From NCBI RefSeq assembly GCF_947489565.1, contig NZ_CANLEA010000006.1, positions 1-64,000 on the forward strand: 64,000 nucleotides of DNA, in the 5' to 3' direction. The notes beneath the pieces are model-generated. The model ran no database searches and was not told the origin of the DNA. It saw nothing but the letters and a program-made list of their open reading frames with translations. A program made the translations under genes and the position numbers. This DNA comes from an uncultured Kordia sp. GTDB taxonomy: Bacteria; Bacteroidota; Bacteroidia; Flavobacteriales; Flavobacteriaceae. Every line of letters begins with the position of its first letter. The stretch's first letter is position 1. Positions 1 through 64,000 of this stretch are shown here, one piece after another.

Positions 1-393
1 CAAAGCACTTCTCGATACAATTTTTCTGCATTTTATTCCGAAAAATCACTCGAAATGACGTCAAGAACTCCAAAATACAAAGGGGAAAAGACTTTTGATT
101 ACAAATCAAATTCCAATCTATTACTTCATAGCAGTAAGCAATAATTTAAAATTCAACATATAACATTTAAAATAGCAAAAATCTAAAAAGCAAAACACAT
201 CTAACTTTCAAAGCACTTCTCGATACAATTTTTCTGCATTTTATTCCGAAAAATCACTCGAAATGACGTCAAGAACTCCAAAATATAAAAGGGAAAAGAC
301 TTTTGATTATAAATCAAATTCCAGTCTATTACTTCATAGCAGTAAGCAATAATTTAAAATTCAACATGTAACATTTAAAATAGCAAAAATCTA
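1..393. repeat. Two tandem copies of a ~185 bp non-coding unit
   Basis: Copy one spans about 1-185 and copy two about 209-393, a period of 208 bases. They differ at only a few positions, and both run from CAAAGCACTTCTCGATAC to AAAATAGCAAAAATCTA. A 23 bp spacer separates them. No ORF or recognisable RNA gene lies inside. The first copy begins exactly at the window edge, so the array may continue to the left. Confidence 0.9.
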
Positions 394-394
394 A

Positions 395-462
395 TAGCGA
401 AAGCGTTCTAAGAGGCAAAGCCGATCTAAAAGCGATAGCGTTCTAAAAGCGAAGCGCTCTAA
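395..462. repeat. Four degenerate ~17 bp units ending in TCTAA
   Basis: Units at 395-411, 412-429, 430-446 and 447-462 follow a pattern like AAGCGAAAGCGTTCTAA. Each contains a tiny self-complementary core (GCG-AAA-GCG, GGC-AAA-GCC and similar). The block directly follows the tandem repeat, whose copies also end in ATCTAA. The rest of the stretch up to 568 is A-rich and shows nothing but the putative 5' untranslated region of the next gene. Confidence 0.6.
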
Positions 463-568
463 CAATCCAAAAACCATTCAGCAAAAAAAACAAACAGTTC
501 AGAAATAAAACCAAAAAAAATAGTGGTTCACCAATGACTTTTGTAGCGTAAAACACAAAATTCAAATT

Positions 569-3500
569 ATGAACTCACGATTACTCTCAGTATTCCTAGT
601 ATGCTGTTCTATTGCATTCGGACAAATTCCCACAAATGGTCTGCAACGTGCGTACGACTTCACAAATGGAAGTCTTACCGAAGCAGCCAATGGCGAAAAC
701 TTCACACAAAACGGAACCACACTTGCAACAGCAAACGACCGATTTACAAACGCTAATAACAGTATTTCCCTAAATGGTGACTATTTATCAAGTTCCAACT
801 TCGGATTTACAGACTTAACCATTTCTTTCTGGATAAAAACAGATATCATTGACGGAAACGAACGTACTATATTTGATAAAAGTACCCGACCAGGAGCAAA
901 TTTTAATATCAACGGGCCAGGATCAGGATTCTTTATTTTCCTAAAAGATGGTAAAATTAGTGTCAAAACATCACGACGTGTCGTAGCAAATAACAACACA
1001 GGTGCACAAGGTTACAGTATTTCAAACCTTGAGTTTGCAGAATTTATAGCAAATGATTCTTGGCGACATGTAACGATTACCATCAAAAAAGAAGCAACAC
1101 AATTCAATACCGCTTCTGGACGAAATACCTATCCGTTCACCTATAACTATTATGTAGACGACGTTTTAGAACAAACACGTGTTGAAAACGTTCAAGTTGG
1201 TGGAATTTTTACCAGTCAAGGACTCAACACAGCAGCAAATTTTATGGTTGCTAACAATCAATCAGGAAGTTTAGCAGCAACCAATATTTTTGATCAAACG
1301 GTAGATGATATATACATTTACAACAGAGTATTAACAGCTTCCGAAGTATCACAAATTACAACGGATAACAGTTATACGGTTTGTGAAACACCAGACATTG
1401 CAGATTTTAGCACTTCAAACATCTCAGAAAACTCAGCAACTTTAGTATTGCCACAAACAGCTACTTTTGATGTTGCTTACGGACTGTCGTCACAACCGTT
1501 CAACTCACATACAATCGTAACTGATGTAAACGGAAATGTATTCATAAACAACTTAGATTTTTCATCAGAATATACAGTTCGTTATCGTAAAAAATGTACT
1601 GGAAACATAACGTACAATCCAGCTTCTGGATGGTCATTTCCTGCTACATTCCGTACAAAAGGACCTTTATTCGTAAATGTAAACGCAACAGGTTTAAACG
1701 ATGGTTCATCATGGACAAACGCATACACTTCGTTACAAGATGCATTAGCGACCGTAAATGCAGGAGAAGAAATTTGGGTGGCGAGCGGAACCTACAAAGC
1801 GAGTACAACCGACAGAACACAATCGTTTACCGTAAATGTTGATGATGTAAAATTATATGGTGGATTTGCAGGAACAGAAACATCGCTTTCGCAAAGAAAT
1901 ATTGCCAATAACGAAACCATTCTTTCAGGAGATTTAATGAGCAACGATAATAGCGTAATTGAATTTACCGAATCAACGCGTTCAGATAATACACAACATA
2001 TCATCAGATTGAATGCACAGAATACGACCATTGATGGTTTTACCATTAGTGACGGACATACAATGGGCGCTTCAAACGAATCTGGTGCAGCAATTTATGT
2101 TACAGTTTTAAATCCGTTAGGTTTCAACGTAAACAACTGTATCATAAAAAATAATGTAGCAGATAATGGTGCATTTTTTAGATTTTCAAGTCTAGGTGCA
2201 TACTCGAGTGGAACTCGAAATGTGAACGTTACAAATACAGTTGTGGAAAATAACTTGAGTCGTATTGGAACTATCTATCTCCGTGACGCCAACGCTGAAG
2301 ATACAAACGTTACGCTTTATAATTGTTTATTTAAAGACAATGTGGTAAAAGATAGAACAGGTGGACCAGCAGGTTTTGCCGGAAGTGTTGTTTGGGCAGT
2401 TTCAAATAGTGTTCCTGCACGATTGACAATTACTTTAAATATTATTAACTGTACAGTCGTTAACAACCAAGATTTAGGAACGAATGGCGGCTTAAATAAC
2501 TTTACACGTTCGCCAATTGTATTTGGAGATAATGGATCTACCATGGTTACAGATATTTCAAATACAATTGTATGGAACAATACCACAACTGGCGGAAACA
2601 CATCAAGAGCAGTTTCTATAGGAAATATTGCAAATACAGGAACAGTTTTAATTTCTGATAGTATTTCAAACGACGATTTTTCAAATATTGCTTCAGGAAG
2701 TAAAGTAAATACAAGCAATGCAGATCCGTTGTTTACGAGTACAACCGATTTTACACTACAACCGACGTCGCCAGCAAAAGATTTTGGAGACAATTCAAAA
2801 TTACCTGCACCACTTAATGTTGATTTAGCTGGAAATAGTAGAATTTTCAATGTCGCTGTTGATATGGGCGCTTACGAATTTGGCGCAACTACCTTCAGAC
2901 CTGTATTAAATATATTGGCAACAGATGGAAGTGTGACTACAAATCCAAATCCAACAAATGGCGCGTATGATTTTCTAGAAACAGTATCGCTAACGCCTGT
3001 ACCAAATGCAGGATTTGAATTTACAGGCTGGTCAGGTGCTCTTTCAGGGAATGCTGCCAACGAACAACTTTTAATGGACAGTAGCAAAGCACTTACTGCT
3101 ACATTTACGCCAATTCAACGTACATTAACTATAAATTCTACTGGTGGAACTTTTACAACCAATCCAAATCCTGTAAACGGAACGTACGATAACGGAACAG
3201 TCGTTACGATTACAATCACTCCAAATACAGGTTTTATGTTTGATAGTTGGAGTGGTGATGCAACAGGAAATGCAAATCCCTTAACTATTACGATGGATGG
3301 TGATAAAGTGATTACGGCAAATTATTTGAAAAATATTGTATACGTAGATTTAGATGCAACTGGAGCAAACGATGGAACTAGTTGGACAGATGCATATACT
3401 TCGCTACAAAATGCATTGGACAACAATCCAATTTCAGATTTTTGGATCAAAGCAGGAACATACGTGCCAGGTACTACTAGAGGAGCTATTTTTACGCTTA

Positions 3501-4786
3501 TGGCAGATCAGTCTTTATACGGAGGTTTTAACGGAACAGAAACTATGTTGAGTCAACGCGATCCAGCAGTAAATGTCACTGTCTTATCAGGTGATATTTT
3601 AGGAAATGATGATGGCGTATTGACACATGGAAATACTACTTATTCTGAGAATTCATATCGAATTTTACAGATACTTGAAGATAATGCACTTGTGGACGGA
3701 CTTACTTTTTCAGGCGGAAATGCTAATAATACAGGAGATACTTCTTTAAAATTTGGTGCAGCAGTAAGAATCATAGAATCGTGTAAAAGTGCTACCTTCA
3801 ACAAGGTTATATTTACGGACAACCGAGTAGAAAATGCAGGAGTTGTATACTATCAGCATACAACTTCACAGACAGGAAATTATGATTATGTCTTTACCAA
3901 TTGTACATTTAAAAATAACTTAGGACGTTTTGCTACGCTATTATACAGTGTAAATCCACGAACAAGCGGAACACTCACAGTAAGTTTAACTAATTGTTCG
4001 TTGACAGATAATATTGTTGCTAATATTTCAAATAGTCTTACTGCTCGTAATTCTTTAGTATGGTTTAGAACAGATGTTGCCACAACACATAACGCTATAC
4101 TTACCAATTGTACAATAACTAACAATTCTTTAAACGGAACTAGTACTTCGCTTGTTGGTGTAATCTCAGCTTCAAGAGTTGGTGGAACATGTAACTTAGA
4201 AGTTAATAATACAATTATTTGGAATAATAAATTGTCTAATGGAAACGAGCAGACAAGCGTGCGTCGTTGGGAAACACAAACATCTCCAAATACAGTAACG
4301 ATTAGGAATAGTTTGGCACCAGATGGATTTTCAAATTGGACAACTATTTCTAACATTCAAACAACCAATCCGATGTTTGTAGATCCTAATGCAGAAGATT
4401 ATACCTTAATGATGGGCTCACCAGCAATTGATGTAGGAGATAATGCATTGTTTCCAACAAGTATTCTAGAAGATATTAAAGGAAATACCAGAGTTGTAGG
4501 CGGAACAATTGATATGGGCGCTTACGAGTTTGATCCTACATTGAGTACGGACGAAGTTTCTATTATTCCACTAGATTTTGCGATCTATCCAAACCCAGCA
4601 AAAACTATATTAAATATTCAAACAACTGAAAATATTGAAACTGTAAGCATTTTTGATATGACAGGAAAGCAGATTTTGAAAACGAATCAAACTACAATTG
4701 ACGTTCGTAGATTGCAATCGGGAATGTACATACTTCAAGTTACATCAAATCAAAAAAATAGCACAAAACGATTTATCAAACAGTAA
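569..4786 (+). CDS. Secreted LamG / double beta-helix surface protein with T9SS type A sorting domain
   Basis: A 1405-residue modular secreted protein. Residues 1-18 form a signal peptide (MNSRLLSVFLVCCSIAFG). Residues about 25-260 resemble a LamG/concanavalin A-like domain, and about 270-360 a fibronectin-like segment. Two right-handed beta-helix (choice-of-anchor type) blocks begin near residues 367 and 923, both with a VxATGxNDGxSWTxAYTSLQ opening. Two InlB-type B repeats (residues ~779-849 and ~850-920, with TNPNPxNGxYD and WSG) separate them. The last ~70 residues (YPNPAKTILNIQ to RFIKQ) are a type A T9SS C-terminal domain, so export and cell-surface anchoring or release by T9SS is expected. 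No catalytic residues are recognisable; adhesion or polysaccharide binding is a guess. It is monocistronic and followed by a strong terminator. Confidence 0.85.
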   Translation: MNSRLLSVFLVCCSIAFGQIPTNGLQRAYDFTNGSLTEAANGENFTQNGTTLATANDRFTNANNSISLNGDYLSSSNFGFTDLTISFWIKTDIIDGNERTIFDKSTRPGANFNINGPGSGFFIFLKDGKISVKTSRRVVANNNTGAQGYSISNLEFAEFIANDSWRHVTITIKKEATQFNTASGRNTYPFTYNYYVDDVLEQTRVENVQVGGIFTSQGLNTAANFMVANNQSGSLAATNIFDQTVDDIYIYNRVLTASEVSQITTDNSYTVCETPDIADFSTSNISENSATLVLPQTATFDVAYGLSSQPFNSHTIVTDVNGNVFINNLDFSSEYTVRYRKKCTGNITYNPASGWSFPATFRTKGPLFVNVNATGLNDGSSWTNAYTSLQDALATVNAGEEIWVASGTYKASTTDRTQSFTVNVDDVKLYGGFAGTETSLSQRNIANNETILSGDLMSNDNSVIEFTESTRSDNTQHIIRLNAQNTTIDGFTISDGHTMGASNESGAAIYVTVLNPLGFNVNNCIIKNNVADNGAFFRFSSLGAYSSGTRNVNVTNTVVENNLSRIGTIYLRDANAEDTNVTLYNCLFKDNVVKDRTGGPAGFAGSVVWAVSNSVPARLTITLNIINCTVVNNQDLGTNGGLNNFTRSPIVFGDNGSTMVTDISNTIVWNNTTTGGNTSRAVSIGNIANTGTVLISDSISNDDFSNIASGSKVNTSNADPLFTSTTDFTLQPTSPAKDFGDNSKLPAPLNVDLAGNSRIFNVAVDMGAYEFGATTFRPVLNILATDGSVTTNPNPTNGAYDFLETVSLTPVPNAGFEFTGWSGALSGNAANEQLLMDSSKALTATFTPIQRTLTINSTGGTFTTNPNPVNGTYDNGTVVTITITPNTGFMFDSWSGDATGNANPLTITMDGDKVITANYLKNIVYVDLDATGANDGTSWTDAYTSLQNALDNNPISDFWIKAGTYVPGTTRGAIFTLMADQSLYGGFNGTETMLSQRDPAVNVTVLSGDILGNDDGVLTHGNTTYSENSYRILQILEDNALVDGLTFSGGNANNTGDTSLKFGAAVRIIESCKSATFNKVIFTDNRVENAGVVYYQHTTSQTGNYDYVFTNCTFKNNLGRFATLLYSVNPRTSGTLTVSLTNCSLTDNIVANISNSLTARNSLVWFRTDVATTHNAILTNCTITNNSLNGTSTSLVGVISASRVGGTCNLEVNNTIIWNNKLSNGNEQTSVRRWETQTSPNTVTIRNSLAPDGFSNWTTISNIQTTNPMFVDPNAEDYTLMMGSPAIDVGDNALFPTSILEDIKGNTRVVGGTIDMGAYEFDPTLSTDEVSIIPLDFAIYPNPAKTILNIQTTENIETVSIFDMTGKQILKTNQTTIDVRRLQSGMYILQVTSNQKNSTKRFIKQ

Positions 4787-4828
4787 TTTGTTCATAATTC
4801 ATTTACCCCAAGTCAACTTGTGTTTAGC

Positions 4829-4861
4829 AAAAGCCTTATCTGTATTAGATAAGGCTTTTAT
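4829..4861. terminator. Bidirectional intrinsic terminator
   Basis: A 13 bp perfect stem (AAAAGCCTTATCT / AGATAAGGCTTTT) with a five-base GTATT loop. It lies between the T9SS protein gene and the convergent LytTR gene. The flanking A and T tracts allow termination in both directions. Confidence 0.85.
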
Positions 4862-4936
4862 GCAGTTTATAAATCGCTGAATATCCTTCAAATTCTCTAC
4901 TAAAAGTTCGAACTTTGAAGGTTTTTATTTCTGCAA

Positions 4937-5662
4937 TTACTTTATGATTTTGATTAAATTCTGTTTATACACATTTCCAATGGGAATGGTAGTTTCCCCA
5001 ATTTTTAATCGATTCCCTTCGATGGTTTGTATTTTTTTTAGCGCAATGATGAACGACTTATGAACGCGAAGAAATTGATTTGAAGGAAGTGTCTTTTCAA
5101 AATTAGTCAAACGATCTAATGTCGTAATGGTTTCACTTTCTAAATGAATTTTTACATAACTTCCCAAGCTTTCTAGATAAAGAATATCGTCTAACTGTAT
5201 TTGGTGTATTTTTTTATCTCCTTTAATAAAAATTCGTTCAATAGTAGTTTCTGGAATTGTAGCTTGAATGGTTTGTGGTTTGGAATTTCCTGTTGCTGAT
5301 AAATCCAATAATTTTTTATGATCTTGTGCTTTTTGTATGGCTTTTAAAAAACGCTCAAAACTGAAAGGTTTCAACAAATAATCAATCACATTCAATTCAT
5401 AACCTTCCATAGCATATTCTTGATACGCAGTCGTAATAATAACCAATGGCGGATTTTTAAGCGTACGTAAAAAATCCAATCCTTTTAGTTTTGGCATATT
5501 AATGTCCAAAAAAATCAAATCAACTTCATGTTCGTGTAAATAATTAATGGCTTCAAAAGCAGAATGACACTCACTTTCGATGGTTAAAAACGAAAGATTG
5601 TCACAATAATTCTTTATAATTTTGTGCGCTAATGGTTCGTCATCTATTGTAATACAGTTCAT
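4937..5662 (-). CDS. LytTR-family response regulator
   Basis: A 241-residue two-component response regulator. The receiver domain (residues 1-~120) has the acidic pair DD at 7-8, the phospho-acceptor Asp53 in LIFLDINMP, Thr77/78 and Lys98 in LLKPF. The DNA-binding LytTR domain covers about 135-241 (FLRVHKSFIIALKKI). Its start codon overlaps the stop of the upstream sensor kinase gene by one base (TAATG), so the two are translationally coupled. The divergent ABC transporter / M1 peptidase genes are the obvious candidate targets, but no clear LytTR direct repeat was found between them. Confidence 0.93.
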   Translation of the reverse strand: MNCITIDDEPLAHKIIKNYCDNLSFLTIESECHSAFEAINYLHEHEVDLIFLDINMPKLKGLDFLRTLKNPPLVIITTAYQEYAMEGYELNVIDYLLKPFSFERFLKAIQKAQDHKKLLDLSATGNSKPQTIQATIPETTIERIFIKGDKKIHQIQLDDILYLESLGSYVKIHLESETITTLDRLTNFEKTLPSNQFLRVHKSFIIALKKIQTIEGNRLKIGETTIPIGNVYKQNLIKIIK

Positions 5663-6693
5663 TACAGCTGCAATTTTAAATCCACACGAAATACAGGAGC
5701 TGAATTGGTAATATGTAATTCATGTGTGTTTGGATAAATTAAAGATAATCTTCTTTTTACATTTTCAAGTCCTATACCGACTGAATTATTTTGGTCTTCT
5801 TCATTAAAATTATTCTCAATAAAAAAATGGAGGAAACTTTCTTTTACGGTCAGTTTACTATTTAAAAAAGCATCTTTCTCAAGCAAATCAAAGCCATGTT
5901 TAAAAGCATTTTCTAAAAATACAATCAAAATCATGGGCGCTACTTGCAATCGATCATTCGTAATTTCTTTTTCAAAACGAATTTGACCGCGATTGTGATG
6001 TCGCATTTTTTGTAACGTAATAAAATTTTCTAAGTACGATACTTCACTCGTAATCGCAACGGTATTTTCTTTACAATCATAAATAGTATAGCGCATCATT
6101 TCAGAAAGTTTTAAAATAACTTCTGAAGTTTGATCTGATTTTTCCAGCGAAAGCGCATATAAATTATTTAAGGTGTTGAAAAAGAAATGTGGATTAATTT
6201 GATTTCGCAACAGAGATAATTCTAATTGTAATCGATCGTTTTCAATCTGTTTTATTTTGGAAAGTTGAGTGAACCAACGATAGGAAAGGTTTAACAGTGT
6301 TGTAACCAACATGATAAACGCCATGGCAAAAACGCCATTAAAAGGAGTGGTTTTTTTCTCATCAATTTCATGAAACCAATGTTCGTCAATCCAAGGTTCT
6401 ACAGTTCCGATAAACAATCCCCAAACAACGACCAACAAGACTAAAAAGATGGTGTATTGAATATATTTCTTAGGAACAAGATAGGTCGGAATCAACCAAT
6501 ATACTTTTAAATAGATAGCAGGAGCTAATAACAAAATAATACTTGAAGAAGCCTGCAAAAAGTAGATTAAAAAAGTGGTAATTGATAAAGTCTCCCAAGT
6601 AGCAATTGAGAATCCCATGGCAATACAAACAGAAATGCTAACTAATATAAAAGCATGTATGAGTATTGTTTTTTTGATTGATATTGTTTCCAT
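5662..6693 (-). CDS. LytS/YehU-type sensor histidine kinase
   Basis: A 343-residue membrane sensor kinase. Four hydrophobic segments occupy roughly residues 8-32, 40-62, 78-98 and 118-136. The His_kinase (LytS) domain follows, with the phospho-acceptor His169 in NQINPHFFFNTLNNLYAL and an ATPase domain with FLENAFKHGF and GIGLENVKRRL. There is no large extracellular sensor domain; the signal is probably sensed in the membrane. The gene precedes and is coupled to the LytTR regulator and is divergent from the ABC transporter genes, a common arrangement for envelope-stress or peptide-sensing pairs. Confidence 0.93.
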   Translation of the reverse strand: METISIKKTILIHAFILVSISVCIAMGFSIATWETLSITTFLIYFLQASSSIILLLAPAIYLKVYWLIPTYLVPKKYIQYTIFLVLLVVVWGLFIGTVEPWIDEHWFHEIDEKKTTPFNGVFAMAFIMLVTTLLNLSYRWFTQLSKIKQIENDRLQLELSLLRNQINPHFFFNTLNNLYALSLEKSDQTSEVILKLSEMMRYTIYDCKENTVAITSEVSYLENFITLQKMRHHNRGQIRFEKEITNDRLQVAPMILIVFLENAFKHGFDLLEKDAFLNSKLTVKESFLHFFIENNFNEEDQNNSVGIGLENVKRRLSLIYPNTHELHITNSAPVFRVDLKLQL

Positions 6694-6913
6694 AATTCGT
6701 ACGGATATAAAAGTATCAAAAGTAATAGCAATGTCCTATTTTATTTAATGAACTCATACAAATATCACACAAACAATTGGTTTTTATCAATAAACAACGT
6801 TAACGTATGGCAGATTGTTTTTTATGTTTAGAAATAGGCAGTTGGATAAAAAAAGTTGATAAGCGGTTTTTATAGTTTTTCTTTTGAAGGAAGATTTTAA
6901 AAACATTCATCAC

Positions 6914-7795
6914 ATGAAACTCACAATACAAAATTTAAACAAAACCTATGCAAATGGAGTAAAAGCGTTAAACAATCTTTCTTTAGAAATAGAAACAGGA
7001 ATGTTTGGGCTATTAGGACCTAATGGCGCAGGAAAATCTTCTCTAATGAGAACTTTGGCAACACTTCAAGAAGCGGATCATGGAACAGCGCATTTAGGAG
7101 AGATTGATATTCTGAAAAACCCCAAAGAACTTCGAAAAGTATTGGGCTATTTACCACAAGAATTTGGCGTATATCCTAAAATTACAGCAAAACAATTACT
7201 AGATCATTTGGCAATATTAAAAGGAGTTTCGCAACGAAAAGAACGCAAAGAATTGGTGAGTTATCTACTGCAAAAAGTAAACTTATACGAAAAGCGAAAC
7301 AAAGCTGTCAAAAGTTTTTCGGGTGGAATGAAACAACGTGTAGGTATTGCGCAAGCTTTAATTGGAAACCCGAAACTCATTATTGTCGATGAACCTACGG
7401 CAGGGTTAGATCCTGGAGAACGCAACCGATTTCACAATCTACTAGCAGATGTAGCCGAAAATGTCATCGTAATTCTATCCACACATATTGTGGAAGATGT
7501 TAGAGAATTATGTCAAAACATGGCAATCATGAATCGTGGAGAATTGATTTGCAAAGGAAAACCACAACAGGTCATTGAAGAATTACAACATAAAGTGTGG
7601 CAAAAAATGATAGAACGCAATGAATTGGAAAATTATACCAACAATTACAAAGTGATTTCTAACAAAATGGTAGGAGGGAAGCCTTTAATTCATGTATTAC
7701 ACGATGAAAATCCAGGAGCAGGATTTCAGCAAGTACAACCTACGTTGGAAGATGTTTTTTTCTCAAAAATCAATTCGGTTCCACAAGCTAACTAA
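6914..7795 (+). CDS. ABC transporter ATP-binding protein
   Basis: A 293-residue ABC ATPase. Walker A is GPNGAGKSS (residues 35-43), the signature is SFSGGMKQR (~131), Walker B is LIIVDEPTAGLD (~152-163), and the H-loop is in ILSTHIVED. I start at the ATG at 6914 (MKLTIQNLN), where family homology begins; a TTG at 6884 would add ten unconserved residues. The C-terminal ~70 residues form the extension seen in ABC-2 exporter ATPases. It lies 18 bp before the permease/M1 gene and should energise it. Confidence 0.93.
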   Translation: MKLTIQNLNKTYANGVKALNNLSLEIETGMFGLLGPNGAGKSSLMRTLATLQEADHGTAHLGEIDILKNPKELRKVLGYLPQEFGVYPKITAKQLLDHLAILKGVSQRKERKELVSYLLQKVNLYEKRNKAVKSFSGGMKQRVGIAQALIGNPKLIIVDEPTAGLDPGERNRFHNLLADVAENVIVILSTHIVEDVRELCQNMAIMNRGELICKGKPQQVIEELQHKVWQKMIERNELENYTNNYKVISNKMVGGKPLIHVLHDENPGAGFQQVQPTLEDVFFSKINSVPQAN

Positions 7796-7813
7796 TCAAA
7801 AAAACGCAACATT

Positions 7814-10800
7814 ATGTTTAAAACATTCTTTTTCAAAGAAATAAAAACTGGATTTAAAAGTCCGATGCTATACATTTTCTTCTTCCTATTTACGATCATA
7901 ACGGTTATTGGAGTTGTCAATGAAAGCATTACGCTTGGTGGATCTGTTGGAAATACATATAAAAACGCACCACATATTATGTCGGTTTACATAGGTAGAT
8001 TGTCATTATTTGCGGTATTAATTGCAACGGCATTTTTTAATAATGCAGCGTTAAGAGATCACCAACATAATTTTAGCAATATCATTTTTAGTACTGCAAT
8101 TGATAAAAAAAGTTACTTTTTCGGACGCTTCTTTGGTGCTTTAATCATAGCGATCATTCCATTAGTAGGTGTGTTTTTTGGGTTTGTCATAGGAACAAAT
8201 ATGAGTGTCGAAACAGGCATGATTTCTCCACATAGAATGGGCGTTTTACATACGGAAGCATTTATCAATAACTTTTTGCTATTCATTCTACCCAACATGT
8301 TTATTGTAGGTGCGCTCATTTTTGCCATAGCAAATAAGTGGAAAAGTACCATTGTTTCTTTTATTGGAACCATTATAATTATTGTGGGATATTTAATTTC
8401 TGGAGCATTCTTAAATGATGTAAGTACAGAAAGTTGGGCTGCAATAACCGATGCTTTAGGAATCAATGCATATACGATTGATACAAAATATTTTACAAGT
8501 CTTGAGAAGAATACTGAAATTGTATCATTCAACGGATTATTACTATGGAATAGAATGGTTTGGATTGGTATTGCAAGTGTATTATTGATCGTTTCATACC
8601 TGTCATTTTCATTCACACAAAAAAATCAAAAAGTCAAAAAAGAGAAAAAAGCGATACGGACAGAAACTACACAACTGTTCAGCTTTCCAACGGTGAAAAA
8701 TAAGTTTGATTTTAAAGCACAAAAAGCGCAATTCATCAGCTTGTTTAAGATTAATTTCTACACACTATTTAAAAGCAATACCTTCAAAATTATGCTCATT
8801 ATTGGTGCGTTAATTTTATTGAATAAACTCATCAATGGACTTGAATACTACGGACTGCAATCGTATCCGGTGACACATAAAATGTTAGACTTTAGTCGTC
8901 CCATAAGTATGATTGTTGGAATGATCATGTTAGTATTCTTTAGTGGAGAACTCATTTGGCGAGAACGTACAAATCATATCAGCGAAGTCATTGACGGAAC
9001 GCCACACAATTCACTAACGATGCTAATCGCCAAAATTGTTGCATTGATAAGTATCAACGTCGTATTTGATATCTTTTTAATGATGGTGGCTATACTATAT
9101 CAATTCGCTAACGGATATACACATATCGAACTTGGCGTGTATGTTTTAGACTTTTTATATTCAGGATTGCCGTTATACATTACATGGTCGTGTATTTTTA
9201 TTGCAATTCAAATTGCTGTAAATCATAAATATGTAGCGTATTTCATTGCAGTCTTATTATTATTTCTGTTTGAATTTGTAATTGTAGATGCGCTTGGAAT
9301 TCAATCTTATATGATGAATCTTGGCTTTACACCAACCTATACGTATTCTGATATGAATGGTTTTAGCAGTGCTGTCATTGCTAAAAACTGGTTCAATTTG
9401 TATTGGATTTTATTTGGGATAGTTCTCATCGTCATTACAAGCGTTTTTTTGATCAGAGGAAACTTAAAAGGAATAAAAAACAGATGGAAATCTGCTAAAA
9501 AACAGTGGTCAACAAGTTATGTAACAAGCTTAGCAGTTGTTGTGATATTATTTATAGGAACCTCAAGTTTTGTGTATTACAATACGCAAGTGGTAAACTC
9601 GTATCATTCTGTAGACGAAATTAAAGACATGCAAGAATTGTATGAGAAAAAATACAAACAATATGAAGGCATTTTGCAACCGAAAATTACAGCTATTGTG
9701 TATGATGTTGCTATATATCCTGCGAAACGAAATGTAGTAGCAAAAGCGAAACTGACCATACAAAATAAAGGAAATCAAACTATAGATTCGCTACATTATT
9801 CGTTGCTAAACTTTGTAAGTTTTGGGAATGAAGGAATCACGCTAAAAAAGTCCGATTGGAAAAAAACGGTCACAATTCCGAACGCAACATTAGTTCATAA
9901 TGATGAAACATTGGGTTATCAAATTTTCAAATTGAACACACCATTATTGCCAACTGAAACTATGGAAATTCAATTAGAAACTACCTATACAAGTCAAGGT
10001 TTTGAAAATTCGGTATCAAACATTCGTGTCGTTAACAACGGAACATTTTTCGACAGTACCGATATTTTACCAACTTTTGGATATGAACTCTATAATGAGA
10101 TTTCGGATGCAAACGATCGTAAAAATAGAGGTTTGGAAAAGCATAAAGGAATGAAATTATTAACAGACGAACATGCAAAAACAGAAAATTACATTACCAG
10201 AAACATGTCCGATTGGGTTCAAATATCAACGACGTTATCTACGGCAAGCGATCAAATTGCAGTTTCTCCGGGAACATTAGAAAAACAATGGACTGAAAAT
10301 GGGCGTTCGTATTTCAGCTATAAAAATGATCATGCTTCTCTAAACTTTACCAATTTTATGTCGGCCAAATATGAAGTAGCTCGTAAAAAATGGAATGGAA
10401 TTGATATTGAAGTGTATTATCATCAAGCACACGATTATAATATAGAGATCATGCTTGCTGCGGTAGAAAAATCATTAACCTATTATACAGAGAATTTTGG
10501 GCCATATTTTCACAAGCAAGCAAGAATTGTAGAGATTCCTAGATATTACAATTTTGCACAGGCATTTCCCGGAACAATGCCCTATACAGAAGGCGGAGGA
10601 TTCATTACAAATCTTTCAGATGTAGAAGATTACAATATCATTTATTCCACCATAGCACACGAAATAGCACACCAATATTGGGCGCATCAAGTAATTGGAG
10701 CCAATGTGCAAGGCGCGACAATGTTGTCAGAGAGTTTCGCAGAATATTCAGCGTTAATGGTCATGAAAAAGGAATTGAAAGATTCTATCAAAATGAAAAA

Positions 10801-11434
10801 ATTATTAGCGTATGATTTTGAACGATATCTTAAAGGAAGAAGTGCAGAAAGTGGAGAAGAAAAGCCATTATACACTGTAGAAGATCAAGGATATATTCAC
10901 TATGGAAAAGGAAGTTTAGTATTATATGCGTTACAAGAATACATAGGAGAAGAGAAGGTAAATGAAGCGTTGAGGAATTTTTTAAAAGCGTATGCGTATA
11001 AAGAAGTACCATATCCAACCACATTAGACTTTATAAGGTATTTAGAACCGCAAATTCCGGCTGATCTAGAGTATGTATTAACGGATTGGTTTAAGAAAGT
11101 TACATTATATGATTACAGTATAAAGGAAGCGAGGTATAAAGCAAAACCAAACAAAAAATATGAAGTTACAATGACTATTAAAGCTATGAAATTTGCTATT
11201 GATACTACTGGAAAACCACAAGAAGTAGCACAAAACGATTGGGTTGAAATTGGTGTGTATGCAGACAATGAAGAAAAAGAATTATTATTTGTAAAACGTG
11301 TATTGATCACTGAAAAAGAAATGAATTTTACGTTTGAAGTAGCCGAAATTCCTGCAAAAGCTGCTATTGATCCCAAACGTTTATTAATAGAGCGTGTTAT
11401 TGATGATAATGTGAAAATTGTAGTAGAAGAGTAG
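7814..11434 (+). CDS. ABC-2 permease fused to an M1-family metallopeptidase
   Basis: A 1206-residue fusion. The N-terminal half (to about residue 590) contains two sets of transmembrane helices of ABC-2 type, separated by a charged cytoplasmic linker near residues 270-310. The C-terminal half is a gluzincin M1 peptidase domain. It has the zinc motif HEIAHQYW (His949, Glu950, His953) and a downstream glutamate in SESFAEYSALMV at the spacing expected for HExxH-(18)-E. The usual GxMEN exopeptidase motif is replaced by a glycine-rich TEGGGF sequence, so aminopeptidase specificity is uncertain. The architecture is known in Bacteroidetes; a role in peptide export or processing is inferred. Part of its 3' end has a diverged copy at 13502-13636. 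Confidence 0.88.
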   Translation: MFKTFFFKEIKTGFKSPMLYIFFFLFTIITVIGVVNESITLGGSVGNTYKNAPHIMSVYIGRLSLFAVLIATAFFNNAALRDHQHNFSNIIFSTAIDKKSYFFGRFFGALIIAIIPLVGVFFGFVIGTNMSVETGMISPHRMGVLHTEAFINNFLLFILPNMFIVGALIFAIANKWKSTIVSFIGTIIIIVGYLISGAFLNDVSTESWAAITDALGINAYTIDTKYFTSLEKNTEIVSFNGLLLWNRMVWIGIASVLLIVSYLSFSFTQKNQKVKKEKKAIRTETTQLFSFPTVKNKFDFKAQKAQFISLFKINFYTLFKSNTFKIMLIIGALILLNKLINGLEYYGLQSYPVTHKMLDFSRPISMIVGMIMLVFFSGELIWRERTNHISEVIDGTPHNSLTMLIAKIVALISINVVFDIFLMMVAILYQFANGYTHIELGVYVLDFLYSGLPLYITWSCIFIAIQIAVNHKYVAYFIAVLLLFLFEFVIVDALGIQSYMMNLGFTPTYTYSDMNGFSSAVIAKNWFNLYWILFGIVLIVITSVFLIRGNLKGIKNRWKSAKKQWSTSYVTSLAVVVILFIGTSSFVYYNTQVVNSYHSVDEIKDMQELYEKKYKQYEGILQPKITAIVYDVAIYPAKRNVVAKAKLTIQNKGNQTIDSLHYSLLNFVSFGNEGITLKKSDWKKTVTIPNATLVHNDETLGYQIFKLNTPLLPTETMEIQLETTYTSQGFENSVSNIRVVNNGTFFDSTDILPTFGYELYNEISDANDRKNRGLEKHKGMKLLTDEHAKTENYITRNMSDWVQISTTLSTASDQIAVSPGTLEKQWTENGRSYFSYKNDHASLNFTNFMSAKYEVARKKWNGIDIEVYYHQAHDYNIEIMLAAVEKSLTYYTENFGPYFHKQARIVEIPRYYNFAQAFPGTMPYTEGGGFITNLSDVEDYNIIYSTIAHEIAHQYWAHQVIGANVQGATMLSESFAEYSALMVMKKELKDSIKMKKLLAYDFERYLKGRSAESGEEKPLYTVEDQGYIHYGKGSLVLYALQEYIGEEKVNEALRNFLKAYAYKEVPYPTTLDFIRYLEPQIPADLEYVLTDWFKKVTLYDYSIKEARYKAKPNKKYEVTMTIKAMKFAIDTTGKPQEVAQNDWVEIGVYADNEEKELLFVKRVLITEKEMNFTFEVAEIPAKAAIDPKRLLIERVIDDNVKIVVEE

Positions 11435-11518
11435 TGCCATTTCAAATAATCAATAGTATAAGATAATTTTCAAGCTCAAAGAGCCTATCTAATATCGATC
11501 TGAGGAAATTAAAAAAAG

Positions 11519-11544
11519 ACTGTCTGAAAAGACAGTTTTTTTTC
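11519..11544 (+). terminator. Intrinsic terminator after the ABC/M1 gene
   Basis: Stem ACTGTCT / AGACAGT with a GAAA loop, followed by eight T residues. It lies 85 bp downstream of the permease/M1 stop codon. Confidence 0.85.
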
Positions 11545-11595
11545 TTATTTATGACTAAATCGATCTTTATTTGAGTCACTATATAAAGTTTATAA

Positions 11596-12063
11596 TTAAA
11601 ATAGAATATTATTTTTTATTCTGTAAATAGCCTCATTAATTAGATTGCTAAAACTTCCTGTAAGTGCTTTTTTCAGGAGTTCTTCTTTATGATTAGGATT
11701 CCAAGAAGCATTAAAAATATAGACAATAGGATCTTCTTTGTCTTCATCCAAAAAGAAAATACTATATTGACTATCAAGTTTATCGAATACAAAAAATGGG
11801 CGTTTCAATTTATTTCCCCAATATTCAATATCATCTTCGCAATCTTCTCTAAGATCATCCCAATCTTCATAGACTACTCCTGTTCCGCCATAATCTCCAG
11901 CTAAGAATAAGTATTCCCTAAATGCCTGTGGAAATGGTCGTCCTTCATTATATTTTGTTTCTAACGCAACTATTTTTGACTCTTCCCAACCTACTCTAGG
12001 AGAAATTGCTATATTCAAATTTGGATTATCTCTTAACTGTTGTAAATACTTTATCTCAATCAT
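11596..12063 (-). CDS. SMI1/KNR4 (SUKH) family immunity-like protein
   Basis: A 155-residue SUKH-fold protein. It shares a layout with the paralogue at 12679-13158: MIEIKYLQQL versus MEIIYLRKLL at the N-terminus, then a PxxFREYLFLAGDYGG core, then a tryptophan-rich RPFFVF and FFLDEDKEDP segment. I use the ATG at 12063 because the alternative at 12135 would overlap the upstream gene and add unconserved residues. Such proteins are the commonest immunity factors in bacterial polymorphic toxin systems (established for the family). With no matching full toxin here it is probably an orphan immunity gene. Confidence 0.8.
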   Translation of the reverse strand: MIEIKYLQQLRDNPNLNIAISPRVGWEESKIVALETKYNEGRPFPQAFREYLFLAGDYGGTGVVYEDWDDLREDCEDDIEYWGNKLKRPFFVFDKLDSQYSIFFLDEDKEDPIVYIFNASWNPNHKEELLKKALTGSFSNLINEAIYRIKNNILF

Positions 12064-12088
12064 TTTTTGAAAGCTATTCCGAGATTTG

Positions 12089-12505
12089 TCATTTTCTCCA
12101 AGGTCTTTTTCGAGTAATCCTAATCTTGTGGTCAATAACTATTTTATCACTTAAAACCATTAATTTTGTTTTTTCTTCATCTGTTAGCGTTGTATTGTAC
12201 ATCATGACACTATTTTCAATAATGAATAATTCTGATAGTTCTGGGCAATATTTAAATAATTTTGTGTAAAGCTCTAATTCAATTTCATCTAGTGGATATG
12301 CTTTTTTTACATTATCATAATGAACATTTCTTAGTGGTTGGTAATTAATCATTCTTTTTTGCCATCTTAGAATAGATCGAACTAAACTGACCAATATATC
12401 TTCTCCAAACTCTTCCTCCGCTCTTTTTAAATATTTAAGAGTATACGGCTCTTCATGATAATCTATATAACTAACTAATTCCTGTATCAATTCTAGTTTT
12501 TTCAT
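12089..12505 (-). CDS. Unknown cytoplasmic protein in toxin/immunity island
   Basis: A 138-residue helical, charged protein (MKKLELIQELVSYIDYHEE...) without signal peptide, membrane segment or recognised motif. It sits between the two SUKH genes, 25 bp upstream of the first, on the same strand. By position it may be another immunity protein or the remains of one. I do not recognise the family. Confidence 0.6.
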   Translation of the reverse strand: MKKLELIQELVSYIDYHEEPYTLKYLKRAEEEFGEDILVSLVRSILRWQKRMINYQPLRNVHYDNVKKAYPLDEIELELYTKLFKYCPELSELFIIENSVMMYNTTLTDEEKTKLMVLSDKIVIDHKIRITRKRPWRK

Positions 12506-12678
12506 ATCTAATTTTTTAAACGTATTTAATCAGGCTTAAAATTTTAATAAGCTTAAATAAAATTTGATTTCCATATCTTCTACGTTCACCCAAGTTGTGT
12601 AAGTTTTAGAATAACTGTAAAATAAAAAAATATAGTTGATTGCGTGACCTAAATTATTCAATTGTTGGATAATTTACA

Positions 12679-13158
12679 TTACCAAATTCCACGTTCTGTA
12701 ATATCGTATGCTCTATCAATTGCTTTGTCAATTACCTGACTAAATGTAAATTCAGATTTTGTAACGGTTTGTTTTTCATCATTTTGATAATCATAATCTA
12801 CTCTGTATATATATGGGTCATCACCATCATCTAAATAGAAAAAAGCAAATTGCTCACAACCATTGCTTTCAGCATACAACCAAAAAGGTCTGTCTAACAC
12901 TGTACCATATTCTGTCATTGTTTCTTTCATGATTTCTTGATGCCAATCAGAAGATAATTCTTCTAAACTAGCTGTGTCGTACAAAGGTAATGCACCACAA
13001 TACGCTCCAGCTAGATGTAAAAATTCGCGATATGCCACAGGAAATCGGATATCAAATTTCTTTTCAACTGACACTATTTTTTCTTCACTCACTCCTCTTA
13101 TAGTAGATTTACCAATTGTAGAGTTCTCTAACAGTTTTCTTAAATATATTATTTCCAT
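12679..13158 (-). CDS. SMI1/KNR4 (SUKH) family immunity-like protein
   Basis: A 159-residue SUKH-fold protein: FPVAYREFLHLAGAYCGALPLYD is the conserved core, followed by RPFWLY and FAFFYLDDGDDPYIYRV. It begins only 4 bp after the stop of the deaminase-like toxin remnant on the same strand. That is the toxin-then-immunity order of polymorphic toxin loci, so it is the best candidate for the cognate antidote. A diverged paralogue lies at 11596-12063. Confidence 0.85.
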   Translation of the reverse strand: MEIIYLRKLLENSTIGKSTIRGVSEEKIVSVEKKFDIRFPVAYREFLHLAGAYCGALPLYDTASLEELSSDWHQEIMKETMTEYGTVLDRPFWLYAESNGCEQFAFFYLDDGDDPYIYRVDYDYQNDEKQTVTKSEFTFSQVIDKAIDRAYDITERGIW

Positions 13159-13162
13159 GTTA

Positions 13163-13501
13163 TTATTTTATGAGATTCATTTCTATTAAATCTTTATTGC
13201 CTTGCGCAAACTTACCCTCTTTAACACTCCATGCAGCTTTTACTTTAACTTCTTTCATTTTGTAAATCTGTTGTCTTAATATTATTTGTTTTTTACAAGA
13301 TGCACATGGTTCATAAAGTGTTTTTACTTCCATTCCTAAAACTTCAACTTGCTCAGCTCCATATTTAGTTTCAAGCCTCTTCACTGCATCATCAAAAGTA
13401 TCTAAAACTTTGACTTCGCTATCAAAAAAACGATTGATAAGTTTCCCTTCATCATTATAAGCTTTAAAATGGTCTATTAAGTCCTCTATTTTGTCGAAGC
13501 C
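13163..13501 (-). pseudogene. Truncated deaminase-like toxin tip
   Basis: The open frame encodes about 112 residues matching the pattern of bacterial toxin deaminases: an acidic-Ser-Glu motif (FFDSEVKVLD) followed by a zinc-binding PCxxC motif (LYEPCASCKK). No secretion or delivery module, signal peptide or convincing start codon is present. The frame stays open to a TTG at 13549, but codons beyond 13501 are the antisense of the M1-permease fragment next door. I read this as a toxin C-terminus cut off from its carrier. The immunity gene follows after 4 bp. The deaminase call rests on two short motifs and is tentative. Confidence 0.55.
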
Positions 13502-13636
13502 ATGAAGTTTAATATTGATACTACTGGAAAACCACAAGAAGTTATACAAAACGTTTGGTTTGAAATTGGTGCATATACAGACAATGAAGAAAAAGAGTTA
13601 TTATTTGTAAAGCGTGTGTTTATCAAACAAAATTGA
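13502..13636 (+). pseudogene. Diverged 3' fragment of an ABC-permease/M1 peptidase gene
   Basis: The + strand encodes 44 residues that align without gaps to the M1 fusion protein over nucleotides 11186-11314. The shared blocks include IDTTGKPQEV and DNEEKELLFVKRV. After the aligned part it runs to its own stop (IKQN). Numerous substitutions show it is not a recent copy; it may come from another paralogue. It abuts the toxin fragment on the opposite strand, marking a rearrangement joint. Confidence 0.8.
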
Positions 13637-14100
13637 ACATAGAAGATTCAGGATCGAAACAAGGAAGAAATCACGTCAAATAGAAGTGTTTTTTGTTTTT
13701 ATAAAAAGAAAGATGGAAACCACTCCATCTTTCAACCATAATAAAATAAACTAACCATCAATTCTATCTAAATTGTTCAATTAGATGCTATTAAAAGTAG
13801 TCTCTTTTCAATATTTTACTCGATTATCTAGAAGTAAATGTTTTATAATACTATCTAGATAACTTTTTTATTTCATTTAATTATTACTTCCTTTTAGTAA
13901 GACATTAAAAAGAGTGAACACCCTATTTTTAAATTATTTTTTATTTATCGAGACAATGACAGAAAAATTATAAAACACAACGTTACTTTATCTTTTGGAT
14001 AATAAAACTGCAAATACGTCCCATAAACATACAGTGTAATATTTTTTTTAAAAAAAATATTTTTCTTGTTTCACATATTATTTTTTTATGTAATTTGGTT
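13637..14100. other. Gene-free AT-rich stretch with one hairpin
   Basis: I see no gene in these 464 bases. At 13708-13733 a 10 bp stem (GAAAGATGGA / TCCATCTTTC, loop AACCAC) is followed on the minus strand by TTTTTAT. It would therefore terminate leftward transcription, although no leftward gene precedes it. The end of the stretch (TTG near 14080, TAATTTGG near 14094) loosely resembles a Bacteroidetes promoter driving the polyamine leader. Confidence 0.5.
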
Positions 14101-14292
14101 TTAGCAATTAGCCAAGCATCATGAAACGTGTTTTTAGTTTCGGGCTTTTGGAAATTAGGGAGTCAAATCCAACAGCAGCTTATGGGATAAGTAACCGAAA
14201 TGTAGAGCTAACTTCCGTTAAAAACTACATATTAAAATATATTGACGCAGTACTTGTCGTCACCTTGCTGTCCAGACCAATACGAGTCTGAC
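14101..14292 (+). ncRNA. Candidate structured 5' leader of the polyamine operon
   Basis: This segment is richer in G and C than its surroundings and can form nested pairings. The outer stem is UUAGC (14108-14112) with GCUAA (14207-14211). Inside it is UUUCGG (14138-14143) with CCGAAA (14195-14200). That encloses UUGGA/UCCAA (14148-14152 with 14168-14172) and a GGG-capped CUUAU/AUAAG hairpin (14179-14191). Two more short hairpins follow (UGACG/CGUCA and CAGAC/GUCUG). It matches no riboswitch class I know. The same bases also form an ORF (next entry), so the two readings compete. Confidence 0.35.
14121..14291 (+). CDS. Candidate 56-residue upstream ORF
   Basis: An ATG-to-TGA frame of 56 sense codons, beginning MKRVFSFGLLEI and ending LLSRPIRV. 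It stops 91 bp before the arginine decarboxylase start. A frame this long is not expected by chance often in such AT-rich DNA, but it gains no support from a recognisable family. It could be a regulatory leader peptide for the polyamine genes, or incidental to a folded RNA. Between it and the decarboxylase gene lie two ACTTTAAAG repeats (around 14317 and 14331). Confidence 0.3.
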   Translation: MKRVFSFGLLEIRESNPTAAYGISNRNVELTSVKNYILKYIDAVLVVTLLSRPIRV

Positions 14293-14382
14293 ATTTCTCT
14301 TTACATAGACTAGCAACTTTAAAGTTATTACTTTAAAGAGATACTCTTATACACATATTTTAACTTACTGTAAGGATCACAT

Positions 14383-15786
14383 ATGAAAACAAAATATATT
14401 GATCTTGTGGATCAAACTTATTATTTTCCACAAGACGAATATGCTTTACATGAAGGGAATTTACACTTTCATGATATTGATATGATGGAGTTAATTAAAA
14501 CTTATGGAACTCCATTAAAATTTACATACTTACCACAAATCTCCCACAATATTCAACGAGCAAAAAAGTGGTTTGAAAAAGCAATGAATACGCATAATTA
14601 TCAAGGGAAGTATCATTATTGTTACTGCACAAAAAGTTCTCATTTTAATTATGTTATTGAAGAAGCTTTAAAAAATAATGTTCATATAGAAACGTCATCG
14701 GCGTTTGATATTGACATTGTAAATCATTTTAAAAAACAAGGTAAAATATCAAATGCTACTTATATCATTTGCAATGGATTTAAGCGTGATTTATACATTC
14801 ATAATATTACTCAGCTGATAAATAATGGACATTACAATTGCATTCCTGTGGTTGATAATTATGAAGAATTAAAATTACTTTCAGAACAAATTCAACCAAA
14901 ATTTAACATTGGTATTCGAATTGCTTCAGAAGAAGAACCAAAATTTGAATTTTACACAAGCAGACTCGGAATAGGCTATAAAAATATTGTCAAGTTTTAT
15001 AAAGAACAAATTGCCGATAAGCCAAATGTTTCCCTAAAAATGCTGCACTTTTTTATCAATACAGGCATTCGCGATACAGCTTATTATTGGAACGAATTGC
15101 ATAAATGCTTAAAAGTTTATGTAAAGCTAAAAAAGATTTGTCCAACACTCAATGCTTTAAACATTGGCGGAGGTTTTCCGATAAAAAACTCATTAGCCTT
15201 TACATATGATTATCAATATATGGTGGATGAAATTATCAATCAAGTCAATATAGTTTGTCAAGAAGCTAGAGTAGATGTGCCAGATATTTTTACTGAATTT
15301 GGAAGCTTTACAGTTGGTGAAAGTAGTGGAGCTATTTATGAAGTATTATATCAAAAACAACAAAACGATCGTGAAAAATGGAACATGATCAATTCATCAT
15401 TCATTACCACATTACCTGACACTTGGGCAATTAATAAGCGTTTTATCATGCTGCCAATCAATCGTTGGTATGACGAATATGAACGTGTGCTTTTGGGAGG
15501 ACTCACTTGTGATAGCGATGATTATTACAATAGTGAACAACATGTAAACGCTATCTATCTTCCAAAATACGATAAAGACAAGCCGCTTTACATAGGTTTT
15601 TTCAATACAGGTGCTTATCAAGAAACGATAGGCGGTTATGGAGGTTTGCAACATTGCTTAATTCCACAACCCAAACGAATACTCATTCAAAAAGATAACG
15701 AAGGAAACATAACAACACAGCTTTTTGCTGAACAACAAAAGGCAGAAGAATTTTTAAAAATTTTAGGATACAATGACAACGAATAA
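14383..15786 (+). CDS. speA: Arginine decarboxylase (PLP fold type III, short Bacteroidetes form)
   Basis: A 467-residue PLP enzyme converting arginine to agmatine. The alanine-racemase-like barrel begins with the PLP-lysine motif YCTKSSHFNY. It has the glycine-rich phosphate loop NIGGGFPI, a TEFGSFTVGESSGAIY segment, and a late cysteine motif LTCDSDDYY that supplies a catalytic residue from the partner subunit. It is shorter than the ~630-residue enterobacterial SpeA but has the usual flavobacterial length. The agmatinase start codon lies inside its last codons (14-base overlap), so agmatine feeds directly to the next enzyme. Diaminopimelate or carboxynorspermidine decarboxylase are less likely given that neighbour. 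Confidence 0.85.
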   Translation: MKTKYIDLVDQTYYFPQDEYALHEGNLHFHDIDMMELIKTYGTPLKFTYLPQISHNIQRAKKWFEKAMNTHNYQGKYHYCYCTKSSHFNYVIEEALKNNVHIETSSAFDIDIVNHFKKQGKISNATYIICNGFKRDLYIHNITQLINNGHYNCIPVVDNYEELKLLSEQIQPKFNIGIRIASEEEPKFEFYTSRLGIGYKNIVKFYKEQIADKPNVSLKMLHFFINTGIRDTAYYWNELHKCLKVYVKLKKICPTLNALNIGGGFPIKNSLAFTYDYQYMVDEIINQVNIVCQEARVDVPDIFTEFGSFTVGESSGAIYEVLYQKQQNDREKWNMINSSFITTLPDTWAINKRFIMLPINRWYDEYERVLLGGLTCDSDDYYNSEQHVNAIYLPKYDKDKPLYIGFFNTGAYQETIGGYGGLQHCLIPQPKRILIQKDNEGNITTQLFAEQQKAEEFLKILGYNDNE

Positions 15787-16714
15787 AACTTATGCAGGAA
15801 TTCCTGAATCATATGCAAAACTAGATACTTCAAAAATTGTACTCATACCAGTTCCATACGACGGTACAAGTACTTGGCAAAAAGGAGCTGATAAAGGTCC
15901 AGAGGCTTTTTTAGAGGCTTCTGAAAATATGGAATTATACGATATAGAAACAGGCTCTGAAGTATATAAAAAAGGAATTTACTTAGCAGAATCTGTCACC
16001 GAAAATAGTTCTCCTGAAGCCATGGTAGAAGCAGTTCATAAAACCACCAAGCATTACATCAATAAGAACAAGTTTGTGACTTTATTTGGCGGAGAACACT
16101 CTATCTCAATTGGTAGCATAAGAGCATTTAATGAATGTTTTAACAGTCTTACGGTATTGCATATTGATGCACATGCCGATTTGCGCAAAGAATATGAGGG
16201 AAGTAGTTGTAATCATGCTTGTGCAGTATATGAAGCCAACCAAACGACCAATTTAATACAAGTTGGAATTCGAAGCATGGATGTTTCAGAAACACGTGTC
16301 ATGAATGCCGAAAAAGTATTTTTTGCACACGATATGGCAACCAACGAATATTGGATGGACAATGTGGTTGATTTACTGACCCATAATGTATTTATCACCT
16401 TTGATTTAGATGCTTTAGATCCTTCTATTATGCCAGGAACAGGAACGCCAGAACCTGGCGGATTATTATGGTATGAAACCTTAGAATTCTTAAAGACAGT
16501 ATTTGAAGAAAAAAATGTAGTCGGATTTGATATTGTTGAGTTATGTCCAGAAAAAAACAACAAACGTTCCGAGTTTTTAGCAGCCAAATTGTATTACAAA
16601 ATGCTTTCCTATAAGTTTTCAGAAACACAAGACGATGAAAATGTAGATGATTTTAAAGAGAACTCACCTTTTTCTAAAATTTCAAAATTTAAAGATACAG
16701 ATGACTATGAATAA
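15773..16714 (+). CDS. speB: Agmatinase
   Basis: A 313-residue ureohydrolase hydrolysing agmatine to putrescine and urea. The binuclear manganese ligands are visible: GGEHS, HIDAHADLR (His and Asp residues) and FDLDALDPS. It overlaps the end of speA by 14 bases and the start of the DHS-like gene by 8. The C-terminal ~25 residues are acidic and polar, an extension beyond the catalytic fold. Confidence 0.93.
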   Translation: MTTNKTYAGIPESYAKLDTSKIVLIPVPYDGTSTWQKGADKGPEAFLEASENMELYDIETGSEVYKKGIYLAESVTENSSPEAMVEAVHKTTKHYINKNKFVTLFGGEHSISIGSIRAFNECFNSLTVLHIDAHADLRKEYEGSSCNHACAVYEANQTTNLIQVGIRSMDVSETRVMNAEKVFFAHDMATNEYWMDNVVDLLTHNVFITFDLDALDPSIMPGTGTPEPGGLLWYETLEFLKTVFEEKNVVGFDIVELCPEKNNKRSEFLAAKLYYKMLSYKFSETQDDENVDDFKENSPFSKISKFKDTDDYE

Positions 16715-17678
16715 AGGCGCAATATCAAACTTTATAGAAAACCACTTTTTACACTTCAATGCTGCAGCTTTAGTAGATGCTGCCAAAGGATATGAAGCAC
16801 AGTTAGAGCAAGGCTCTAAGATGTTAGTTTCGATGGCAGGAGCAATGAGTACAGCTGAAATAGGGAAAGTATTCGCTGAAATTATTAGACAAGATAAAGT
16901 GCACATCATTTCATGCACAGGAGCTAATTTGGAGGAAGATATTATGAATTTGGTGGCGCATTCTCATTACAAAAGAGTGCCAAATTATAGAGACTTAACA
17001 CCATCAGACGAGTGGGAACTTTTATTAAAAGGACTCAATAGAGTAACTGACACCTGCATTCCTGAAGAAGAAGCTTTTCGACGTTTACAAAAACATATTT
17101 TCAAAATTTGGAAAGAAGCCGAGGAAAATGAAGAACGTTTTTTCCCTCATGAATTTATGTATAAACTTTTACTATCTGGTGTATTAGAAGAATATTATGA
17201 AATTGATTTAAAAGATTCTTGGATGTATGCTGCGGCAGAGAAAAACCTGCCAATGGTAGTTCCTGGCTGGGAAGACAGCACTATGGGAAATATATTTGCT
17301 TCATATGTCATGAAAGGAGAATTAAAAGCATCTACGATGAAATCAGGAATTGAGTATATGACTTTTTTAGCAGATTGGTATACGGACAATTCTGAAAAAG
17401 GCATTGGTTTCTTTCAAATTGGAGGTGGTATTGCAGGTGACTTTCCTATCTGTGTGGTGCCGATGCTTTATCAAGATTTAGAACGAGAAGACACACCTTT
17501 TTGGAGTTACTTCTGTCAAATATCCGATTCAACAACAAGTTATGGTTCCTATTCTGGAGCTGTTCCTAATGAGAAAATTACTTGGGGAAAACTTGATGTA
17601 GATACCCCCAAATTTATTATAGAAAGTGATGCTACCATTGTGGTGCCGCTCATCTTTGCCTATTTATTAAACATGTAA
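16707..17678 (+). CDS. Deoxyhypusine synthase-like (probable homospermidine-forming) enzyme
   Basis: A 323-residue protein of the deoxyhypusine synthase family, which transfers an aminobutyl group from spermidine using NAD. The catalytic lysine context TWGKLDVD (about Lys295) matches the WGK of eukaryotic DHS, and GAMSTAEIG, SCTGANLEED and GGGIAGDFP line the expected NAD site. Bacteria lack the eIF5A substrate, so bacterial members likely act on small amines. The operon position after arginine decarboxylase and agmatinase supports polyamine synthesis. I start at ATG 16707 (MNKGAISNF); ATG 16701, two codons earlier, is equally possible. Both overlap the agmatinase stop. Confidence 0.8.
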   Translation: MNKGAISNFIENHFLHFNAAALVDAAKGYEAQLEQGSKMLVSMAGAMSTAEIGKVFAEIIRQDKVHIISCTGANLEEDIMNLVAHSHYKRVPNYRDLTPSDEWELLLKGLNRVTDTCIPEEEAFRRLQKHIFKIWKEAEENEERFFPHEFMYKLLLSGVLEEYYEIDLKDSWMYAAAEKNLPMVVPGWEDSTMGNIFASYVMKGELKASTMKSGIEYMTFLADWYTDNSEKGIGFFQIGGGIAGDFPICVVPMLYQDLEREDTPFWSYFCQISDSTTSYGSYSGAVPNEKITWGKLDVDTPKFIIESDATIVVPLIFAYLLNM

Positions 17679-17691
17679 AACCTACTGAAAA

Positions 17692-17964
17692 ATGAAAAGA
17701 GTTATTGTTGATTATCAAAAATTGACACAAAATATATTAGATCTTCTAGTAGAAAAATATCCTGATGGATATGATGATATAGATATTATCAAATTTAAAA
17801 ATGCTAAAAATGAAAGTATAGAAGCTGTTGAAGTTAGGACAGACGATACTATTTACCTAGTAAAAGTAAGCAAACGACTAGCAGATTCTATAGAAAACTA
17901 TGAAGATGATAAGAATACTGATTTAGACAGCAGTGGAAATGATTTCATAGATGACTTGGATTAA
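17692..17964 (+). CDS. Small acidic conserved hypothetical protein
   Basis: Ninety residues, beginning MKRVIVDYQKL and ending in a very acidic tail (DLDSSGNDFIDDLD). No signal peptide or membrane segment. It lies 13 bp after the DHS-like gene and 2 bp before the Nudix gene, so it is in the polyamine operon. Its function is unknown; an acidic protein binding cationic polyamines is conceivable but unsupported. Confidence 0.7.
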   Translation: MKRVIVDYQKLTQNILDLLVEKYPDGYDDIDIIKFKNAKNESIEAVEVRTDDTIYLVKVSKRLADSIENYEDDKNTDLDSSGNDFIDDLD

Positions 17965-17966
17965 AA

Positions 17967-18383
17967 ATGAAAAAGAAACATAAAGAAAAATCAAGATTAC
18001 TTATTGTAAGTAATTTGGAAGTATTGGTCCTACGAAAAAATAGAGATAAGAAAGAATATGGACTTATTGGAGGTTTTTCTAAAAAAGGAGAAACTCCTGA
18101 ATCGTGTTTAATTAGGGAAACTTTTGAAGAAGTTGGAGTACACTTAGATTATGATGATTTTCAATATGTCTCAACATCTTGTAACGTAGTCAATAAAAAA
18201 CCAATACTAACAAGACATTACTTTCTTTTAAAAAATATAAGAAAAACGTTTTTATTGCGTGAGCCTCATAAATTCACAGCATTAGAATGGGTGAATTGGA
18301 TGGACGCTTGTCAATATTTAGGAGCATCCGATAAAAACGCTTTGGAACGTTTTTTCTTTATACAACGTGGAAGTGCTAATTAA
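17967..18383 (+). CDS. Nudix hydrolase
   Basis: A 138-residue Nudix-fold hydrolase. The 23-residue Nudix box is complete: GFSKKGE, seven residues, then RETFEEVGV. These enzymes cleave a nucleoside diphosphate linked to another group; the actual substrate cannot be read from sequence. It begins 2 bp after the preceding gene and is cotranscribed with the polyamine enzymes. A very basic N-terminus (MKKKHKEKSR) precedes the fold. Confidence 0.88.
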   Translation: MKKKHKEKSRLLIVSNLEVLVLRKNRDKKEYGLIGGFSKKGETPESCLIRETFEEVGVHLDYDDFQYVSTSCNVVNKKPILTRHYFLLKNIRKTFLLREPHKFTALEWVNWMDACQYLGASDKNALERFFFIQRGSAN

Positions 18384-18395
18384 AATTTGTTGCTT

Positions 18396-18665
18396 ATGAG
18401 CTATTATGAAACACAACAAACCAAGAGTGAAGAAGGTGTTTTTATTAATTACAGTAATGGATATTACACCTTTGTTTTTTCTTTTGAAGAAAAAATAATT
18501 TTTGAAGAAATTTCAAAAAGTGTGCTAGAAGAATACAACTTGCAAGATGGTTCTATGCTACATAAAACATTTGATGTTACTTATGAAGAAGTCATAAATG
18601 ATTTAGATGATGATGATTTTATCATCTTTAGATTGTTAAAGTTAGAGTTGTTGGATGCATATTGA
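18396..18665 (+). CDS. Small acidic hypothetical protein ending the polyamine operon
   Basis: Eighty-nine residues from ATG 18396 (MSYYETQQTKSEEG); a TTG nine bases earlier gives a longer but less likely start. Rich in Glu and Asp (NDLDDDDFIIFRL), predicted soluble. It lies 12 bp after the Nudix gene and is the last gene before a terminator. Family not recognised. Confidence 0.6.
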   Translation: MSYYETQQTKSEEGVFINYSNGYYTFVFSFEEKIIFEEISKSVLEEYNLQDGSMLHKTFDVTYEEVINDLDDDDFIIFRLLKLELLDAY

Positions 18666-18732
18666 TGATTGATATATGTTTCAATTAGGAGATACTTATT
18701 AGAAAAATAGTTAACCAATCTTCTTTTAAAGG

Positions 18733-18766
18733 AAAAGCGCAACAAATTTAAACTTGTTGCGCTTTT
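18733..18766. terminator. Bidirectional terminator shared by polyamine and RiPP operons
   Basis: A 13 bp stem (AAAAGCGCAACAA / TTGTTGCGCTTTT) with an eight-base loop, followed by T's. It separates the rightward polyamine operon from the leftward RiPP operon. Nearly the same stem recurs at 61296-61328 beside the other RiPP-like precursor gene. Confidence 0.88.
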
Positions 18767-18799
18767 TTGGCTTTTACATATTTTAATATGTGATATAGA

Positions 18800-19030
18800 T
18801 TAAGACTCTAAATCACATTTGATATATTTTGTCCCTCTCAAAATATACCCACAGCTGACATCGCCAGCAAAAGTACCCATTCCTCCACCACAAGTAAGAC
18901 TTACAGTAGGACCATTTCCAGAGTGTTGACATACGCCTCCAGTTCCTCCTAAAATCTCATTTGTTTCGGAATTTAATTTAGAAATAATAAGTTTCTTTAA
19001 ATCTAAACTTGTTTTTTCTTCTTTTTTCAT
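18800..19030 (-). CDS. Class I lanthipeptide-like precursor peptide
   Basis: A 76-residue peptide from ATG 19030 (MKKEEKTSLDLKKL). The leader has the LxLxKLxISKLN pattern common to Bacteroidetes class I lanthipeptides and ends at a GG site (NEILGGTGG). The core of roughly 45 residues contains four Cys and many Ser/Thr (GVCQHSGNG, VSLTCGGG, DVSCGY, IKCDLES), enough for several thioether rings. It is the last gene of an operon with two LanC-like proteins and a nucleotidyltransferase, 43 bp behind the latter. No LanB, LanM or transporter/peptidase is in the window. Confidence 0.75.
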   Translation of the reverse strand: MKKEEKTSLDLKKLIISKLNSETNEILGGTGGVCQHSGNGPTVSLTCGGGMGTFAGDVSCGYILRGTKYIKCDLES

Positions 19031-19073
19031 GTGTAAAAGTTTTAATGTTACACTCAAATATAGACAAACTGAA

Positions 19074-19847
19074 TTACTCTATCCATGATAAATCAAAGTT
19101 TTTTGGGTTTAAGGGATATATTTTATCTTTCATGTATCCATACACAATATCTAGGTTTTCTTTGTTGATATTTTCTTTGTGTAAACTATGAATCCATAAT
19201 TTTATAAAAGTAGCATCAGGAAAAGGCGCTAAGTTGTATTTTTCTAAGTATTCTTTATTGGTCAGAATGTTCTCTATTTTAGTATCAAACGGAAAAAGCT
19301 CCACATTTAAAATAGCAGCATAATAATCCAATGATAACTTCATGAACATAACATAATTTAAAACAAAAAACGGAGAGTCGATATCAGTTTTATTTAAATA
19401 AGTATACCTGCTATAAAGTGAATACATCATTGATTTCAATTCTTCATCAGCGATGTTTTTTTTCAAAAAAGGTTGCGAATAATAATAGGAAGCAATTTCT
19501 TTTAAGGAAGTTAGTTCATTGTTTTTTTGGTATAGAATTCTCCCAATATGTATTGATTTTGCTTCAAGTTTTGACGTAGAAAAGAAATCTGAATTAAACT
19601 TTCGCTTGATCGCTTCTTCAGTTCTACCGATATATGAAAAAGAAAATCCATCTATTTCACAGAGTCCTTTGATGCTTTTCTTTTGCGTGGGACTTACTAT
19701 TAATTTTATATCAACATCCGAATGTTGATTTGCTGCATTTACAGCAAAACTCCCAGTTAGTAATATTCCGACAATCTCGTCTCTATCTTTCCATAGATTG
19801 ACAAATTGCGTAAGCGCTTTTTCCATCTTTATCAAATCAACAGACAT
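19074..19847 (-). CDS. Nucleotidyltransferase-domain protein in RiPP operon
   Basis: A 257-residue protein with a DNA polymerase beta-type nucleotidyltransferase core. The motif LLTGSFAVNAANQHSDVDIKL supplies Gly32-Ser33 and the metal-binding Asp44 and Asp46. A helical C-terminal domain follows, as in aminoglycoside nucleotidyltransferases. I choose ATG 19847 rather than the upstream TTG at 19856. It overlaps the end of the LanC-like gene by 16 bases and precedes the precursor gene. It may adenylylate a small molecule, tRNA or protein, or act on the peptide itself; an antibiotic-resistance role is also possible. Confidence 0.75.
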   Translation of the reverse strand: MSVDLIKMEKALTQFVNLWKDRDEIVGILLTGSFAVNAANQHSDVDIKLIVSPTQKKSIKGLCEIDGFSFSYIGRTEEAIKRKFNSDFFSTSKLEAKSIHIGRILYQKNNELTSLKEIASYYYSQPFLKKNIADEELKSMMYSLYSRYTYLNKTDIDSPFFVLNYVMFMKLSLDYYAAILNVELFPFDTKIENILTNKEYLEKYNLAPFPDATFIKLWIHSLHKENINKENLDIVYGYMKDKIYPLNPKNFDLSWIE

Positions 19848-20851
19848 TCTTTCCAAGTATTTAGTTTATGATTTTTAGAAGCCATTATTGTCAGAGCAAT
19901 TCCCGATAAACCATCCCAAATTCCATGAGATATAGTAGCAATACCTTCTAAGTCTAATTGGTGCATTCCATTGCGCAACCATTCTTTTTTTAAATCCAGA
20001 AAATCATGATTTCCTGTAGTTTTGTAGATGAAATCATAAAAAATACTGATTCTAAAACAATCACTTGCAGCATGATTTCCTTTGGAAAAATGATTGCTTT
20101 TAAAAATGTTTTCTTGTATTTCTTTTACAGAATTTTGACCTAAAATAATCGCAGATTTCCATAAAGAAAAAGCAATTTCAGGATGTGTAATATCAGTTGT
20201 TTTCTGAATATCGTATAGTAGATTGCTAAATTCTTCAAGCATAGGTTTTGCTATGGCATCAAAGGATTTTAACGCTACTACTTTGATAAGAAACCTACAC
20301 ATATTTGCAATATAAATTGCGAAATCTAAATCTCTAGAAATCGGATGATTGGAGTATTGAATACGAAAACGTTCTAAATGAAAAAGTAAATCTATGATGT
20401 GTTTTTTGTACTTCTTTTTCAGTGTGTCAGAAGTTGTATGTGTATATCGATGTATAAAATAAAAACCGTTGCCTAAAGCTCCATCATAAAAGTTTCTGTT
20501 GCCATTATACAAATACTTTAGCATGGTGTCGTATAAATATTCATCAAGTGCATTTTCAAGCAAAGCATCTGCATCTAAATCAATTATTTTACTTGCAGTA
20601 AGATGATCTATAACCCAACCTAGTCCGGCAATTCCGCTAGATAAACTCGGTGTGCTTGTTTGATTATTTACATTGCTCACAAGAACTTCTAATAAATGTG
20701 TAGCTTTTGTATAATATTTTTTATCTCCTGTATACACATAGTAATGAAAATAGAACAACATGATTCCTGCATTACCATCAAGCATTGAATTATTTTCTTG
20801 ATAACGAATCGTATTGGAAATCGTATGTAATAAACGTTCTTCTTCTGTCAT
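19832..20851 (-). CDS. LanC-like protein lacking the zinc ligands (pseudoenzyme)
   Basis: A 339-residue LanC-fold protein, paralogous to its upstream neighbour. Shared blocks are SSGIAGLGWVIDHL (residue ~71), FYDGALGNGFYFIHRY (~121) and the C-terminal ISHGIWDGLSGIALTI and W-K-ECLLI. The cyclase motifs are gone. Where the partner has GLAHG, GWCYG and CHG, this protein reads AIYIAN, FSLWKS and ASDCF, so the Cys-Cys-His zinc site cannot form. It is also about 60 residues shorter. It is probably a regulatory or substrate-binding partner of the intact LanC. The start overlaps the upstream stop by one base (TAATG). Confidence 0.8.
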   Translation of the reverse strand: MTEEERLLHTISNTIRYQENNSMLDGNAGIMLFYFHYYVYTGDKKYYTKATHLLEVLVSNVNNQTSTPSLSSGIAGLGWVIDHLTASKIIDLDADALLENALDEYLYDTMLKYLYNGNRNFYDGALGNGFYFIHRYTHTTSDTLKKKYKKHIIDLLFHLERFRIQYSNHPISRDLDFAIYIANMCRFLIKVVALKSFDAIAKPMLEEFSNLLYDIQKTTDITHPEIAFSLWKSAIILGQNSVKEIQENIFKSNHFSKGNHAASDCFRISIFYDFIYKTTGNHDFLDLKKEWLRNGMHQLDLEGIATISHGIWDGLSGIALTIMASKNHKLNTWKECLLI

Positions 20852-22062
20852 TAGCTAATCATTAAGCATTCGTCCCAATTGGAGTTCAAATTCGTTAAGC
20901 AATCCAACATGACCAATCCTATTCCTGCGACGCCATTAACAATGGAAAAATTATCTTGGATAGAAGCATTATAATCTTGCGCCCATTCATTCGTAGTTTT
21001 TTCAGATTCCGAAAGTGGCGACATGACATCAATTCCTATTTGTAACCAAAACTCAAAAGCTTCTTTAAAAACATCGATGTTGGTTTCTTTATAAATTCGA
21101 TGAAAAATTTGAGCATTTCCAAAAGTACCATGACAAACAAAAGGATCTTTTACCCAAGTTTCTTCAGGAGTTTTTCTTTTTGCGGCATGCATAAGTATGT
21201 CAATGCTGGTTTGTTTTAATGTGTTGTCATTTAGTTGTTTGCCAGCGTTGTATAATGCAATTCCAATTCCTAAATCACCATAACACCAACCCAATCTACT
21301 TTTACGGATGATCTTATCAGCATTAAAAATAGTATTCGGAAATATAGAAAATGTTTCTTCTTGACCATTTCTTACACTTAATAAATAATTGATAGCTTTT
21401 CGTAGCATATCATCCGTTGATGGTTTAAAATCATCGTAAGCGTTTAACTTAGTTAAAATAGAAATAATACTAGCTGTTCCATGTGCTAATCCCAAATCAT
21501 AAGTAGCTTCATCAAAATTATTATTAGTACTTTTCCATTTCAAGGTTTCACCTTCTTCCTCAGCAGTTGATAATAATAAAACTATAAACTCACGAAGTAC
21601 TTTTGCATACCGTTCTTTATCACTTTCAGTTTCAGAATCTCTATATCGATTTAAAAAGTAATAAGCAGAACCAATAGCTCCATGCATATAATCGTAGAAA
21701 TTAATTTCAAAGGAGTATTGCATAAAAGAATAAATGTCAGAATCAAAAGCTTTGAGAAAAGAGTTATCATTTTCAACAATGCCTTCTATGTTGAGATGAT
21801 CCAAGAGCCAACCAAAACCGGCAATTCCATTGCAAAAAGTATAATTGTTAAAACCATTGTTAATTTGATCAATACAACGGTTTAAGATTTCTGGACCTAG
21901 GTTTTTATGATTTTTATCTTTTAAATACTTGGCATAGTGAAATTGAAAAAGAGAAACTCCTGCTAAACCATTGAGAACTCCAATAGGTTGTTCTGCTTCT
22001 AAACTCTCTTTAATTATAGTATGAATCTTTTTTAATTCAGATTCAAAAAAGGGTACATTCAT
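20851..22062 (-). CDS. LanC-type lanthionine cyclase
   Basis: A 403-residue lanthionine synthetase C-like protein. The alpha-toroid repeats carry GxxGxG blocks (NGLAGVS, NGIAGFGW, HGAIGSAYY). Zinc ligands are intact: Cys260 in GWCYGDLG, Cys310 and His311 in FVCHGTFG; His194 in GLAHG is the expected active-site histidine. It would catalyse Cys addition to dehydrated Ser/Thr in the precursor. It is the first gene of the leftward operon LanC, LanC-like, nucleotidyltransferase, precursor. No dehydratase is encoded nearby. Confidence 0.88.
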   Translation of the reverse strand: MNVPFFESELKKIHTIIKESLEAEQPIGVLNGLAGVSLFQFHYAKYLKDKNHKNLGPEILNRCIDQINNGFNNYTFCNGIAGFGWLLDHLNIEGIVENDNSFLKAFDSDIYSFMQYSFEINFYDYMHGAIGSAYYFLNRYRDSETESDKERYAKVLREFIVLLLSTAEEEGETLKWKSTNNNFDEATYDLGLAHGTASIISILTKLNAYDDFKPSTDDMLRKAINYLLSVRNGQEETFSIFPNTIFNADKIIRKSRLGWCYGDLGIGIALYNAGKQLNDNTLKQTSIDILMHAAKRKTPEETWVKDPFVCHGTFGNAQIFHRIYKETNIDVFKEAFEFWLQIGIDVMSPLSESEKTTNEWAQDYNASIQDNFSIVNGVAGIGLVMLDCLTNLNSNWDECLMIS

Positions 22063-22154
22063 GTGTTGAATTAAAATATATTTTGGAAGTAACTAATATA
22101 GAAATATCTTTCATATATTACACAATTATTCTGTATACATTAAAACTCATATAA

Positions 22155-22715
22155 ATGAAATCAATACCAGATTTTACTGATAATCACTTATTACCTCCGA
22201 GCAAAGGCGATGAAAAAAACATGGATTTTATAAGTCCTTATAAATGTACCACATTAGAAGTTTGTGAGCGTTTTGCTACCTCTGAAATTAGGATTGAAAT
22301 ACTCAAAGGTTTATTAGCTTTTAGAAAACGAATTAACGAAGAAAAGATTACGTTTGGATTTCAATGGTTGTACGGAAGTTTTACAGAAAGAATAGAGATT
22401 AGAGAAGGCAGACCTCCAAGAGATTTAGATGTTACTACGTTTTTTCAAGGGATTTCTAACGAACAAAAAGAAGGCTTTAAAGAAACATTTCCTGAATTTG
22501 TGAATTTTAAAAAGTCTAAGAACAGATTTTATGTAGATCATACGGCTTTTGATATTTCAATTTCTGCAGATCATACGTTTAATATTGTAGGTTCTTTAAT
22601 GCAACTTTTTTCGCATACGCGCGAATGGGAATGGAAAGGAATACTGCGAATAGAATTAAACACTCCTGAGATAGATGAACAAGCTTTAGAATATTTAAAT
22701 AACTTAAAACTTTGA
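22155..22715 (+). CDS. Nucleotidyltransferase-like protein (DUF6932-type)
   Basis: A 186-residue cytoplasmic protein. The GSFTE motif (Gly74-Ser75) followed by RDLDV (Asp90, Asp92) and a later FDISIS is the layout of a minimal nucleotidyltransferase. The N-terminus MKSIPDFTDNHLLPPSKG resembles a family often annotated as DUF6932; I recall that name rather than having searched. It is divergent from the LanC operon with a 92 bp gap, so the two may share regulation. Its substrate is unknown. Confidence 0.65.
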   Translation: MKSIPDFTDNHLLPPSKGDEKNMDFISPYKCTTLEVCERFATSEIRIEILKGLLAFRKRINEEKITFGFQWLYGSFTERIEIREGRPPRDLDVTTFFQGISNEQKEGFKETFPEFVNFKKSKNRFYVDHTAFDISISADHTFNIVGSLMQLFSHTREWEWKGILRIELNTPEIDEQALEYLNNLKL

Positions 22716-22741
22716 AGGTTTGTAATCACAAATAATTAAAT

Positions 22742-22773
22742 AAAAAGCAAGCTAAAATCATAGCTTGCTTTTT
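22742..22773. terminator. Bidirectional intrinsic terminator
   Basis: A 13 bp perfect stem AAAAAGCAAGCTA / TAGCTTGCTTTTT with an AAATCA loop. It sits between the convergent nucleotidyltransferase-like gene and the lipoprotein gene. Confidence 0.88.
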
Positions 22774-22858
22774 ATTTTGTACTCTAAAGACTGTAAAAAA
22801 TCCTGTGGAGTTCGTTTAAATTTATAATTGCTTATCGTGTCATTTTTGTATGCATTTT

Positions 22859-24316
22859 TTAATTAAAATCGACGACAATTGAATCTCCATATCTTCCATT
22901 GTGATATATATTTACTCTTGTAGGTCTTGGTGAAGATTGCCCTACCCAAGAAGGAAACATTCCTGGATTAATTGTCATTGGAAATGTTAAACTTGTTTGA
23001 TTTGAATTCACAGATACATACGAGCTATTGTACTGATAAACATTAGCGTTTGCAGGTATTCTTAAGCCTGGAAGTAAATTATTTCCACTTAAAATTAAGG
23101 TGTCATTATAAGAATACGAGAGTTGATTTGCAGAAGTTATTTCTGGAGCATTTTCCTTTAAAACATCTATTTCATAAGGAGTTTCAGCTTCAGTCAATCC
23201 GTTAATTTTAAACCTTAATTTATAATCAAGCGCAGTTTCTATATTTTCATCAAAATAAAAATAGAAATTAGTTGTAGGAACACCATTATTCACCCAAGTT
23301 TCTGTATCAAAGTAATTTAAAAGATAACTGTTGGTGTCATTTTCTAGATACAACTGATAGTTTTGACTTAAATCTAAATAGGTCACTCTACCAAATGAAG
23401 TAGCTCTAACATAACACTTTCGGATAGTTGAATTGATTTCACGTTTTGAAACATTTACGGTGTAAATATTACTAGTTCCATCTTGAGCAGTAACAGTATA
23501 GTAAACAGGACTGTTGAAATCTTGCGCTTCATCAGAATTAGGGGAAATCGTGGCATTTTCTGAAATTTCAATAATAGGCGCAACACTAGATACGTCTTTA
23601 TCAGTTATAAGAAATATTGTTAAATTATCATGATTAATAACTCCTTCAAAAATTTCATTATCAATATCAAATTGAAAACTTAAAATCTTTTTCTCGTCTG
23701 AAAACAACGTATTGTTCGTAATTACAGCATACGTAGTTTGAGCTCCATTTTGAGCAGTTACGGTGTATTCAATATCTTGACTAAAATCTTGTGCATCAGA
23801 TGCATTAGGTGAAATTGTAGCGTTTTGAGAAAATTCAATTTGTGGAACTAACGTGCTATTTTGCTCCAGTCCAACGGTTTCAATTGTTATTGTATGATTA
23901 GATTCATCAATTACTCCAGAAAACGTTGTTTCGTGAGGAGTAATACTAAAAGCCGTTATTTTGTTGTCTGAACTATTTACAGTAACAGTGTAAATAGCTT
24001 TATCTCCATTTTCTGCTGTAACTGTATATTGCACATTTTGACTAAAGTTTTGAGCTGTAGAAGCAGAAGGCGAAATACTTGCGTTATTTGATATTTCAAT
24101 TGTTGGTACTATCGAATTGGATAAATCAATATCACTTGTGGTAACATTTATAGTCTTTGTGGATTGATTGATAATTCCATCAAAATCTTGCCCGTTTTGA
24201 CTTATTTTAAATGAAATAATTTTGTTTTCGGAGCTGAGTTGAGGTCCATCATCATCTGAACAGCTCATAAATGTTAAACTAAATAGTAGTAGGAGTAATA
24301 AACTTTTTCCTTTCAT
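22859..24316 (-). CDS. Repeat-containing outer-membrane lipoprotein
   Basis: A 485-residue lipoprotein: signal peptide with lipobox LTFMSC, then an SDDD acidic stretch. Three tandem ~90-residue repeats follow, each with KI-SF-I, an N-A-ISP-A-AQ-FSQ block and a closing YTVTAxNG-YTV, resembling DUF5018-type Bacteroidetes surface repeats. The last ~170 residues contain an IPT/TIG-like sandwich (APEITSANQLSYSYNDTLIL). No catalytic motif. Probably a surface-exposed binding or structural protein; it is monocistronic. Confidence 0.75.
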   Translation of the reverse strand: MKGKSLLLLLLFSLTFMSCSDDDGPQLSSENKIISFKISQNGQDFDGIINQSTKTINVTTSDIDLSNSIVPTIEISNNASISPSASTAQNFSQNVQYTVTAENGDKAIYTVTVNSSDNKITAFSITPHETTFSGVIDESNHTITIETVGLEQNSTLVPQIEFSQNATISPNASDAQDFSQDIEYTVTAQNGAQTTYAVITNNTLFSDEKKILSFQFDIDNEIFEGVINHDNLTIFLITDKDVSSVAPIIEISENATISPNSDEAQDFNSPVYYTVTAQDGTSNIYTVNVSKREINSTIRKCYVRATSFGRVTYLDLSQNYQLYLENDTNSYLLNYFDTETWVNNGVPTTNFYFYFDENIETALDYKLRFKINGLTEAETPYEIDVLKENAPEITSANQLSYSYNDTLILSGNNLLPGLRIPANANVYQYNSSYVSVNSNQTSLTFPMTINPGMFPSWVGQSSPRPTRVNIYHNGRYGDSIVVDFN

Positions 24317-24398
24317 TATGTATCGGTTTTAATTAAATATAGTATAGCTATGTGTGTTGCATTGATTGGAATAGTTACACTTTATTTTAACTTTTTGT

Positions 24399-25673
24399 TT
24401 AGCGAGGAAACTTCGCTCTAATACTTTCTAAACATAAATTATGAATGCTTCCAATATGTGAATGCTTTTTGGATGTTTCGGCAGTATATGTTCCTTTTTG
24501 GACTTGCGAGCCTATTTTTTGATACGCTTCTCTAAAAGAAACACCGTCCATCACCAAATTATTAATACTATCAACGGTAGAAAGATATTTGTATTTTTCA
24601 TCGTTAAAGTCAATTTTCTTTACATGAACTTGTTTGATGGAATGATTGAAAATCTCCAATACATTTTTTATATCAGTAAAAGCCGAAATCATAGGTTCTT
24701 TTAACAGTTGAAAATCTCTGTGATAACCACTTGGCAAATTAGTAGTGATCAGTACTATTTCTGTCTGTAAAGCTTGAATCTTATTGCATTTTCCACGAAT
24801 CAATTCAAAGACATCCGGATTTTTTTTATGTGGCATAATGCTACTTCCTGTAGTCAAAGCATCCGGAAACGAAATAAAATCAAAATTCTGACTCATATAC
24901 AAGCAAATATCCATCGCAAAACGCGCCAAGGTATTGCTCAAACTTCCCAATGCCATAGAAACCGTACGTTCACTTTTTCCTCTACTCATTTGAGCAGCAA
25001 CTACATTATATTTCAACGTATGAAAGCCTAATTCTTTGGTGGTAAAAGCTCTGTCAATAGGAAATGAACTTCCATATCCTGCCGCCGAACCCAAAGGATT
25101 CTGATCTACAGTTTTTAAGGCAGCTTGCAACAAATACACATCATCGATCAACAATTCTGCATATGCAGAAAACCACAAACCAAAAGAAGAAGGCATGGCA
25201 ACTTGTAAGTGTGTGTATCCAGGTAATAAAGCTTCTTTATGTGTGTCAGCTACTTGCAGAAGTGTTTCAAATAACACCTGTACTTGTTCTATAATAAAGT
25301 TTAAATGATCCTTATAAAATAATTGCAAAGCCACCAATACTTGATCGTTTCTAGAACGCGCCGTATGAATCTTTTTTCCAACTTCGCCATAGGTTTGCGT
25401 TAGTTCATATTCAATTTTAGAATGTACGTCTTCAAATTGCGACTCTATCACAAAAGTGCGATTGTGTATTTGAGTAAGTAAGGTTTCCAAACCTTCTGTA
25501 AGTTGCTGTAACTCTTCAGCAGTAATAATGTTGATTTTCTGTAACATTTTTGCGTGTGCTAAGGAAGCCAAAACGTCGTACTTAGCAATATGTAAATCAA
25601 TTTCTCGATCGTTTCCAATCGTAAATGCTTCTATCTTTTTATCAATAGTAATTCCTTTGTCCCAAAGTTTCAT
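24399..25673 (-). CDS. argH: Argininosuccinate lyase
   Basis: A 424-residue fumarase/aspartase-superfamily enzyme releasing arginine and fumarate from argininosuccinate. The signature GSSIMPHKKNPD is present, with HTARSRNDQV and the catalytic His in PGYTHLQVA. It is the last gene of the arginine operon, separated from argE by 70 bp that contain a palindromic repeat. Confidence 0.95.
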   Translation of the reverse strand: MKLWDKGITIDKKIEAFTIGNDREIDLHIAKYDVLASLAHAKMLQKINIITAEELQQLTEGLETLLTQIHNRTFVIESQFEDVHSKIEYELTQTYGEVGKKIHTARSRNDQVLVALQLFYKDHLNFIIEQVQVLFETLLQVADTHKEALLPGYTHLQVAMPSSFGLWFSAYAELLIDDVYLLQAALKTVDQNPLGSAAGYGSSFPIDRAFTTKELGFHTLKYNVVAAQMSRGKSERTVSMALGSLSNTLARFAMDICLYMSQNFDFISFPDALTTGSSIMPHKKNPDVFELIRGKCNKIQALQTEIVLITTNLPSGYHRDFQLLKEPMISAFTDIKNVLEIFNHSIKQVHVKKIDFNDEKYKYLSTVDSINNLVMDGVSFREAYQKIGSQVQKGTYTAETSKKHSHIGSIHNLCLESIRAKFPR

Positions 25674-25690
25674 TTGTTCTTTCTTTTGTC

Positions 25691-25735
25691 ATTCCTTTAT
25701 GTCACATCGAGCGCAGTCGAGATGTAACTAGGAAT
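25691..25735. repeat. Palindromic dispersed-type repeat between argE and argH
   Basis: An imperfect hairpin. The outer arms ATTCCT / AGGAAT enclose ACATCGA-GCGCAG-TCGAGATGT. The core CGAGCGCAGTCGAG is, to my knowledge, a widespread intergenic repeat in flavobacterial genomes. It may stabilise mRNA ends or reduce expression of the downstream argH. Confidence 0.6.
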
Positions 25736-25743
25736 CTATTTTT

Positions 25744-26808
25744 TTATAATATCTTCTTTAATAATTCTATATAAATTTGAATACCTTCTTCTATTTCTGC
25801 TACATAGATAAACTCGTCCGCGGTATGTGAACGTGTACTATCTCCAGGACCTAATTTTAAGGACGGACAAGACAATACTGCTTGATCGGATAGCGTAGGA
25901 GAGCCATAAGTTTTTCTGCCCAAAGCAATTCCAGCTTGTACCAATGGATGTTTCTCAGGAATAGAAGAGGAGTTTAAACGCAAACTTCTTGGAATGATTT
26001 CCGTACAAGGCGCTTCTTGTTGTAAAATATCAACGATTTCTTTATTTGTATACGCATCATTTACACGGACATCTACGACTAAATGTACATTGGCAGGAAC
26101 GGCATTGTGTTGTTTTCCCGCATTGATCTGTGTTACGGTCATTTTTACTTCACCCAACACGGCAGATGTTTTCTCAAATGTATAGGCTTGAAACCATTGT
26201 AAAACGTCAATTGTATTATAAATAGCGTTGTCTGTATTTGGATGTGCGGCGTGACTTGGCGTTCCTGTGACAGAAGCATCAAAAACGAGCAATCCTTTTT
26301 CGGCAATGGCCAATTGCATCAATGTTGGTTCGCCCACAATAGCAACAGCTACTTTTGGAATGATGGACAACATACTGTTCAACCCATTTTCTCCGCTGCT
26401 TTCTTCTTCTGCGGAAGCGACAATGACAAGATTATAATTCAAGTCAGGTTGTTTATAAAAATAGGTAAACGTTGCAATTAATGATACCAAACAACCGCCA
26501 GCATCATTGCTTCCCAAACCATACAATTTTCCGTTTTCTACAATGGCTTCAAACGGATTTTTGGTATACCCATTGTTTGGTTTTACCGTGTCGTGATGAG
26601 AATTTAAAAGTAGTGTAGGTTTCTTTTCATCAAAATGTAAATTCGTTGCCCAAATATTATTATTGGTTCGTTTAAAAGGAATCTCATGCTCTTGAAACCA
26701 GTCTTCTATATGCGTTGCTGTCCCTTCTTCTTCCGAGGAAAATGAAGGTGTTTCAATAAGCTTTTTAAGCAAAGCAATGGCTTTATCTGTTAATTCTGTA
26801 TGATTCAT
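25744..26808 (-). CDS. argE: M20-family N-acyl-ornithine/citrulline deacylase
   Basis: A 354-residue M20 metallopeptidase-fold hydrolase. Zinc ligands and catalytic acid are visible in NSHHDTVKP, SNDAGG and SAEEESSGENG. In a pathway using N-acyl-ornithine transcarbamylase, this step removes the acyl group from N-acylcitrulline rather than from acylornithine. The start overlaps argB by four bases. Confidence 0.9.
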   Translation of the reverse strand: MNHTELTDKAIALLKKLIETPSFSSEEEGTATHIEDWFQEHEIPFKRTNNNIWATNLHFDEKKPTLLLNSHHDTVKPNNGYTKNPFEAIVENGKLYGLGSNDAGGCLVSLIATFTYFYKQPDLNYNLVIVASAEEESSGENGLNSMLSIIPKVAVAIVGEPTLMQLAIAEKGLLVFDASVTGTPSHAAHPNTDNAIYNTIDVLQWFQAYTFEKTSAVLGEVKMTVTQINAGKQHNAVPANVHLVVDVRVNDAYTNKEIVDILQQEAPCTEIIPRSLRLNSSSIPEKHPLVQAGIALGRKTYGSPTLSDQAVLSCPSLKLGPGDSTRSHTADEFIYVAEIEEGIQIYIELLKKIL

Positions 26809-27581
26809 TTTTGAATGGTTGTGTGTTTTAATTTTTTATTTAAAAGCATTTCAGAAGTGCCAATATGAACTTTTTGCACTTTGTGATTAATCGCATGGAA
26901 ACAATTGGTGAGTTTGGGTAACATTCCATCCACAATGATGTTTTTTTCAAGTAAAGATTGATAGTTTTTAGTATCAATCGTTTCAATCACAGAATTGTCA
27001 TCATGGATATTTTCTAAAACGCCATTTTTTTCAAAGCAATAGTATAATTCGGTTGTATAATCATTCGCGAAAGCAATCGCCAATTCGGAAGCGACGGTGT
27101 CTGCATTTGTATTTAATAATTGTCCGTTTTCATCATGTGTGATGGCGCAAAATATAGGCGTAATAGTATGATCGAGTAGGAGTTGTAAGTGTTCAATATT
27201 TACTTTTTCAATATCGCCTACAAATCCATAATCAATAGCAGTTACAGGACGTTTTTTAGCAATAATACTATTGCCGTCGGCTCCCGAAAATCCAATAGCA
27301 TTGGTGTTTTTTGCTTGTAATATTGCCACAATTTTTTTGTTGATCTTTCCTGCATATACCATGGTAATAATGTCTAAAGTTTCTGCATTTGTAATGCGTC
27401 TTCCGTTGATCATTTGTACGTCAATGTCCATTTGCTGCGCCAATTGCGTGGCTGATTTTCCTCCTCCGTGGACTAAAATTTTAGGAGCTTCTAACTGCGC
27501 AAAATCATCCAAAAACAAATGCAATGCCTTTTCATCATTAATGATATGACCGCCAATTTTTACAATTTTTAAAGTTTGCAT
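26805..27581 (-). CDS. argB: N-acetylglutamate kinase (acylglutamate kinase)
   Basis: A 258-residue amino-acid kinase: KIGGHII at the N-terminus, LVHGGGKSATQLA as the phosphate-binding glycine loop, GFSGADGN, and a late NCFHAINHKV. It phosphorylates the gamma-carboxyl of N-acylglutamate. It is shorter than arginine-sensitive ArgB enzymes and lacks their N-terminal helix, which fits a kinase without arginine feedback and makes control at the leader more relevant. Confidence 0.92.
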   Translation of the reverse strand: MQTLKIVKIGGHIINDEKALHLFLDDFAQLEAPKILVHGGGKSATQLAQQMDIDVQMINGRRITNAETLDIITMVYAGKINKKIVAILQAKNTNAIGFSGADGNSIIAKKRPVTAIDYGFVGDIEKVNIEHLQLLLDHTITPIFCAITHDENGQLLNTNADTVASELAIAFANDYTTELYYCFEKNGVLENIHDDNSVIETIDTKNYQSLLEKNIIVDGMLPKLTNCFHAINHKVQKVHIGTSEMLLNKKLKHTTIQK

Positions 27582-27607
27582 AACTATTGTTTTTTTATAT
27601 TTGAATT

Positions 27608-27727
27608 ATGTATGAATATTTAATTGAACCTATTTTAAAATTCTTATTTCGCCCATTTTTAAACTTGTTAGAACAATTATTTCAACTGTTTGGAGATCTT
27701 TTTAGTTCTCGAAAAAAGAAGAAATAA
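27608..27727 (+). CDS. Candidate 39-residue amphipathic small protein opposite the arg operon
   Basis: A complete ATG-TAA frame that exactly fills the only large gap inside the arginine operon, on the other strand. It starts MYEYLIEPILKFLF, continues with hydrophobic residues (NLLEQLFQLFGDLF) and ends with SSRKKKK. An amphipathic or membrane-associating helix with a basic tail is predicted. Its stop abuts the argF' stop. No homology is claimed; chance remains possible at this length. Confidence 0.35.
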   Translation: MYEYLIEPILKFLFRPFLNLLEQLFQLFGDLFSSRKKKK

Positions 27728-28663
27728 CTACAGATTTTCTAACATTTTCTTCAAGACTATTTGTGCCGAAAACACTCTATTAAGCGCTTGTTGAATCACA
27801 ATAGAATTTTCGCCATCCAAGACAGCATCTTCCACAACAACGTTTCTTCTCACAGGCAAACAATGCATGAATTTTGCTTCCTTTAGTGTATCTTTTGTAA
27901 GCATCCAATTAGAATCCTGATGTAGCACTTTTCCATACGATTCGTAACTGCTCCAGTTTTTTGCATACACAAAATCAGCATCTTGTAAAGCTTCTTTTTG
28001 ATCATAATAAACAGGAACATTTTTAGTGATTTCTGAATCGAGCTCATAACCTTCCGGATGTGTAATACTGAAATCGATATTAAGCGATTGCATCATTTTT
28101 ACAAACGAATTTGCAACTGCTTGTGGCAATGCTTTTGGATGTGGCGCCCAAGACAAAACGACTTTAGGTTGCTGCTTTTTTTGCAACTCCGTAATGGTGA
28201 TGGCGTCTGCCAATGCTTGCAACGGATGCATAGTGGCACTTTCCATATTTACAATGGGGACAGTGGCATGTTTTGTAAAACTGTTCAAAATCCATTCAGA
28301 AGTATCTTTTTCTTTATCTTCTAAACTTGGAAAAGCTCTAATCGCTATGATATCTGCGTATTGCGAAATGACCTGTGCCGCTTCTTTGACATGTTCAGAG
28401 GAATTTAAATTCATAATCGTACCTTCTTCAAATTCTAAATTCCAAGCGTCATTTACGTTTAAAATCATGACGTCCATTCCTAAATTTTTAGCTGCTTTTT
28501 CGGTGCTCAATCGCGTTCGTAAACTTGCATTAAAAAAGAGCATGACCAATGTTTTATTAGTACCTAAAGCTTTGTGTGCAAATGGATTTTCCTTTAATAA
28601 AATTGCTTCCTGGATCGTTTCAGGGATATTGTCTATATCATAAATTGTGGTATACTTTTTCAT
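27728..28663 (-). CDS. argF': N-acylornithine carbamoyltransferase (acetyl- or succinyl-ornithine)
   Basis: A 311-residue transcarbamylase. Carbamoyl-phosphate binding is shown by FFNASLRTRLST, and acylornithine-type features by WAPHPKALPQAV and MHCLPVRRN. The residue that sets acyl specificity (Glu92 in the Xanthomonas acetylornithine enzyme, Pro90 in the Bacteroides fragilis succinylornithine enzyme) aligns with Ser89 in NLNSSEHVKEA. A non-Glu residue favours succinylornithine. It overlaps argD by four bases. Confidence 0.9.
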   Translation of the reverse strand: MKKYTTIYDIDNIPETIQEAILLKENPFAHKALGTNKTLVMLFFNASLRTRLSTEKAAKNLGMDVMILNVNDAWNLEFEEGTIMNLNSSEHVKEAAQVISQYADIIAIRAFPSLEDKEKDTSEWILNSFTKHATVPIVNMESATMHPLQALADAITITELQKKQQPKVVLSWAPHPKALPQAVANSFVKMMQSLNIDFSITHPEGYELDSEITKNVPVYYDQKEALQDADFVYAKNWSSYESYGKVLHQDSNWMLTKDTLKEAKFMHCLPVRRNVVVEDAVLDGENSIVIQQALNRVFSAQIVLKKMLENL

Positions 28664-29787
28664 GCTAAAACCTTTTTTAATGCTTCAAAAAATACATTGA
28701 TATGTTGTTTGGTAATCGTCAATGGCGGAAGGATTCTCAATACATTCGGATTGGCAGCACTTCCTGTAAAAATTTGATGCTTATGAATCAGTGTTTTTCG
28801 AATTTCTGTTACAGGAAAATCAAATTCCAATCCGAGCATCAATCCTCTTCCTTTTGTGTTTTTGACTTTGGAAATTTTGGCAGCTTCCGCTAGAAAGTAC
28901 TCAGAAACTTCCGTAGCATTTTGCATTAACTGTTGTGTTTCAATCACCTCTAAAACGGCTAAAGAAGCACTACAAGCCAAGTGATTTCCGCCAAAAGTGG
29001 TGCCCAATAAACCATGCGAAGCTTTGATTTTTGGGTGAATCAAAATACCGCCAATCGGGAATCCATTTCCCATCCCTTTTGCCATTGAAATAATATCGGG
29101 CGTAATAAGATGTTTTTGAAACGAAAAGAAATCGCCCGTTCTTCCAAAACCTGCTTGGACTTCATCGGCAATGAGCAGTGTATTGTATTGTTTGCATAGA
29201 ATATCAAGTCCTTGATAGAATGCAGTTGTACTTTCATCCAATCCGCCAACACCTTGAATACATTCAATAATCACAGCACAAGTATTGTCTTCTTTTAGTA
29301 CAGTTTCGACCGCGTTTAAATCTCCCAAATCGACAAAATCAACTTTTTGTTGTGCGTTTATGGGCGCTACAATCTTAGCATTATCGGTAGCTGCAACTGC
29401 TGCTGAGGTTCTTCCGTGAAACGCCTTTTTAAAAGCCAATACATTTGTTTTGTGTGTGTGAAAAGATGCTAGTTTTAATGCATTTTCGTTGGCTTCTGCG
29501 CCAGAATTACACAAAAACAATTCATAACCTTTACAATTGGATAGATGGGTTAGTTTGCTTGCTAATTTTTCTTGAAGCGGATTTTGAACGGAATTGCTAT
29601 AAAACCCTATTTTTCGCAACTGATTTGAAATAGCCGTTACATATGTTGGATGCGAATGTCCAATGGAAATCACAGCATGGCCGCCATACAAATCAAGATA
29701 TTTGGTACTGTTTTGATCGTACACATATACATCTTTGGCCGAAACAGGCGTGATATTGAATAGTGGATATACGTTAAATAAACTCAT
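28660..29787 (-). CDS. argD: Acylornithine aminotransferase
   Basis: A 375-residue class III PLP aminotransferase. DEVQAGFGRTG and the PLP lysine in ISMAKGMGNGFPIGG are present, with the cofactor-binding SGAEANENALK. It converts N-acylglutamate semialdehyde to N-acylornithine. It lies 12 bp after argC and overlaps argF' by four bases. Confidence 0.93.
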   Translation of the reverse strand: MSLFNVYPLFNITPVSAKDVYVYDQNSTKYLDLYGGHAVISIGHSHPTYVTAISNQLRKIGFYSNSVQNPLQEKLASKLTHLSNCKGYELFLCNSGAEANENALKLASFHTHKTNVLAFKKAFHGRTSAAVAATDNAKIVAPINAQQKVDFVDLGDLNAVETVLKEDNTCAVIIECIQGVGGLDESTTAFYQGLDILCKQYNTLLIADEVQAGFGRTGDFFSFQKHLITPDIISMAKGMGNGFPIGGILIHPKIKASHGLLGTTFGGNHLACSASLAVLEVIETQQLMQNATEVSEYFLAEAAKISKVKNTKGRGLMLGLEFDFPVTEIRKTLIHKHQIFTGSAANPNVLRILPPLTITKQHINVFFEALKKVLA

Positions 29788-29799
29788 AATGATGTGTTG

Positions 29800-30777
29800 T
29801 TAAAAAAAGGTAGCTTTCAATTGAAGTCCTTCCGTTTCTTCAAAGCCAAACATCAAATTCATATTCTGAATTGCTTGACCAGAAGCACCTTTTAAAAGAT
29901 TGTCAATACTACTTGTGATTAATAATTTGTTTTCGTGTTTGTGAAGATGTAGTAAACATTTATTCGTATTTACTACTTGCTTTAAATGCACTTGTTGAGT
30001 GCTTACAAACGTAAATGCGGCATCCTTATAGAAATCCTTATAAAGTATTTCAGCTTCTTCTAAACTGCCTTCAAACTTGGTGTATACTGTTGCAAAAATG
30101 CCTCTGCTAAAGTTTCCTCTGTTCGGCATAAAATTAATTTCAGCATTAAAATCATTTTGCAACTGTTGCATTGTTTGATGAATTTCACCTAAATGCTGAT
30201 GTGTAAAAGGTTTGTAATAAGAAAAATTATTGTCTCTCCATGCAAAATGTGTTGTTTTTGACAATGAAGTTCCTGCGCCAGTAGCACCAGTAACCGCATT
30301 GATATGTACATCATTTTGTAACAATCTATGATGCGCTAAAGGAAGTAATGCCAATTGTAAAGCAGTGGCAAAACAACCTGGATTGGCAATATTCTGAGCT
30401 TTTTTGATGGCTTCTTTTTGTAATTCTGGCAATCCGTATACAAAAGATAACTCTTCAAACTTTTGATCGTCTTTCAATCTAAAGTCATTACTCAAGTCTA
30501 TAATTTTAGTGTTTGCTGAGAATTTATGTGCTGCTAAAAATGCTTTTGAGTTTCCGTGTCCCAAACACAAAAACACCAAATCGACTTCCGTATTAATAGT
30601 ACTCGTAAATGACATCTCTGTAGTACCAATTAAATCTTGATGAACAGCACTGATTTTATTTTCAGCATTGGAAGTACTATACACAAAATTGATATTGACT
30701 TTCCCATGATGTATCAATAACCTGATAAGTTCGCCTGCGGTATAACCTGCGCCGCCTATGATGCCTACTTCTATCAT
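29800..30777 (-). CDS. argC: N-acyl-gamma-glutamyl-phosphate reductase
   Basis: A 325-residue reductase: NAD(P)-binding GGAGYTAGELIRLL at the N-terminus and the catalytic cysteine in NPGCFATALQL. It reduces acylglutamyl phosphate to the semialdehyde. The start overlaps argG's stop by four bases. Confidence 0.95.
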   Translation of the reverse strand: MIEVGIIGGAGYTAGELIRLLIHHGKVNINFVYSTSNAENKISAVHQDLIGTTEMSFTSTINTEVDLVFLCLGHGNSKAFLAAHKFSANTKIIDLSNDFRLKDDQKFEELSFVYGLPELQKEAIKKAQNIANPGCFATALQLALLPLAHHRLLQNDVHINAVTGATGAGTSLSKTTHFAWRDNNFSYYKPFTHQHLGEIHQTMQQLQNDFNAEINFMPNRGNFSRGIFATVYTKFEGSLEEAEILYKDFYKDAAFTFVSTQQVHLKQVVNTNKCLLHLHKHENKLLITSSIDNLLKGASGQAIQNMNLMFGFEETEGLQLKATFF

Positions 30778-31970
30778 ATTGCTGAGTTTATATGTTGATA
30801 TATTTTGTTTTGATTGCCCAAAATTTTGATAAAACCTTTAGCTTCATTGGCAGTCCAACCAGAGTTCATTTCGCCGTAACTGCCAAACTTTGCATTCATC
30901 AAATCATGTGCTGATTGAATGCCATCTAAAGTAAAATGATACGGTTTGAGCGTGATAAAAACGTCTCCAGAAACCTTAGTTTGACTGCTTTCGAGATAAC
31001 TTTCGATGTCTCGCATCACAGGATCTAAGTATTGTCCTTCATGTAAATGCATGCCGTAAAAATTGGAGAGATATTCTTTGTGTTGCAATTGCCATTTGGT
31101 CAATGTGTGTTTCTCCAATAAATGATGCGCTTTGATGCAAATAATTGCTGCTGCCGCTTCAAATCCGACTCTTCCTTTTATACCAACAATGGTATCACCA
31201 ACATGAATATCTCTTCCAATTGCATAAGCAGCTGCTAGTGTGTTTAGGGTTTCGATGTTGATTTCTGGTGCATTTTGTTGTCCATTTACAGCAACCAATT
31301 CACCTTGTAAAAATGTAAGTTGAACTTTTTCTGCTTCTTGTTTTTGTAGTTGAGAAGGATAAGCTTCTTCGGGTAATGATTTATGAGAAGTCAAAGTTTC
31401 ATCGCCACCAACACTCGTTCCCCAAAGCCCTTTGTTAATGGAGTATTTTGCTTTCTCCCAAGATAAATCGACACCATTCACTTTTAAATACTGAATTTCT
31501 TCTTCACGCGTTAATTTCTGATCTCTGATTGGTGTTATGATCTCAATTTCTGGAGCTAAGATTTGAAAAATCATGTCAAAACGCACTTGATCATTTCCTG
31601 CACCTGTACTTCCATGCGCAATATAGTTGGCATCAATACTTTTTGCATATTCAATAATTTCAATGGCTTGCACAATACGTTCGGCACTTACAGAAAGCGG
31701 ATAGGTATTGTTTTTCAATACATTTCCGAAAATTAAATACTTCACTACTTTTTCATAAAAAGTTTTAATAGCGTCAATATTTTTATAGGTTGAAACGCCC
31801 ATTTGATATGCGTTTTCTTCAATTGTTTTAATTTCTTTTTGTGTAAAACCGCCCGTATTTACACTGACTGCATGTACTTCAAAATGTTGCTCTTTGGTGA
31901 GATGTATGGCGCAATACGACGTGTCCAATCCGCCACTATACGCAAGGACTAATTTCTTTGGAGTTTTCAT
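30774..31970 (-). CDS. argG: Argininosuccinate synthase
   Basis: A 398-residue ATP-pyrophosphatase-fold enzyme joining citrulline and aspartate. The N-terminal LVLAYSGGLDTSY P-loop is typical, and HGSTGAGNDQVRF supports the call. It is the second gene of the operon and overlaps the GNAT gene by four bases. Confidence 0.95.
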   Translation of the reverse strand: MKTPKKLVLAYSGGLDTSYCAIHLTKEQHFEVHAVSVNTGGFTQKEIKTIEENAYQMGVSTYKNIDAIKTFYEKVVKYLIFGNVLKNNTYPLSVSAERIVQAIEIIEYAKSIDANYIAHGSTGAGNDQVRFDMIFQILAPEIEIITPIRDQKLTREEEIQYLKVNGVDLSWEKAKYSINKGLWGTSVGGDETLTSHKSLPEEAYPSQLQKQEAEKVQLTFLQGELVAVNGQQNAPEINIETLNTLAAAYAIGRDIHVGDTIVGIKGRVGFEAAAAIICIKAHHLLEKHTLTKWQLQHKEYLSNFYGMHLHEGQYLDPVMRDIESYLESSQTKVSGDVFITLKPYHFTLDGIQSAHDLMNAKFGSYGEMNSGWTANEAKGFIKILGNQNKIYQHINSAI

Positions 31971-32632
31971 TTTTTATCTTTTTTTAAAAACAAGGCTTGT
32001 TTGATGCTTTTTAATCTTTTAAAAACCTGTTCTTTTACTCGATAATCGAGATTTAAATTTTCTGAGGTTTGCTCAACTTGGTTCTTATTTGTTTTTTGTG
32101 TTGAATCATTTGAATTTGGATCGTACAACATGCCTGTACATAAGCACATTTTTTGCTTTGTACGTTTTAAAACATCAAAGTTTTTGCAGGTTTGACAGCC
32201 ATTCCAAAAGGATTGATCTTCTGTGAGTTCTGAAAATGTTACAGGTTTATAACCCAATTCGCTGTTGAGTTTCATCACAGCTAATCCTGTAGTGATGCTG
32301 AATACTTTTGCATTGGGAAACTTGGTTCTGGAGTGTTCAAAAATCTTTTTCTTGATTTGTTTGGCAATGCCTTTTCCTCTGTAGTCAGGATGTACAATGA
32401 GTCCAGAGTTTGCGACAAATTTTCCATGACTCCAAGCTTCGATATAGCAGAAGCCTACAAATGTTTCGCCATCTAAGGCAATGACAGCATTTCCTTGCTC
32501 CATTTTTGAGATGATGTATGCTGGCTTTCGCTTTGCGATTCCTGTGCCTCTTACTTGTGCAGCTTGTAAAATAGTTTCACAAATAGTTTCAGCGTAAACG
32601 CGATGTGAATTGTTTGCAATGACAATTTCCAT
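31967..32632 (-). CDS. GNAT acyltransferase heading the arginine operon (candidate first-step enzyme)
   Basis: A 221-residue GNAT protein. Motif A is clear (VHPDYRGKGIAKQIKKKIF). After residue ~150 comes a cysteine-rich piece (CQTCKNFDV, then MCLC) that could bind metal, then a charged tail. No argA or argJ occurs in the operon, so this is the obvious candidate for acylating glutamate (acetyl or succinyl), the first step of the pathway. That assignment rests on position, not on motifs. Confidence 0.8.
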   Translation of the reverse strand: MEIVIANNSHRVYAETICETILQAAQVRGTGIAKRKPAYIISKMEQGNAVIALDGETFVGFCYIEAWSHGKFVANSGLIVHPDYRGKGIAKQIKKKIFEHSRTKFPNAKVFSITTGLAVMKLNSELGYKPVTFSELTEDQSFWNGCQTCKNFDVLKRTKQKMCLCTGMLYDPNSNDSTQKTNKNQVEQTSENLNLDYRVKEQVFKRLKSIKQALFLKKDKK

Positions 32633-32692
32633 GGTGTTTCATTAAAAATGATTAAAATATTGTTTGATGTATGTTGGAAAGAAGAACCGGAC

Positions 32693-32761
32693 TCACCTAA
32701 GTTCCCATAATAGAAGTACACCCTTACGGGCGGCGAATGAAAAAGCGGCGTACGGGAACAT
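32693..32761 (-). promoter_or_regulatory. Second leader element of the arg operon: hairpins plus a 22-codon ORF
   Basis: Just upstream of the GNAT gene the leader RNA can form an outer stem GUUCCC/GGGAAC and an adjacent inner stem GUACGCC/GGUGUAC. A competing CCC-GUAA-GGG hairpin with a GNRA loop shares bases with the inner stem. The same bases contain a 22-residue ORF on the minus strand, beginning MFPYAAFSFAARKG and ending WELR. Its GC content contrasts with the AT-rich flanks. It could be the switching part of an attenuator or control translation of the first gene, whose start lies 61 bp downstream. Confidence 0.5.
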
Positions 32762-32870
32762 TGTTATTCGTTAAAATAACACAATTTTGATAAAATACTA
32801 TGGATATAAAATGATTCAAGAAATAATAAATAAAACTATATAAATACTAAAGTGTTGCTAGATCGAAGAA

Positions 32871-32897
32871 TTAGCAGCGGCGGCGTCGGAAACGCAT
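32871..32897 (-). CDS. Arginine-rich leader peptide MRFRRRRC of the arg operon
   Basis: The minus strand reads ATG CGT TTC CGA CGC CGC CGC TGC TAA: eight residues, five of them arginine, four consecutive, with three CGC codons that should be rare in such AT-rich DNA. It begins about 38 bases from the predicted transcription start and precedes the whole arginine biosynthetic operon. This is the hallmark of amino-acid attenuation: ribosomes stall on the arginine codons when charged tRNA-Arg is scarce. Confidence 0.7.
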   Translation of the reverse strand: MRFRRRRC

Positions 32898-32941
32898 CTC
32901 GGGTAGTATCGTGTATGTTTTATTTGGTGAAATCATCACTA

Positions 32942-32949
32942 CAAATCTA
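32942..32949 (-). promoter_or_regulatory. Predicted -7 box of the arg operon promoter
   Basis: Minus-strand TAGATTTG fits the Bacteroidetes -7 consensus TAnnTTTG. It would start transcription near 32935, so the arginine-rich leader peptide is at the very 5' end of the mRNA. No convincing -33 TTG was located. The rest of 32633-33142 has no other gene that I can support. Confidence 0.5.
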
Positions 32950-33142
32950 CAAATTATAGTTTTATGTGAGACATTAAATTTGATTTTCTAGTAAATTTTA
33001 TGAATATCTTAAAAAATGATTTTCAATTTTGAGATTATGAAAATTATTTATGGTTTTAAATGATAATTTGCTAGTATACAGTATTTGCAGAATGTTGTGT
33101 TAAAAACTGTCTTTGTTTTATTGGATGAACAGCTATTAAAAT

Positions 33143-33180
33143 AAAAACCACACGAATTTGATACATTCGTGTGGTTTTTT
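33143..33180. terminator. Intrinsic terminator
   Basis: Stem CCACACGAAT / ATTCGTGTGG with a seven-base loop, flanked by A and T tracts on both sides. It ends the leftward small membrane protein gene. Confidence 0.88.
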
Positions 33181-33204
33181 TATAAAATTTTAAAAAGTTA
33201 TTGG

Positions 33205-33561
33205 CTAGGCTTTATCTTTAATAAAAGGTCCTGCAATTCCCATGATACATCCAATTGCACCAATCCAAAGTCCCATACCAGCAGTTGCTAGTCCTGAACC
33301 AGAAGCCTCAGATATCCATATGATATCCATAATTAAAGCTAGAATAGCCGCAATGACAGCAACTATATTAGCCCATTTTTGTTTTTGGCCCATATATGAA
33401 CATACTGCAACGGCAATACCAAATGCCATGAATACATAAATAATAGGATTAGCACTAGCTCCAGCCCATAAGCTTACAGAGATAGGTCCTACAGAAACAG
33501 AAGGTAAAAAAACAGAAATAAAGATTAAGATTCCTCCAATAACTCCAATGAATTTTTTCAT
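33205..33561 (-). CDS. Small multi-pass membrane protein
   Basis: A 118-residue protein with four hydrophobic segments (about residues 5-27, 37-57, 64-84 and 92-112) rich in Gly, Ala and Ile, and a charged end (FIKDKA). No signal motif or active-site residues; the function is unknown. It is monocistronic with its own terminator. Confidence 0.7.
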   Translation of the reverse strand: MKKFIGVIGGILIFISVFLPSVSVGPISVSLWAGASANPIIYVFMAFGIAVAVCSYMGQKQKWANIVAVIAAILALIMDIIWISEASGSGLATAGMGLWIGAIGCIMGIAGPFIKDKA

Positions 33562-33868
33562 AATTAGTTTGTTTTGAATTAGATAGTTAGTTTTGAATTA
33601 ATTGATATTAGTGTGGTTTACTTGGGTTGTAAAGGTGTTTTACAACAACCTTTTTTAGGCTATTTAATTAATTGAGGAGATGTTTTTTTGATATATCGAA
33701 TATGTTATGTCTATTTGAATTATGTCTACAATTTATGTTTTTTATTTAAGAATTTGCAAATAATTTTAAGTAAAAATTAATAATTATTGATTTTTTTAAG
33801 ACAAATATTGTTAAATGTAATGATTTGGTGGCTGTAAAAAATGATGCTTTATTAGTGAGTTGCTATCT
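33562..33868. other. Intergenic stretch with a hairpin
   Basis: No gene is seen. At 33626-33646 GTTGTAAA / TTTACAAC forms a stem, and AACCTTTTTT follows on the + strand, so it resembles a rightward terminator without an evident gene. On the minus strand the same hairpin would lie in the leader of the small membrane protein. Confidence 0.4.
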
Positions 33869-34399
33869 TTAACGAAGTGAAGCAATTAAGTCAGAAAATA
33901 CAGTGATACATTTTTGTTTTAATTGCTTTTCATGGAGCTCTTCGGGAAGTTGAACGTATTGTACGGGCAATTGATGATATTGTTTTTTTTGTAATGTCTG
34001 AAGTTTATTGGTAGAAAGTAAAATAGCGCCGTCCACACTTCCGTCACTGATACTTTGTAAGCATTCTTTTTCACGTTCTAATGCAGAAAAGGATTGAAAC
34101 AATACAATTCGATATCCAAATTTGGAAGCGGCTTTTTCAATATGGTATAAAAAACAACTGTAAATTCCAGTATTGATTTGCGGAATGATAATCGCAATAG
34201 CATTGGTTTGTTTTTTACGCAATGCTACCGCGTAATTATTAGCTACATAATTATGTTTTGAAGCTATCTTCTGAATTACTTTTCGGGTAGTAGGACTGAT
34301 GTCAAATTTGTTATTTAAAGCTTTGGAAACCGTAGAAATCGAAAACCCCGATAGTTGTGATAATTCTTTTAATGTGATGGCAGATTGTGTTAAGTTCAT
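33869..34399 (-). CDS. Short LacI-family protein lacking half of the effector domain
   Basis: A 176-residue protein. The N-terminal HTH and hinge are intact (TLKELSQLSGFSISTVSKALN, then YVANNYAVALRKKQTNAIAIIIP). Only the first part of the sugar-binding domain is present (to DGAILLSTNK), followed by an unrelated-looking tail (QLPVQYVQLPEEL...). Full-length relatives are about 340 residues. No matching second half exists in the following 300 bases, so this is a deletion or a mini-regulator rather than a frameshift. It overlaps the KDPG aldolase stop by four bases and probably binds the same type of operator. Confidence 0.75.
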   Translation of the reverse strand: MNLTQSAITLKELSQLSGFSISTVSKALNNKFDISPTTRKVIQKIASKHNYVANNYAVALRKKQTNAIAIIIPQINTGIYSCFLYHIEKAASKFGYRIVLFQSFSALEREKECLQSISDGSVDGAILLSTNKLQTLQKKQYHQLPVQYVQLPEELHEKQLKQKCITVFSDLIASLR

Positions 34400-35064
34400 G
34401 TTTTTAATGCTTTTATGATTTGAAGCGCTTCTTTGGTTAAACTTTCTATTTTTTGTAAATCAAATTCACCGTTTTCTTCCTTTTTAATCAGTTTTGAACC
34501 CATTCCAACACAAGTTGCGCCCGCGTTAAACCAGCCTTCTAAGTTTTCTTTTGTTGGAGCAACGCCACCAGTAGGCATAATACTTGTCCAAGGTTGCGGT
34601 CCTTTGATGGCCTTAATAAAGTTAGGTCCATAAATCCCACCTGGGAATAATTTTACAATTTCGCAGCCTAATTCTTCAGCTTTGGCAATTTCAGTTAATG
34701 AGCCACAACCTGGCGACCACAATACTTTTCGTCGGTTACAAACAAGAGCAATGTCTTCTCGTAAAACAGGAGTTACAATAAAATTTGCGCCAAGCGACAT
34801 ATACAAAGAAGCGGCAGCAGCATCAGTTACAGAACCAACTCCCATAATCATTCCTGGTAGTTCTGCAACTGCATATTTTGTTAATTCTCCAAAAACTTCA
34901 TGTGCAAAATCGCCACGAGCTGTAAATTCTAGTAAGCGCGCACCGCCATTGTAACATGCTTTTAATACTTTTTTGCTTACTTCTATATTGTTATTGAAAA
35001 ATAGCGGAACCAATCCAGTTTCCTGCATTACTCGAGCTACTTCTATTCTTGAATATTGTGCCAT
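34396..35064 (-). CDS. kdgA: 2-keto-3-deoxy-6-phosphogluconate aldolase
   Basis: A 222-residue class I aldolase. GARLLEFTARGDF holds the catalytic glutamate region, and VKLFPGG contains the Schiff-base lysine. Cleaves KDPG to pyruvate and glyceraldehyde 3-phosphate, the last step of alginate monomer use. It lies 67 bp behind the KDG kinase gene. Confidence 0.93.
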   Translation of the reverse strand: MAQYSRIEVARVMQETGLVPLFFNNNIEVSKKVLKACYNGGARLLEFTARGDFAHEVFGELTKYAVAELPGMIMGVGSVTDAAAASLYMSLGANFIVTPVLREDIALVCNRRKVLWSPGCGSLTEIAKAEELGCEIVKLFPGGIYGPNFIKAIKGPQPWTSIMPTGGVAPTKENLEGWFNAGATCVGMGSKLIKKEENGEFDLQKIESLTKEALQIIKALKT

Positions 35065-35131
35065 TATATAATTTATTTTTTATTCCCGTTTTCACGGGAA
35101 TTTTTTGAATATTAAATTAAAGTTCTACAGA

Positions 35132-36172
35132 TTATCTTGCAACTCTTCCAGAAGCATCTCCACCCATTAATTTTTCTACTTCAGCGATGGTTGATAAGTT
35201 GGCATCACCTTTTATGGTATGTTTTAAACAAGATGCTGCAACTGCAAAATCTAAGGCATTTTGGTCATCTTCTGGATATTTTAGTAATCCATAAATTAAT
35301 CCTCCCATAAATGAATCTCCGCCACCAACTCTGTCTACGATATCCGTAATTTGATATTGACGTGTTTCATACATTTTTGAACCATCATATAAAACACCAG
35401 CCCATGTATTGTGTGAAGCTGATATAGAGCCTCTTAACGTAGTAATTACCTTTTTTGCCCTTGGAAATTTTTCCATCATTTGTTTACAAACAGATAAGAA
35501 TGCTTCTGCTTTTACATCGTGTCCGTGTTTGTGTACATCTAATCCTTCAGGGTGAATTCCGAAGTGTTTTTCTGCATCTTCTTCATTCCCTAAAATAATA
35601 TCACAATATGACGTGAGTTCTGTCATAATTGCTTCACGATCTCCACCGTATTTCCAAAGTTTGGCTCTGTAATTTAAATCTGTAGAAATAGTTATTCCTT
35701 TGGCGCTAGCTGCTTTTACTGCTTCTAAACAAACATCTGCAGCTCCTTGTGATATGGCAGGCGTAATTCCTGTCCAGTGAAACCATGCTACACCATCAAA
35801 TACAGCATCCCAATCAATCATTCCTGATTTTACTTCTGCAATTGCAGAATGTGCTCTGTCATACACAACTTTGCTTCCTCTACTTACGGCACCAGTTTCT
35901 AAAAAATAGATTCCTAAGCGATCACCGCCCCAAACAATTTTATTGACTCCAACACCACGTTTTCTCATTTCCATCATAGCACAATGTCCAATATCGTTGT
36001 CGGGTAATCGTGTTACAAAATCTACATCAACTCCATAATTTGCTAAAGAAACGGCTACATTAGATTCTCCGCCACCGTATACTACATCGAAGCTATTTGT
36101 TTGAGAAAATCTTAAAAATCCAGGAGGTGCTAAACGAAGCATAATTTCTCCAAAAGTGACTACTTTACTCAT
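35132..36172 (-). CDS. kdgK: 2-keto-3-deoxygluconate kinase (PfkB family)
   Basis: A 346-residue ribokinase-family sugar kinase. VYGGGESNVAVSLANYG binds sugar and VDRVGGGDSFMGGLIYGL is the C-terminal PfkB signature with the catalytic Asp. Phosphorylates KDG to KDPG for the aldolase encoded next. The promoter region carries two LacI-type operators, so induction by KDG or a related metabolite is likely. Confidence 0.92.
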   Translation of the reverse strand: MSKVVTFGEIMLRLAPPGFLRFSQTNSFDVVYGGGESNVAVSLANYGVDVDFVTRLPDNDIGHCAMMEMRKRGVGVNKIVWGGDRLGIYFLETGAVSRGSKVVYDRAHSAIAEVKSGMIDWDAVFDGVAWFHWTGITPAISQGAADVCLEAVKAASAKGITISTDLNYRAKLWKYGGDREAIMTELTSYCDIILGNEEDAEKHFGIHPEGLDVHKHGHDVKAEAFLSVCKQMMEKFPRAKKVITTLRGSISASHNTWAGVLYDGSKMYETRQYQITDIVDRVGGGDSFMGGLIYGLLKYPEDDQNALDFAVAASCLKHTIKGDANLSTIAEVEKLMGGDASGRVAR

Positions 36173-36207
36173 TTTTATATCGTCTTAAATTGTTAAAATA
36201 TGTTTTT

Positions 36208-36225
36208 TGCTTAAACGTTTAAGCA
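36208..36225. promoter_or_regulatory. LacI-family operator upstream of kdgK
   Basis: An 18 bp perfect palindrome, TGCTTAAACGTTTAAGCA, with the central CG typical of LacI sites. On the minus strand a -7 box TAGTTTTG (36243-36250) lies just upstream, so the operator would cover the start region of the kdgK transcript. Confidence 0.85.
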
Positions 36226-36258
36226 GTTTGTTAAAAATAAATCAAAACTAACTAAGTT

Positions 36259-36304
36259 TTGATTATCTGACATAAAAAGCTACTTTTGCTTAAACGTTTA
36301 AGCA
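36259..36304 (+). promoter_or_regulatory. Promoter and operator of the LacI regulator gene
   Basis: A -33 TTG (36259-36261), 19 bp, then a -7 box TACTTTTG (36281-36288). The second copy of the 18 bp palindrome (36287-36304) overlaps the end of the -7 box. The site is identical to 36208-36225, 79 bp away, so negative autoregulation, possibly with looping, is expected. Confidence 0.8.
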
Positions 36305-36320
36305 AATATATAAAAACTAA

Positions 36321-37334
36321 GTGAAAAAAAAAAGAACTACAATAAAAGACATTGCCAATGTTTTGAATATTTCACCTGCGGCTGTATCGAAAGCACTTCA
36401 TGACGATTCTAGAATTAGTGCAAAAACGAAAGCAGCTGTTAAACGTGTTGCCAAAGAATTAAATTATCAGCCAAATCATTTAGCCAGTGCGCTGCGAAAA
36501 GGGAAAAGTAATTTAGTGGGCGTTATTGTCCCGAGAACGAGTAGTAACTTTTTTTCTTCCGTGATTCAAAATATTGAAGAAGTACTGAATAGGGAAGGTT
36601 ACAATATTATTATTACACAGTCTAACGAGTCTTTTAAGAAAGAATGCAGTAATATAGACACACTACTTTTTACCCAAGTTGATGGAATTATCGCTTCGAT
36701 GGCGAATGAAACCGTAGATTTATCGTACTACGAAAAGATAAAATCGAAAGGAATTCCTTTAATTTTGTTTGATAGGGGAGAGAATGATTTGAATGTGGAT
36801 TATATTGGAATTAACGATTATGATAGTAGTTTTATGATTGTGGAACACCTTATTTCAAAAGGGTGCAAGCGGATAGCTCATATTGGTGGTTTTAGACATA
36901 CGCGAATTTTTAATAATAGAATCAGAGGCTATATTGATGCTATACATAGGTATAATTTGCCTCATGATGATGATTTACTCATAGAAAGTAGCTTAACGAT
37001 GGAAGATGGAAGACTAAAAATGCAAGAATTATTAGCATTGGAAAATCCTCCTGACGCGGTGTATATTGCTGGAGATTACGCAGCTTTGGGCGCATTGCAA
37101 TTGTTGAAAGAAAAGAATATAGATGTACCAAATGATATTTGCTTAGTAGGCTTTGGAAACGAACCTTTTACTTCGCTAGTTACACCAACAATTACAAGTA
37201 TTAATCAACATAGTGAACAAATAGGGCAGTTGGCTGCCAAAACTTTTTTGGAACGTGTGAAGATGGATCCGTTAAAACAAACACTGAATAAAATTATTTT
37301 AGACGCAGCATTGATTGAACGCGATTCTTCTTAA
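36321..37334 (+). CDS. LacI-family transcriptional regulator of KDG metabolism
   Basis: A 337-residue full-length LacI protein. The HTH TIKDIANVLNISPAAVSKAL is followed by the hinge YQPNHLASALRKGK and a complete periplasmic-binding-like effector domain. It starts with GTG at 36321. It is divergent from kdgK/kdgA, and both directions carry the same palindromic operator, so it likely represses both until a uronate breakdown product binds. Confidence 0.9.
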   Translation: MKKKRTTIKDIANVLNISPAAVSKALHDDSRISAKTKAAVKRVAKELNYQPNHLASALRKGKSNLVGVIVPRTSSNFFSSVIQNIEEVLNREGYNIIITQSNESFKKECSNIDTLLFTQVDGIIASMANETVDLSYYEKIKSKGIPLILFDRGENDLNVDYIGINDYDSSFMIVEHLISKGCKRIAHIGGFRHTRIFNNRIRGYIDAIHRYNLPHDDDLLIESSLTMEDGRLKMQELLALENPPDAVYIAGDYAALGALQLLKEKNIDVPNDICLVGFGNEPFTSLVTPTITSINQHSEQIGQLAAKTFLERVKMDPLKQTLNKIILDAALIERDSS

Positions 37335-37337
37335 AAA

Positions 37338-37373
37338 AATAAGCGCTATTGCTAAAAAACAATAACGCTTATT
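37338..37373. terminator. Intrinsic terminator after the LacI gene
   Basis: Arms AATAAGCGCTATTG / CAATAACGCTTATT with one mismatch and an eight-base A-rich loop, directly after the LacI stop codon. Confidence 0.7.
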
Positions 37374-37410
37374 CATTTTGAAAATAAAATTTTCACTCAA
37401 TAATCGAGAT

Positions 37411-37490
37411 TTAAAATGCTCCGACGCTTGCGTCGAAATGTTTTAATGGTCTCAACTGAATGCTTCGTGGGCTTGCCCCGAAGTAGTTGA
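37411..37490. repeat. Two adjacent GC-rich hairpins with TT loops
   Basis: Hairpin one (37411-37446) has CGACGC-TT-GCGTCG inside TTAAAA/TTTTAA. Hairpin two (37452-37490) has CTTCG-t-GGGC-TT-GCCC-CGAAG inside TCAACT/AGTTGA. They stand just downstream of the SDR gene, in the convergent gap with the LacI gene, and look like a dispersed palindromic element. Confidence 0.6.
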
Positions 37491-37497
37491 CTATATG

Positions 37498-38262
37498 TTA
37501 GATTCCTAAAGCTTGTCCACCACCAATTTGGATTGTTTCCGCAGTAATGAAAGAAGCATCTTTGCTTGCTAGGAATGAAATAACACCTGCAACATCTTCT
37601 GGTTGTCCTAAGCGTCCTAACATGATATTGTTTGCCCAAGAAGCAAATACCTCTGGCTTTGTTGATTTTATTTGTGCATGAAATGGTGTATCAATAGTAC
37701 CTGGCGATACAGCATTAGATCGAATACCATATTCAGCTAAATCTTTTGCTAATGCTCTTGTAATTGCATGAACACCTGCTTTTGAGGTTCCGTAGATTCC
37801 AGCTCCTGGTCCACCAGCAGTCCATCCTGCATTTGACGTATAGTTAATAATGGATGGATGTTCTCCTTTTTTTAAGAATGGAATTGCTGCTCTGGAAGCA
37901 AAAAATACAGAATCAAGATTTAGCGCCATCACAAAACGGTAGAATTCAGTAGTCATTTCTTCAAAACGAGAACGTCCGCCTAATCCACCAGCGTTGTTCA
38001 CAAGTACATCTATTTTACCATATTTTTCACCTATTTTAGTGATGTTTTCAGTTACTTGAGCTTCTTGAGTAACATCAAAACCATAATATTCAGCGGTAAT
38101 TCCTGCATCGGTTAGTTCTTTTAGTCTTTCAGCACCAGCTACATCATCAATACCGTTCATAATAACTGTATATCCATCGGTTCCTAGTCTTTTAGCTACT
38201 TCAAAACCAATGCCGCCAGTGGCTCCTGTAATGATTGCTACTTTTCCGTTGTTTGTATTCAT
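37498..38262 (-). CDS. SDR oxidoreductase, probable DEH reductase
   Basis: A 254-residue short-chain dehydrogenase. The cofactor loop TGATGGIGFE, NNAGG, and the catalytic YGTSK tetrad member are present. In alginate loci this family reduces 4-deoxy-L-erythro-5-hexoseulose uronate to KDG. It lies 24 bp behind the transporter gene and feeds the kinase/aldolase pair encoded nearby. KduD-like activity is an alternative. Confidence 0.85.
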   Translation of the reverse strand: MNTNNGKVAIITGATGGIGFEVAKRLGTDGYTVIMNGIDDVAGAERLKELTDAGITAEYYGFDVTQEAQVTENITKIGEKYGKIDVLVNNAGGLGGRSRFEEMTTEFYRFVMALNLDSVFFASRAAIPFLKKGEHPSIINYTSNAGWTAGGPGAGIYGTSKAGVHAITRALAKDLAEYGIRSNAVSPGTIDTPFHAQIKSTKPEVFASWANNIMLGRLGQPEDVAGVISFLASKDASFITAETIQIGGGQALGI

Positions 38263-38286
38263 TGTATATATTTTTATGTATTGTTT

Positions 38287-39591
38287 TTAATTATTTTTTG
38301 GTTTTAGGGGTTCAATTTTTGGAATTAAAAACCAAACGCTTGCTATTACTATAAAAGCTAAGATTGCTCCAATGATAAAGGCAGGTGCATAGTTACCACC
38401 ATCTGTTAAAATTGGTACCAAGGCTACTAACCCTGCACCAGATAATTTTGCAGCTGTACCCGCAAAACCAGAAAGTGTACCCACCGTTTTCTTACCATAT
38501 AAATCACTAGGTAAAGTTTGTACATTACCAATGGCGGTTTGAAAACCAAAAAGGACAACTGCCATGATCAACACTGCTGCAAATGGCGAACCTGGATTAG
38601 ATAAGGCTATTAAGGCAGGAAGCATTATAACGCATCCAAGGATGATAACTACTTTACGCGTTTTATTGACATTCCAACCCGCTTTTAATCTATTTTGAGC
38701 ATATAAGCCACCAAACCAAGCACCAAACATAGCACCTACATAAGGAACCCAGCCGTAAATACCAATTGCTTTTACGTCCATACCATATACTTCTGATAGG
38801 TATATTGGAATCCAAAATACAAATAGCCACCAGATTGGATCTATTGCTGCAGAAGCAATAATAACTCCCCAACTTTGTTTGCGGGATAGTAATTCTTGTG
38901 TAGATGGATTGTATTCAGCTACGTCTTGAGTATCTTCTTTTAGTTCTTTTGCTTTTTGACCACTAAGTATGTATGTTTTTTCCTTTTCAGTTAACCAAGG
39001 ATGGCTTTTTGGAGGAGCTTTTACAACGATTAGCCAAGGTATTAACCATAGTAAACCAATAAGACCTACGATGACAAATATCATTTGCCAACTAAAATAG
39101 ACTGTTAAAAAAGCAATGGTTGGTATTGCAATAATACCACCTATCGCCGCACCAGAATTGAATATTCCTTGTGCAAAAGCTCTTTCAGTGGTTGGAAACC
39201 ATTCTGCATTTCCTTTAGCTGCTCCAGGCCAGTTACCAGCTTCAGATATTCCTAATAAGGATCTAAATATGGAAAAACTTAATACTCCTTTTGCCAATGC
39301 ATGCAATGCTGTAGATATTGACCATACACCAATTGATAAAACAAAGCCTAAACGTGTTCCGATTTTGTCAAATATTTTTCCAAAAATAGATTGTCCAAAA
39401 GCATAGGAGAACATGAATACTACAGAAATTAAAGCATAAATTTCTTTTCTTTCTGTGGTTGATTTATCTGGATATAAATCTTCTGATATGCTTGGCCATA
39501 ATACTACCAGCGCTTGCCTATCTATATAATTAATAATGGTTGCTAAGGCTATTAAACCTATAACCCACCAACGTAAACCTTTTATTTTCAT
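38287..39591 (-). CDS. MFS transporter, hexuronate/DEH importer
   Basis: A 434-residue protein with 12 transmembrane helices, of the anion:cation symporter (hexuronate) MFS family. The start is ATG 39591 (MKIKGLRWWVIGLIAL); the frame upstream to 39630 has no support. A conserved DRQALVVLWP segment follows helix one. It presumably brings unsaturated uronate monomers across the inner membrane and is followed by the SDR gene. Confidence 0.85.
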   Translation of the reverse strand: MKIKGLRWWVIGLIALATIINYIDRQALVVLWPSISEDLYPDKSTTERKEIYALISVVFMFSYAFGQSIFGKIFDKIGTRLGFVLSIGVWSISTALHALAKGVLSFSIFRSLLGISEAGNWPGAAKGNAEWFPTTERAFAQGIFNSGAAIGGIIAIPTIAFLTVYFSWQMIFVIVGLIGLLWLIPWLIVVKAPPKSHPWLTEKEKTYILSGQKAKELKEDTQDVAEYNPSTQELLSRKQSWGVIIASAAIDPIWWLFVFWIPIYLSEVYGMDVKAIGIYGWVPYVGAMFGAWFGGLYAQNRLKAGWNVNKTRKVVIILGCVIMLPALIALSNPGSPFAAVLIMAVVLFGFQTAIGNVQTLPSDLYGKKTVGTLSGFAGTAAKLSGAGLVALVPILTDGGNYAPAFIIGAILAFIVIASVWFLIPKIEPLKPKNN

Positions 39592-39792
39592 AATAATATG
39601 TATGAACCATACAAACCTTTGCAACGACAAGTATTTGTGTGTTGATTAGTAAAGCAATGTTGCTTTATATTTTGTTCTGAGTAATTGTATTGTGAAGAAA
39701 TGTATGCTACGTTTCTATCGATAAAATTACGTTCCCTCCTTACTTTTTTGACATTATTGAAGTCGTGCATCTTCAAAATTGTCTATACTTTT

Positions 39793-40494
39793 TTAAATGT
39801 TATAACAGTATTGATAGAGCATTTTAAAGTGTTCTTTCATTTTTTGTTTAGCCAATTGTGGTTTTTGATCCCTAATTGCATTAAAAATATTTTGATGTTC
39901 TATAATTCCAGATTCTGCTAGATCTTTATCACAGACATGATATTTTTCAAAATTTGTAATGATTTCTGGTGTTATAATCAACATGAAAGTATTCATGGTA
40001 CTGTTGCCAGAAGCTTTTGCTATAGCTAAGTGAAATAGTAAGTCTTCTTGTACAGCATCTTCACCATTCAGTACTTTTTCCTTAAACGCATCCAACGCTT
40101 CTTTCATTTTGTAAAGATCTTCATCAGTTCTTCGCAATGCAGCTAAGCGTGCTGTTTTTAATTCTAATAAAATTCTGGTTTCTACAAGTGATTTGAAATC
40201 TGGTTCTTCTAGTCGTAAAATATCTTCAATCATACCATTCATGGCAATGACTCCAATATTAGCTACAAAGGTTCCACTTTGTGGAATTGATTTTAACAGA
40301 CCATAGAATTCAAGTTTTTGAATGGCTTCTCTAACATTGCTACGTGTTACCCCAAACTTTTCAGAAAGCATGCGTTCTGATGGAAGTTTGTCACCAGGTT
40401 CTAAATTCTTTGCATTAATTAAATCGCGAATTTTTGCAATAATTGTATTTTGAACATCTGCTGTTTCTGTTCTTGTAACTATGTCTAATTTCAT
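39793..40494 (-). CDS. FadR-type GntR regulator of the alginate locus
   Basis: A 233-residue regulator. The winged HTH (PGDKLPSERMLSEKFGVTRSNVREAI) is followed by an all-helical FCD domain with metal-binding His residues (FHLAIAKASGN and a late EHQNIFNAI). In Zobellia a GntR protein (AusR) represses the alginate operon, and this is the probable counterpart. TGGTTAACCA sites lie upstream of this gene, of susC and of the distal PL7 gene. Confidence 0.88.
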   Translation of the reverse strand: MKLDIVTRTETADVQNTIIAKIRDLINAKNLEPGDKLPSERMLSEKFGVTRSNVREAIQKLEFYGLLKSIPQSGTFVANIGVIAMNGMIEDILRLEEPDFKSLVETRILLELKTARLAALRRTDEDLYKMKEALDAFKEKVLNGEDAVQEDLLFHLAIAKASGNSTMNTFMLIITPEIITNFEKYHVCDKDLAESGIIEHQNIFNAIRDQKPQLAKQKMKEHFKMLYQYCYNI

Positions 40495-40511
40495 ACGCTA
40501 GTGACTGTAAT

Positions 40512-40536
40512 TGGTTAACCAGATTTAGTATGTTAA
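40512..40536. promoter_or_regulatory. GntR-type operator upstream of the regulator gene
   Basis: TGGTTAACCA at 40512-40521 is a perfect palindrome identical to the first half-site at 47284 and 52664. The second half (TTAGTATGTTAA) is degenerate. It sits 18 bp before the regulator start codon, so weak autoregulation is plausible. Confidence 0.65.
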
Positions 40537-40659
40537 ATTTAAAAATAAATCAACAATATACATTAACATTTATAGAAATCTTTAATTGAATCTTACTGAC
40601 CTATTTTAGATCAGTAAAATCCAATAAAAAGCTCAATCCAAATTAAATTAACTTCATTA

Positions 40660-41562
40660 TTAATGTGTTACTTCTAAAGTGTAATAGCGAACTTTTGCAT
40701 ATGAGCCTTCATCACGAGATTGAAAATAGTTGCCGGCTTTGAAATAATTTTCAAAGATTCCCCATTTTCTCATGTGAACGTTTTCATAGGTTTTGAATTC
40801 GTTATTATTTAGAACTATTGTCATTTTTCCTTCACTGACTCTTACTTCGAGTCTAAATTTTTTAAAGCCTACTTTTTCTTTGAATGTAAATCCTTTGTCA
40901 TTTCCCCAAGCATCTTCATGAAGCATTTCTTCATCGGTAGCATTCAAATTTTTTAGGACTTTTGTTTTGACACGTATTTTACCATCTTGCCAGTATATTT
41001 TTAACATTGGCGGGGCATTGTTGTCTTTTTGACCTATAAGATCACGTTGTTCATTAGTAAGACGACCATGAATTTGCATGATAATTACCTTGTGATATTT
41101 TCCATTTTTATCACGAGAGACTTCATCCATTGCCAGTTTCCCTTTCATAATTCCACCTTGCTTGAATGTCCAATTGACACTATTGTTTCCAGGTTCCATT
41201 TGCTCTCGCAACTCCGAACGCGAATACTTGGTATTTGCCGTTGTTGCTTTACTTGGATATGCATAGAAAACAATTGCACCACGAACCGAATCATTGTACA
41301 TGTACGGTTTTAAATCTTCATTGGTGGCATACTCTAGTATTTCTGGTGGTGACACTTCCTGCGGTTTCTTTCCGTTCCCCGCAGGTGTTGTCACTTTCCA
41401 ATGCGATAAATCAATTTTAGGTAATTTATACTTCTTCTTACGTTTTTTTCTTTTACGTTTTTTCTCCTTTTTTACTTCAGCTTTGGTAGTCTCATGTGAC
41501 TGTGCAAAACCAATGCTAAGGTGAAAAGCAAAGAATAGTATGAATAACGTTCTTAATTTCAT
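40660..41562 (-). CDS. PL7 alginate lyase with a basic linker
   Basis: A 300-residue secreted alginate lyase. A signal peptide ending IGFAQS is followed by an unusually basic stretch at residues 27-46 (about 15 Lys/Arg), then the PL7 jelly-roll. The three hallmark motifs are SRSELRE (Arg115-Arg119), MQIHG (Gln163-His165) and YFKAGNYFQ (~275). The QIH form is usually linked to activity on guluronate-containing blocks. It is the last gene of susC-susD-PKD-PL7, 2 bp after the PKD gene. Confidence 0.92.
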   Translation of the reverse strand: MKLRTLFILFFAFHLSIGFAQSHETTKAEVKKEKKRKRKKRKKKYKLPKIDLSHWKVTTPAGNGKKPQEVSPPEILEYATNEDLKPYMYNDSVRGAIVFYAYPSKATTANTKYSRSELREQMEPGNNSVNWTFKQGGIMKGKLAMDEVSRDKNGKYHKVIIMQIHGRLTNEQRDLIGQKDNNAPPMLKIYWQDGKIRVKTKVLKNLNATDEEMLHEDAWGNDKGFTFKEKVGFKKFRLEVRVSEGKMTIVLNNNEFKTYENVHMRKWGIFENYFKAGNYFQSRDEGSYAKVRYYTLEVTH

Positions 41563-41563
41563 A

Positions 41564-42559
41564 TTAGTTTACAGCAGTAATTGTTACAATATCAGCTCTA
41601 ATTTCCTCATCTCCACCTGTGTAGTTGTAATCTCCTATGCTATCGCCTCCAATACCTCTAATGAAGAGTGCAACACTATCATTAGCTCCAGCATTGAATG
41701 AGTAAGTATATGAGAAATAACTATCGTCAGATGGGTTAGATTGTACTTCTACTAACAGATTGTTTGCAGGATCTTCTACTTGTGCTACAGTTCTGTAACC
41801 CCAAGTACCTGTATCGCTATTACCTTGCGGCATTAAAACCGTATCTGTATAATATGTTGGTGTATATCCAGCTTCGTATCCTGAACCAGCTAAAACTCTT
41901 AATTCAAGCATGCTAGGGAATGCTCCACCAGTTGGCGCTTTGAAAGAAGTTACAATGGTAATTGTATAATCAGCATTTGGTGTTACAGCAAATTCTTGAT
42001 ATACATGATCAGGTTCGTTGTTGTCAAATTTTACAACATTGTCAGAACCTCCATTACCAGAACTCGATTCTCCTTGTTCTCCAATTTCTTTGTTAATCCA
42101 ACCAGCACATGAGCAATCAGATCCTGATGATTTTGGCAGTTTGTTAAAGTCAAAGTTAACTAAAACAGGATCTGCCACTAACGGAGCTTCTGGTTCTACT
42201 ACTTCGACGGTTTGTGTAAATGTACTTGTTACACCTAATGCATCAGAAGCTGTTAAGGTTACCGTATATGTTCCTTCTCCTGGATATGTGTTTGCTCCAT
42301 CAATATCTGTAGAGGTATTTCCATCTCCAAAATCCCACGCATACATAGTAGCACTTGTAGATAGGTTGGCAAATGTATAATCTTTCCATTCTTCTGCAGC
42401 TCCTTGTCCTTGTGTAAACGAGAAGTCTGCTTGCGGAGGTGTTGCATCTGCAATTGAGTTTTCTCCTAGTGGCTCAAATTTATCAATGTCACAAGACTGA
42501 TATACAAGCCCACCTATAAGCAGGAATGCGATACCAAATATTTTTATTGTTTTTTTCAT
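41564..42559 (-). CDS. PKD-domain surface glycan-binding lipoprotein
   Basis: A 331-residue lipoprotein (lipobox VYQSC). A PKD domain spans about residues 40-120 (YAWDFGDGNTST), and a C-terminal sandwich of about 200 residues resembles a carbohydrate-binding module. It is encoded between susD and PL7 and is probably the surface alginate-binding protein of the system. Confidence 0.8.
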   Translation of the reverse strand: MKKTIKIFGIAFLLIGGLVYQSCDIDKFEPLGENSIADATPPQADFSFTQGQGAAEEWKDYTFANLSTSATMYAWDFGDGNTSTDIDGANTYPGEGTYTVTLTASDALGVTSTFTQTVEVVEPEAPLVADPVLVNFDFNKLPKSSGSDCSCAGWINKEIGEQGESSSGNGGSDNVVKFDNNEPDHVYQEFAVTPNADYTITIVTSFKAPTGGAFPSMLELRVLAGSGYEAGYTPTYYTDTVLMPQGNSDTGTWGYRTVAQVEDPANNLLVEVQSNPSDDSYFSYTYSFNAGANDSVALFIRGIGGDSIGDYNYTGGDEEIRADIVTITAVN

Positions 42560-42579
42560 AATATATATCTTTTTAAATT

Positions 42580-44001
42580 TTAATAGCCTGGATTTTGAGT
42601 CATTACACCATTACTAAGATTTATTTCACGCTGTGGAATAGGTAATAATAAATCTGTTGCAGTAAATGAATAATTGTTGGCAGCAGATAAGTCTGATAAT
42701 ACTGCTTGTGCTTCTCCAAAACGCATTAAATCAAATAAACGTTGGTTTTCAAAAGCTAACTCAGCACGTCTTTCGTCTAGTAATTCTTGTTTTGTAATAG
42801 AAGTTACAGCAGCGGTTAAACCTGCTCTGTTTCGTACCGTTTGGAACGATGTTATTGCCGCAGTATTTGTTGTTTCTTGGTTTCCAGCTAAGATTGCTTC
42901 TGCATGCATTAATAATACATCAGCATATCTTATTACAACCCAGTCGTTCCCAGATAAAGTAGCATCTGATGCAAATACATTTCCATTATCGCCACCATCT
43001 TCACCGTTTGGTAGATACTTTACAACTTGTCTTTGTGTTGGTTGTAACGGATCAATACGGTATGAAAAAGGCGTTCTGTCTCCACCATTAGTATCTAAAA
43101 ATGCAGCAGCATCTTCGGTAACGTAGTTTACACCAACCGTACGTCCAACACCATTCATAAATTCCGCAGAGAAATCTTGACTATCTGCTTCTATACCTTG
43201 TGTATAAGCAATTGAAAAGATAACTTCGTTGTTTCCTTCATTATAAAAGATATCATTGAAGTTAGGTTCTAAACTATATCCGTAAGTCATTACGTTTTCA
43301 CAAAGAACTTGTGCTTCCAAATAGTTTCCAAGTGTCAAATGCACTTTTGCTAGTAATGCTTCTGCAGATGCTTTTGAAGCTCTTGTGTATTCACCGTTGC
43401 TTAAGTTAGCAGCAGCAGTTTCTAAATCGCTTACGATTAAATTGTAAATAGTAGCCGTAGCAACTCTTGTGAAAGCAATTTCATCTTCTTGTGGCGTAAT
43501 CGTTCTGTCTACTAAAGGCACATCTCCAAAAAGACGTACTAAGTTAAAGTAACTATACGCTCTAGCAAATTTTGCTTCTCCTTCAAAAATTGGAGACATT
43601 CCGCTAGATGCATTTCCAAGATTTTCTAATACCAAATTGGCTCTGAAAATAGTACTGTAGCAACTTCTATAGTAGTTTTCTACAATACCGTTGTTTGGAG
43701 TGATAGCATAGCTTTCAAACTGTGCAGCTTCTCCTTCTTGATTCTTCGTTCTGGTATTATCACTACGCATTTCTGTGACATAAAACTCTTGTTGTACACC
43801 ACGATTGTCATTTAGACTCGTAGAGTTTACTCCTTGTATTGCATCATAAATGGCAACAACACCTGTTTCAATTTGGTCATCATTTAAAAAGTAATTTTCA
43901 CTACTTACTGCCGCTTCTGGTACTGGTTCAAGGAGGTCTTTATGACAAGACTGAAAGCCTATCACTAACATCAATAAACCTATATATTTTAATTGTTTCA
44001 T
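42580..44001 (-). CDS. SusD/RagB outer-membrane lipoprotein
   Basis: A 473-residue SusD homologue: lipobox GFQSC, helical TPR-like body (RAYSYFNLVRLFGDVPLVDR), and the typical C-terminus LPIPQREINLSNGVMTQNPGY. Forms the lid of the SusC channel and binds alginate oligosaccharides. It lies 29 bp after susC. Confidence 0.95.
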   Translation of the reverse strand: MKQLKYIGLLMLVIGFQSCHKDLLEPVPEAAVSSENYFLNDDQIETGVVAIYDAIQGVNSTSLNDNRGVQQEFYVTEMRSDNTRTKNQEGEAAQFESYAITPNNGIVENYYRSCYSTIFRANLVLENLGNASSGMSPIFEGEAKFARAYSYFNLVRLFGDVPLVDRTITPQEDEIAFTRVATATIYNLIVSDLETAAANLSNGEYTRASKASAEALLAKVHLTLGNYLEAQVLCENVMTYGYSLEPNFNDIFYNEGNNEVIFSIAYTQGIEADSQDFSAEFMNGVGRTVGVNYVTEDAAAFLDTNGGDRTPFSYRIDPLQPTQRQVVKYLPNGEDGGDNGNVFASDATLSGNDWVVIRYADVLLMHAEAILAGNQETTNTAAITSFQTVRNRAGLTAAVTSITKQELLDERRAELAFENQRLFDLMRFGEAQAVLSDLSAANNYSFTATDLLLPIPQREINLSNGVMTQNPGY

Positions 44002-44030
44002 AATTAAATGTTTTTATAAATCTTACTATT

Positions 44031-47000
44031 TTAAAATTGTACGTTTAAACCAAAAGATACAGTACTAAATATAGGTGAACCAGCACGCTGATATCCATAA
44101 GTAGTTGCACTTGTGTTATTAATTGACTCTGGATTAAATCCAGTATAATCGCTCGCGGTAAGATACATTAGATTTTGTCCTGTTGCATATATTCTGAATG
44201 TAGACACGCCAAATCTGTTCGCGATGTCACTAGGAAGATTGTACCCTAATGTTACATTACGAAGTGCAATGTAGCTTGCGTCTTGTATGATAGCATCTGT
44301 AAAGATTTTTTCTTTGATGAAACCTTGGTCTGGTGTCGTCGTTGTATTGAAATCTTGTGCACTGTTAAAGTGGTTGAATAAGTATTGATCTCCCATGTTA
44401 CGAATTTCGGCACCATGACTTCCTTGAAACATAAAGCTTAAGTCAAAATCTTTGTATCTGAAATTGTTTGAAATACTCCATACTAAGTCTGGATATGGAC
44501 TTCCTAAGATTGTTTTATCGTCGTCATCGATAAGTCCATCACCATTTAAATCTTTTACATATACATCTTGTGCTTGTCCACCTGCTGGGTGATAAGGATC
44601 GTTGATAAATTCGATAGGAATTTCACGATCTACAACCCAACCATAATATGATGAAATTGGATTTCCTACTAAGTTGATCCATTCTGCAGCTCTTTTACTA
44701 TCTACATTTTGAATTTGTCCGTTAGAATCAGCAAAATCTAATAGTTCATTTTTATTGTGAGAAGCAACTACGGTTGTTGACCATCTAAAGTCTTCAGTAG
44801 AAATGTTTCGAGATGTAATTTCTAATTCAATACCTGAGTTTCTAACTTCTCCTAAATTTTCTAACGCGGCAGAAAAACCTGTGGATGAAGGCACTGGGTT
44901 GAATAGTAAAAGTTGATCACTGGTTCTCGTATAGTAATCTAAAGAACCAATAATTCTGTTGTTAAAGAGTCCAAAGTCAATTCCTGGGTTGAATTCTATC
45001 AATCTTTCCCATTGTAATTCAGGGTTTGCAATGTTAAGCGCTACAAAGGCAGCTTGAGAGTTGTAATTGTCTGTTCCTAATAATGAGATTGAAGGATATA
45101 AATCTGTAAGGTTGTTTCCAGTATCAATATCTTTGTTTCCAGTAACACCATAACTCGCTCTTAGTTTTAAAGTGCTTAAAAATTCACTTTCATTTAAGAA
45201 ATCTTCTTCAGAAACTACCCAACCAACAGAAGCAGATGGGAAATCTCCATATTTATTGTCAACTCCAAAAATAGAACTACCATCTCGTCTGTAACTTAAT
45301 GAAGCTAAGTATTTGTCTTCATAAGCATAATTTACTCTTGCAAAGAACGAAGAGAAACCTTCTTCATATCTATAAGATTGTATTTCATTTAAAACAGTAG
45401 CTGCACTTAATGTCTGTACTAAATCTGATGTGTATCCAGATCCAAGAGCGCTGTCTCCTTGCCATTCCCATCTTTCAGCAGATGCTCCTAAAACGGCATT
45501 TAATTCATGTCCTCCAAAAGCTTTGTCGTACGTAAAATATCCTTCAGACAATGTGTGGATTCTGTTTTCATTAGATTCAAAATAGCTTGCTGCTGCTGCA
45601 CCATTTCTGTTCGATTGAACTCCTTGCCATCTATTTCTAAATGTGTTTTGATAGTCACCACCAAGCGTTGCTCTAAATCTTAAACCATTAGTGATTTTGT
45701 ATTCACCGTAGAAAAGACCTGCTAATTTGAATTTATAATCATTTCTATCACGCTCTAATACTTTTGCTGCTGGGTTTGTGTTCGATGTATTACTAATATC
45801 TTGTAAAACTGAACCATCGCCAAATAAATCGTAGTTGTCAAAATGTCTTTGAATTGCATAATCTCCAACTTGAACATTTGGATAGGTATTGAAATCTACG
45901 AACTGAATAGAATTAGCATCATGATATAATGGTAACCATGGCGTTTGTCTTAAAATATCGTGTGTTGAACCGTCAAAACGTCTTCTTCTAGTATATGATG
46001 GAGCAAAGTTAACTCCGATCTTTATTTTATCACTCAGTTTTGTGTCCAATTTTAATCTGGCATTGTAACGCTTATAATCATCTGTTAACAATACTCCTTC
46101 ATCATGATTGTATCCTAATGAAGCACTAAATTTTGTGTTTTTATTTCCTCCACGTGCATTGAATGAGTGTGTAGTAATAGTTCCACCTTCAAAGATGACA
46201 TCTTGCCAATCTCTGTCAATACCAGTAGTTTGTGTAAGTAATTGTTTGTAAGCAGTTCTGTTGGAAAGTGTTCCTGTTGCAGCTTGTTCAGCAGCTACGG
46301 TTTCTGCTACAGTAAAGTAGTAATCGTCACTTTGTCTCGCTTCTTTAAAACCAAAAAAGGTATTGTAAGAAAATGAGGTTTTTCCATCTTTACCTTGTTT
46401 TGTTGTAATCTGTATTACACCATTGGCACCACGAGAACCATAAATTGCTGTAGAAGCAGCATCTTTAAGAACATCGAAGGTTTCAACTTCATTCATGTCT
46501 AAATTTCCAAGGAAATCACTGTCTACTACCAATCCATCAATAACAATTAAAGGAGCAGAATCTCCATTAAGAGAACCGACACCACGTACACGAATAGTTG
46601 GGTCCGAACCAGCTTCTCCTTCTGTAGCTGCAACATTTAAACCTGCAACTTGTCCCACAAGGGCATCATCTAGTCTTGATACTGCAATTTTATCTAAACC
46701 TTTATCTTTTACGCTTAAAGTAGACATTGCACCTGTTAAGTGTTTCTTTTTTCTCGTACCGTAACCAACAACAACAACTTCATCTAATGCATTTGCATCT
46801 TCTACTAAGGCAACATCTAAAGTTTTCTGAGCATCAATAATCACTGTTTGAGAAGTATAACCAACATAGGAAAATTGTAATATATCACCTTTTTTTACTT
46901 CAATTTGATAATTACCATCAAAATTGGTAGAGGTACCTTTTGATGTTTTAACCACCTGAATATTTGCACCAGGAATAGGTTGGTTGTCTGATTTGTCAAC

Positions 47001-47093
47001 TACTTTTCCCTTGAGAAGATAGGATTCCTGCGCATATATTGAAATGCAAAAGAGGAGCATTACAATACAGGTAAGCTTAGTTTTTAAATTCAT
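44031..47093 (-). CDS. SusC-type TonB-dependent transporter
   Basis: A 1020-residue outer-membrane transporter. A signal peptide ending CISIYAQ is followed by a carboxypeptidase-regulatory-like domain (GKVVDKSDNQPIPGAN), a TonB-box-like DEVVVVGYG, the plug, and a 22-strand barrel ending in aromatic FGLNVQF. Imports alginate oligomers. A GntR operator overlaps its promoter about 200 bp upstream, with a terminator-like hairpin in between. Confidence 0.95.
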   Translation of the reverse strand: MNLKTKLTCIVMLLFCISIYAQESYLLKGKVVDKSDNQPIPGANIQVVKTSKGTSTNFDGNYQIEVKKGDILQFSYVGYTSQTVIIDAQKTLDVALVEDANALDEVVVVGYGTRKKKHLTGAMSTLSVKDKGLDKIAVSRLDDALVGQVAGLNVAATEGEAGSDPTIRVRGVGSLNGDSAPLIVIDGLVVDSDFLGNLDMNEVETFDVLKDAASTAIYGSRGANGVIQITTKQGKDGKTSFSYNTFFGFKEARQSDDYYFTVAETVAAEQAATGTLSNRTAYKQLLTQTTGIDRDWQDVIFEGGTITTHSFNARGGNKNTKFSASLGYNHDEGVLLTDDYKRYNARLKLDTKLSDKIKIGVNFAPSYTRRRRFDGSTHDILRQTPWLPLYHDANSIQFVDFNTYPNVQVGDYAIQRHFDNYDLFGDGSVLQDISNTSNTNPAAKVLERDRNDYKFKLAGLFYGEYKITNGLRFRATLGGDYQNTFRNRWQGVQSNRNGAAAASYFESNENRIHTLSEGYFTYDKAFGGHELNAVLGASAERWEWQGDSALGSGYTSDLVQTLSAATVLNEIQSYRYEEGFSSFFARVNYAYEDKYLASLSYRRDGSSIFGVDNKYGDFPSASVGWVVSEEDFLNESEFLSTLKLRASYGVTGNKDIDTGNNLTDLYPSISLLGTDNYNSQAAFVALNIANPELQWERLIEFNPGIDFGLFNNRIIGSLDYYTRTSDQLLLFNPVPSSTGFSAALENLGEVRNSGIELEITSRNISTEDFRWSTTVVASHNKNELLDFADSNGQIQNVDSKRAAEWINLVGNPISSYYGWVVDREIPIEFINDPYHPAGGQAQDVYVKDLNGDGLIDDDDKTILGSPYPDLVWSISNNFRYKDFDLSFMFQGSHGAEIRNMGDQYLFNHFNSAQDFNTTTTPDQGFIKEKIFTDAIIQDASYIALRNVTLGYNLPSDIANRFGVSTFRIYATGQNLMYLTASDYTGFNPESINNTSATTYGYQRAGSPIFSTVSFGLNVQF

Positions 47094-47238
47094 AATTAGG
47101 TTTTTTTAATTAGTTAATATTCAACTAATCACTTAAAGCCTTGTTTCTACTGCTAAAATTTTTCGTATTTTTGCAATATGCATGTTACAATAAGTAATTA
47201 TGTATAATTTTACTTCCCTCCGAAAGAAGTAATACACC

Positions 47239-47270
47239 AAAAAGGATAGGCGTGCACCTGTCCTTTTTTT
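47239..47270. terminator. Intrinsic terminator between the susC promoter and susC
   Basis: Stem AAAAAGGATAGG / CCTGTCCTTTTT (one T-G wobble) with a CGTGCA loop and T tracts on both strands. It lies downstream of the operator/promoter at 47284-47312 and 146 bp before susC, so rather than only ending kdgF it could act in the susC leader. Confidence 0.75.
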
Positions 47271-47283
47271 GTGGTTAAAAAAC

Positions 47284-47312
47284 TGGTTAACCAGATTGGT
47301 TTACCAAATATA
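47284..47312 (-). promoter_or_regulatory. GntR operator overlapping the susC promoter
   Basis: Two half-sites, TGGTTAACCA (47284-47293) and TGGTTTACCA (47297-47306), 13 bp apart. On the minus strand the second overlaps a -7 box TATATTTG (47305-47312). An almost identical arrangement stands at 52664-52692. Binding would block RNA polymerase directly. Confidence 0.8.
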
Positions 47313-47346
47313 TATTAATTATTTGTTAAATAAAAATTAATTTTGA

Positions 47347-47694
47347 TTATTCCATAAAGTCTTCACGGATAGGACTAAAAACATCTATTAATATTCCTTC
47401 TTCAGTACAAACGGCACCGTGTAATACATGAGGTGGTATGTAAACTGTGTCTCCACCTTTTACAACTTTAGTTTCTTCTCCGATAGAGAATTCAAACGTA
47501 CCGCTTTCCACATAGGTAACTTGGCTGTGGTAGTGTTCGTGTTTATATCCGATGCCTCCTTTATCGAAGTGTACTTTTACAAGCATGATTTTATCATCAT
47601 AACCCATAATTTTTCTTTTTACACCTTCGCCAACGGTTTCCCATTCAAGGTCTTTGTCTAAAATAAATTCTTTACTTGCTCCAAATGTTTTCAT
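47347..47694 (-). CDS. kdgF: KdgF-type cupin, unsaturated uronate linearising protein
   Basis: A 115-residue single-domain cupin. Metal ligands are provided by KHEHYHSQ (His52, His54 region) and HVLHG. KdgF converts 4,5-unsaturated uronates, released by lyases, to the open-chain ketouronate. Its place in an alginate locus between two lyase/transport units fits that role. Confidence 0.88.
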   Translation of the reverse strand: MKTFGASKEFILDKDLEWETVGEGVKRKIMGYDDKIMLVKVHFDKGGIGYKHEHYHSQVTYVESGTFEFSIGEETKVVKGGDTVYIPPHVLHGAVCTEEGILIDVFSPIREDFME

Positions 47695-47724
47695 ATTAGT
47701 ATCTTTTTATGTTTTTTAATCGAT

Positions 47725-49779
47725 TTATTTTGGTAGTGTTCCAGGACCTACGGTTGCTTCTCTAAACCATACTTCAGTATAGCAGCCGTTTTCGTATTGT
47801 TTGGCAATGTCACCTCCATAAGTTTCTGCTCCAGCACACCAAACCATATTTTTTTCAGGACTTTTTCCGTTGGTTTGATTGTATGCACCTTGCTTGAAAT
47901 AATTTAATTCTCCGCTATACGCGATAGAGCGTTCAGTACCATCTTGTCCTATAGGAACAAATAATTTTTTGACTTGCGCTGGCAAATCTGATTTATCTAC
48001 GTATTCAGATTTGATTAGATTTTTGGTAAATGTTTTTGTTTCATGACCTTCACTTGTAAAGGTGAGGTACATAATTCCTTTGTATACATTTACTTCATAG
48101 CTAAATTCTTCTCCTAATGCGATTCCATCTTCAGGTTCAGCAGGAAAATCTGTTTTACTGGTTCCAATGACAGACATATCATGTCCCCAAATAGCACTTG
48201 AAAAATCCCATCTTCCAGAGTTGTCATCGCCTGCGGTATTGATTTCATAATTCCAAAAAACAGATCCCTTGGTATGTCCTGGGAATTTTTTGTAGAATAT
48301 TTTTAGTGGTTCATTTTCGTGTCCTTCACCACTGTGAATTTGTCCAACTACTGTTGAATAAGATGCTGCAACTCTTGGATCTCCAGAAGTGGAAACTTGC
48401 ATTACTTTACAGGTTCCAGTTAGTTTGCCGCCTTCTTCTGGTGTCCATTCTCTTTTTTCTTGTAATTCTGTTCGGGTATTGCTTGAGTTTTTTGAAGTAA
48501 CTCCCGAATTAGGTGTTTTGTAAACTACCCAACGTCTGGTACCATCAATAACAGTATAGAAGAAATCTTTATGTTCAACGTTGATAAGATTGTCCACATT
48601 TGTTCCATCTCCCATTAAAATTTTAAATTTATCCATAAAAGGAATTACCTCACTTGGATAAACTACTTTTTTGCTCAATCCGTCATTTGCTGTGAAATAT
48701 CCTGCATTAGAGATAGCATTATCACTGATTTCGATATTGGCAGATTTAAACCAAACCTCAGCGTAATTTCCATCGGCATATTGTTTTGCAATGTCACCAC
48801 CATGCGTTTCTGCACCCGAACACCAAACTTTATTTACTTTAGGTGCTTTTCCATTGGTTTGATTGTAGCAACCGAGCTTAAAAAAGAGACCTTCTTCTGC
48901 ATATGCTTTTTCGCGTTCTACACCGTCTTGACCTATGGGAATAAAGAGATTTTGTACCTGTTCTGGCGTATCTGATTGTTTTGTATATTCAGAAACGATC
49001 AAGTTTTTAGTAAATGTTTTAGTTTCATGTCCTTCGCTCGTGAAGGTTAAATGCATCATTCCGTCTTTAATTTCTACGTTATAGCTGAACTCTTCGCCTA
49101 ATGCAATTCCATCTTTTGGTTCAGGTGGATAGGTGTTTTTATCCGTTCCAACTACTGAAAAGTCATAACCCCAAATAGGATAGGAGTAATCCCATCTTCC
49201 AGAGTTATCATCGCCTGCGGTATTAATTTCGTAATTCCAAAATACAGAACCTTTAGTGTGTCCTGGGAATTTTTTGTAGAATATTTTTAAAGGTTCATTT
49301 TCATGTCCATCCGCACTGTGAATTTGTCCTACAACTACTGAATACGTTGCTGCAACTCGCGCATCACCTGTGGTAGCAACATTCATTACTTTTAGTGTTG
49401 CATTCATGGTAGCTTCTGTCATTGGTGTCCACTTTTTTAGTTGCGCCAGTTCCGTTCTTGTATTGTTGGAAGTTCCATGCGTGTTTCCTGCATTTGGTGA
49501 TTTAAATACAACCCAATTTTCATTGTTATCGTTTGCAGTATAGAAGAATTTTTTGTGCTCATAATCAGTTGCCTTTCCTATATTAGAACCATCACCTAAG
49601 ATTAAATTCCAATGTTGAAAAAATGGGATGACATCTTGTGCTTTCACGCTTTTTGCTACATTTTCATTTTTGCTAGTAGCATTTTGTTTTTTATTATCAG
49701 CACAGCAAGTCAATAGCAACATAGCACTCATCATTAACGGATAAAAGACATAAGCTGATTTGGATATTTTGAACCTCAT
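47725..49779 (-). CDS. Lipoprotein with two tandem PL7-like alginate lyase domains
   Basis: A 684-residue lipoprotein (lipobox LLLTC near residue 24). Domains of about 300 residues at ~50-352 and ~378-680 are clear duplicates. Each has NTRTEL, GQIHS with GHENEPLKIFYKKF, and a closing YNQTNG. The second Arg of the usual R(S/T)ELR motif is missing (RTELAQL, RTELQEK), suggesting a divergent PL7 subfamily. Both halves keep the QIH histidine and the final Tyr, so both may be active. It is anchored to a membrane, probably at the surface. Confidence 0.8.
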   Translation of the reverse strand: MRFKISKSAYVFYPLMMSAMLLLTCCADNKKQNATSKNENVAKSVKAQDVIPFFQHWNLILGDGSNIGKATDYEHKKFFYTANDNNENWVVFKSPNAGNTHGTSNNTRTELAQLKKWTPMTEATMNATLKVMNVATTGDARVAATYSVVVGQIHSADGHENEPLKIFYKKFPGHTKGSVFWNYEINTAGDDNSGRWDYSYPIWGYDFSVVGTDKNTYPPEPKDGIALGEEFSYNVEIKDGMMHLTFTSEGHETKTFTKNLIVSEYTKQSDTPEQVQNLFIPIGQDGVEREKAYAEEGLFFKLGCYNQTNGKAPKVNKVWCSGAETHGGDIAKQYADGNYAEVWFKSANIEISDNAISNAGYFTANDGLSKKVVYPSEVIPFMDKFKILMGDGTNVDNLINVEHKDFFYTVIDGTRRWVVYKTPNSGVTSKNSSNTRTELQEKREWTPEEGGKLTGTCKVMQVSTSGDPRVAASYSTVVGQIHSGEGHENEPLKIFYKKFPGHTKGSVFWNYEINTAGDDNSGRWDFSSAIWGHDMSVIGTSKTDFPAEPEDGIALGEEFSYEVNVYKGIMYLTFTSEGHETKTFTKNLIKSEYVDKSDLPAQVKKLFVPIGQDGTERSIAYSGELNYFKQGAYNQTNGKSPEKNMVWCAGAETYGGDIAKQYENGCYTEVWFREATVGPGTLPK

Positions 49780-49874
49780 ATTATTTATTTTGTTTGGTAA
49801 TCATTGTAATGGTTATGCTTTTTAATTTAATCAGCATACATTCCATAAAATAACCCTTTATTATGATTGAAAAA

Positions 49875-51695
49875 TTACTCTTTGATTATTTTTTTAGTGA
49901 TACTTCCATTATTCGTTTCTATTTTAACTAGATACATTCCGTTGTTAAGACTAGAAATATCAATAGTATTCGTCACTTTATCAGCATTTAATACTTCTCT
50001 TCCTAACATACTGTAGATACGTACTGAAATGGCATCATTCGTATTTGTTTGAATATTTAAAGTGCCTTTGCTTGGATTTGGATATAATCTGAAAACGGAA
50101 GTTTCAGTTTCGTCTAGACTTAAAGTAGCATCAGAAACTACAATTTCGTTTGAATAGTTGAAAGCTTTGTCAACAGCGTAAATCTTATAGTGATTTCCTG
50201 TAGCATAGATATCTGTAAAACTTGTGTCTGTACCGATATAAATTACAGTGCCAGTAAGTGCTCCTGTTCCGTTGGTCGTTGTATTTCCGTATTCGTAAAT
50301 ACCATTTTGACTTGGATCATTGTCTGGATTTGGTGCTGAGGTGTATTTAATTACAACATAACCACCATTGTCAACACCGCTCGAAGGAGCTGTCCAGCCA
50401 ATAGCAGCCGTACCAGAATTATTAGCGTACGTACCTGCCGTTGGATCGTTTGGTGGAGTGTTATCATACGCTCCAGAATACACTACAAAATCATCAACTC
50501 TTACTTGCGTTAAATTACTACCACTCATTCTAGCTACTGCCCAATGAGATGCATTAAAGTTTGCGCCAGTTGTAACTGTTCCATACGTTTTTACCCAAGT
50601 ATTAGCTACAAAAGCTGGATCGTCAGTTTTGTTTGTTGTATTTGAACCAGATGTGTTGTTTAGATAGATTCCAGGATCTAAATCATTTCCTGGATCGGCA
50701 CTAGCGTTATAAAAAAACTGCACGGTATATTCAGTGCCAGTTTGCAATAAGTTTGGTGTCTGTGTTGAAGGACTTTGTAATCTTAAATTTGTAGCTCCAG
50801 CATCAATTCCGAATGCTGCTGAGAAATCTCCTGTTCTTGCTAACATAGCATCATTTGTCATATCTCTAACTGCAGAATTACCTGTTGATGATACTGTCCA
50901 TGCAGTTTGAGCCGTACCTGTTTGACCACTTCCTGCAGAACTCATATTCCCTGCTGTTTGTGATTCCATACCACCGTCCATTATAGGAAATTCTCCAATT
51001 ACTTGACCTGTTGTTGGTCCTGTAGTTGATCCGCTATATACAATTTGTGTATTTACACGTTGTGCTTTTCTATTGGTTAATGTCGTTGGTGCCGATGAAG
51101 ATCCTGCTCTGTAATTAAGAGATTGATGCGTTGTATTGCTCCAATGCCAATTTAATGAACCATCACCTGAGAATAATACATTTGGTTGTCCAGCATCTAA
51201 AGGAACTAGATTAGAACTATCCCAATCGACAGCAATTTCTAAAGCTCCACCTGTATAATTAAATCCTGTAGATAAAACAAAACTCATAAATCCTTCCGTG
51301 CCAGGAAAATTGTTTGTGGTATTAAAAGTATATGTACCAACAATTGTAGCTCCATTTATTGCATCTGTCCAAGAACTACCGTCTGCAACTACTTCTGTAG
51401 CGCTTGAGTTTTTCATGTATATGGTCATCGTAGCATCACCAGAAGCTGTTATGATATTTGTAGAACCCAAATCAAAATTTATTTGAGATATGGTTGCAGA
51501 AGGAGATAAAGATGCCAATTCTGTGGCAGTATATAAGATACTGGCACGAGAATATACAGAACTTGAGCCGCTATTAGAACGTTGAAAAGGACCTCTAGTT
51601 GCCGAAGATGCAGTATCTGTACCTAAAGTAAGTGTTGTTTGTGAATGCGCAAAACTCGCAAAAAGTATTGATATAAATAGTAGTCTTAGTTTCAT
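49875..51695 (-). CDS. Secreted protein with T9SS type A sorting domain
   Basis: A 606-residue secreted protein. The signal peptide ends SFAHSQ. A beta-rich N-terminal half carries no catalytic motif; a possible carbohydrate-binding segment at about 240-410 (VIGEFPIMDGGMES to VRVDDFVVYSG) and a fibronectin III-like region (~415-510) follow. A type A T9SS domain ends it (RLYPNPSKGTLNIQT to KKIIKE). It lies between lyase genes and may help bind alginate, but that is an inference from position. Confidence 0.75.
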   Translation of the reverse strand: MKLRLLFISILFASFAHSQTTLTLGTDTASSATRGPFQRSNSGSSSVYSRASILYTATELASLSPSATISQINFDLGSTNIITASGDATMTIYMKNSSATEVVADGSSWTDAINGATIVGTYTFNTTNNFPGTEGFMSFVLSTGFNYTGGALEIAVDWDSSNLVPLDAGQPNVLFSGDGSLNWHWSNTTHQSLNYRAGSSSAPTTLTNRKAQRVNTQIVYSGSTTGPTTGQVIGEFPIMDGGMESQTAGNMSSAGSGQTGTAQTAWTVSSTGNSAVRDMTNDAMLARTGDFSAAFGIDAGATNLRLQSPSTQTPNLLQTGTEYTVQFFYNASADPGNDLDPGIYLNNTSGSNTTNKTDDPAFVANTWVKTYGTVTTGANFNASHWAVARMSGSNLTQVRVDDFVVYSGAYDNTPPNDPTAGTYANNSGTAAIGWTAPSSGVDNGGYVVIKYTSAPNPDNDPSQNGIYEYGNTTTNGTGALTGTVIYIGTDTSFTDIYATGNHYKIYAVDKAFNYSNEIVVSDATLSLDETETSVFRLYPNPSKGTLNIQTNTNDAISVRIYSMLGREVLNADKVTNTIDISSLNNGMYLVKIETNNGSITKKIIKE

Positions 51696-51707
51696 ATTTC
51701 TCTGTGT

Positions 51708-52655
51708 TTAATGCGTTATATATAAATTATAGTATTTGATATATGAGAATGCATTTGCATCTGTAGTAATCAAATAATTGCCTGCTTTGAAATAGTTTTC
51801 AAAAGGCCATTTATCTAAACTTACATCTTCATATACATAAGGTGTTTCGTTATTGAGTTGGACGCTTAATCGTGCATTGGAAGCGATAATTTCGAAATCG
51901 AAAGCATCATATCCAACGTATCCAAGGTTGCGTTTGATGTCTGTCCAAATTGTATTAGAAGTCGTTAATAGCGCATCTCCTGAAGTAGATTCGTCAACCA
52001 ACGATTTTTTGTGTGACCATATATATCCATCCTTCCAGTAAATTTTTAATAATGGTGGACCGTTATTTCCAGAAAAACCATGTATTGCCATATCTTCTTC
52101 TGAAATGATTCCGTGAATTTGCATGATAATTACGTCATGAAATTCGTCGCTGGAATTAGTGTCTTGAGATACGGAAGCAACTTTTAAACGGCCTTTCATG
52201 GTGCCGCCTTCAGCCAAAGTCCAATTTTCTCGTGCATTTGATGGATTGATCAATTCGCGCAATTCTGTACGCGAATACGAACTATTTGTAGTAGATGATT
52301 CAGGATAGGTATAAAAAACAAGCGATTCATCTTCTGTATCATCATACATAAAAGGTTGTACAGGAGTTAATGTTTGGTATCCAAAATTGACCAACTCATC
52401 AGGTTGATATTCGTCAGGTTTTCCATTATTATTTTCATCTACCGGAAGTGTAACTTTCCAATTTGAAAAGTTAATATCAGCATAGTTTATTGTTGTTGGG
52501 GTCTCGTTAGGAGTTTCATTAGATGGAGTTTCTGTCGAAGTAGAAGTTGGACGATCTAGTTCGTCATTACTAGAGCAATTAGCCATAATTAGTGCTATTG
52601 ACAACAGAAAAAGGATCTTTCCTAAACGGTTTTTATAAGGTGGTTTTTTGCGCAT
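51708..52655 (-). CDS. PL7 alginate lyase lipoprotein
   Basis: A 315-residue lipoprotein (lipobox ALIMANC). Start at ATG 52655 (MRKKPPYKNRLGKIL); the upstream frame to 52757 crosses the operator and is not coding. A Thr/Ser/Pro-rich linker is followed by a PL7 fold: SRTELRE, MQIHG and YFKAGNYL. The Gln that usually ends the last motif is Ile here. It is the first gene after the operator/promoter at 52664-52692. Confidence 0.9.
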   Translation of the reverse strand: MRKKPPYKNRLGKILFLLSIALIMANCSSNDELDRPTSTSTETPSNETPNETPTTINYADINFSNWKVTLPVDENNNGKPDEYQPDELVNFGYQTLTPVQPFMYDDTEDESLVFYTYPESSTTNSSYSRTELRELINPSNARENWTLAEGGTMKGRLKVASVSQDTNSSDEFHDVIIMQIHGIISEEDMAIHGFSGNNGPPLLKIYWKDGYIWSHKKSLVDESTSGDALLTTSNTIWTDIKRNLGYVGYDAFDFEIIASNARLSVQLNNETPYVYEDVSLDKWPFENYFKAGNYLITTDANAFSYIKYYNLYITH

Positions 52656-52663
52656 TTCAAAAT

Positions 52664-52692
52664 TGGTTAACCAGATTGGTTTACCAAATATA
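52664..52692 (-). promoter_or_regulatory. GntR operator overlapping the PL7 promoter
   Basis: The half-sites TGGTTAACCA (52664-52673) and TGGTTTACCA (52677-52686) match those before susC base for base. The second overlaps the minus-strand -7 box TATATTTG (52685-52692). The PL7 lyase gene starts only 8 bp downstream of the first half-site, so its mRNA would be nearly leaderless. Confidence 0.8.
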
Positions 52693-52900
52693 GTCATATT
52701 TCTGAATGTTGCAAATTTTTGTGGTGTAGGATTGTAAGAAATGAATACATCACACATTAGAAGTTATAAAAGCATCGACAGTTTTAAAACCCTAATTTTT
52801 GGGCTTTAGTTTTGAACGTTTTCACCCTTGTTTTAGGAAAAGATGTACGGTAAGACGCAACTATTTAACATATTAATCATCTGTATAGGTAAACACGATT

Positions 52901-54784
52901 ATGAAATTACCCGTTACCACACTATTCTTACTTACTTTTTCATTTACACTAGCACAAGGAGAAGCCAATATTTGGTACTTTGGCAGAAATGCAGGATTAG
53001 ATTTTAATTCAGGAGTTCCTGTTGCTATAAATGATGGACAATTGAATACTGGAGAAGGATGTGCAACAATGGCTGATGCAAATGGCCAACTCTTGTTTTA
53101 TACGGATGGAATTACTGTGTGGGATAAAAATCACAGTATTATGCCTAATGGAACTGAGTTACTAGGAGATAGTTCTAGTACGCAATCGGCAGTGATAGTG
53201 CCTAAACCTGGTGATTCTGATATTTATTACGTTTTTACCGTTGATGATTTTGCGGGAGTTAATGGACTTCGTTTTTCTGAAGTAGACTTAACACTTAATG
53301 GCGGAAATGGAGATGTTACAAGCGTAAAAAATGTTCTGCTGCGTACACCAACGACCGAAAAGGTGACAGCGGTTCGACATTGTAACGGAGTTGATTTTTG
53401 GATTGTGAGTCATGATTTGAATACTAATTTTTTGAGTTATGAAGTAACGAATGCAGGAGTTAATACCAGTCCAGTAATATCAACTCTAGGATCAACGCAT
53501 GTAAATCCTTTTGGGTATTTAAAAATTTCACCCAATGGTAAAAAGATTGTGTCTGCAATTGCCAGAGCAAGTATAGATGTGAGTTATATGGAGATTTTTG
53601 ACTTTGATACCGCAACAGGTATTATTTCCAATCCAATACAGATTGGAGATATTTTTCATAATGATTATGGAGGTGCTTATGGAGTAGATTTTTCACCAAA
53701 TAGTCAACTGTTATATGTGAGTGATTTTAATCTTTTTGGGATGTCCAAAATGTATCAATTTGATCTTTCTTTTGACAATGCAATAGATATTATTAATTCC
53801 AGTACAATATTATATGAGGGTTTCAGTAATTTAGGAGCTGTACAGTTAGGTCCTGACAATAAAGTTTATATAGCAAATGCCGGTACTACATTTTTAGATG
53901 TTATAGAAAATCCCAATATTGTAGGAATGGGAGCTGGCTATACTAATTCAGGTGTGTCATTAAATGGAAATCAAGTCTCTTTAGGATTACCTACATTTAT
54001 ACAATCAATATTTGAAACTGAAGTAAGTCTTAATACAACAAATGTTTGTTTGGGAGAAGTGGCAACTTTTTCGTTTACTACAAGTACAAATGTTTCATCA
54101 TACTTATGGAGTTTTGGAGATGGAACTACCGCAACAACAGAGTTTCCTGAACATATATATGAAGCGCCAGGTACGTATACCGTTTTTTTAGATATCGATT
54201 CAGAATGTCAAGGATTACAAACATTTTCTCAAGAAATTACAGTTTTCGAAGTTCCCATAATTCCACCAATTTCTGATGTTACTTTATGTGAAGTTGAAAA
54301 TCAGGAAATTAATCTATCTCAATTCAATACTGATGTATTAGGGAATCAAACCAATTCAAATTTTGTGGTTTCGTATCATGAAAATCAAGAAGATGCCGAA
54401 AATGGAAGCAATCCATTGGACACTAACTATACATCTTTTTCTAATCAAGTAACAATGTATGCCAGACTTGAAAACAGTAATTCAAGTTTGTGTTATGATA
54501 TTAAAGAATTCAATATTGAAATCAATGAAAATTGTATCATTCCACGAGGGATTTCCCCAAATAACGATGGACTCAATGATACTTTCGATATTTCTTGGTT
54601 AAAAGCTACGAGCGTAAAAATCTTTAACAGAAATGGAGTAGAAGTATTCCAAGCGCGCAATTATAAAAACGAATGGAGCGGACAAGATAAAAACGGAAAT
54701 ATTGTGCCAACAGGAACTTATTTTTATGTAATTACTGATGAAAATCAAGAAGTATACAATGGTTGGGTTTATGTAAAAAGGTAA
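52901..54784 (+). CDS. Beta-propeller / PKD protein with T9SS type B sorting domain
   Basis: A 627-residue secreted protein. A signal peptide ending FTLAQG is followed by a WD/Kelch-like propeller (ANIWYFGRNAGLDFNSG and later repeats), a PKD domain at ~380-450 (SYLWSFGDGTT) and a CHU_C/type B T9SS domain in the last ~80 residues (IPRGISPNNDGLNDTFDI, GTYFYVI, GWVYVKR). Typical of flavobacterial cell-surface or gliding-associated proteins; no enzyme motif. Confidence 0.85.
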   Translation: MKLPVTTLFLLTFSFTLAQGEANIWYFGRNAGLDFNSGVPVAINDGQLNTGEGCATMADANGQLLFYTDGITVWDKNHSIMPNGTELLGDSSSTQSAVIVPKPGDSDIYYVFTVDDFAGVNGLRFSEVDLTLNGGNGDVTSVKNVLLRTPTTEKVTAVRHCNGVDFWIVSHDLNTNFLSYEVTNAGVNTSPVISTLGSTHVNPFGYLKISPNGKKIVSAIARASIDVSYMEIFDFDTATGIISNPIQIGDIFHNDYGGAYGVDFSPNSQLLYVSDFNLFGMSKMYQFDLSFDNAIDIINSSTILYEGFSNLGAVQLGPDNKVYIANAGTTFLDVIENPNIVGMGAGYTNSGVSLNGNQVSLGLPTFIQSIFETEVSLNTTNVCLGEVATFSFTTSTNVSSYLWSFGDGTTATTEFPEHIYEAPGTYTVFLDIDSECQGLQTFSQEITVFEVPIIPPISDVTLCEVENQEINLSQFNTDVLGNQTNSNFVVSYHENQEDAENGSNPLDTNYTSFSNQVTMYARLENSNSSLCYDIKEFNIEINENCIIPRGISPNNDGLNDTFDISWLKATSVKIFNRNGVEVFQARNYKNEWSGQDKNGNIVPTGTYFYVITDENQEVYNGWVYVKR

Positions 54785-54786
54785 AT

Positions 54787-55395
54787 TTAGTATTTGTGTT
54801 TTTCTAATGTTTGTTTATCCGCAAAGAAGTAAATCGTTTCTTCTTCGTTTTTGAGTTTTTTGTACACATCAAAACCTACATGTTTGTAAAAACGAAGCAA
54901 GCGAATATCAGAAGTTTCAAAAAGAATAGGCAGTTTGTTTGTCTCTGAAAGTCTAAAAAGCATTTTATTAATTTCATTTAATCCTTCTAGACTTCCATAA
55001 CCTTCTTCCTGCGCAATGAACCAAACATAAATATAATTGTCTAGTTTCAGTTTGTGTTTTTTGACTTCTTTTTCATGCTGCAATACTTTTTTTATGTTCG
55101 TCAATGGAATGCCTTTTACTACGTTGAGATATCTGCAGAAATCACCAAAAGTTTTTTTTAATTTTTGATGCTCATAAAACAACACGATCGTTTTTTTATT
55201 TTCGGCAACATACACGCCATTGTTGTTCAATGCTACACGAAAACAATAGTTGACAGCGTTAAAAACATTTTTTTGAAAGCTTTTTTTGTTTTTGTTGAAC
55301 AATAACGCCATTCTCGGATTTTTCAAGAATCGATTGCTGATAAGTTGTATATAATGCAATTGTGCGGCTTTAGATAGTAGTTGCTTGTTTTCCAT
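54787..55395 (-). CDS. GNAT-like acyltransferase in lipid cluster
   Basis: A 202-residue protein with a GNAT-like C-terminal half (WFIAQEEGYGSLEGLNEINKMLF, then RLLRFYKHVGFDVYKKL). The acetyl-CoA loop is weak, so activity is uncertain. It overlaps the desaturase stop by 26 bases and is the last of three coupled genes. Confidence 0.7.
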   Translation of the reverse strand: MENKQLLSKAAQLHYIQLISNRFLKNPRMALLFNKNKKSFQKNVFNAVNYCFRVALNNNGVYVAENKKTIVLFYEHQKLKKTFGDFCRYLNVVKGIPLTNIKKVLQHEKEVKKHKLKLDNYIYVWFIAQEEGYGSLEGLNEINKMLFRLSETNKLPILFETSDIRLLRFYKHVGFDVYKKLKNEEETIYFFADKQTLEKHKY

Positions 55396-56443
55396 TGTTT
55401 TTTAATAGATTGAAATGTGATAAATACGCGTGAAAAACACTGCTTTCATGATGATATGGCAAATCGTATTTTTTTGCCAACTGTTTGATGATCGGTGTGA
55501 TATTCGGATAATGAATATGTGAAACCTTTGGAAATAGATGATGCGCCACATGATGATTAAAACCGCCAAGCAACCAAGTTGTCAATGAATTATTGGTGGC
55601 AAAATCGGTAGTAGTAATGAGTTGATGATGTGCCCAAGAATACGGCATTTTTCCATCACTATTTGGTGTTACAAAAACAGAGTGTTCCGAAACATGTGAT
55701 GGTACGAGTGCTAAGGTTAAAAAGTAACTTGCAGCAATATGCAATATCAAATGTCCCATCAAAACTTGAACGATGGTGGCTGATGAAAATAAGATAGGAA
55801 GCAATATAAAAATTGTGAGGTAGCATCCTTTAAAAAGGATCAGTTTTAGATATTCTTTAGCAGGAATCTTTTTAAGCAATGAATTTTTAGCAAAAAAGTC
55901 TGTAAAATCCCGAATGTAAATCCAGTTGATTGTATAAAAAGCATACAAAAATGGCACATAAATGTATTGAAATTTATGATAGGATTTGTGTGTGGCTTTC
56001 GGTAAAATTTTCACAATATCAGTTTGCGTAATATCAGGATCTTTCCCTAACGTATTTGGAAATGTATGATGTCCAAATTGATGTCGTTTTTTCCAAGTAT
56101 ATGAGTTTGCTCCAATGAAATCTAACTGCATGCTAAAATAGGAATTAATCCACGTGTTGGAATGTGCTACTCCATGAATAGCTTCATGTGCTATATTGAT
56201 TGCTAAAACGATGCCCAACACGCCAAGAATACCAAAAAGTAAAAATATAAGATTGCTTTGCTGAACGTAAAAAATGAGCAAATAGGTTAAAAGAAACAAG
56301 CCTTTTAAAATGATATACTTTTTCACGAGGAATCTATTTCCATACTTGTCTGTAGCATTCTTTTCAAAATACAATTGCACTTCTTGACAGAGTTCTTTGT
56401 AAAAGAAATCGGGTTCTTTCGGAAATGTTACTTTTGTGTTCAT
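55370..56443 (-). CDS. Membrane fatty-acid desaturase
   Basis: A 357-residue membrane-bound di-iron desaturase. The three histidine boxes are HEAIHGVAH (His86, His90, His94), HQFGHH (His121-126) and NHHVAHHLFP (~296-305). Four hydrophobic stretches lie between. It introduces a double bond or hydroxyl in an acyl chain. Overlapping the oxoamine synthase gene by four bases suggests it modifies the same lipid. Confidence 0.88.
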   Translation of the reverse strand: MNTKVTFPKEPDFFYKELCQEVQLYFEKNATDKYGNRFLVKKYIILKGLFLLTYLLIFYVQQSNLIFLLFGILGVLGIVLAINIAHEAIHGVAHSNTWINSYFSMQLDFIGANSYTWKKRHQFGHHTFPNTLGKDPDITQTDIVKILPKATHKSYHKFQYIYVPFLYAFYTINWIYIRDFTDFFAKNSLLKKIPAKEYLKLILFKGCYLTIFILLPILFSSATIVQVLMGHLILHIAASYFLTLALVPSHVSEHSVFVTPNSDGKMPYSWAHHQLITTTDFATNNSLTTWLLGGFNHHVAHHLFPKVSHIHYPNITPIIKQLAKKYDLPYHHESSVFHAYLSHFNLLKNNGKQATTI

Positions 56444-57648
56444 GCCATATGTTTTTGAAATACCTTATCATACGACGCTAACGTGTGGCGTACATCTGCT
56501 TCTGTATGCAAACAGGTTGGAGTTAGACGGAAAATAACAGTTCCTTTAGGCACAACCGGATAAATAATTACCGAGCAATACACGCCAAAATTGTGAACGA
56601 GTTCTCTTTGAAGGTGAAACACATCTTCCATTTGTATCTTAAAATAAATTGGTGTAATGTGACTGTCTACATGATCTGAAAGCAGATTTCGTTCTTGTAA
56701 ACCTTGTTGCAGCAACTTTGTAATTGAAAATAATTTTTCTCGCTGATGTGTTGCTTTTGCAATAATTTTTAGGCGTTCGTTCAAACCATATACAATGGGC
56801 ATTGGCAACGATTTTGAAAACATTTGCGAACGCAGATTGTATTTAAAGTAATTGATAACTTCTTTTTTACCAGCGATGATAGCACCAAAAGAAGCCATAG
56901 ATTTGGTGAAAGTGGTAAAGTATAAATCAACCTTATCTTCTAAGTTGTGTTCGCAAACAGTTCCGTTTCCTTTGGGTCCTAACACGCCAAAACCATGTGC
57001 ATCATCTACCAGAAGTCTAAAGTTGTATGTTTCTTTTAAATCACAAATTTCTTTAAGTTTTCCTTGCGCGCCCGACATGCTAAACACACCTTCGGTAATT
57101 ACTAGAATGCCTCCTTTTGTTTTTTTTGTGTGTTTTGTGGCAATCTGTAATTGTTCTTTCAGACTTTGAATGTCGTTATGTTTGAAGATTAGTTTTTCTC
57201 CGCGATGCAATCGGATGCCATCAATTGTACATGCATGACATTGTTCGTCGGAAATCACGATATCTTTTGGAGACAATAAAGCATCCACAATAGAAACCAT
57301 TCCTTGATATCCAAAGTTGAGAAGTAAGGCTTTTTCCATATGAACAAAATCAGCGATATTCTGTTCAAACTCATCATGTAAAAGTGTATCGCCAGTCATC
57401 ATTCGAGAACCCATCGGATACGTAATTCCCCATTTTTTTTGCGCAAAAGCATCAATCTTATCGACTTCTTTTGAGCCTGCCAAGCCTAAATAATTATTGT
57501 AACTCCAGCAGATAAGTTCTTTGTTTTTAAAGAAAATATGATTGGAGATTTTCCCTTCGAGTTTCGGAAAAGCAAAGTCGCCTTCTATAAGATGTTGCAG
57601 TTTTCCTATCGGTCCGTTGTGGTGTTGTATTCTTTCAAAAATATCCAT
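56440..57648 (-). CDS. Alpha-oxoamine synthase (sphingo/sulfonolipid type)
   Basis: A 402-residue PLP enzyme of the KBL/BioF/serine palmitoyltransferase family. His138 (EQCHAC), Asp215-Asp216 and His218 (VDDAHGFG) and the PLP lysine Lys249 (TTFTKSMASFG) are present. The family condenses an acyl-CoA with an amino acid. Since a desaturase and an acyltransferase follow in overlap, a lipid product (sphingolipid- or sulfonolipid-like) is more likely than biotin synthesis. Confidence 0.82.
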   Translation of the reverse strand: MDIFERIQHHNGPIGKLQHLIEGDFAFPKLEGKISNHIFFKNKELICWSYNNYLGLAGSKEVDKIDAFAQKKWGITYPMGSRMMTGDTLLHDEFEQNIADFVHMEKALLLNFGYQGMVSIVDALLSPKDIVISDEQCHACTIDGIRLHRGEKLIFKHNDIQSLKEQLQIATKHTKKTKGGILVITEGVFSMSGAQGKLKEICDLKETYNFRLLVDDAHGFGVLGPKGNGTVCEHNLEDKVDLYFTTFTKSMASFGAIIAGKKEVINYFKYNLRSQMFSKSLPMPIVYGLNERLKIIAKATHQREKLFSITKLLQQGLQERNLLSDHVDSHITPIYFKIQMEDVFHLQRELVHNFGVYCSVIIYPVVPKGTVIFRLTPTCLHTEADVRHTLASYDKVFQKHMA

Positions 57649-57807
57649 GGTAATGTCGTTTTATAATGTAATGACATAAAAGTACATGGACAGTTTTTAG
57701 CGGATGTCTAGAATCCTCATTCGGTGATAAATTAGGACAGATTATCGTATGGTTTACAGAAGAATCTTTTCATTTCGTAAAAAGAAAAGAAGTATTTCAA
57801 TATATTA

Positions 57808-57840
57808 AAAAAACCAGCAAAGTTCAGTTTGCTGGTTTTA
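57808..57840. terminator. Intrinsic terminator
   Basis: Stem AAAACCAGCAAA / TTTGCTGGTTTT with a GTTCAG loop. It terminates the leftward small lipoprotein gene at 57901. Confidence 0.85.
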
Positions 57841-57900
57841 CATAGTTTTTAAAAACTGTGTTTTATATACGTAGAAATAATGGTAAGTACTACCGTCTTT

Positions 57901-58260
57901 TTATTTCTTTTTAATCAATGTCAAAATCTCTTTTTGACCAGATCTACTCATTACAAATTGCAGCGTATCATTCTCTAATTTGCTGATTTCAACTCCAATT
58001 TCTAATTTATTTTCTGGTGTAGAATATAACAATCCGTTTTCAATTCTATACACTCCAGATTCTTCTAGTCCCGTCACTTTTGAGCTGTAGGTTTTGTCTG
58101 CTTTAAAATTAAAATATACATTATTATTACATCTGTCTTTTCCTGAAGATTCTATGATCCATTCAGAACAATTCCATTCTCCGACAATTTTTTCATACTG
58201 TTCAGCATTCGTACATGATATTAGTAACAATGCAAAAGCTACTACAATGATTTTTTTCAT
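57901..58260 (-). CDS. Small lipocalin-like lipoprotein
   Basis: A 119-residue lipoprotein (lipobox LLISC). The GEWNCSEW and FKADKTYSS pieces, followed by GVYRIENGLLY, resemble the lipocalin-like family of short Bacteroidetes lipoproteins. Ligand unknown. Confidence 0.72.
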   Translation of the reverse strand: MKKIIVVAFALLLISCTNAEQYEKIVGEWNCSEWIIESSGKDRCNNNVYFNFKADKTYSSKVTGLEESGVYRIENGLLYSTPENKLEIGVEISKLENDTLQFVMSRSGQKEILTLIKKK

Positions 58261-58372
58261 AAGATTTTTTATTTTTTAGTGGGTTTGTTATAGTCAATGC
58301 TTATGTGTGTAGTATTTCTTTTAAATGTTACAATAATGCGTAACGAATATATCTGAAGCTATTTTTAACAAC

Positions 58373-58401
58373 TCAAACCAGCGAGATGATCACTGGTTTG
58401 A
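58373..58401. terminator. Hairpin, possible weak terminator
   Basis: Arms TCAAACCAG / CTGGTTTGA with an 11-base loop, downstream of the lipoprotein gene at 58433. The U tract on that strand is poor. Confidence 0.45.
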
Positions 58402-58432
58402 TGAAGCTTTTTTATACTGATATCATTTATTT

Positions 58433-59050
58433 TTAATCAGGACAACCATCATTATCTGAATCATCATCACCTGCTGATGTGTACGGACAATCATCTTCAA
58501 TATTTACAACTCCATCATGATCATAATCAATTGGTGTGCCGCCTACTGAATTATTACAAAATGTATAAAATGAGTTTGAAATACTTCCAGAAGTTGGAAC
58601 AGTTTCATACGTGTTAATTTCTGCTCCATCATAATATACTTTTCTAATTTTCATTATAATTTTAGTATCAAGTCCAGGACAGGTAAACATATCATACGCA
58701 GAAACATTATACAGTTTATTAGACCTTTGTTCATTTGGTTTAATTATAAATTCTTGAGGAACAAAAACCATCTGGTTACCTGCATGATAATAGTCAACAA
58801 TAACCTTTATTTCTTTATCATGAATGCGTTCTGATGTAAACTGTATTCCTGCATATTCTGTATTATCGACAATGCTTTCCTCGTCAAAATACATTTTCAA
58901 TTTTACATCATCTGCGCCGAATACAGGAAGTGTACCAATATATCTTTTAGTTAATGAAGTGTCATTTGATGCTTCGGTAGGTTCGTTTAATTCGTCTGTT
59001 GAACAACTTATAATAAGAATGCTCAATAATAAGTAAAGTGTTTTTTTCAT
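58433..59050 (-). CDS. Lipoprotein with C-terminal thrombospondin type 3-like calcium repeats
   Basis: A 205-residue lipoprotein from ATG 59050 (MKKTLYLLLSILIISC), lipobox IISC. The body is beta-rich; the last ~32 residues are acidic TSP3-like repeats (DYDHDGVVNIEDDCP, DDDSDNDGCPD) that bind calcium. The frame ends right after the second repeat, so the repeat array is short. It is divergent from the TPR-AraC gene across a palindrome. Confidence 0.75.
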   Translation of the reverse strand: MKKTLYLLLSILIISCSTDELNEPTEASNDTSLTKRYIGTLPVFGADDVKLKMYFDEESIVDNTEYAGIQFTSERIHDKEIKVIVDYYHAGNQMVFVPQEFIIKPNEQRSNKLYNVSAYDMFTCPGLDTKIIMKIRKVYYDGAEINTYETVPTSGSISNSFYTFCNNSVGGTPIDYDHDGVVNIEDDCPYTSAGDDDSDNDGCPD

Positions 59051-59120
59051 AATCTGATTATATTTTGAATTAATAATACTCCAAAACAACAGCGAAATAA
59101 ACTCGAAAACAATCAACATA

Positions 59121-59145
59121 AGTCGTGTTTTAGTAAAATACGACT
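59121..59145. promoter_or_regulatory. Palindrome upstream of the TPR-AraC gene
   Basis: Arms AGTCGTGTTTTA / TAAAATACGACT around a single G, with one G-T mismatch. A related palindrome lies at 60994-61012 before the GG-leader peptide gene, sharing TAAATACGACT. A binding site for the adjacent AraC-type regulator is the simplest reading. Confidence 0.6.
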
Positions 59146-59222
59146 AGTTGTAAAAACTTACGATATAGTTTGGATCATACCATGAACTTCCTATATTTAA
59201 ACTTTAATGTTGAATTCGATCT

Positions 59223-60989
59223 ATGTTCCGATTTTTTTTATGTCTATGCTTCTGCTTCCTTGTCCAAATTCCAAATGTCCAAGCACAAAAACTCACAATT
59301 CCTAAATACCAAGCTTTAAAAGCATTAAGTTATGATAGCTTACAAACGGCTTTTTATACTTTTATACCTAACAATTCCGAATTAGCGAAAGTATACGCAA
59401 ATGCTTATTATAGAAACGCTTTAGAAAAAAAAGACGTCAAAGAAATTTATATTGGAGAACATCAATATGCATTGGCGTATAGGTTTTTAGGGCAAAAAGA
59501 TAGTGCGCTGTATTTTGTGAATAGTGCTTTAAATAAAGCCAAACAAGTAAATGATAAGCAGCATTATGCGAGTAGCCTTTATTTGAAAGGAATTATTTAT
59601 TATGAGGCATCCATGTATAAGGAAGCTATAACAAATTATACAGAAGCCTATAATTTGATTAAAAAAGATAATGACTCTATCAAGTTAGCGTTAATTGCAA
59701 ATTCTATTTCGCTTGTAAAAAATCAAATTGGAGAAACAAAGCAAGCATTAAATTTAGCAAAAACAAACCTGTTGTTTTATGAGAGACTCCATAAAAAAAA
59801 GGATCCTCGCTTGAATGATTTTGACTATATAAATGCCTTGTTAAATATTAGTAATGCATACACTAGTTTGGCAGAAGAATATCCAAAAGAAAAAGTAGCC
59901 TATGCAGACTCAGCATCGGTTTATTGTTTACAAGGGATTGATAAAAGTATAAAAGCTAAGGATAATGGCGCCTACCTTATGTTTCTTACGATAAAAGGAA
60001 TTATTAGTCAAACAAAAGGGAACTATAAAGAATCTATCAACGATCTCAAAAAAGCGGAAGATAAAATAATAGATTTAGATGCTTCAGATGAGTTGCCTAA
60101 CTTGTATTTCTACCAAGGGAAAAATTATTTCTTACAACAAGATATCGATAATGCGCTTGTATATTTTTTAAAAGTAGATTCTTTAGTTATTAAAAAAAAT
60201 ATCAATTCTATTTTATCACGAGAAAATTATATTCTTTTAGCACAATGTTTTGAGCAAAAAAAGGATGTCAAAAAAGAACTGTACTATCTTAAAATGTTTA
60301 GAGATAAAGATGCTGAAATTGATAAAATAATTAAAGAATCTTCAAAAAATATATATGAGAAATACGACGTTCCTTCATTTACGGCTAAAATAAAGCAGCT
60401 TGAAAAAAACACAGATATCGTAAATGAAAAGAATTTGTTTTTAAAGAAGATTAGTCTTTTTTTGGTTGGAATCATTATTCTAGGAATTATCTATTATTAT
60501 CTGGTAAGACGGAAAAATAAAAGAAGATTTGAAACCATTGTAAAAGAGCTGAATTCTACCAAGGAAAAAACAGTAAAAGAACAAGTCAAAGAAACCGTTT
60601 CTTCCAAATCAAAAGAGTACAAAATAAGTGATGATAATATTCAAAAAATATTGAAAGGATTAGAGCAGTTTGAGCAAGAAAAAATGTTTCTCCAGCAAAA
60701 ATGTAGTATTAATTTTTTAGCAAAGGAAATTGATACAAACGCTACGTATTTATCCAAGACATTACAATCGCATAAAAACAAAAAATTCACCCAATACATT
60801 ACAGATTTAAGAATTGATTATGCATTGATTCAATTAAAAGAAAACAAAAAATTCAGAGCGTATGATATTAAATCGATCGCTTCAGAATTAGGCTTTAATA
60901 CAGCAGAATCTTTTTCTAAAGCATTTAAAAAGCAAACAGGAATTTATCCTTCGTTTTATATCAAAAAACTAAATTTATTAGAGAGTTAG
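59223..60989 (+). CDS. Membrane-tethered TPR sensor with cytoplasmic AraC DNA-binding domain
   Basis: A 588-residue regulator. A signal sequence (ends NVQAQ) leads into periplasmic TPR repeats (about residues 40-330), then a single transmembrane helix at ~411-431 (LFLVGIIILGIIYYYLV). A coiled linker and an AraC/XylS HTH domain (~480-588; AYDIKSIASELGFNTAESF) complete it. The fold suggests that a periplasmic ligand controls gene expression without a separate kinase. Related palindromes lie upstream of it and of the peptide gene that follows. Confidence 0.88.
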   Translation: MFRFFLCLCFCFLVQIPNVQAQKLTIPKYQALKALSYDSLQTAFYTFIPNNSELAKVYANAYYRNALEKKDVKEIYIGEHQYALAYRFLGQKDSALYFVNSALNKAKQVNDKQHYASSLYLKGIIYYEASMYKEAITNYTEAYNLIKKDNDSIKLALIANSISLVKNQIGETKQALNLAKTNLLFYERLHKKKDPRLNDFDYINALLNISNAYTSLAEEYPKEKVAYADSASVYCLQGIDKSIKAKDNGAYLMFLTIKGIISQTKGNYKESINDLKKAEDKIIDLDASDELPNLYFYQGKNYFLQQDIDNALVYFLKVDSLVIKKNINSILSRENYILLAQCFEQKKDVKKELYYLKMFRDKDAEIDKIIKESSKNIYEKYDVPSFTAKIKQLEKNTDIVNEKNLFLKKISLFLVGIIILGIIYYYLVRRKNKRRFETIVKELNSTKEKTVKEQVKETVSSKSKEYKISDDNIQKILKGLEQFEQEKMFLQQKCSINFLAKEIDTNATYLSKTLQSHKNKKFTQYITDLRIDYALIQLKENKKFRAYDIKSIASELGFNTAESFSKAFKKQTGIYPSFYIKKLNLLES

Positions 60990-60993
60990 TACT

Positions 60994-61012
60994 CGTATTT
61001 AACGTAAATACG
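60994..61012. promoter_or_regulatory. Palindrome upstream of the GG-leader peptide gene
   Basis: Perfect arms CGTATTTA / TAAATACG around ACG, followed by ACTTACT. It lies 13 bp before the -33 element at 61025 and shares its right arm with the palindrome at 59134-59145. Confidence 0.6.
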
Positions 61013-61024
61013 ACTTACTTTCCT

Positions 61025-61053
61025 TTGTAAACACTGAGTTCATACTACATTTG
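61025..61053 (+). promoter_or_regulatory. Promoter of the GG-leader peptide gene
   Basis: A -33 TTG (61025-61027), 18 bp spacer, and a -7 box TACATTTG (61046-61053) match the Bacteroidetes consensus. Start of transcription is expected near 61060, 20 bp before the start codon. Confidence 0.7.
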
Positions 61054-61079
61054 TATGATAGTAACCCTTAAATTATAAA

Positions 61080-61271
61080 ATGATGAAAAAGGAAAGAAAA
61101 ATAAAACTTTCGAAACTGAAAATTGCAAAAGTAAATCACATAGCAGCAAAAGGAGGAGTAAATTCCAATGCTTGTGCAACTGTGGAAGTTGAATGTTTTA
61201 CAAATGAATGCAATACGGATGAAACAGATTGTAGGACAACTGTAGGTACACGTAATGGTAATTCGTTATAA
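61080..61271 (+). CDS. GG-leader RiPP-like precursor peptide
   Basis: A 63-residue peptide (or 62 from the second ATG at 61083). The leader KIKLSKLKIAKVNHIAAKGG has the KLxIxKxN...GG pattern shared with the lanthipeptide-like precursor at 18800. The core of about 37 residues carries four Cys and many Thr (NACATVEVECFTNEC, DCRTTVGT). No modifying enzyme is encoded next to it; a single copy with its own promoter and terminator. It might be modified by enzymes elsewhere, such as the LanC pair, or be an unmodified secreted signal. Confidence 0.65.
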   Translation: MMKKERKIKLSKLKIAKVNHIAAKGGVNSNACATVEVECFTNECNTDETDCRTTVGTRNGNSL

Positions 61272-61295
61272 TTAGATCTCTAATTCTTTACAGAT

Positions 61296-61328
61296 AAAAA
61301 GCGCAACAAATACTGTTGCGCTTTTTTT
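61296..61328. terminator. Terminator after the GG-leader peptide gene
   Basis: Stem AAAAAGCGCAACA / TGTTGCGCTTTTT with an AATAC loop and a seven-T tail. The GCGCAACA stem is the same as at 18733-18766. Confidence 0.88.
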
Positions 61329-61352
61329 ATGATACATCTGTAGTATGAATTT

Positions 61353-62984
61353 TTAATGTTCTTGATGAATATAAGCATTTGCATCTTCGTCAGAATGAAA
61401 TGCTGGCGTTGTGTTTTGTGTTCCAGTATCTCTATTTTTTTTATCCGTAATTGCAGCTGCTTGCGCTCTTACAATTTGTGACGCATGATTCGGAATTTTC
61501 ACAGAAGCATCTGCAACAGGTGGTTCAATACCTTCTAAAGGATTGTCTTTTCGTGGTTCTGTTCTTGTCAGTACATCCAATACGTCAGAAGCTGCTTTAT
61601 CACGATTGGTCAAAGCTGGTAAATCAAACAAAACTTCGATCGTTTTTAATAAAGAAGTATGATCTAAAGGAACATCACCTTTAGTTCTATACACCGTTCC
61701 AGCTTCAATCCAAGGAGAAATTAAAACACAAGGAACTCGTACACCAAAACGGTCAAAATTGAATCCATTTTTATTTTTAGTTGTAGGTGATGGAGGTGTT
61801 GCGCCTCCTGGTGGCGTAATATGATCGTAACAACCTCCGTGTTCATCATAATTAATCACTAAAAGCGTGTCTTCCCAATATTTTGATTCTCTTAAGGCAT
61901 TGTAAATATCTAACATATACTTTTCACCCGCAGCGACATCATAGTTTGGATGTTGACTGTTTCCGTAGCTTCCCCAAGAAGGTTCTAAAAATGTATAATC
62001 AGGAAGTTTTGCTCCATTCTTTCCTTGTAAAACTAATTTGAAATCGTCATAACTTCCCCAAAAGCAACCTGCAGGTGTTGGATTGTCAGCTACATCTTGG
62101 CAAAAGCTGTAGGTATATGGTTTTTGTAATTTATCAGCAAAAATTCCCCAACTATGTTTGTGATCAGAAAGGTTTTTGAAAATACTTTTGGCACTGTACG
62201 ACTTTATTTCATCATACAAATTACCTTCTGAAGTTGCCATGTGCATAAATGCTCTATTGGGAAGTGTTTCTGAAGGAACCGAACAGTAATAATGATCGCA
62301 AACGGCATATCCTTTGGCTAAATTTGATAAAATTGGTAATGTGTCTGGTGTGTACATTCCCATAATATCTGAAGGTTTTGTGCCAGGAAACTTACTTACA
62401 ATTTCAATACCCGATTTTGGTGGCGCATGATGTTGCAACCAATTCTTATAGTTGTCATTTTTATAATCTTTGGAATGATCATAATCTTTATCATACACTT
62501 TTTTAGTAGTATGTGTAGTATCGTTTGAATCGTTGGTTGTTTTCTTTTTCTTATGAACTGGCGGATCTCCAAAATATTTATTCCCAATCTTATTCTGAAA
62601 ATCACGTACAAAACCTTGATTTGGTGCAATTCCAGGTTGATACGGCGGATTCAAACTACCAAACAATTGAAAATTAGTATTCATGAATCCTTCTCCAGGA
62701 TCCATTTTTGGCATATAATACGTGTATTTATCATTTGGATCAATAGGATACACTTTAATAGCATTTCCTTCATTGTCAGGATTCGTCTCATGCCCTGTAA
62801 GTCCTGAGTACGGATGTCCAAGCGGCGATACATTAATATCCTTTTTATCTATGTTCTTATTCTTATAACGATCATTATATAAATAACCCAACATATGGTC
62901 AAACGATCGATTTTCGAACATCACAACAATCACATGTTTTATTTTCTTCTTTTGGGAATCTTTTTTGTTTTCGGTGGTAGCCAT
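61353..62984 (-). CDS. Phospholipase C / acid phosphatase-family phosphoesterase
   Basis: A 543-residue enzyme of the non-haemolytic phospholipase C (AcpA-like) family. VVMFENRSFDHMLGY binds metal near the N-terminus, followed by SVPSETLPNRAFMHMATSEG and YDEHGGCYDHITPP. It hydrolyses phosphomono- or diesters. There is no signal peptide: the start MATTENKKDSQKKKIKHV is followed at once by the catalytic core. Export by an unusual route or an intracellular role is open. Confidence 0.85.
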   Translation of the reverse strand: MATTENKKDSQKKKIKHVIVVMFENRSFDHMLGYLYNDRYKNKNIDKKDINVSPLGHPYSGLTGHETNPDNEGNAIKVYPIDPNDKYTYYMPKMDPGEGFMNTNFQLFGSLNPPYQPGIAPNQGFVRDFQNKIGNKYFGDPPVHKKKKTTNDSNDTTHTTKKVYDKDYDHSKDYKNDNYKNWLQHHAPPKSGIEIVSKFPGTKPSDIMGMYTPDTLPILSNLAKGYAVCDHYYCSVPSETLPNRAFMHMATSEGNLYDEIKSYSAKSIFKNLSDHKHSWGIFADKLQKPYTYSFCQDVADNPTPAGCFWGSYDDFKLVLQGKNGAKLPDYTFLEPSWGSYGNSQHPNYDVAAGEKYMLDIYNALRESKYWEDTLLVINYDEHGGCYDHITPPGGATPPSPTTKNKNGFNFDRFGVRVPCVLISPWIEAGTVYRTKGDVPLDHTSLLKTIEVLFDLPALTNRDKAASDVLDVLTRTEPRKDNPLEGIEPPVADASVKIPNHASQIVRAQAAAITDKKNRDTGTQNTTPAFHSDEDANAYIHQEH

Positions 62985-63343
62985 TTTATAGTTTTGAAGG
63001 GTTTAGACATTCAATTTATGAGATAATGTGCTGTAATCCAAATGAAAACATTCAGATATCAAAAATCAGGTAATTTTACCTTTTTATAAAAGTCGTGTAT
63101 TCTTACGTTGATGATTTATAAAAATAACTCTCAGGGTATTTTTATGCATTAATATTCATCATTCATGACATTTTCTTAATCGTTCACAACATTTTTTCAA
63201 GTCACTCACTCTATATTTCTCAAATTTGAACAATAAATGAAAGAAAATATCTTATTAAATGGATGCTTTTTTCTTTAATTGTTTAGGTGGAATCTGAAAA
63301 GCCTGTTTTTAATAGAGTAGGAATAATTAATATAAGATTTATT
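62985..63343. other. Gene-free stretch
   Basis: I see no gene, repeat or clear hairpin. It probably holds the divergent promoters for the phosphoesterase gene and the gene at 63344, but no convincing TAnnTTTG pair stood out. Confidence 0.4.
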
Positions 63344-63862
63344 ATGAGTGACATATTTATTATAGAAGGTCATGGATTGGTTAGAAATGCCAAAAATATT
63401 GAAGTTAATTTAATCAATAAGATGAGACAAAGCGGTGATGTATCTTTTTATAATGTTGGGAGACCAGCAGAAAAGATAACTGCTGATGTGGCTAGCGAAT
63501 CAATTATAAACTTAGTAATAGGGAAGGAAATACCAAGTGATTTTTATCATGAAGGCACTTTTAGTAAGAATAGAGATCGTGATTATATTACTACAAGTAT
63601 TCAAGACAAATACCTAGCAAGACTTACAAGTGAAGAATGGTCCATTGAAAGTTTTATTAAAAATAGATTTGATCTAATATTAATTAAAAATGATATTGAA
63701 TTTTATAAAAATAAAACTAAAAGGAATATTTATTATATAAAGCTAATCACAGACTCACCTGAGGTAGCATTCTTTTCAGAAATATTGAGAATCATTTATT
63801 TAAATAAAGCCTTTAAAGGAAATAGTAGAAAGTTTGTTTGGGCTAGTTGTAGAGGTAATTAA
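63344..63862 (+). CDS. Uncharacterised protein, possibly Stv-like
   Basis: A 172-residue soluble protein from ATG 63344 (MSDIFIIEGHGLVRN). The IxxGHG start and the SCRGN end (WASCRGN) recall a family annotated as putative adhesin Stv, linked with secreted effectors, but this is a weak memory-based resemblance. No membrane segments. The gene is alone at the window edge. Confidence 0.5.
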   Translation: MSDIFIIEGHGLVRNAKNIEVNLINKMRQSGDVSFYNVGRPAEKITADVASESIINLVIGKEIPSDFYHEGTFSKNRDRDYITTSIQDKYLARLTSEEWSIESFIKNRFDLILIKNDIEFYKNKTKRNIYYIKLITDSPEVAFFSEILRIIYLNKAFKGNSRKFVWASCRGN

Positions 63863-64000
63863 GCCAAGCGAAATACATAAAAATGTTTATACAGTAGTCT
63901 ACAATTTAAACATTTCTATTTCAACTAAATCTTTTCTAATCTTTTCAACATTCAAAATTTGATTTTAAACCTACCCAATGAATATGATACATGTTTTTCT

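Follow-up and report, generated by a model that had tools for sequence, protein, structure and literature searches.

Lanthipeptide-type loci of Kordia and relatives in which a nucleotidyltransferase accompanies precursors ending in Ser or Thr

Described systems and the Kordia locus

Class I lanthipeptide clusters of Bacteroidota, such as ChmABC of Chryseobacterium and RuiABC of Runella (PMC9993889), have a LanC with zinc motifs, a Ser/Thr/Cys core behind a leader, and a LanB that is split or single and lies elsewhere in the genome or in cis, all of which applies to the loci analysed here; the pinensins are further class I lanthipeptides from this phylum (PMC7268733). In lasso peptides, PadeK and PsmK phosphorylate the C-terminal Ser of paeninodin and pseudomycoidin, respectively, and PsmN, annotated as a nucleotidyltransferase, acts at the C-terminal Ser after the kinase, apparently installing hexoses (PMC9266682). 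In these systems a tailoring enzyme is tied to a C-terminal Ser, as is the nucleotidyltransferase (NT) described below, but the products of PsmN are lasso peptides and not lanthipeptides, and NT is likened to PsmN by annotation and proposed target only. Nucleotidyltransferase genes recur in RiPP clusters (lasso peptides, daptides and Kordia), with an assigned reaction found for PsmN only in the literature covered. For Kordia, a single Discussion sentence of a 2024 report mentions LanC and a nucleotidyltransferase alongside precursors (PMC11118758). Genus and gene pair match the present Kordia loci; the accessible main text of that report describes neither a rule for the precursor C-terminus nor a LanC lacking the zinc motifs, nor complete clusters from other genera. 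What is new here is that the presence of NT tracks the C-terminus of the precursor.

The window, i.e. the whole 64,000-nucleotide stretch of Kordia DNA that was analysed, carries the four-gene set of the original prediction: an intact LanC (LanC1), a second LanC-type protein (LanC2), NT and a Cys-rich GG-leader peptide, all on the minus strand (Table 1). The precursor is matched by the leader HMM and has no match in Pfam or NCBIfam at E<=1; its leader ends in ...NEILGG, and its core has four Cys and the tail ...KCDLES, with a C-terminal Ser. A relative in genome G002 ends in ...PCDRES. The precursor ORF as listed begins at a TTG nine codons upstream of the ATG used here, and the NT start is the ATG that aligns with relatives, the mechanical ORF beginning at 19856. 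Compared with the Bacteroidota class I clusters, the locus has its LanB in trans and adds NT, a zinc-less LanC and a terminal Ser/Thr, and its description as an unusual set stands. The DUF6932 gene, divergent from LanC1 in the window, adjoins LanC1 in G002 too, on the same strand there (PF22014 6.3e-24, L051), and is perhaps part of the gene set.

Table 1. Features of the window locus
Feature	Position	Strand	Remarks
Inverted repeat AAAAGCGCAACAA/TTGTTGCGCTTTT, terminator-like	18733..18766	.	between convergent genes; sequence inspection
GG-leader precursor peptide	18800..19030	-	76 aa from ATG, ORF call
NT, ANT-like nucleotidyltransferase	19074..19826	-	PF01909 1.8e-4; GS-x10-DVD
LanC2, LanC-fold protein without zinc/active-site motifs	19832..20851	-	339 aa, PF05147 3.4e-14
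LanC1, intact LanC cyclase	20851..22062	-	403 aa, PF05147 2.2e-47
DUF6932 protein	22155..22715	+	PF22014 1e-20

LanC proteins, recurrence of the set and the location of LanB

LanC1 keeps the LGLAHG, GWCYGD and VCHG motifs, the catalytic His and zinc ligands of which, a mark of class I lanthipeptides, we take to have the roles of their counterparts in NisC; it shares 46% identity with the LanC that adjoins LanB in this genome. In LanC2 all three zinc/active-site motifs are absent and both Cys-bearing blocks are deleted, and the pairing of an active-looking cyclase with a zinc-less paralogue is thus as it was first read. The best stretch of the LanC2 match to PF05147 is confined to residues 19-160, and its predicted structure (pLDDT 84) matches MadC and NisC, i.e. 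a LanC fold without the active site. That LanC2 is a decaying pseudogene was rejected on dN/dS values of 0.23 and 0.24 in two type-B LanC2 pairs, indicating selection. Two observations go against constraint: a dN/dS of 0.55, at dS 1.34, between the window LanC2 and its G002 (L051) counterpart, and a broken copy in L055. Zinc-less LanC2 is best read as an accessory under constraint that only some NT loci carry. The idea that it marks one NT clade together with L208 was dropped once L307 joined the tree, in which only the A+B clade holds (93/94) and the placement of L208 is unresolved.

The association of LanC2 with NT exceeds chance: the two occur with LanC1 again in G002, and without LanC1 in five further Kordia loci, one of them with a broken LanC2; a lack of NT from homologous loci, which was to count against the original prediction, is not what was seen. 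No LanB N-terminal domain was found in the 64-kb window. The genome has a single PF04738 match, on contig C2 (the window lies on C6), where LanB is split into LanB-N (PF04738) followed by LanB-C (PF14028), so that this mark of class I lanthipeptides is present in the genome, outside the locus. Ten other Kordia genomes likewise have one LanB-N apiece, which fits the alternative first offered, of a dehydratase elsewhere. The second result that was to count against the original prediction, a LanB elsewhere dehydrating the precursor by itself, is thus half borne out: such a LanB is present, and it may act on this precursor. Outside Kordia, searching by NT sequence gave five loci of the NT family, four of which have an adjoining LanB (L208, L209, L210 and L307, the last from Flavobacterium sp. 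ASV13), and five more loci with both genes were picked as LanB loci. The NT family is found in complete LanB/LanC clusters of Flavobacterium and one further genus.

The nucleotidyltransferase and the last residue of precursors

The predicted structure of NT (pLDDT 92) has ANT(4') as its best PDB match (E 1.1e-7), and a sequence search of the PDB matched the core motif alone. The GS-x(n)-DxD core of the ANT/Pol-beta type is present and invariant in 26/26 aligned members, which have 12 invariant residues in all, including GS, DxD, E176, K183 and D204. On the strand after DxD, where the third acid of the fold is expected, 24/25 members carry Ser64; the invariant E176 and D204 could be the third active-site acid. 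Selection on NT is evident from dN/dS values of 0.12-0.21 in five pairs. The ANT(4') aminoglycoside nucleotidyltransferases (1kny, 4ebj, 6nmk) match NT in fold over the whole length and have a GS-x(n)-DxD/E core in common with it, but identity is about 10-15% and the presumed substrate of NT is a peptide. The core motif also occurs in MNT antitoxins, which are shorter than NT and form pairs with HEPN. Weak phylum-wide NT matches include two such MNT/HEPN pairs (L211 and L212) and a locus at a contig end (L213). Identity of NT with an MNT antitoxin was rejected, as no HEPN is among its listed neighbours. A scan of genome contigs with the window NT as single query found no relative.

In Kordia, all 16 loci with an intact NT have a GG-peptide with a terminal Ser/Thr, which lies within 300 nt in 14 of them. 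These 16 include the L055 peptide, which the leader HMM did not pick up because its ORF starts only within the leader, and leave out L057, where NT is stop-broken and the peptide, with tail ...SSQ, is frame-broken. Other Kordia leader peptides in the loci covered have a terminal Ser/Thr in 1/160 cases. A peptide without NT, in L129, ends in Ser. In 157 peptides far from NT, Ser/Thr makes up 1.3% of last positions (two peptides, one of which is the L051 NT-locus peptide) versus 17.9% across the core, the control peptides being the top leader-score matches (best 150 scored per genome) plus own-genome matches; the L055 peptide was left out of the 15 NT-locus peptides taken in this last-position comparison. 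The stricter rule that every NT-locus peptide ends in Ser/Thr was dropped for Kordia, given four exceptions: L038 and L059 each have two further GG-peptides, 477-778 nt from NT, without one.

The terminal-Ser/Thr idea was put down first, and the G329, g31 and Flavobacterium loci were examined afterwards. Outside Kordia, a terminal Ser/Thr is found in 10/10 NT loci and in 21/21 distinct detected peptides (two in G329, 18 distinct in eight g31 loci and one in Flavobacterium), though such counts overstate independence because the loci are related. In the peptides seen, the terminal Ser/Thr stands 0-5 residues past the last Cys. The g31 sample comprises the best 60 LanB loci of a longer list, 40 with a single-ORF LanB (five with NT) and 20 with a split LanB (none with NT). 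Of the 55 without NT, 27 have no peptide at E<=0.01 and were given no weight; peptides of NT-less g31 clusters have a terminal Ser/Thr in 15/43 cases, and with a nearby Cys as well in 2/43, a pattern defined only after the NT peptides were seen. The co-occurrence of NT with Ser/Thr-ending peptides suggests that NT may cap the peptide tail.

Proposed role and its alternatives

From sequence and predicted fold, we lean somewhat towards a reading in which the product of the NT set is a class I lanthipeptide with added tailoring, the ANT-like NT nucleotidylating its C-terminal Ser/Thr. The genome's single LanB, encoded elsewhere, would dehydrate precursor Ser/Thr in trans, and LanC1 would close thioether rings. 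NT, as an ANT-type O-nucleotidyltransferase, would then transfer a nucleoside monophosphate from a presumed nucleotide donor to the C-terminal Ser/Thr hydroxyl, and LanC2, its catalysis lost, may hold or present the peptide to NT in some loci. Counted against this model are the frequency of terminal Ser/Thr alone in NT-less g31 clusters, the exceptional peptides of L038, L059 and L129, the relatedness of the loci, the apparent hexose chemistry of PsmN, and a third carboxylate that, expected in an ANT-like fold, is not obvious in NT. More tentative, though a real possibility, is the fuller picture of a lanthipeptide family with a nucleotide on its C-terminal Ser/Thr, a dead LanC as substrate-holding partner of NT, and one LanB serving more than 100 scattered precursors. 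The comparative evidence ties NT to one residue, the last of the precursor, and the reaction is therefore directly testable in E. coli, for which a system producing class I lanthipeptides of Bacteroidota exists. The proposal gives a catalytically dead LanC a use, the terminal-Ser/Thr rule allows a simple sorting of the many scattered Kordia precursors, and, if true, peptide-nucleotide conjugates would extend beyond the microcin C and lasso families.

It seems fairly unlikely that NT works at the C-terminus by another chemistry, i.e. transfer of a phospho-sugar or other group, or adenylation of the carboxylate towards an amide or ester. PsmN, annotated as a nucleotidyltransferase, is linked in the accessible text to hexoses on phospho-Ser, and therefore NT-like enzymes at a C-terminus need not leave a nucleotide; Ser64 in place of the third acid, and the P-loop kinase and methyltransferase adjoining NT in L037, are consistent with this. 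However, a kinase lies beside NT only in L037 among the loci listed, and a carboxylate target would not require a terminal Ser/Thr. We consider self-protection unlikely, in which NT, like ANT resistance enzymes, would disarm the cell's own product internally by nucleotidylating its C-terminal hydroxyl, the mark being absent from the final compound. Its chemistry and terminal hydroxyl would be identical to those of the nucleotidylation favoured above, gene order is variable, and no fold matches NT better than ANT(4'), but NT lies near the precursor in 14/16 Kordia loci, is kept with precursors only, without an exporter, in the Kordia loci listed, and is accompanied by no recognised mark-removing enzyme; these counterpoints do not decide the matter.

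Descent or membership of a leader/precursor class could also account for the terminal Ser/Thr, with NT being regulatory or toxin-antitoxin-like (MNT family). Weak sequence matches to MntA and the related loci among the counts agree with this, but it is improbable given that the rule holds across three or more genera, that it covers tails as different as CDRET, GPCS, YDCS, FYCS, TWST, CGWT, TRGS, CNRT and SRQS, and that no HEPN partner was seen among listed neighbours, unlike in L211 and L212. Very improbable, and not supported as originally proposed, is replacement of glutamylation or phosphorylation by nucleotidyl transfer, with Ser/Thr activated as O-NMP esters and eliminated to Dha/Dhb: the locus does lack LanB and the genome does hold another activation chemistry, but LanB occurs once in this and each of 10 other Kordia genomes and stands complete alongside NT in L208, L209, L210, L307 and the five loci chosen by LanB, NT has no adjoining lyase, and the last residue, to which NT is tied, has no Cys behind it.

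Marks of other RiPP classes were also considered. The lasso cyclase/peptidase cluster of the PsmN type does not surround NT, the neighbours of which are LanC proteins. Neither the ORF list nor Pfam shows the APH-type kinase and HopA1 of class V at the locus, and the pair, a kinase and a lyase, is present elsewhere in the same genome (L035). Classes II-IV are marked by a LanC domain joined in one protein to a dehydratase or kinase domain, which is not seen in the six own-genome PF05147 matches, all of which lie in open frames of 340-427 aa. Kordia also has PF05147 half-matches in longer frames, 640-654 aa for five of them and 542 aa for a sixth.

A four-gene set and its recurrence in Kordia

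The four ORFs, for an intact cyclase (LanC1), a LanC paralogue (LanC2), an ANT-like nucleotidyltransferase (NT) and a GG-leader precursor peptide (GG-peptide), are tightly spaced on contig C6; the whole genome comes to 6.42 Mb. The noted pairing of an intact with a motif-less LanC is borne out, as the HG, WCYGD and CHG motifs are all in LanC1 and none is in LanC2. The AlphaFold model of LanC2 (pLDDT 84) has the lanthipeptide cyclases MadC (E 1.8e-5) and NisC (E 5.5e-5) as its top matches, and the modelled LanC2 thus retains the LanC fold despite the missing motifs.

Coordinates of the genes and loci discussed
Feature	Location	Positions	Strand
LanC1	window	20851-22062	minus
LanC2	window	19832-20851	minus
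NT	window	19074-19826	minus
Precursor peptide	window	18800-19030	minus
DUF6932 gene	window	22155-22715	
DUF6932 gene	L051	12337-12945	
Further GG-leader peptide	window	61080-61271	plus
Kinase, NT and methyltransferase locus	L037 (own genome, C4)	8613-11062	
Kinase, HopA1 and LanC locus	L035 (own genome, C16)	7181-10972	
Interrupted NT and peptide	L057 (G004)	9698-10795	

There are 17 NT copies across 11 Kordia genomes, with at least one in ten (the locus is present in Kordia algicida OT-1) and none in genome G003; among the 60 relatives searched, no NT match at 1e-4 was found in the 49 genomes of other genera. The loci fall into four layouts: LanC1, LanC2 and NT with a peptide (type A; the window and L051), LanC2, NT and peptide (type B; L034 and L052-L055, with LanC2 broken in L055), peptide, NT and intact LanC (type C; L036, L056, L061 and L062), and peptide and NT without LanC (type D; L037, L038 and L058-L060). 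The co-occurrence of LanC2, NT and peptide recurs within Kordia, in types A and B. All seven short PF05147 half-matches in Kordia adjoin an NT, a count that leaves out one match to the C-terminal part and five half-matches of greater length.

In both type A loci a DUF6932 gene adjoins LanC1; its protein carries a GSF...RDLDV motif, seen by eye, and is perhaps a second nucleotidyltransferase-like protein. The window also encodes a further Cys-rich GG-leader peptide, ending in ...GNSL.

Source of the dehydratase

It had been proposed that nucleotidyl transfer might replace activation by LanB or a kinase, or else that the dehydratase is encoded elsewhere. The genome profile search found one PF04738 (LanB-N) protein, on contig C2, flanked by a LanC and a PF14028 (LanB-C) protein, a pair that by its domains is a complete split LanB. 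A single PF04738 match turned up in each of the ten other Kordia genomes. Of the cyclases aligned, the one adjoining this LanB is the closest to LanC1 (46% identity). We infer that the genome's LanB would act in trans on the window precursor. No fused class II-IV synthetase was found, since the longest frame with a LanC domain in the genome is 427 aa.

NT relatives were found in G329, of another genus in the same family (locus L109), in G432, G595 and G620, of genus g31 in another family, and in Flavobacterium sp. ASV13 (L307). In L307, NT, peptide, LanC, LanB-N and LanB-C follow one another on a single strand; L208 has the same content plus a LanC2-like gene, and L209 and L210 combine peptides, LanC, a single-ORF LanB, a C39 peptidase/ABC exporter and NT. 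No LanB was noticed among the ORFs listed for L109. The presence of NT in clusters with a full LanB argues that it works beside the dehydratase and not instead of it. The gene-set observation holds, and the reading of it as dehydration by nucleotidyl transfer does not. A LanC2-like protein also adjoins NT in L109 and L208 (scoring below the Pfam cut-off in L208), and there is none among the ORFs listed for L209, L210 and L307. It is possible that the Kordia sets are reduced remnants of a complete cluster; by eye, L307 and the type B loci have neighbours in common, one a receptor gene and the other coding for a small membrane protein.

Elsewhere in the same genome, L035 has consecutive genes for an APH-type kinase, a HopA1 protein, an intact LanC and a GG-peptide (...CNDY), the make-up of a class V-like lanthipeptide locus with LanC. 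LanC matches of 426-427 aa, similar to that of L035, occur in nine other Kordia genomes. The genome and those of the other Kordia (G001-G010) each have 118 to at least 150 leader matches (E<=1), as scattered GG-leader peptides, against one LanB each. Precursors in Bacteroidota reach 176 per genome (PMC11118758).

Terminal Ser/Thr of the precursors

The stronger finding is the tie of the NT family to a terminal Ser or Thr. All 16 Kordia loci with an intact NT have a GG-peptide ending in Ser/Thr, less than 300 nt from NT in 14, at 674 nt in L037, and in L051 at the opposite operon end, 3 kb away. The endings themselves vary (CDLES, CDRES, CDRET, GPCS, GACS, GDCS, GYCS, YDCS, FYCS and TWST). The one remaining NT copy, in L057, is interrupted by a stop; its neighbouring peptide is frame-broken, ending in ...TWSSQ as against ...TWST in relatives, and from their reading frames the two seem to decay together.

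As a control, a leader HMM run over the loci fetched by then gave 179 distinct leader peptides. Terminal Ser/Thr is found in 15/15 of those less than 300 nt from NT and in 5 of the remaining 164 (Fisher's exact test 6e-18, a significance inflated by relatedness of the loci); four of these five were assigned to NT loci, leaving 1/160 outside them (L129, in G003). Far from NT, Ser/Thr makes up 1.3% of last residues (2/157) versus 17.9% across the core, suggesting that terminal Ser/Thr is avoided in Kordia peptides without NT. The commonest last residue among these 157 is Cys (31). A stricter version of the rule is contradicted by L038 and L059: each has two additional GG-peptides whose last residue is neither Ser nor Thr, at distances of 477-778 nt from NT.

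The idea was framed before the NT loci outside Kordia were found. Peptides there end in ACGT and CGWT (L109), TRGS (L208), CNRT twice (L209), CERT, GTRT, CVRT and DDRT (L210) and SRQS (L307). NT occurs, among the matches listed, in 5 of 60 g31 LanB loci, where the detected peptides are all T-ended. The g31 total is eight NT loci with 18 distinct peptides, all with terminal Ser/Thr and all with a Cys at most six residues before the end. As 15 of 43 distinct peptides from the 28 NT-less g31 loci with a detected peptide also end in Ser/Thr, this residue alone is a weak mark outside Kordia. Together with a close Cys, a pattern defined only after the NT peptides had been seen, it separates the two sets well (2/43 NT-less peptides).

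One sentence in PMC11118758 concerns LanC and a nucleotidyltransferase around Kordia precursors; beyond this, a literature search with subscription journals largely outside its coverage found nothing further joining lanthipeptides, nucleotidyltransferases and C-terminal Ser/Thr.

Candidate activity of NT

For the NT model (pLDDT 92), the match to the kanamycin nucleotidyltransferase ANT(4') is a full-length one (E 1.1e-7, TM 0.53). Twelve residues are invariant across 26 NTs, including G25, S26, D37, D39, E176, K183 and D204; the usual third acid could not be recognised, and the next strand has Ser64 in 24/25 NTs. ANT enzymes transfer a nucleotide onto a hydroxyl, and the best-supported candidate acceptor for NT would be the hydroxyl of the precursor's last residue.

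Lasso peptides offer a parallel for tailoring at a C-terminal Ser: PadeK and PsmK are described as phosphorylating this residue in their precursors, and PsmN, annotated as a nucleotidyltransferase, as acting on the same Ser and linked to hexoses (PMC9266682). In L037 the genes for a P-loop kinase (PF13671) and a methyltransferase stand on either side of NT, three genes in a row, with the GG-peptide (...FYCS) divergent from them; it is possible that the kinase acts before NT at this locus.
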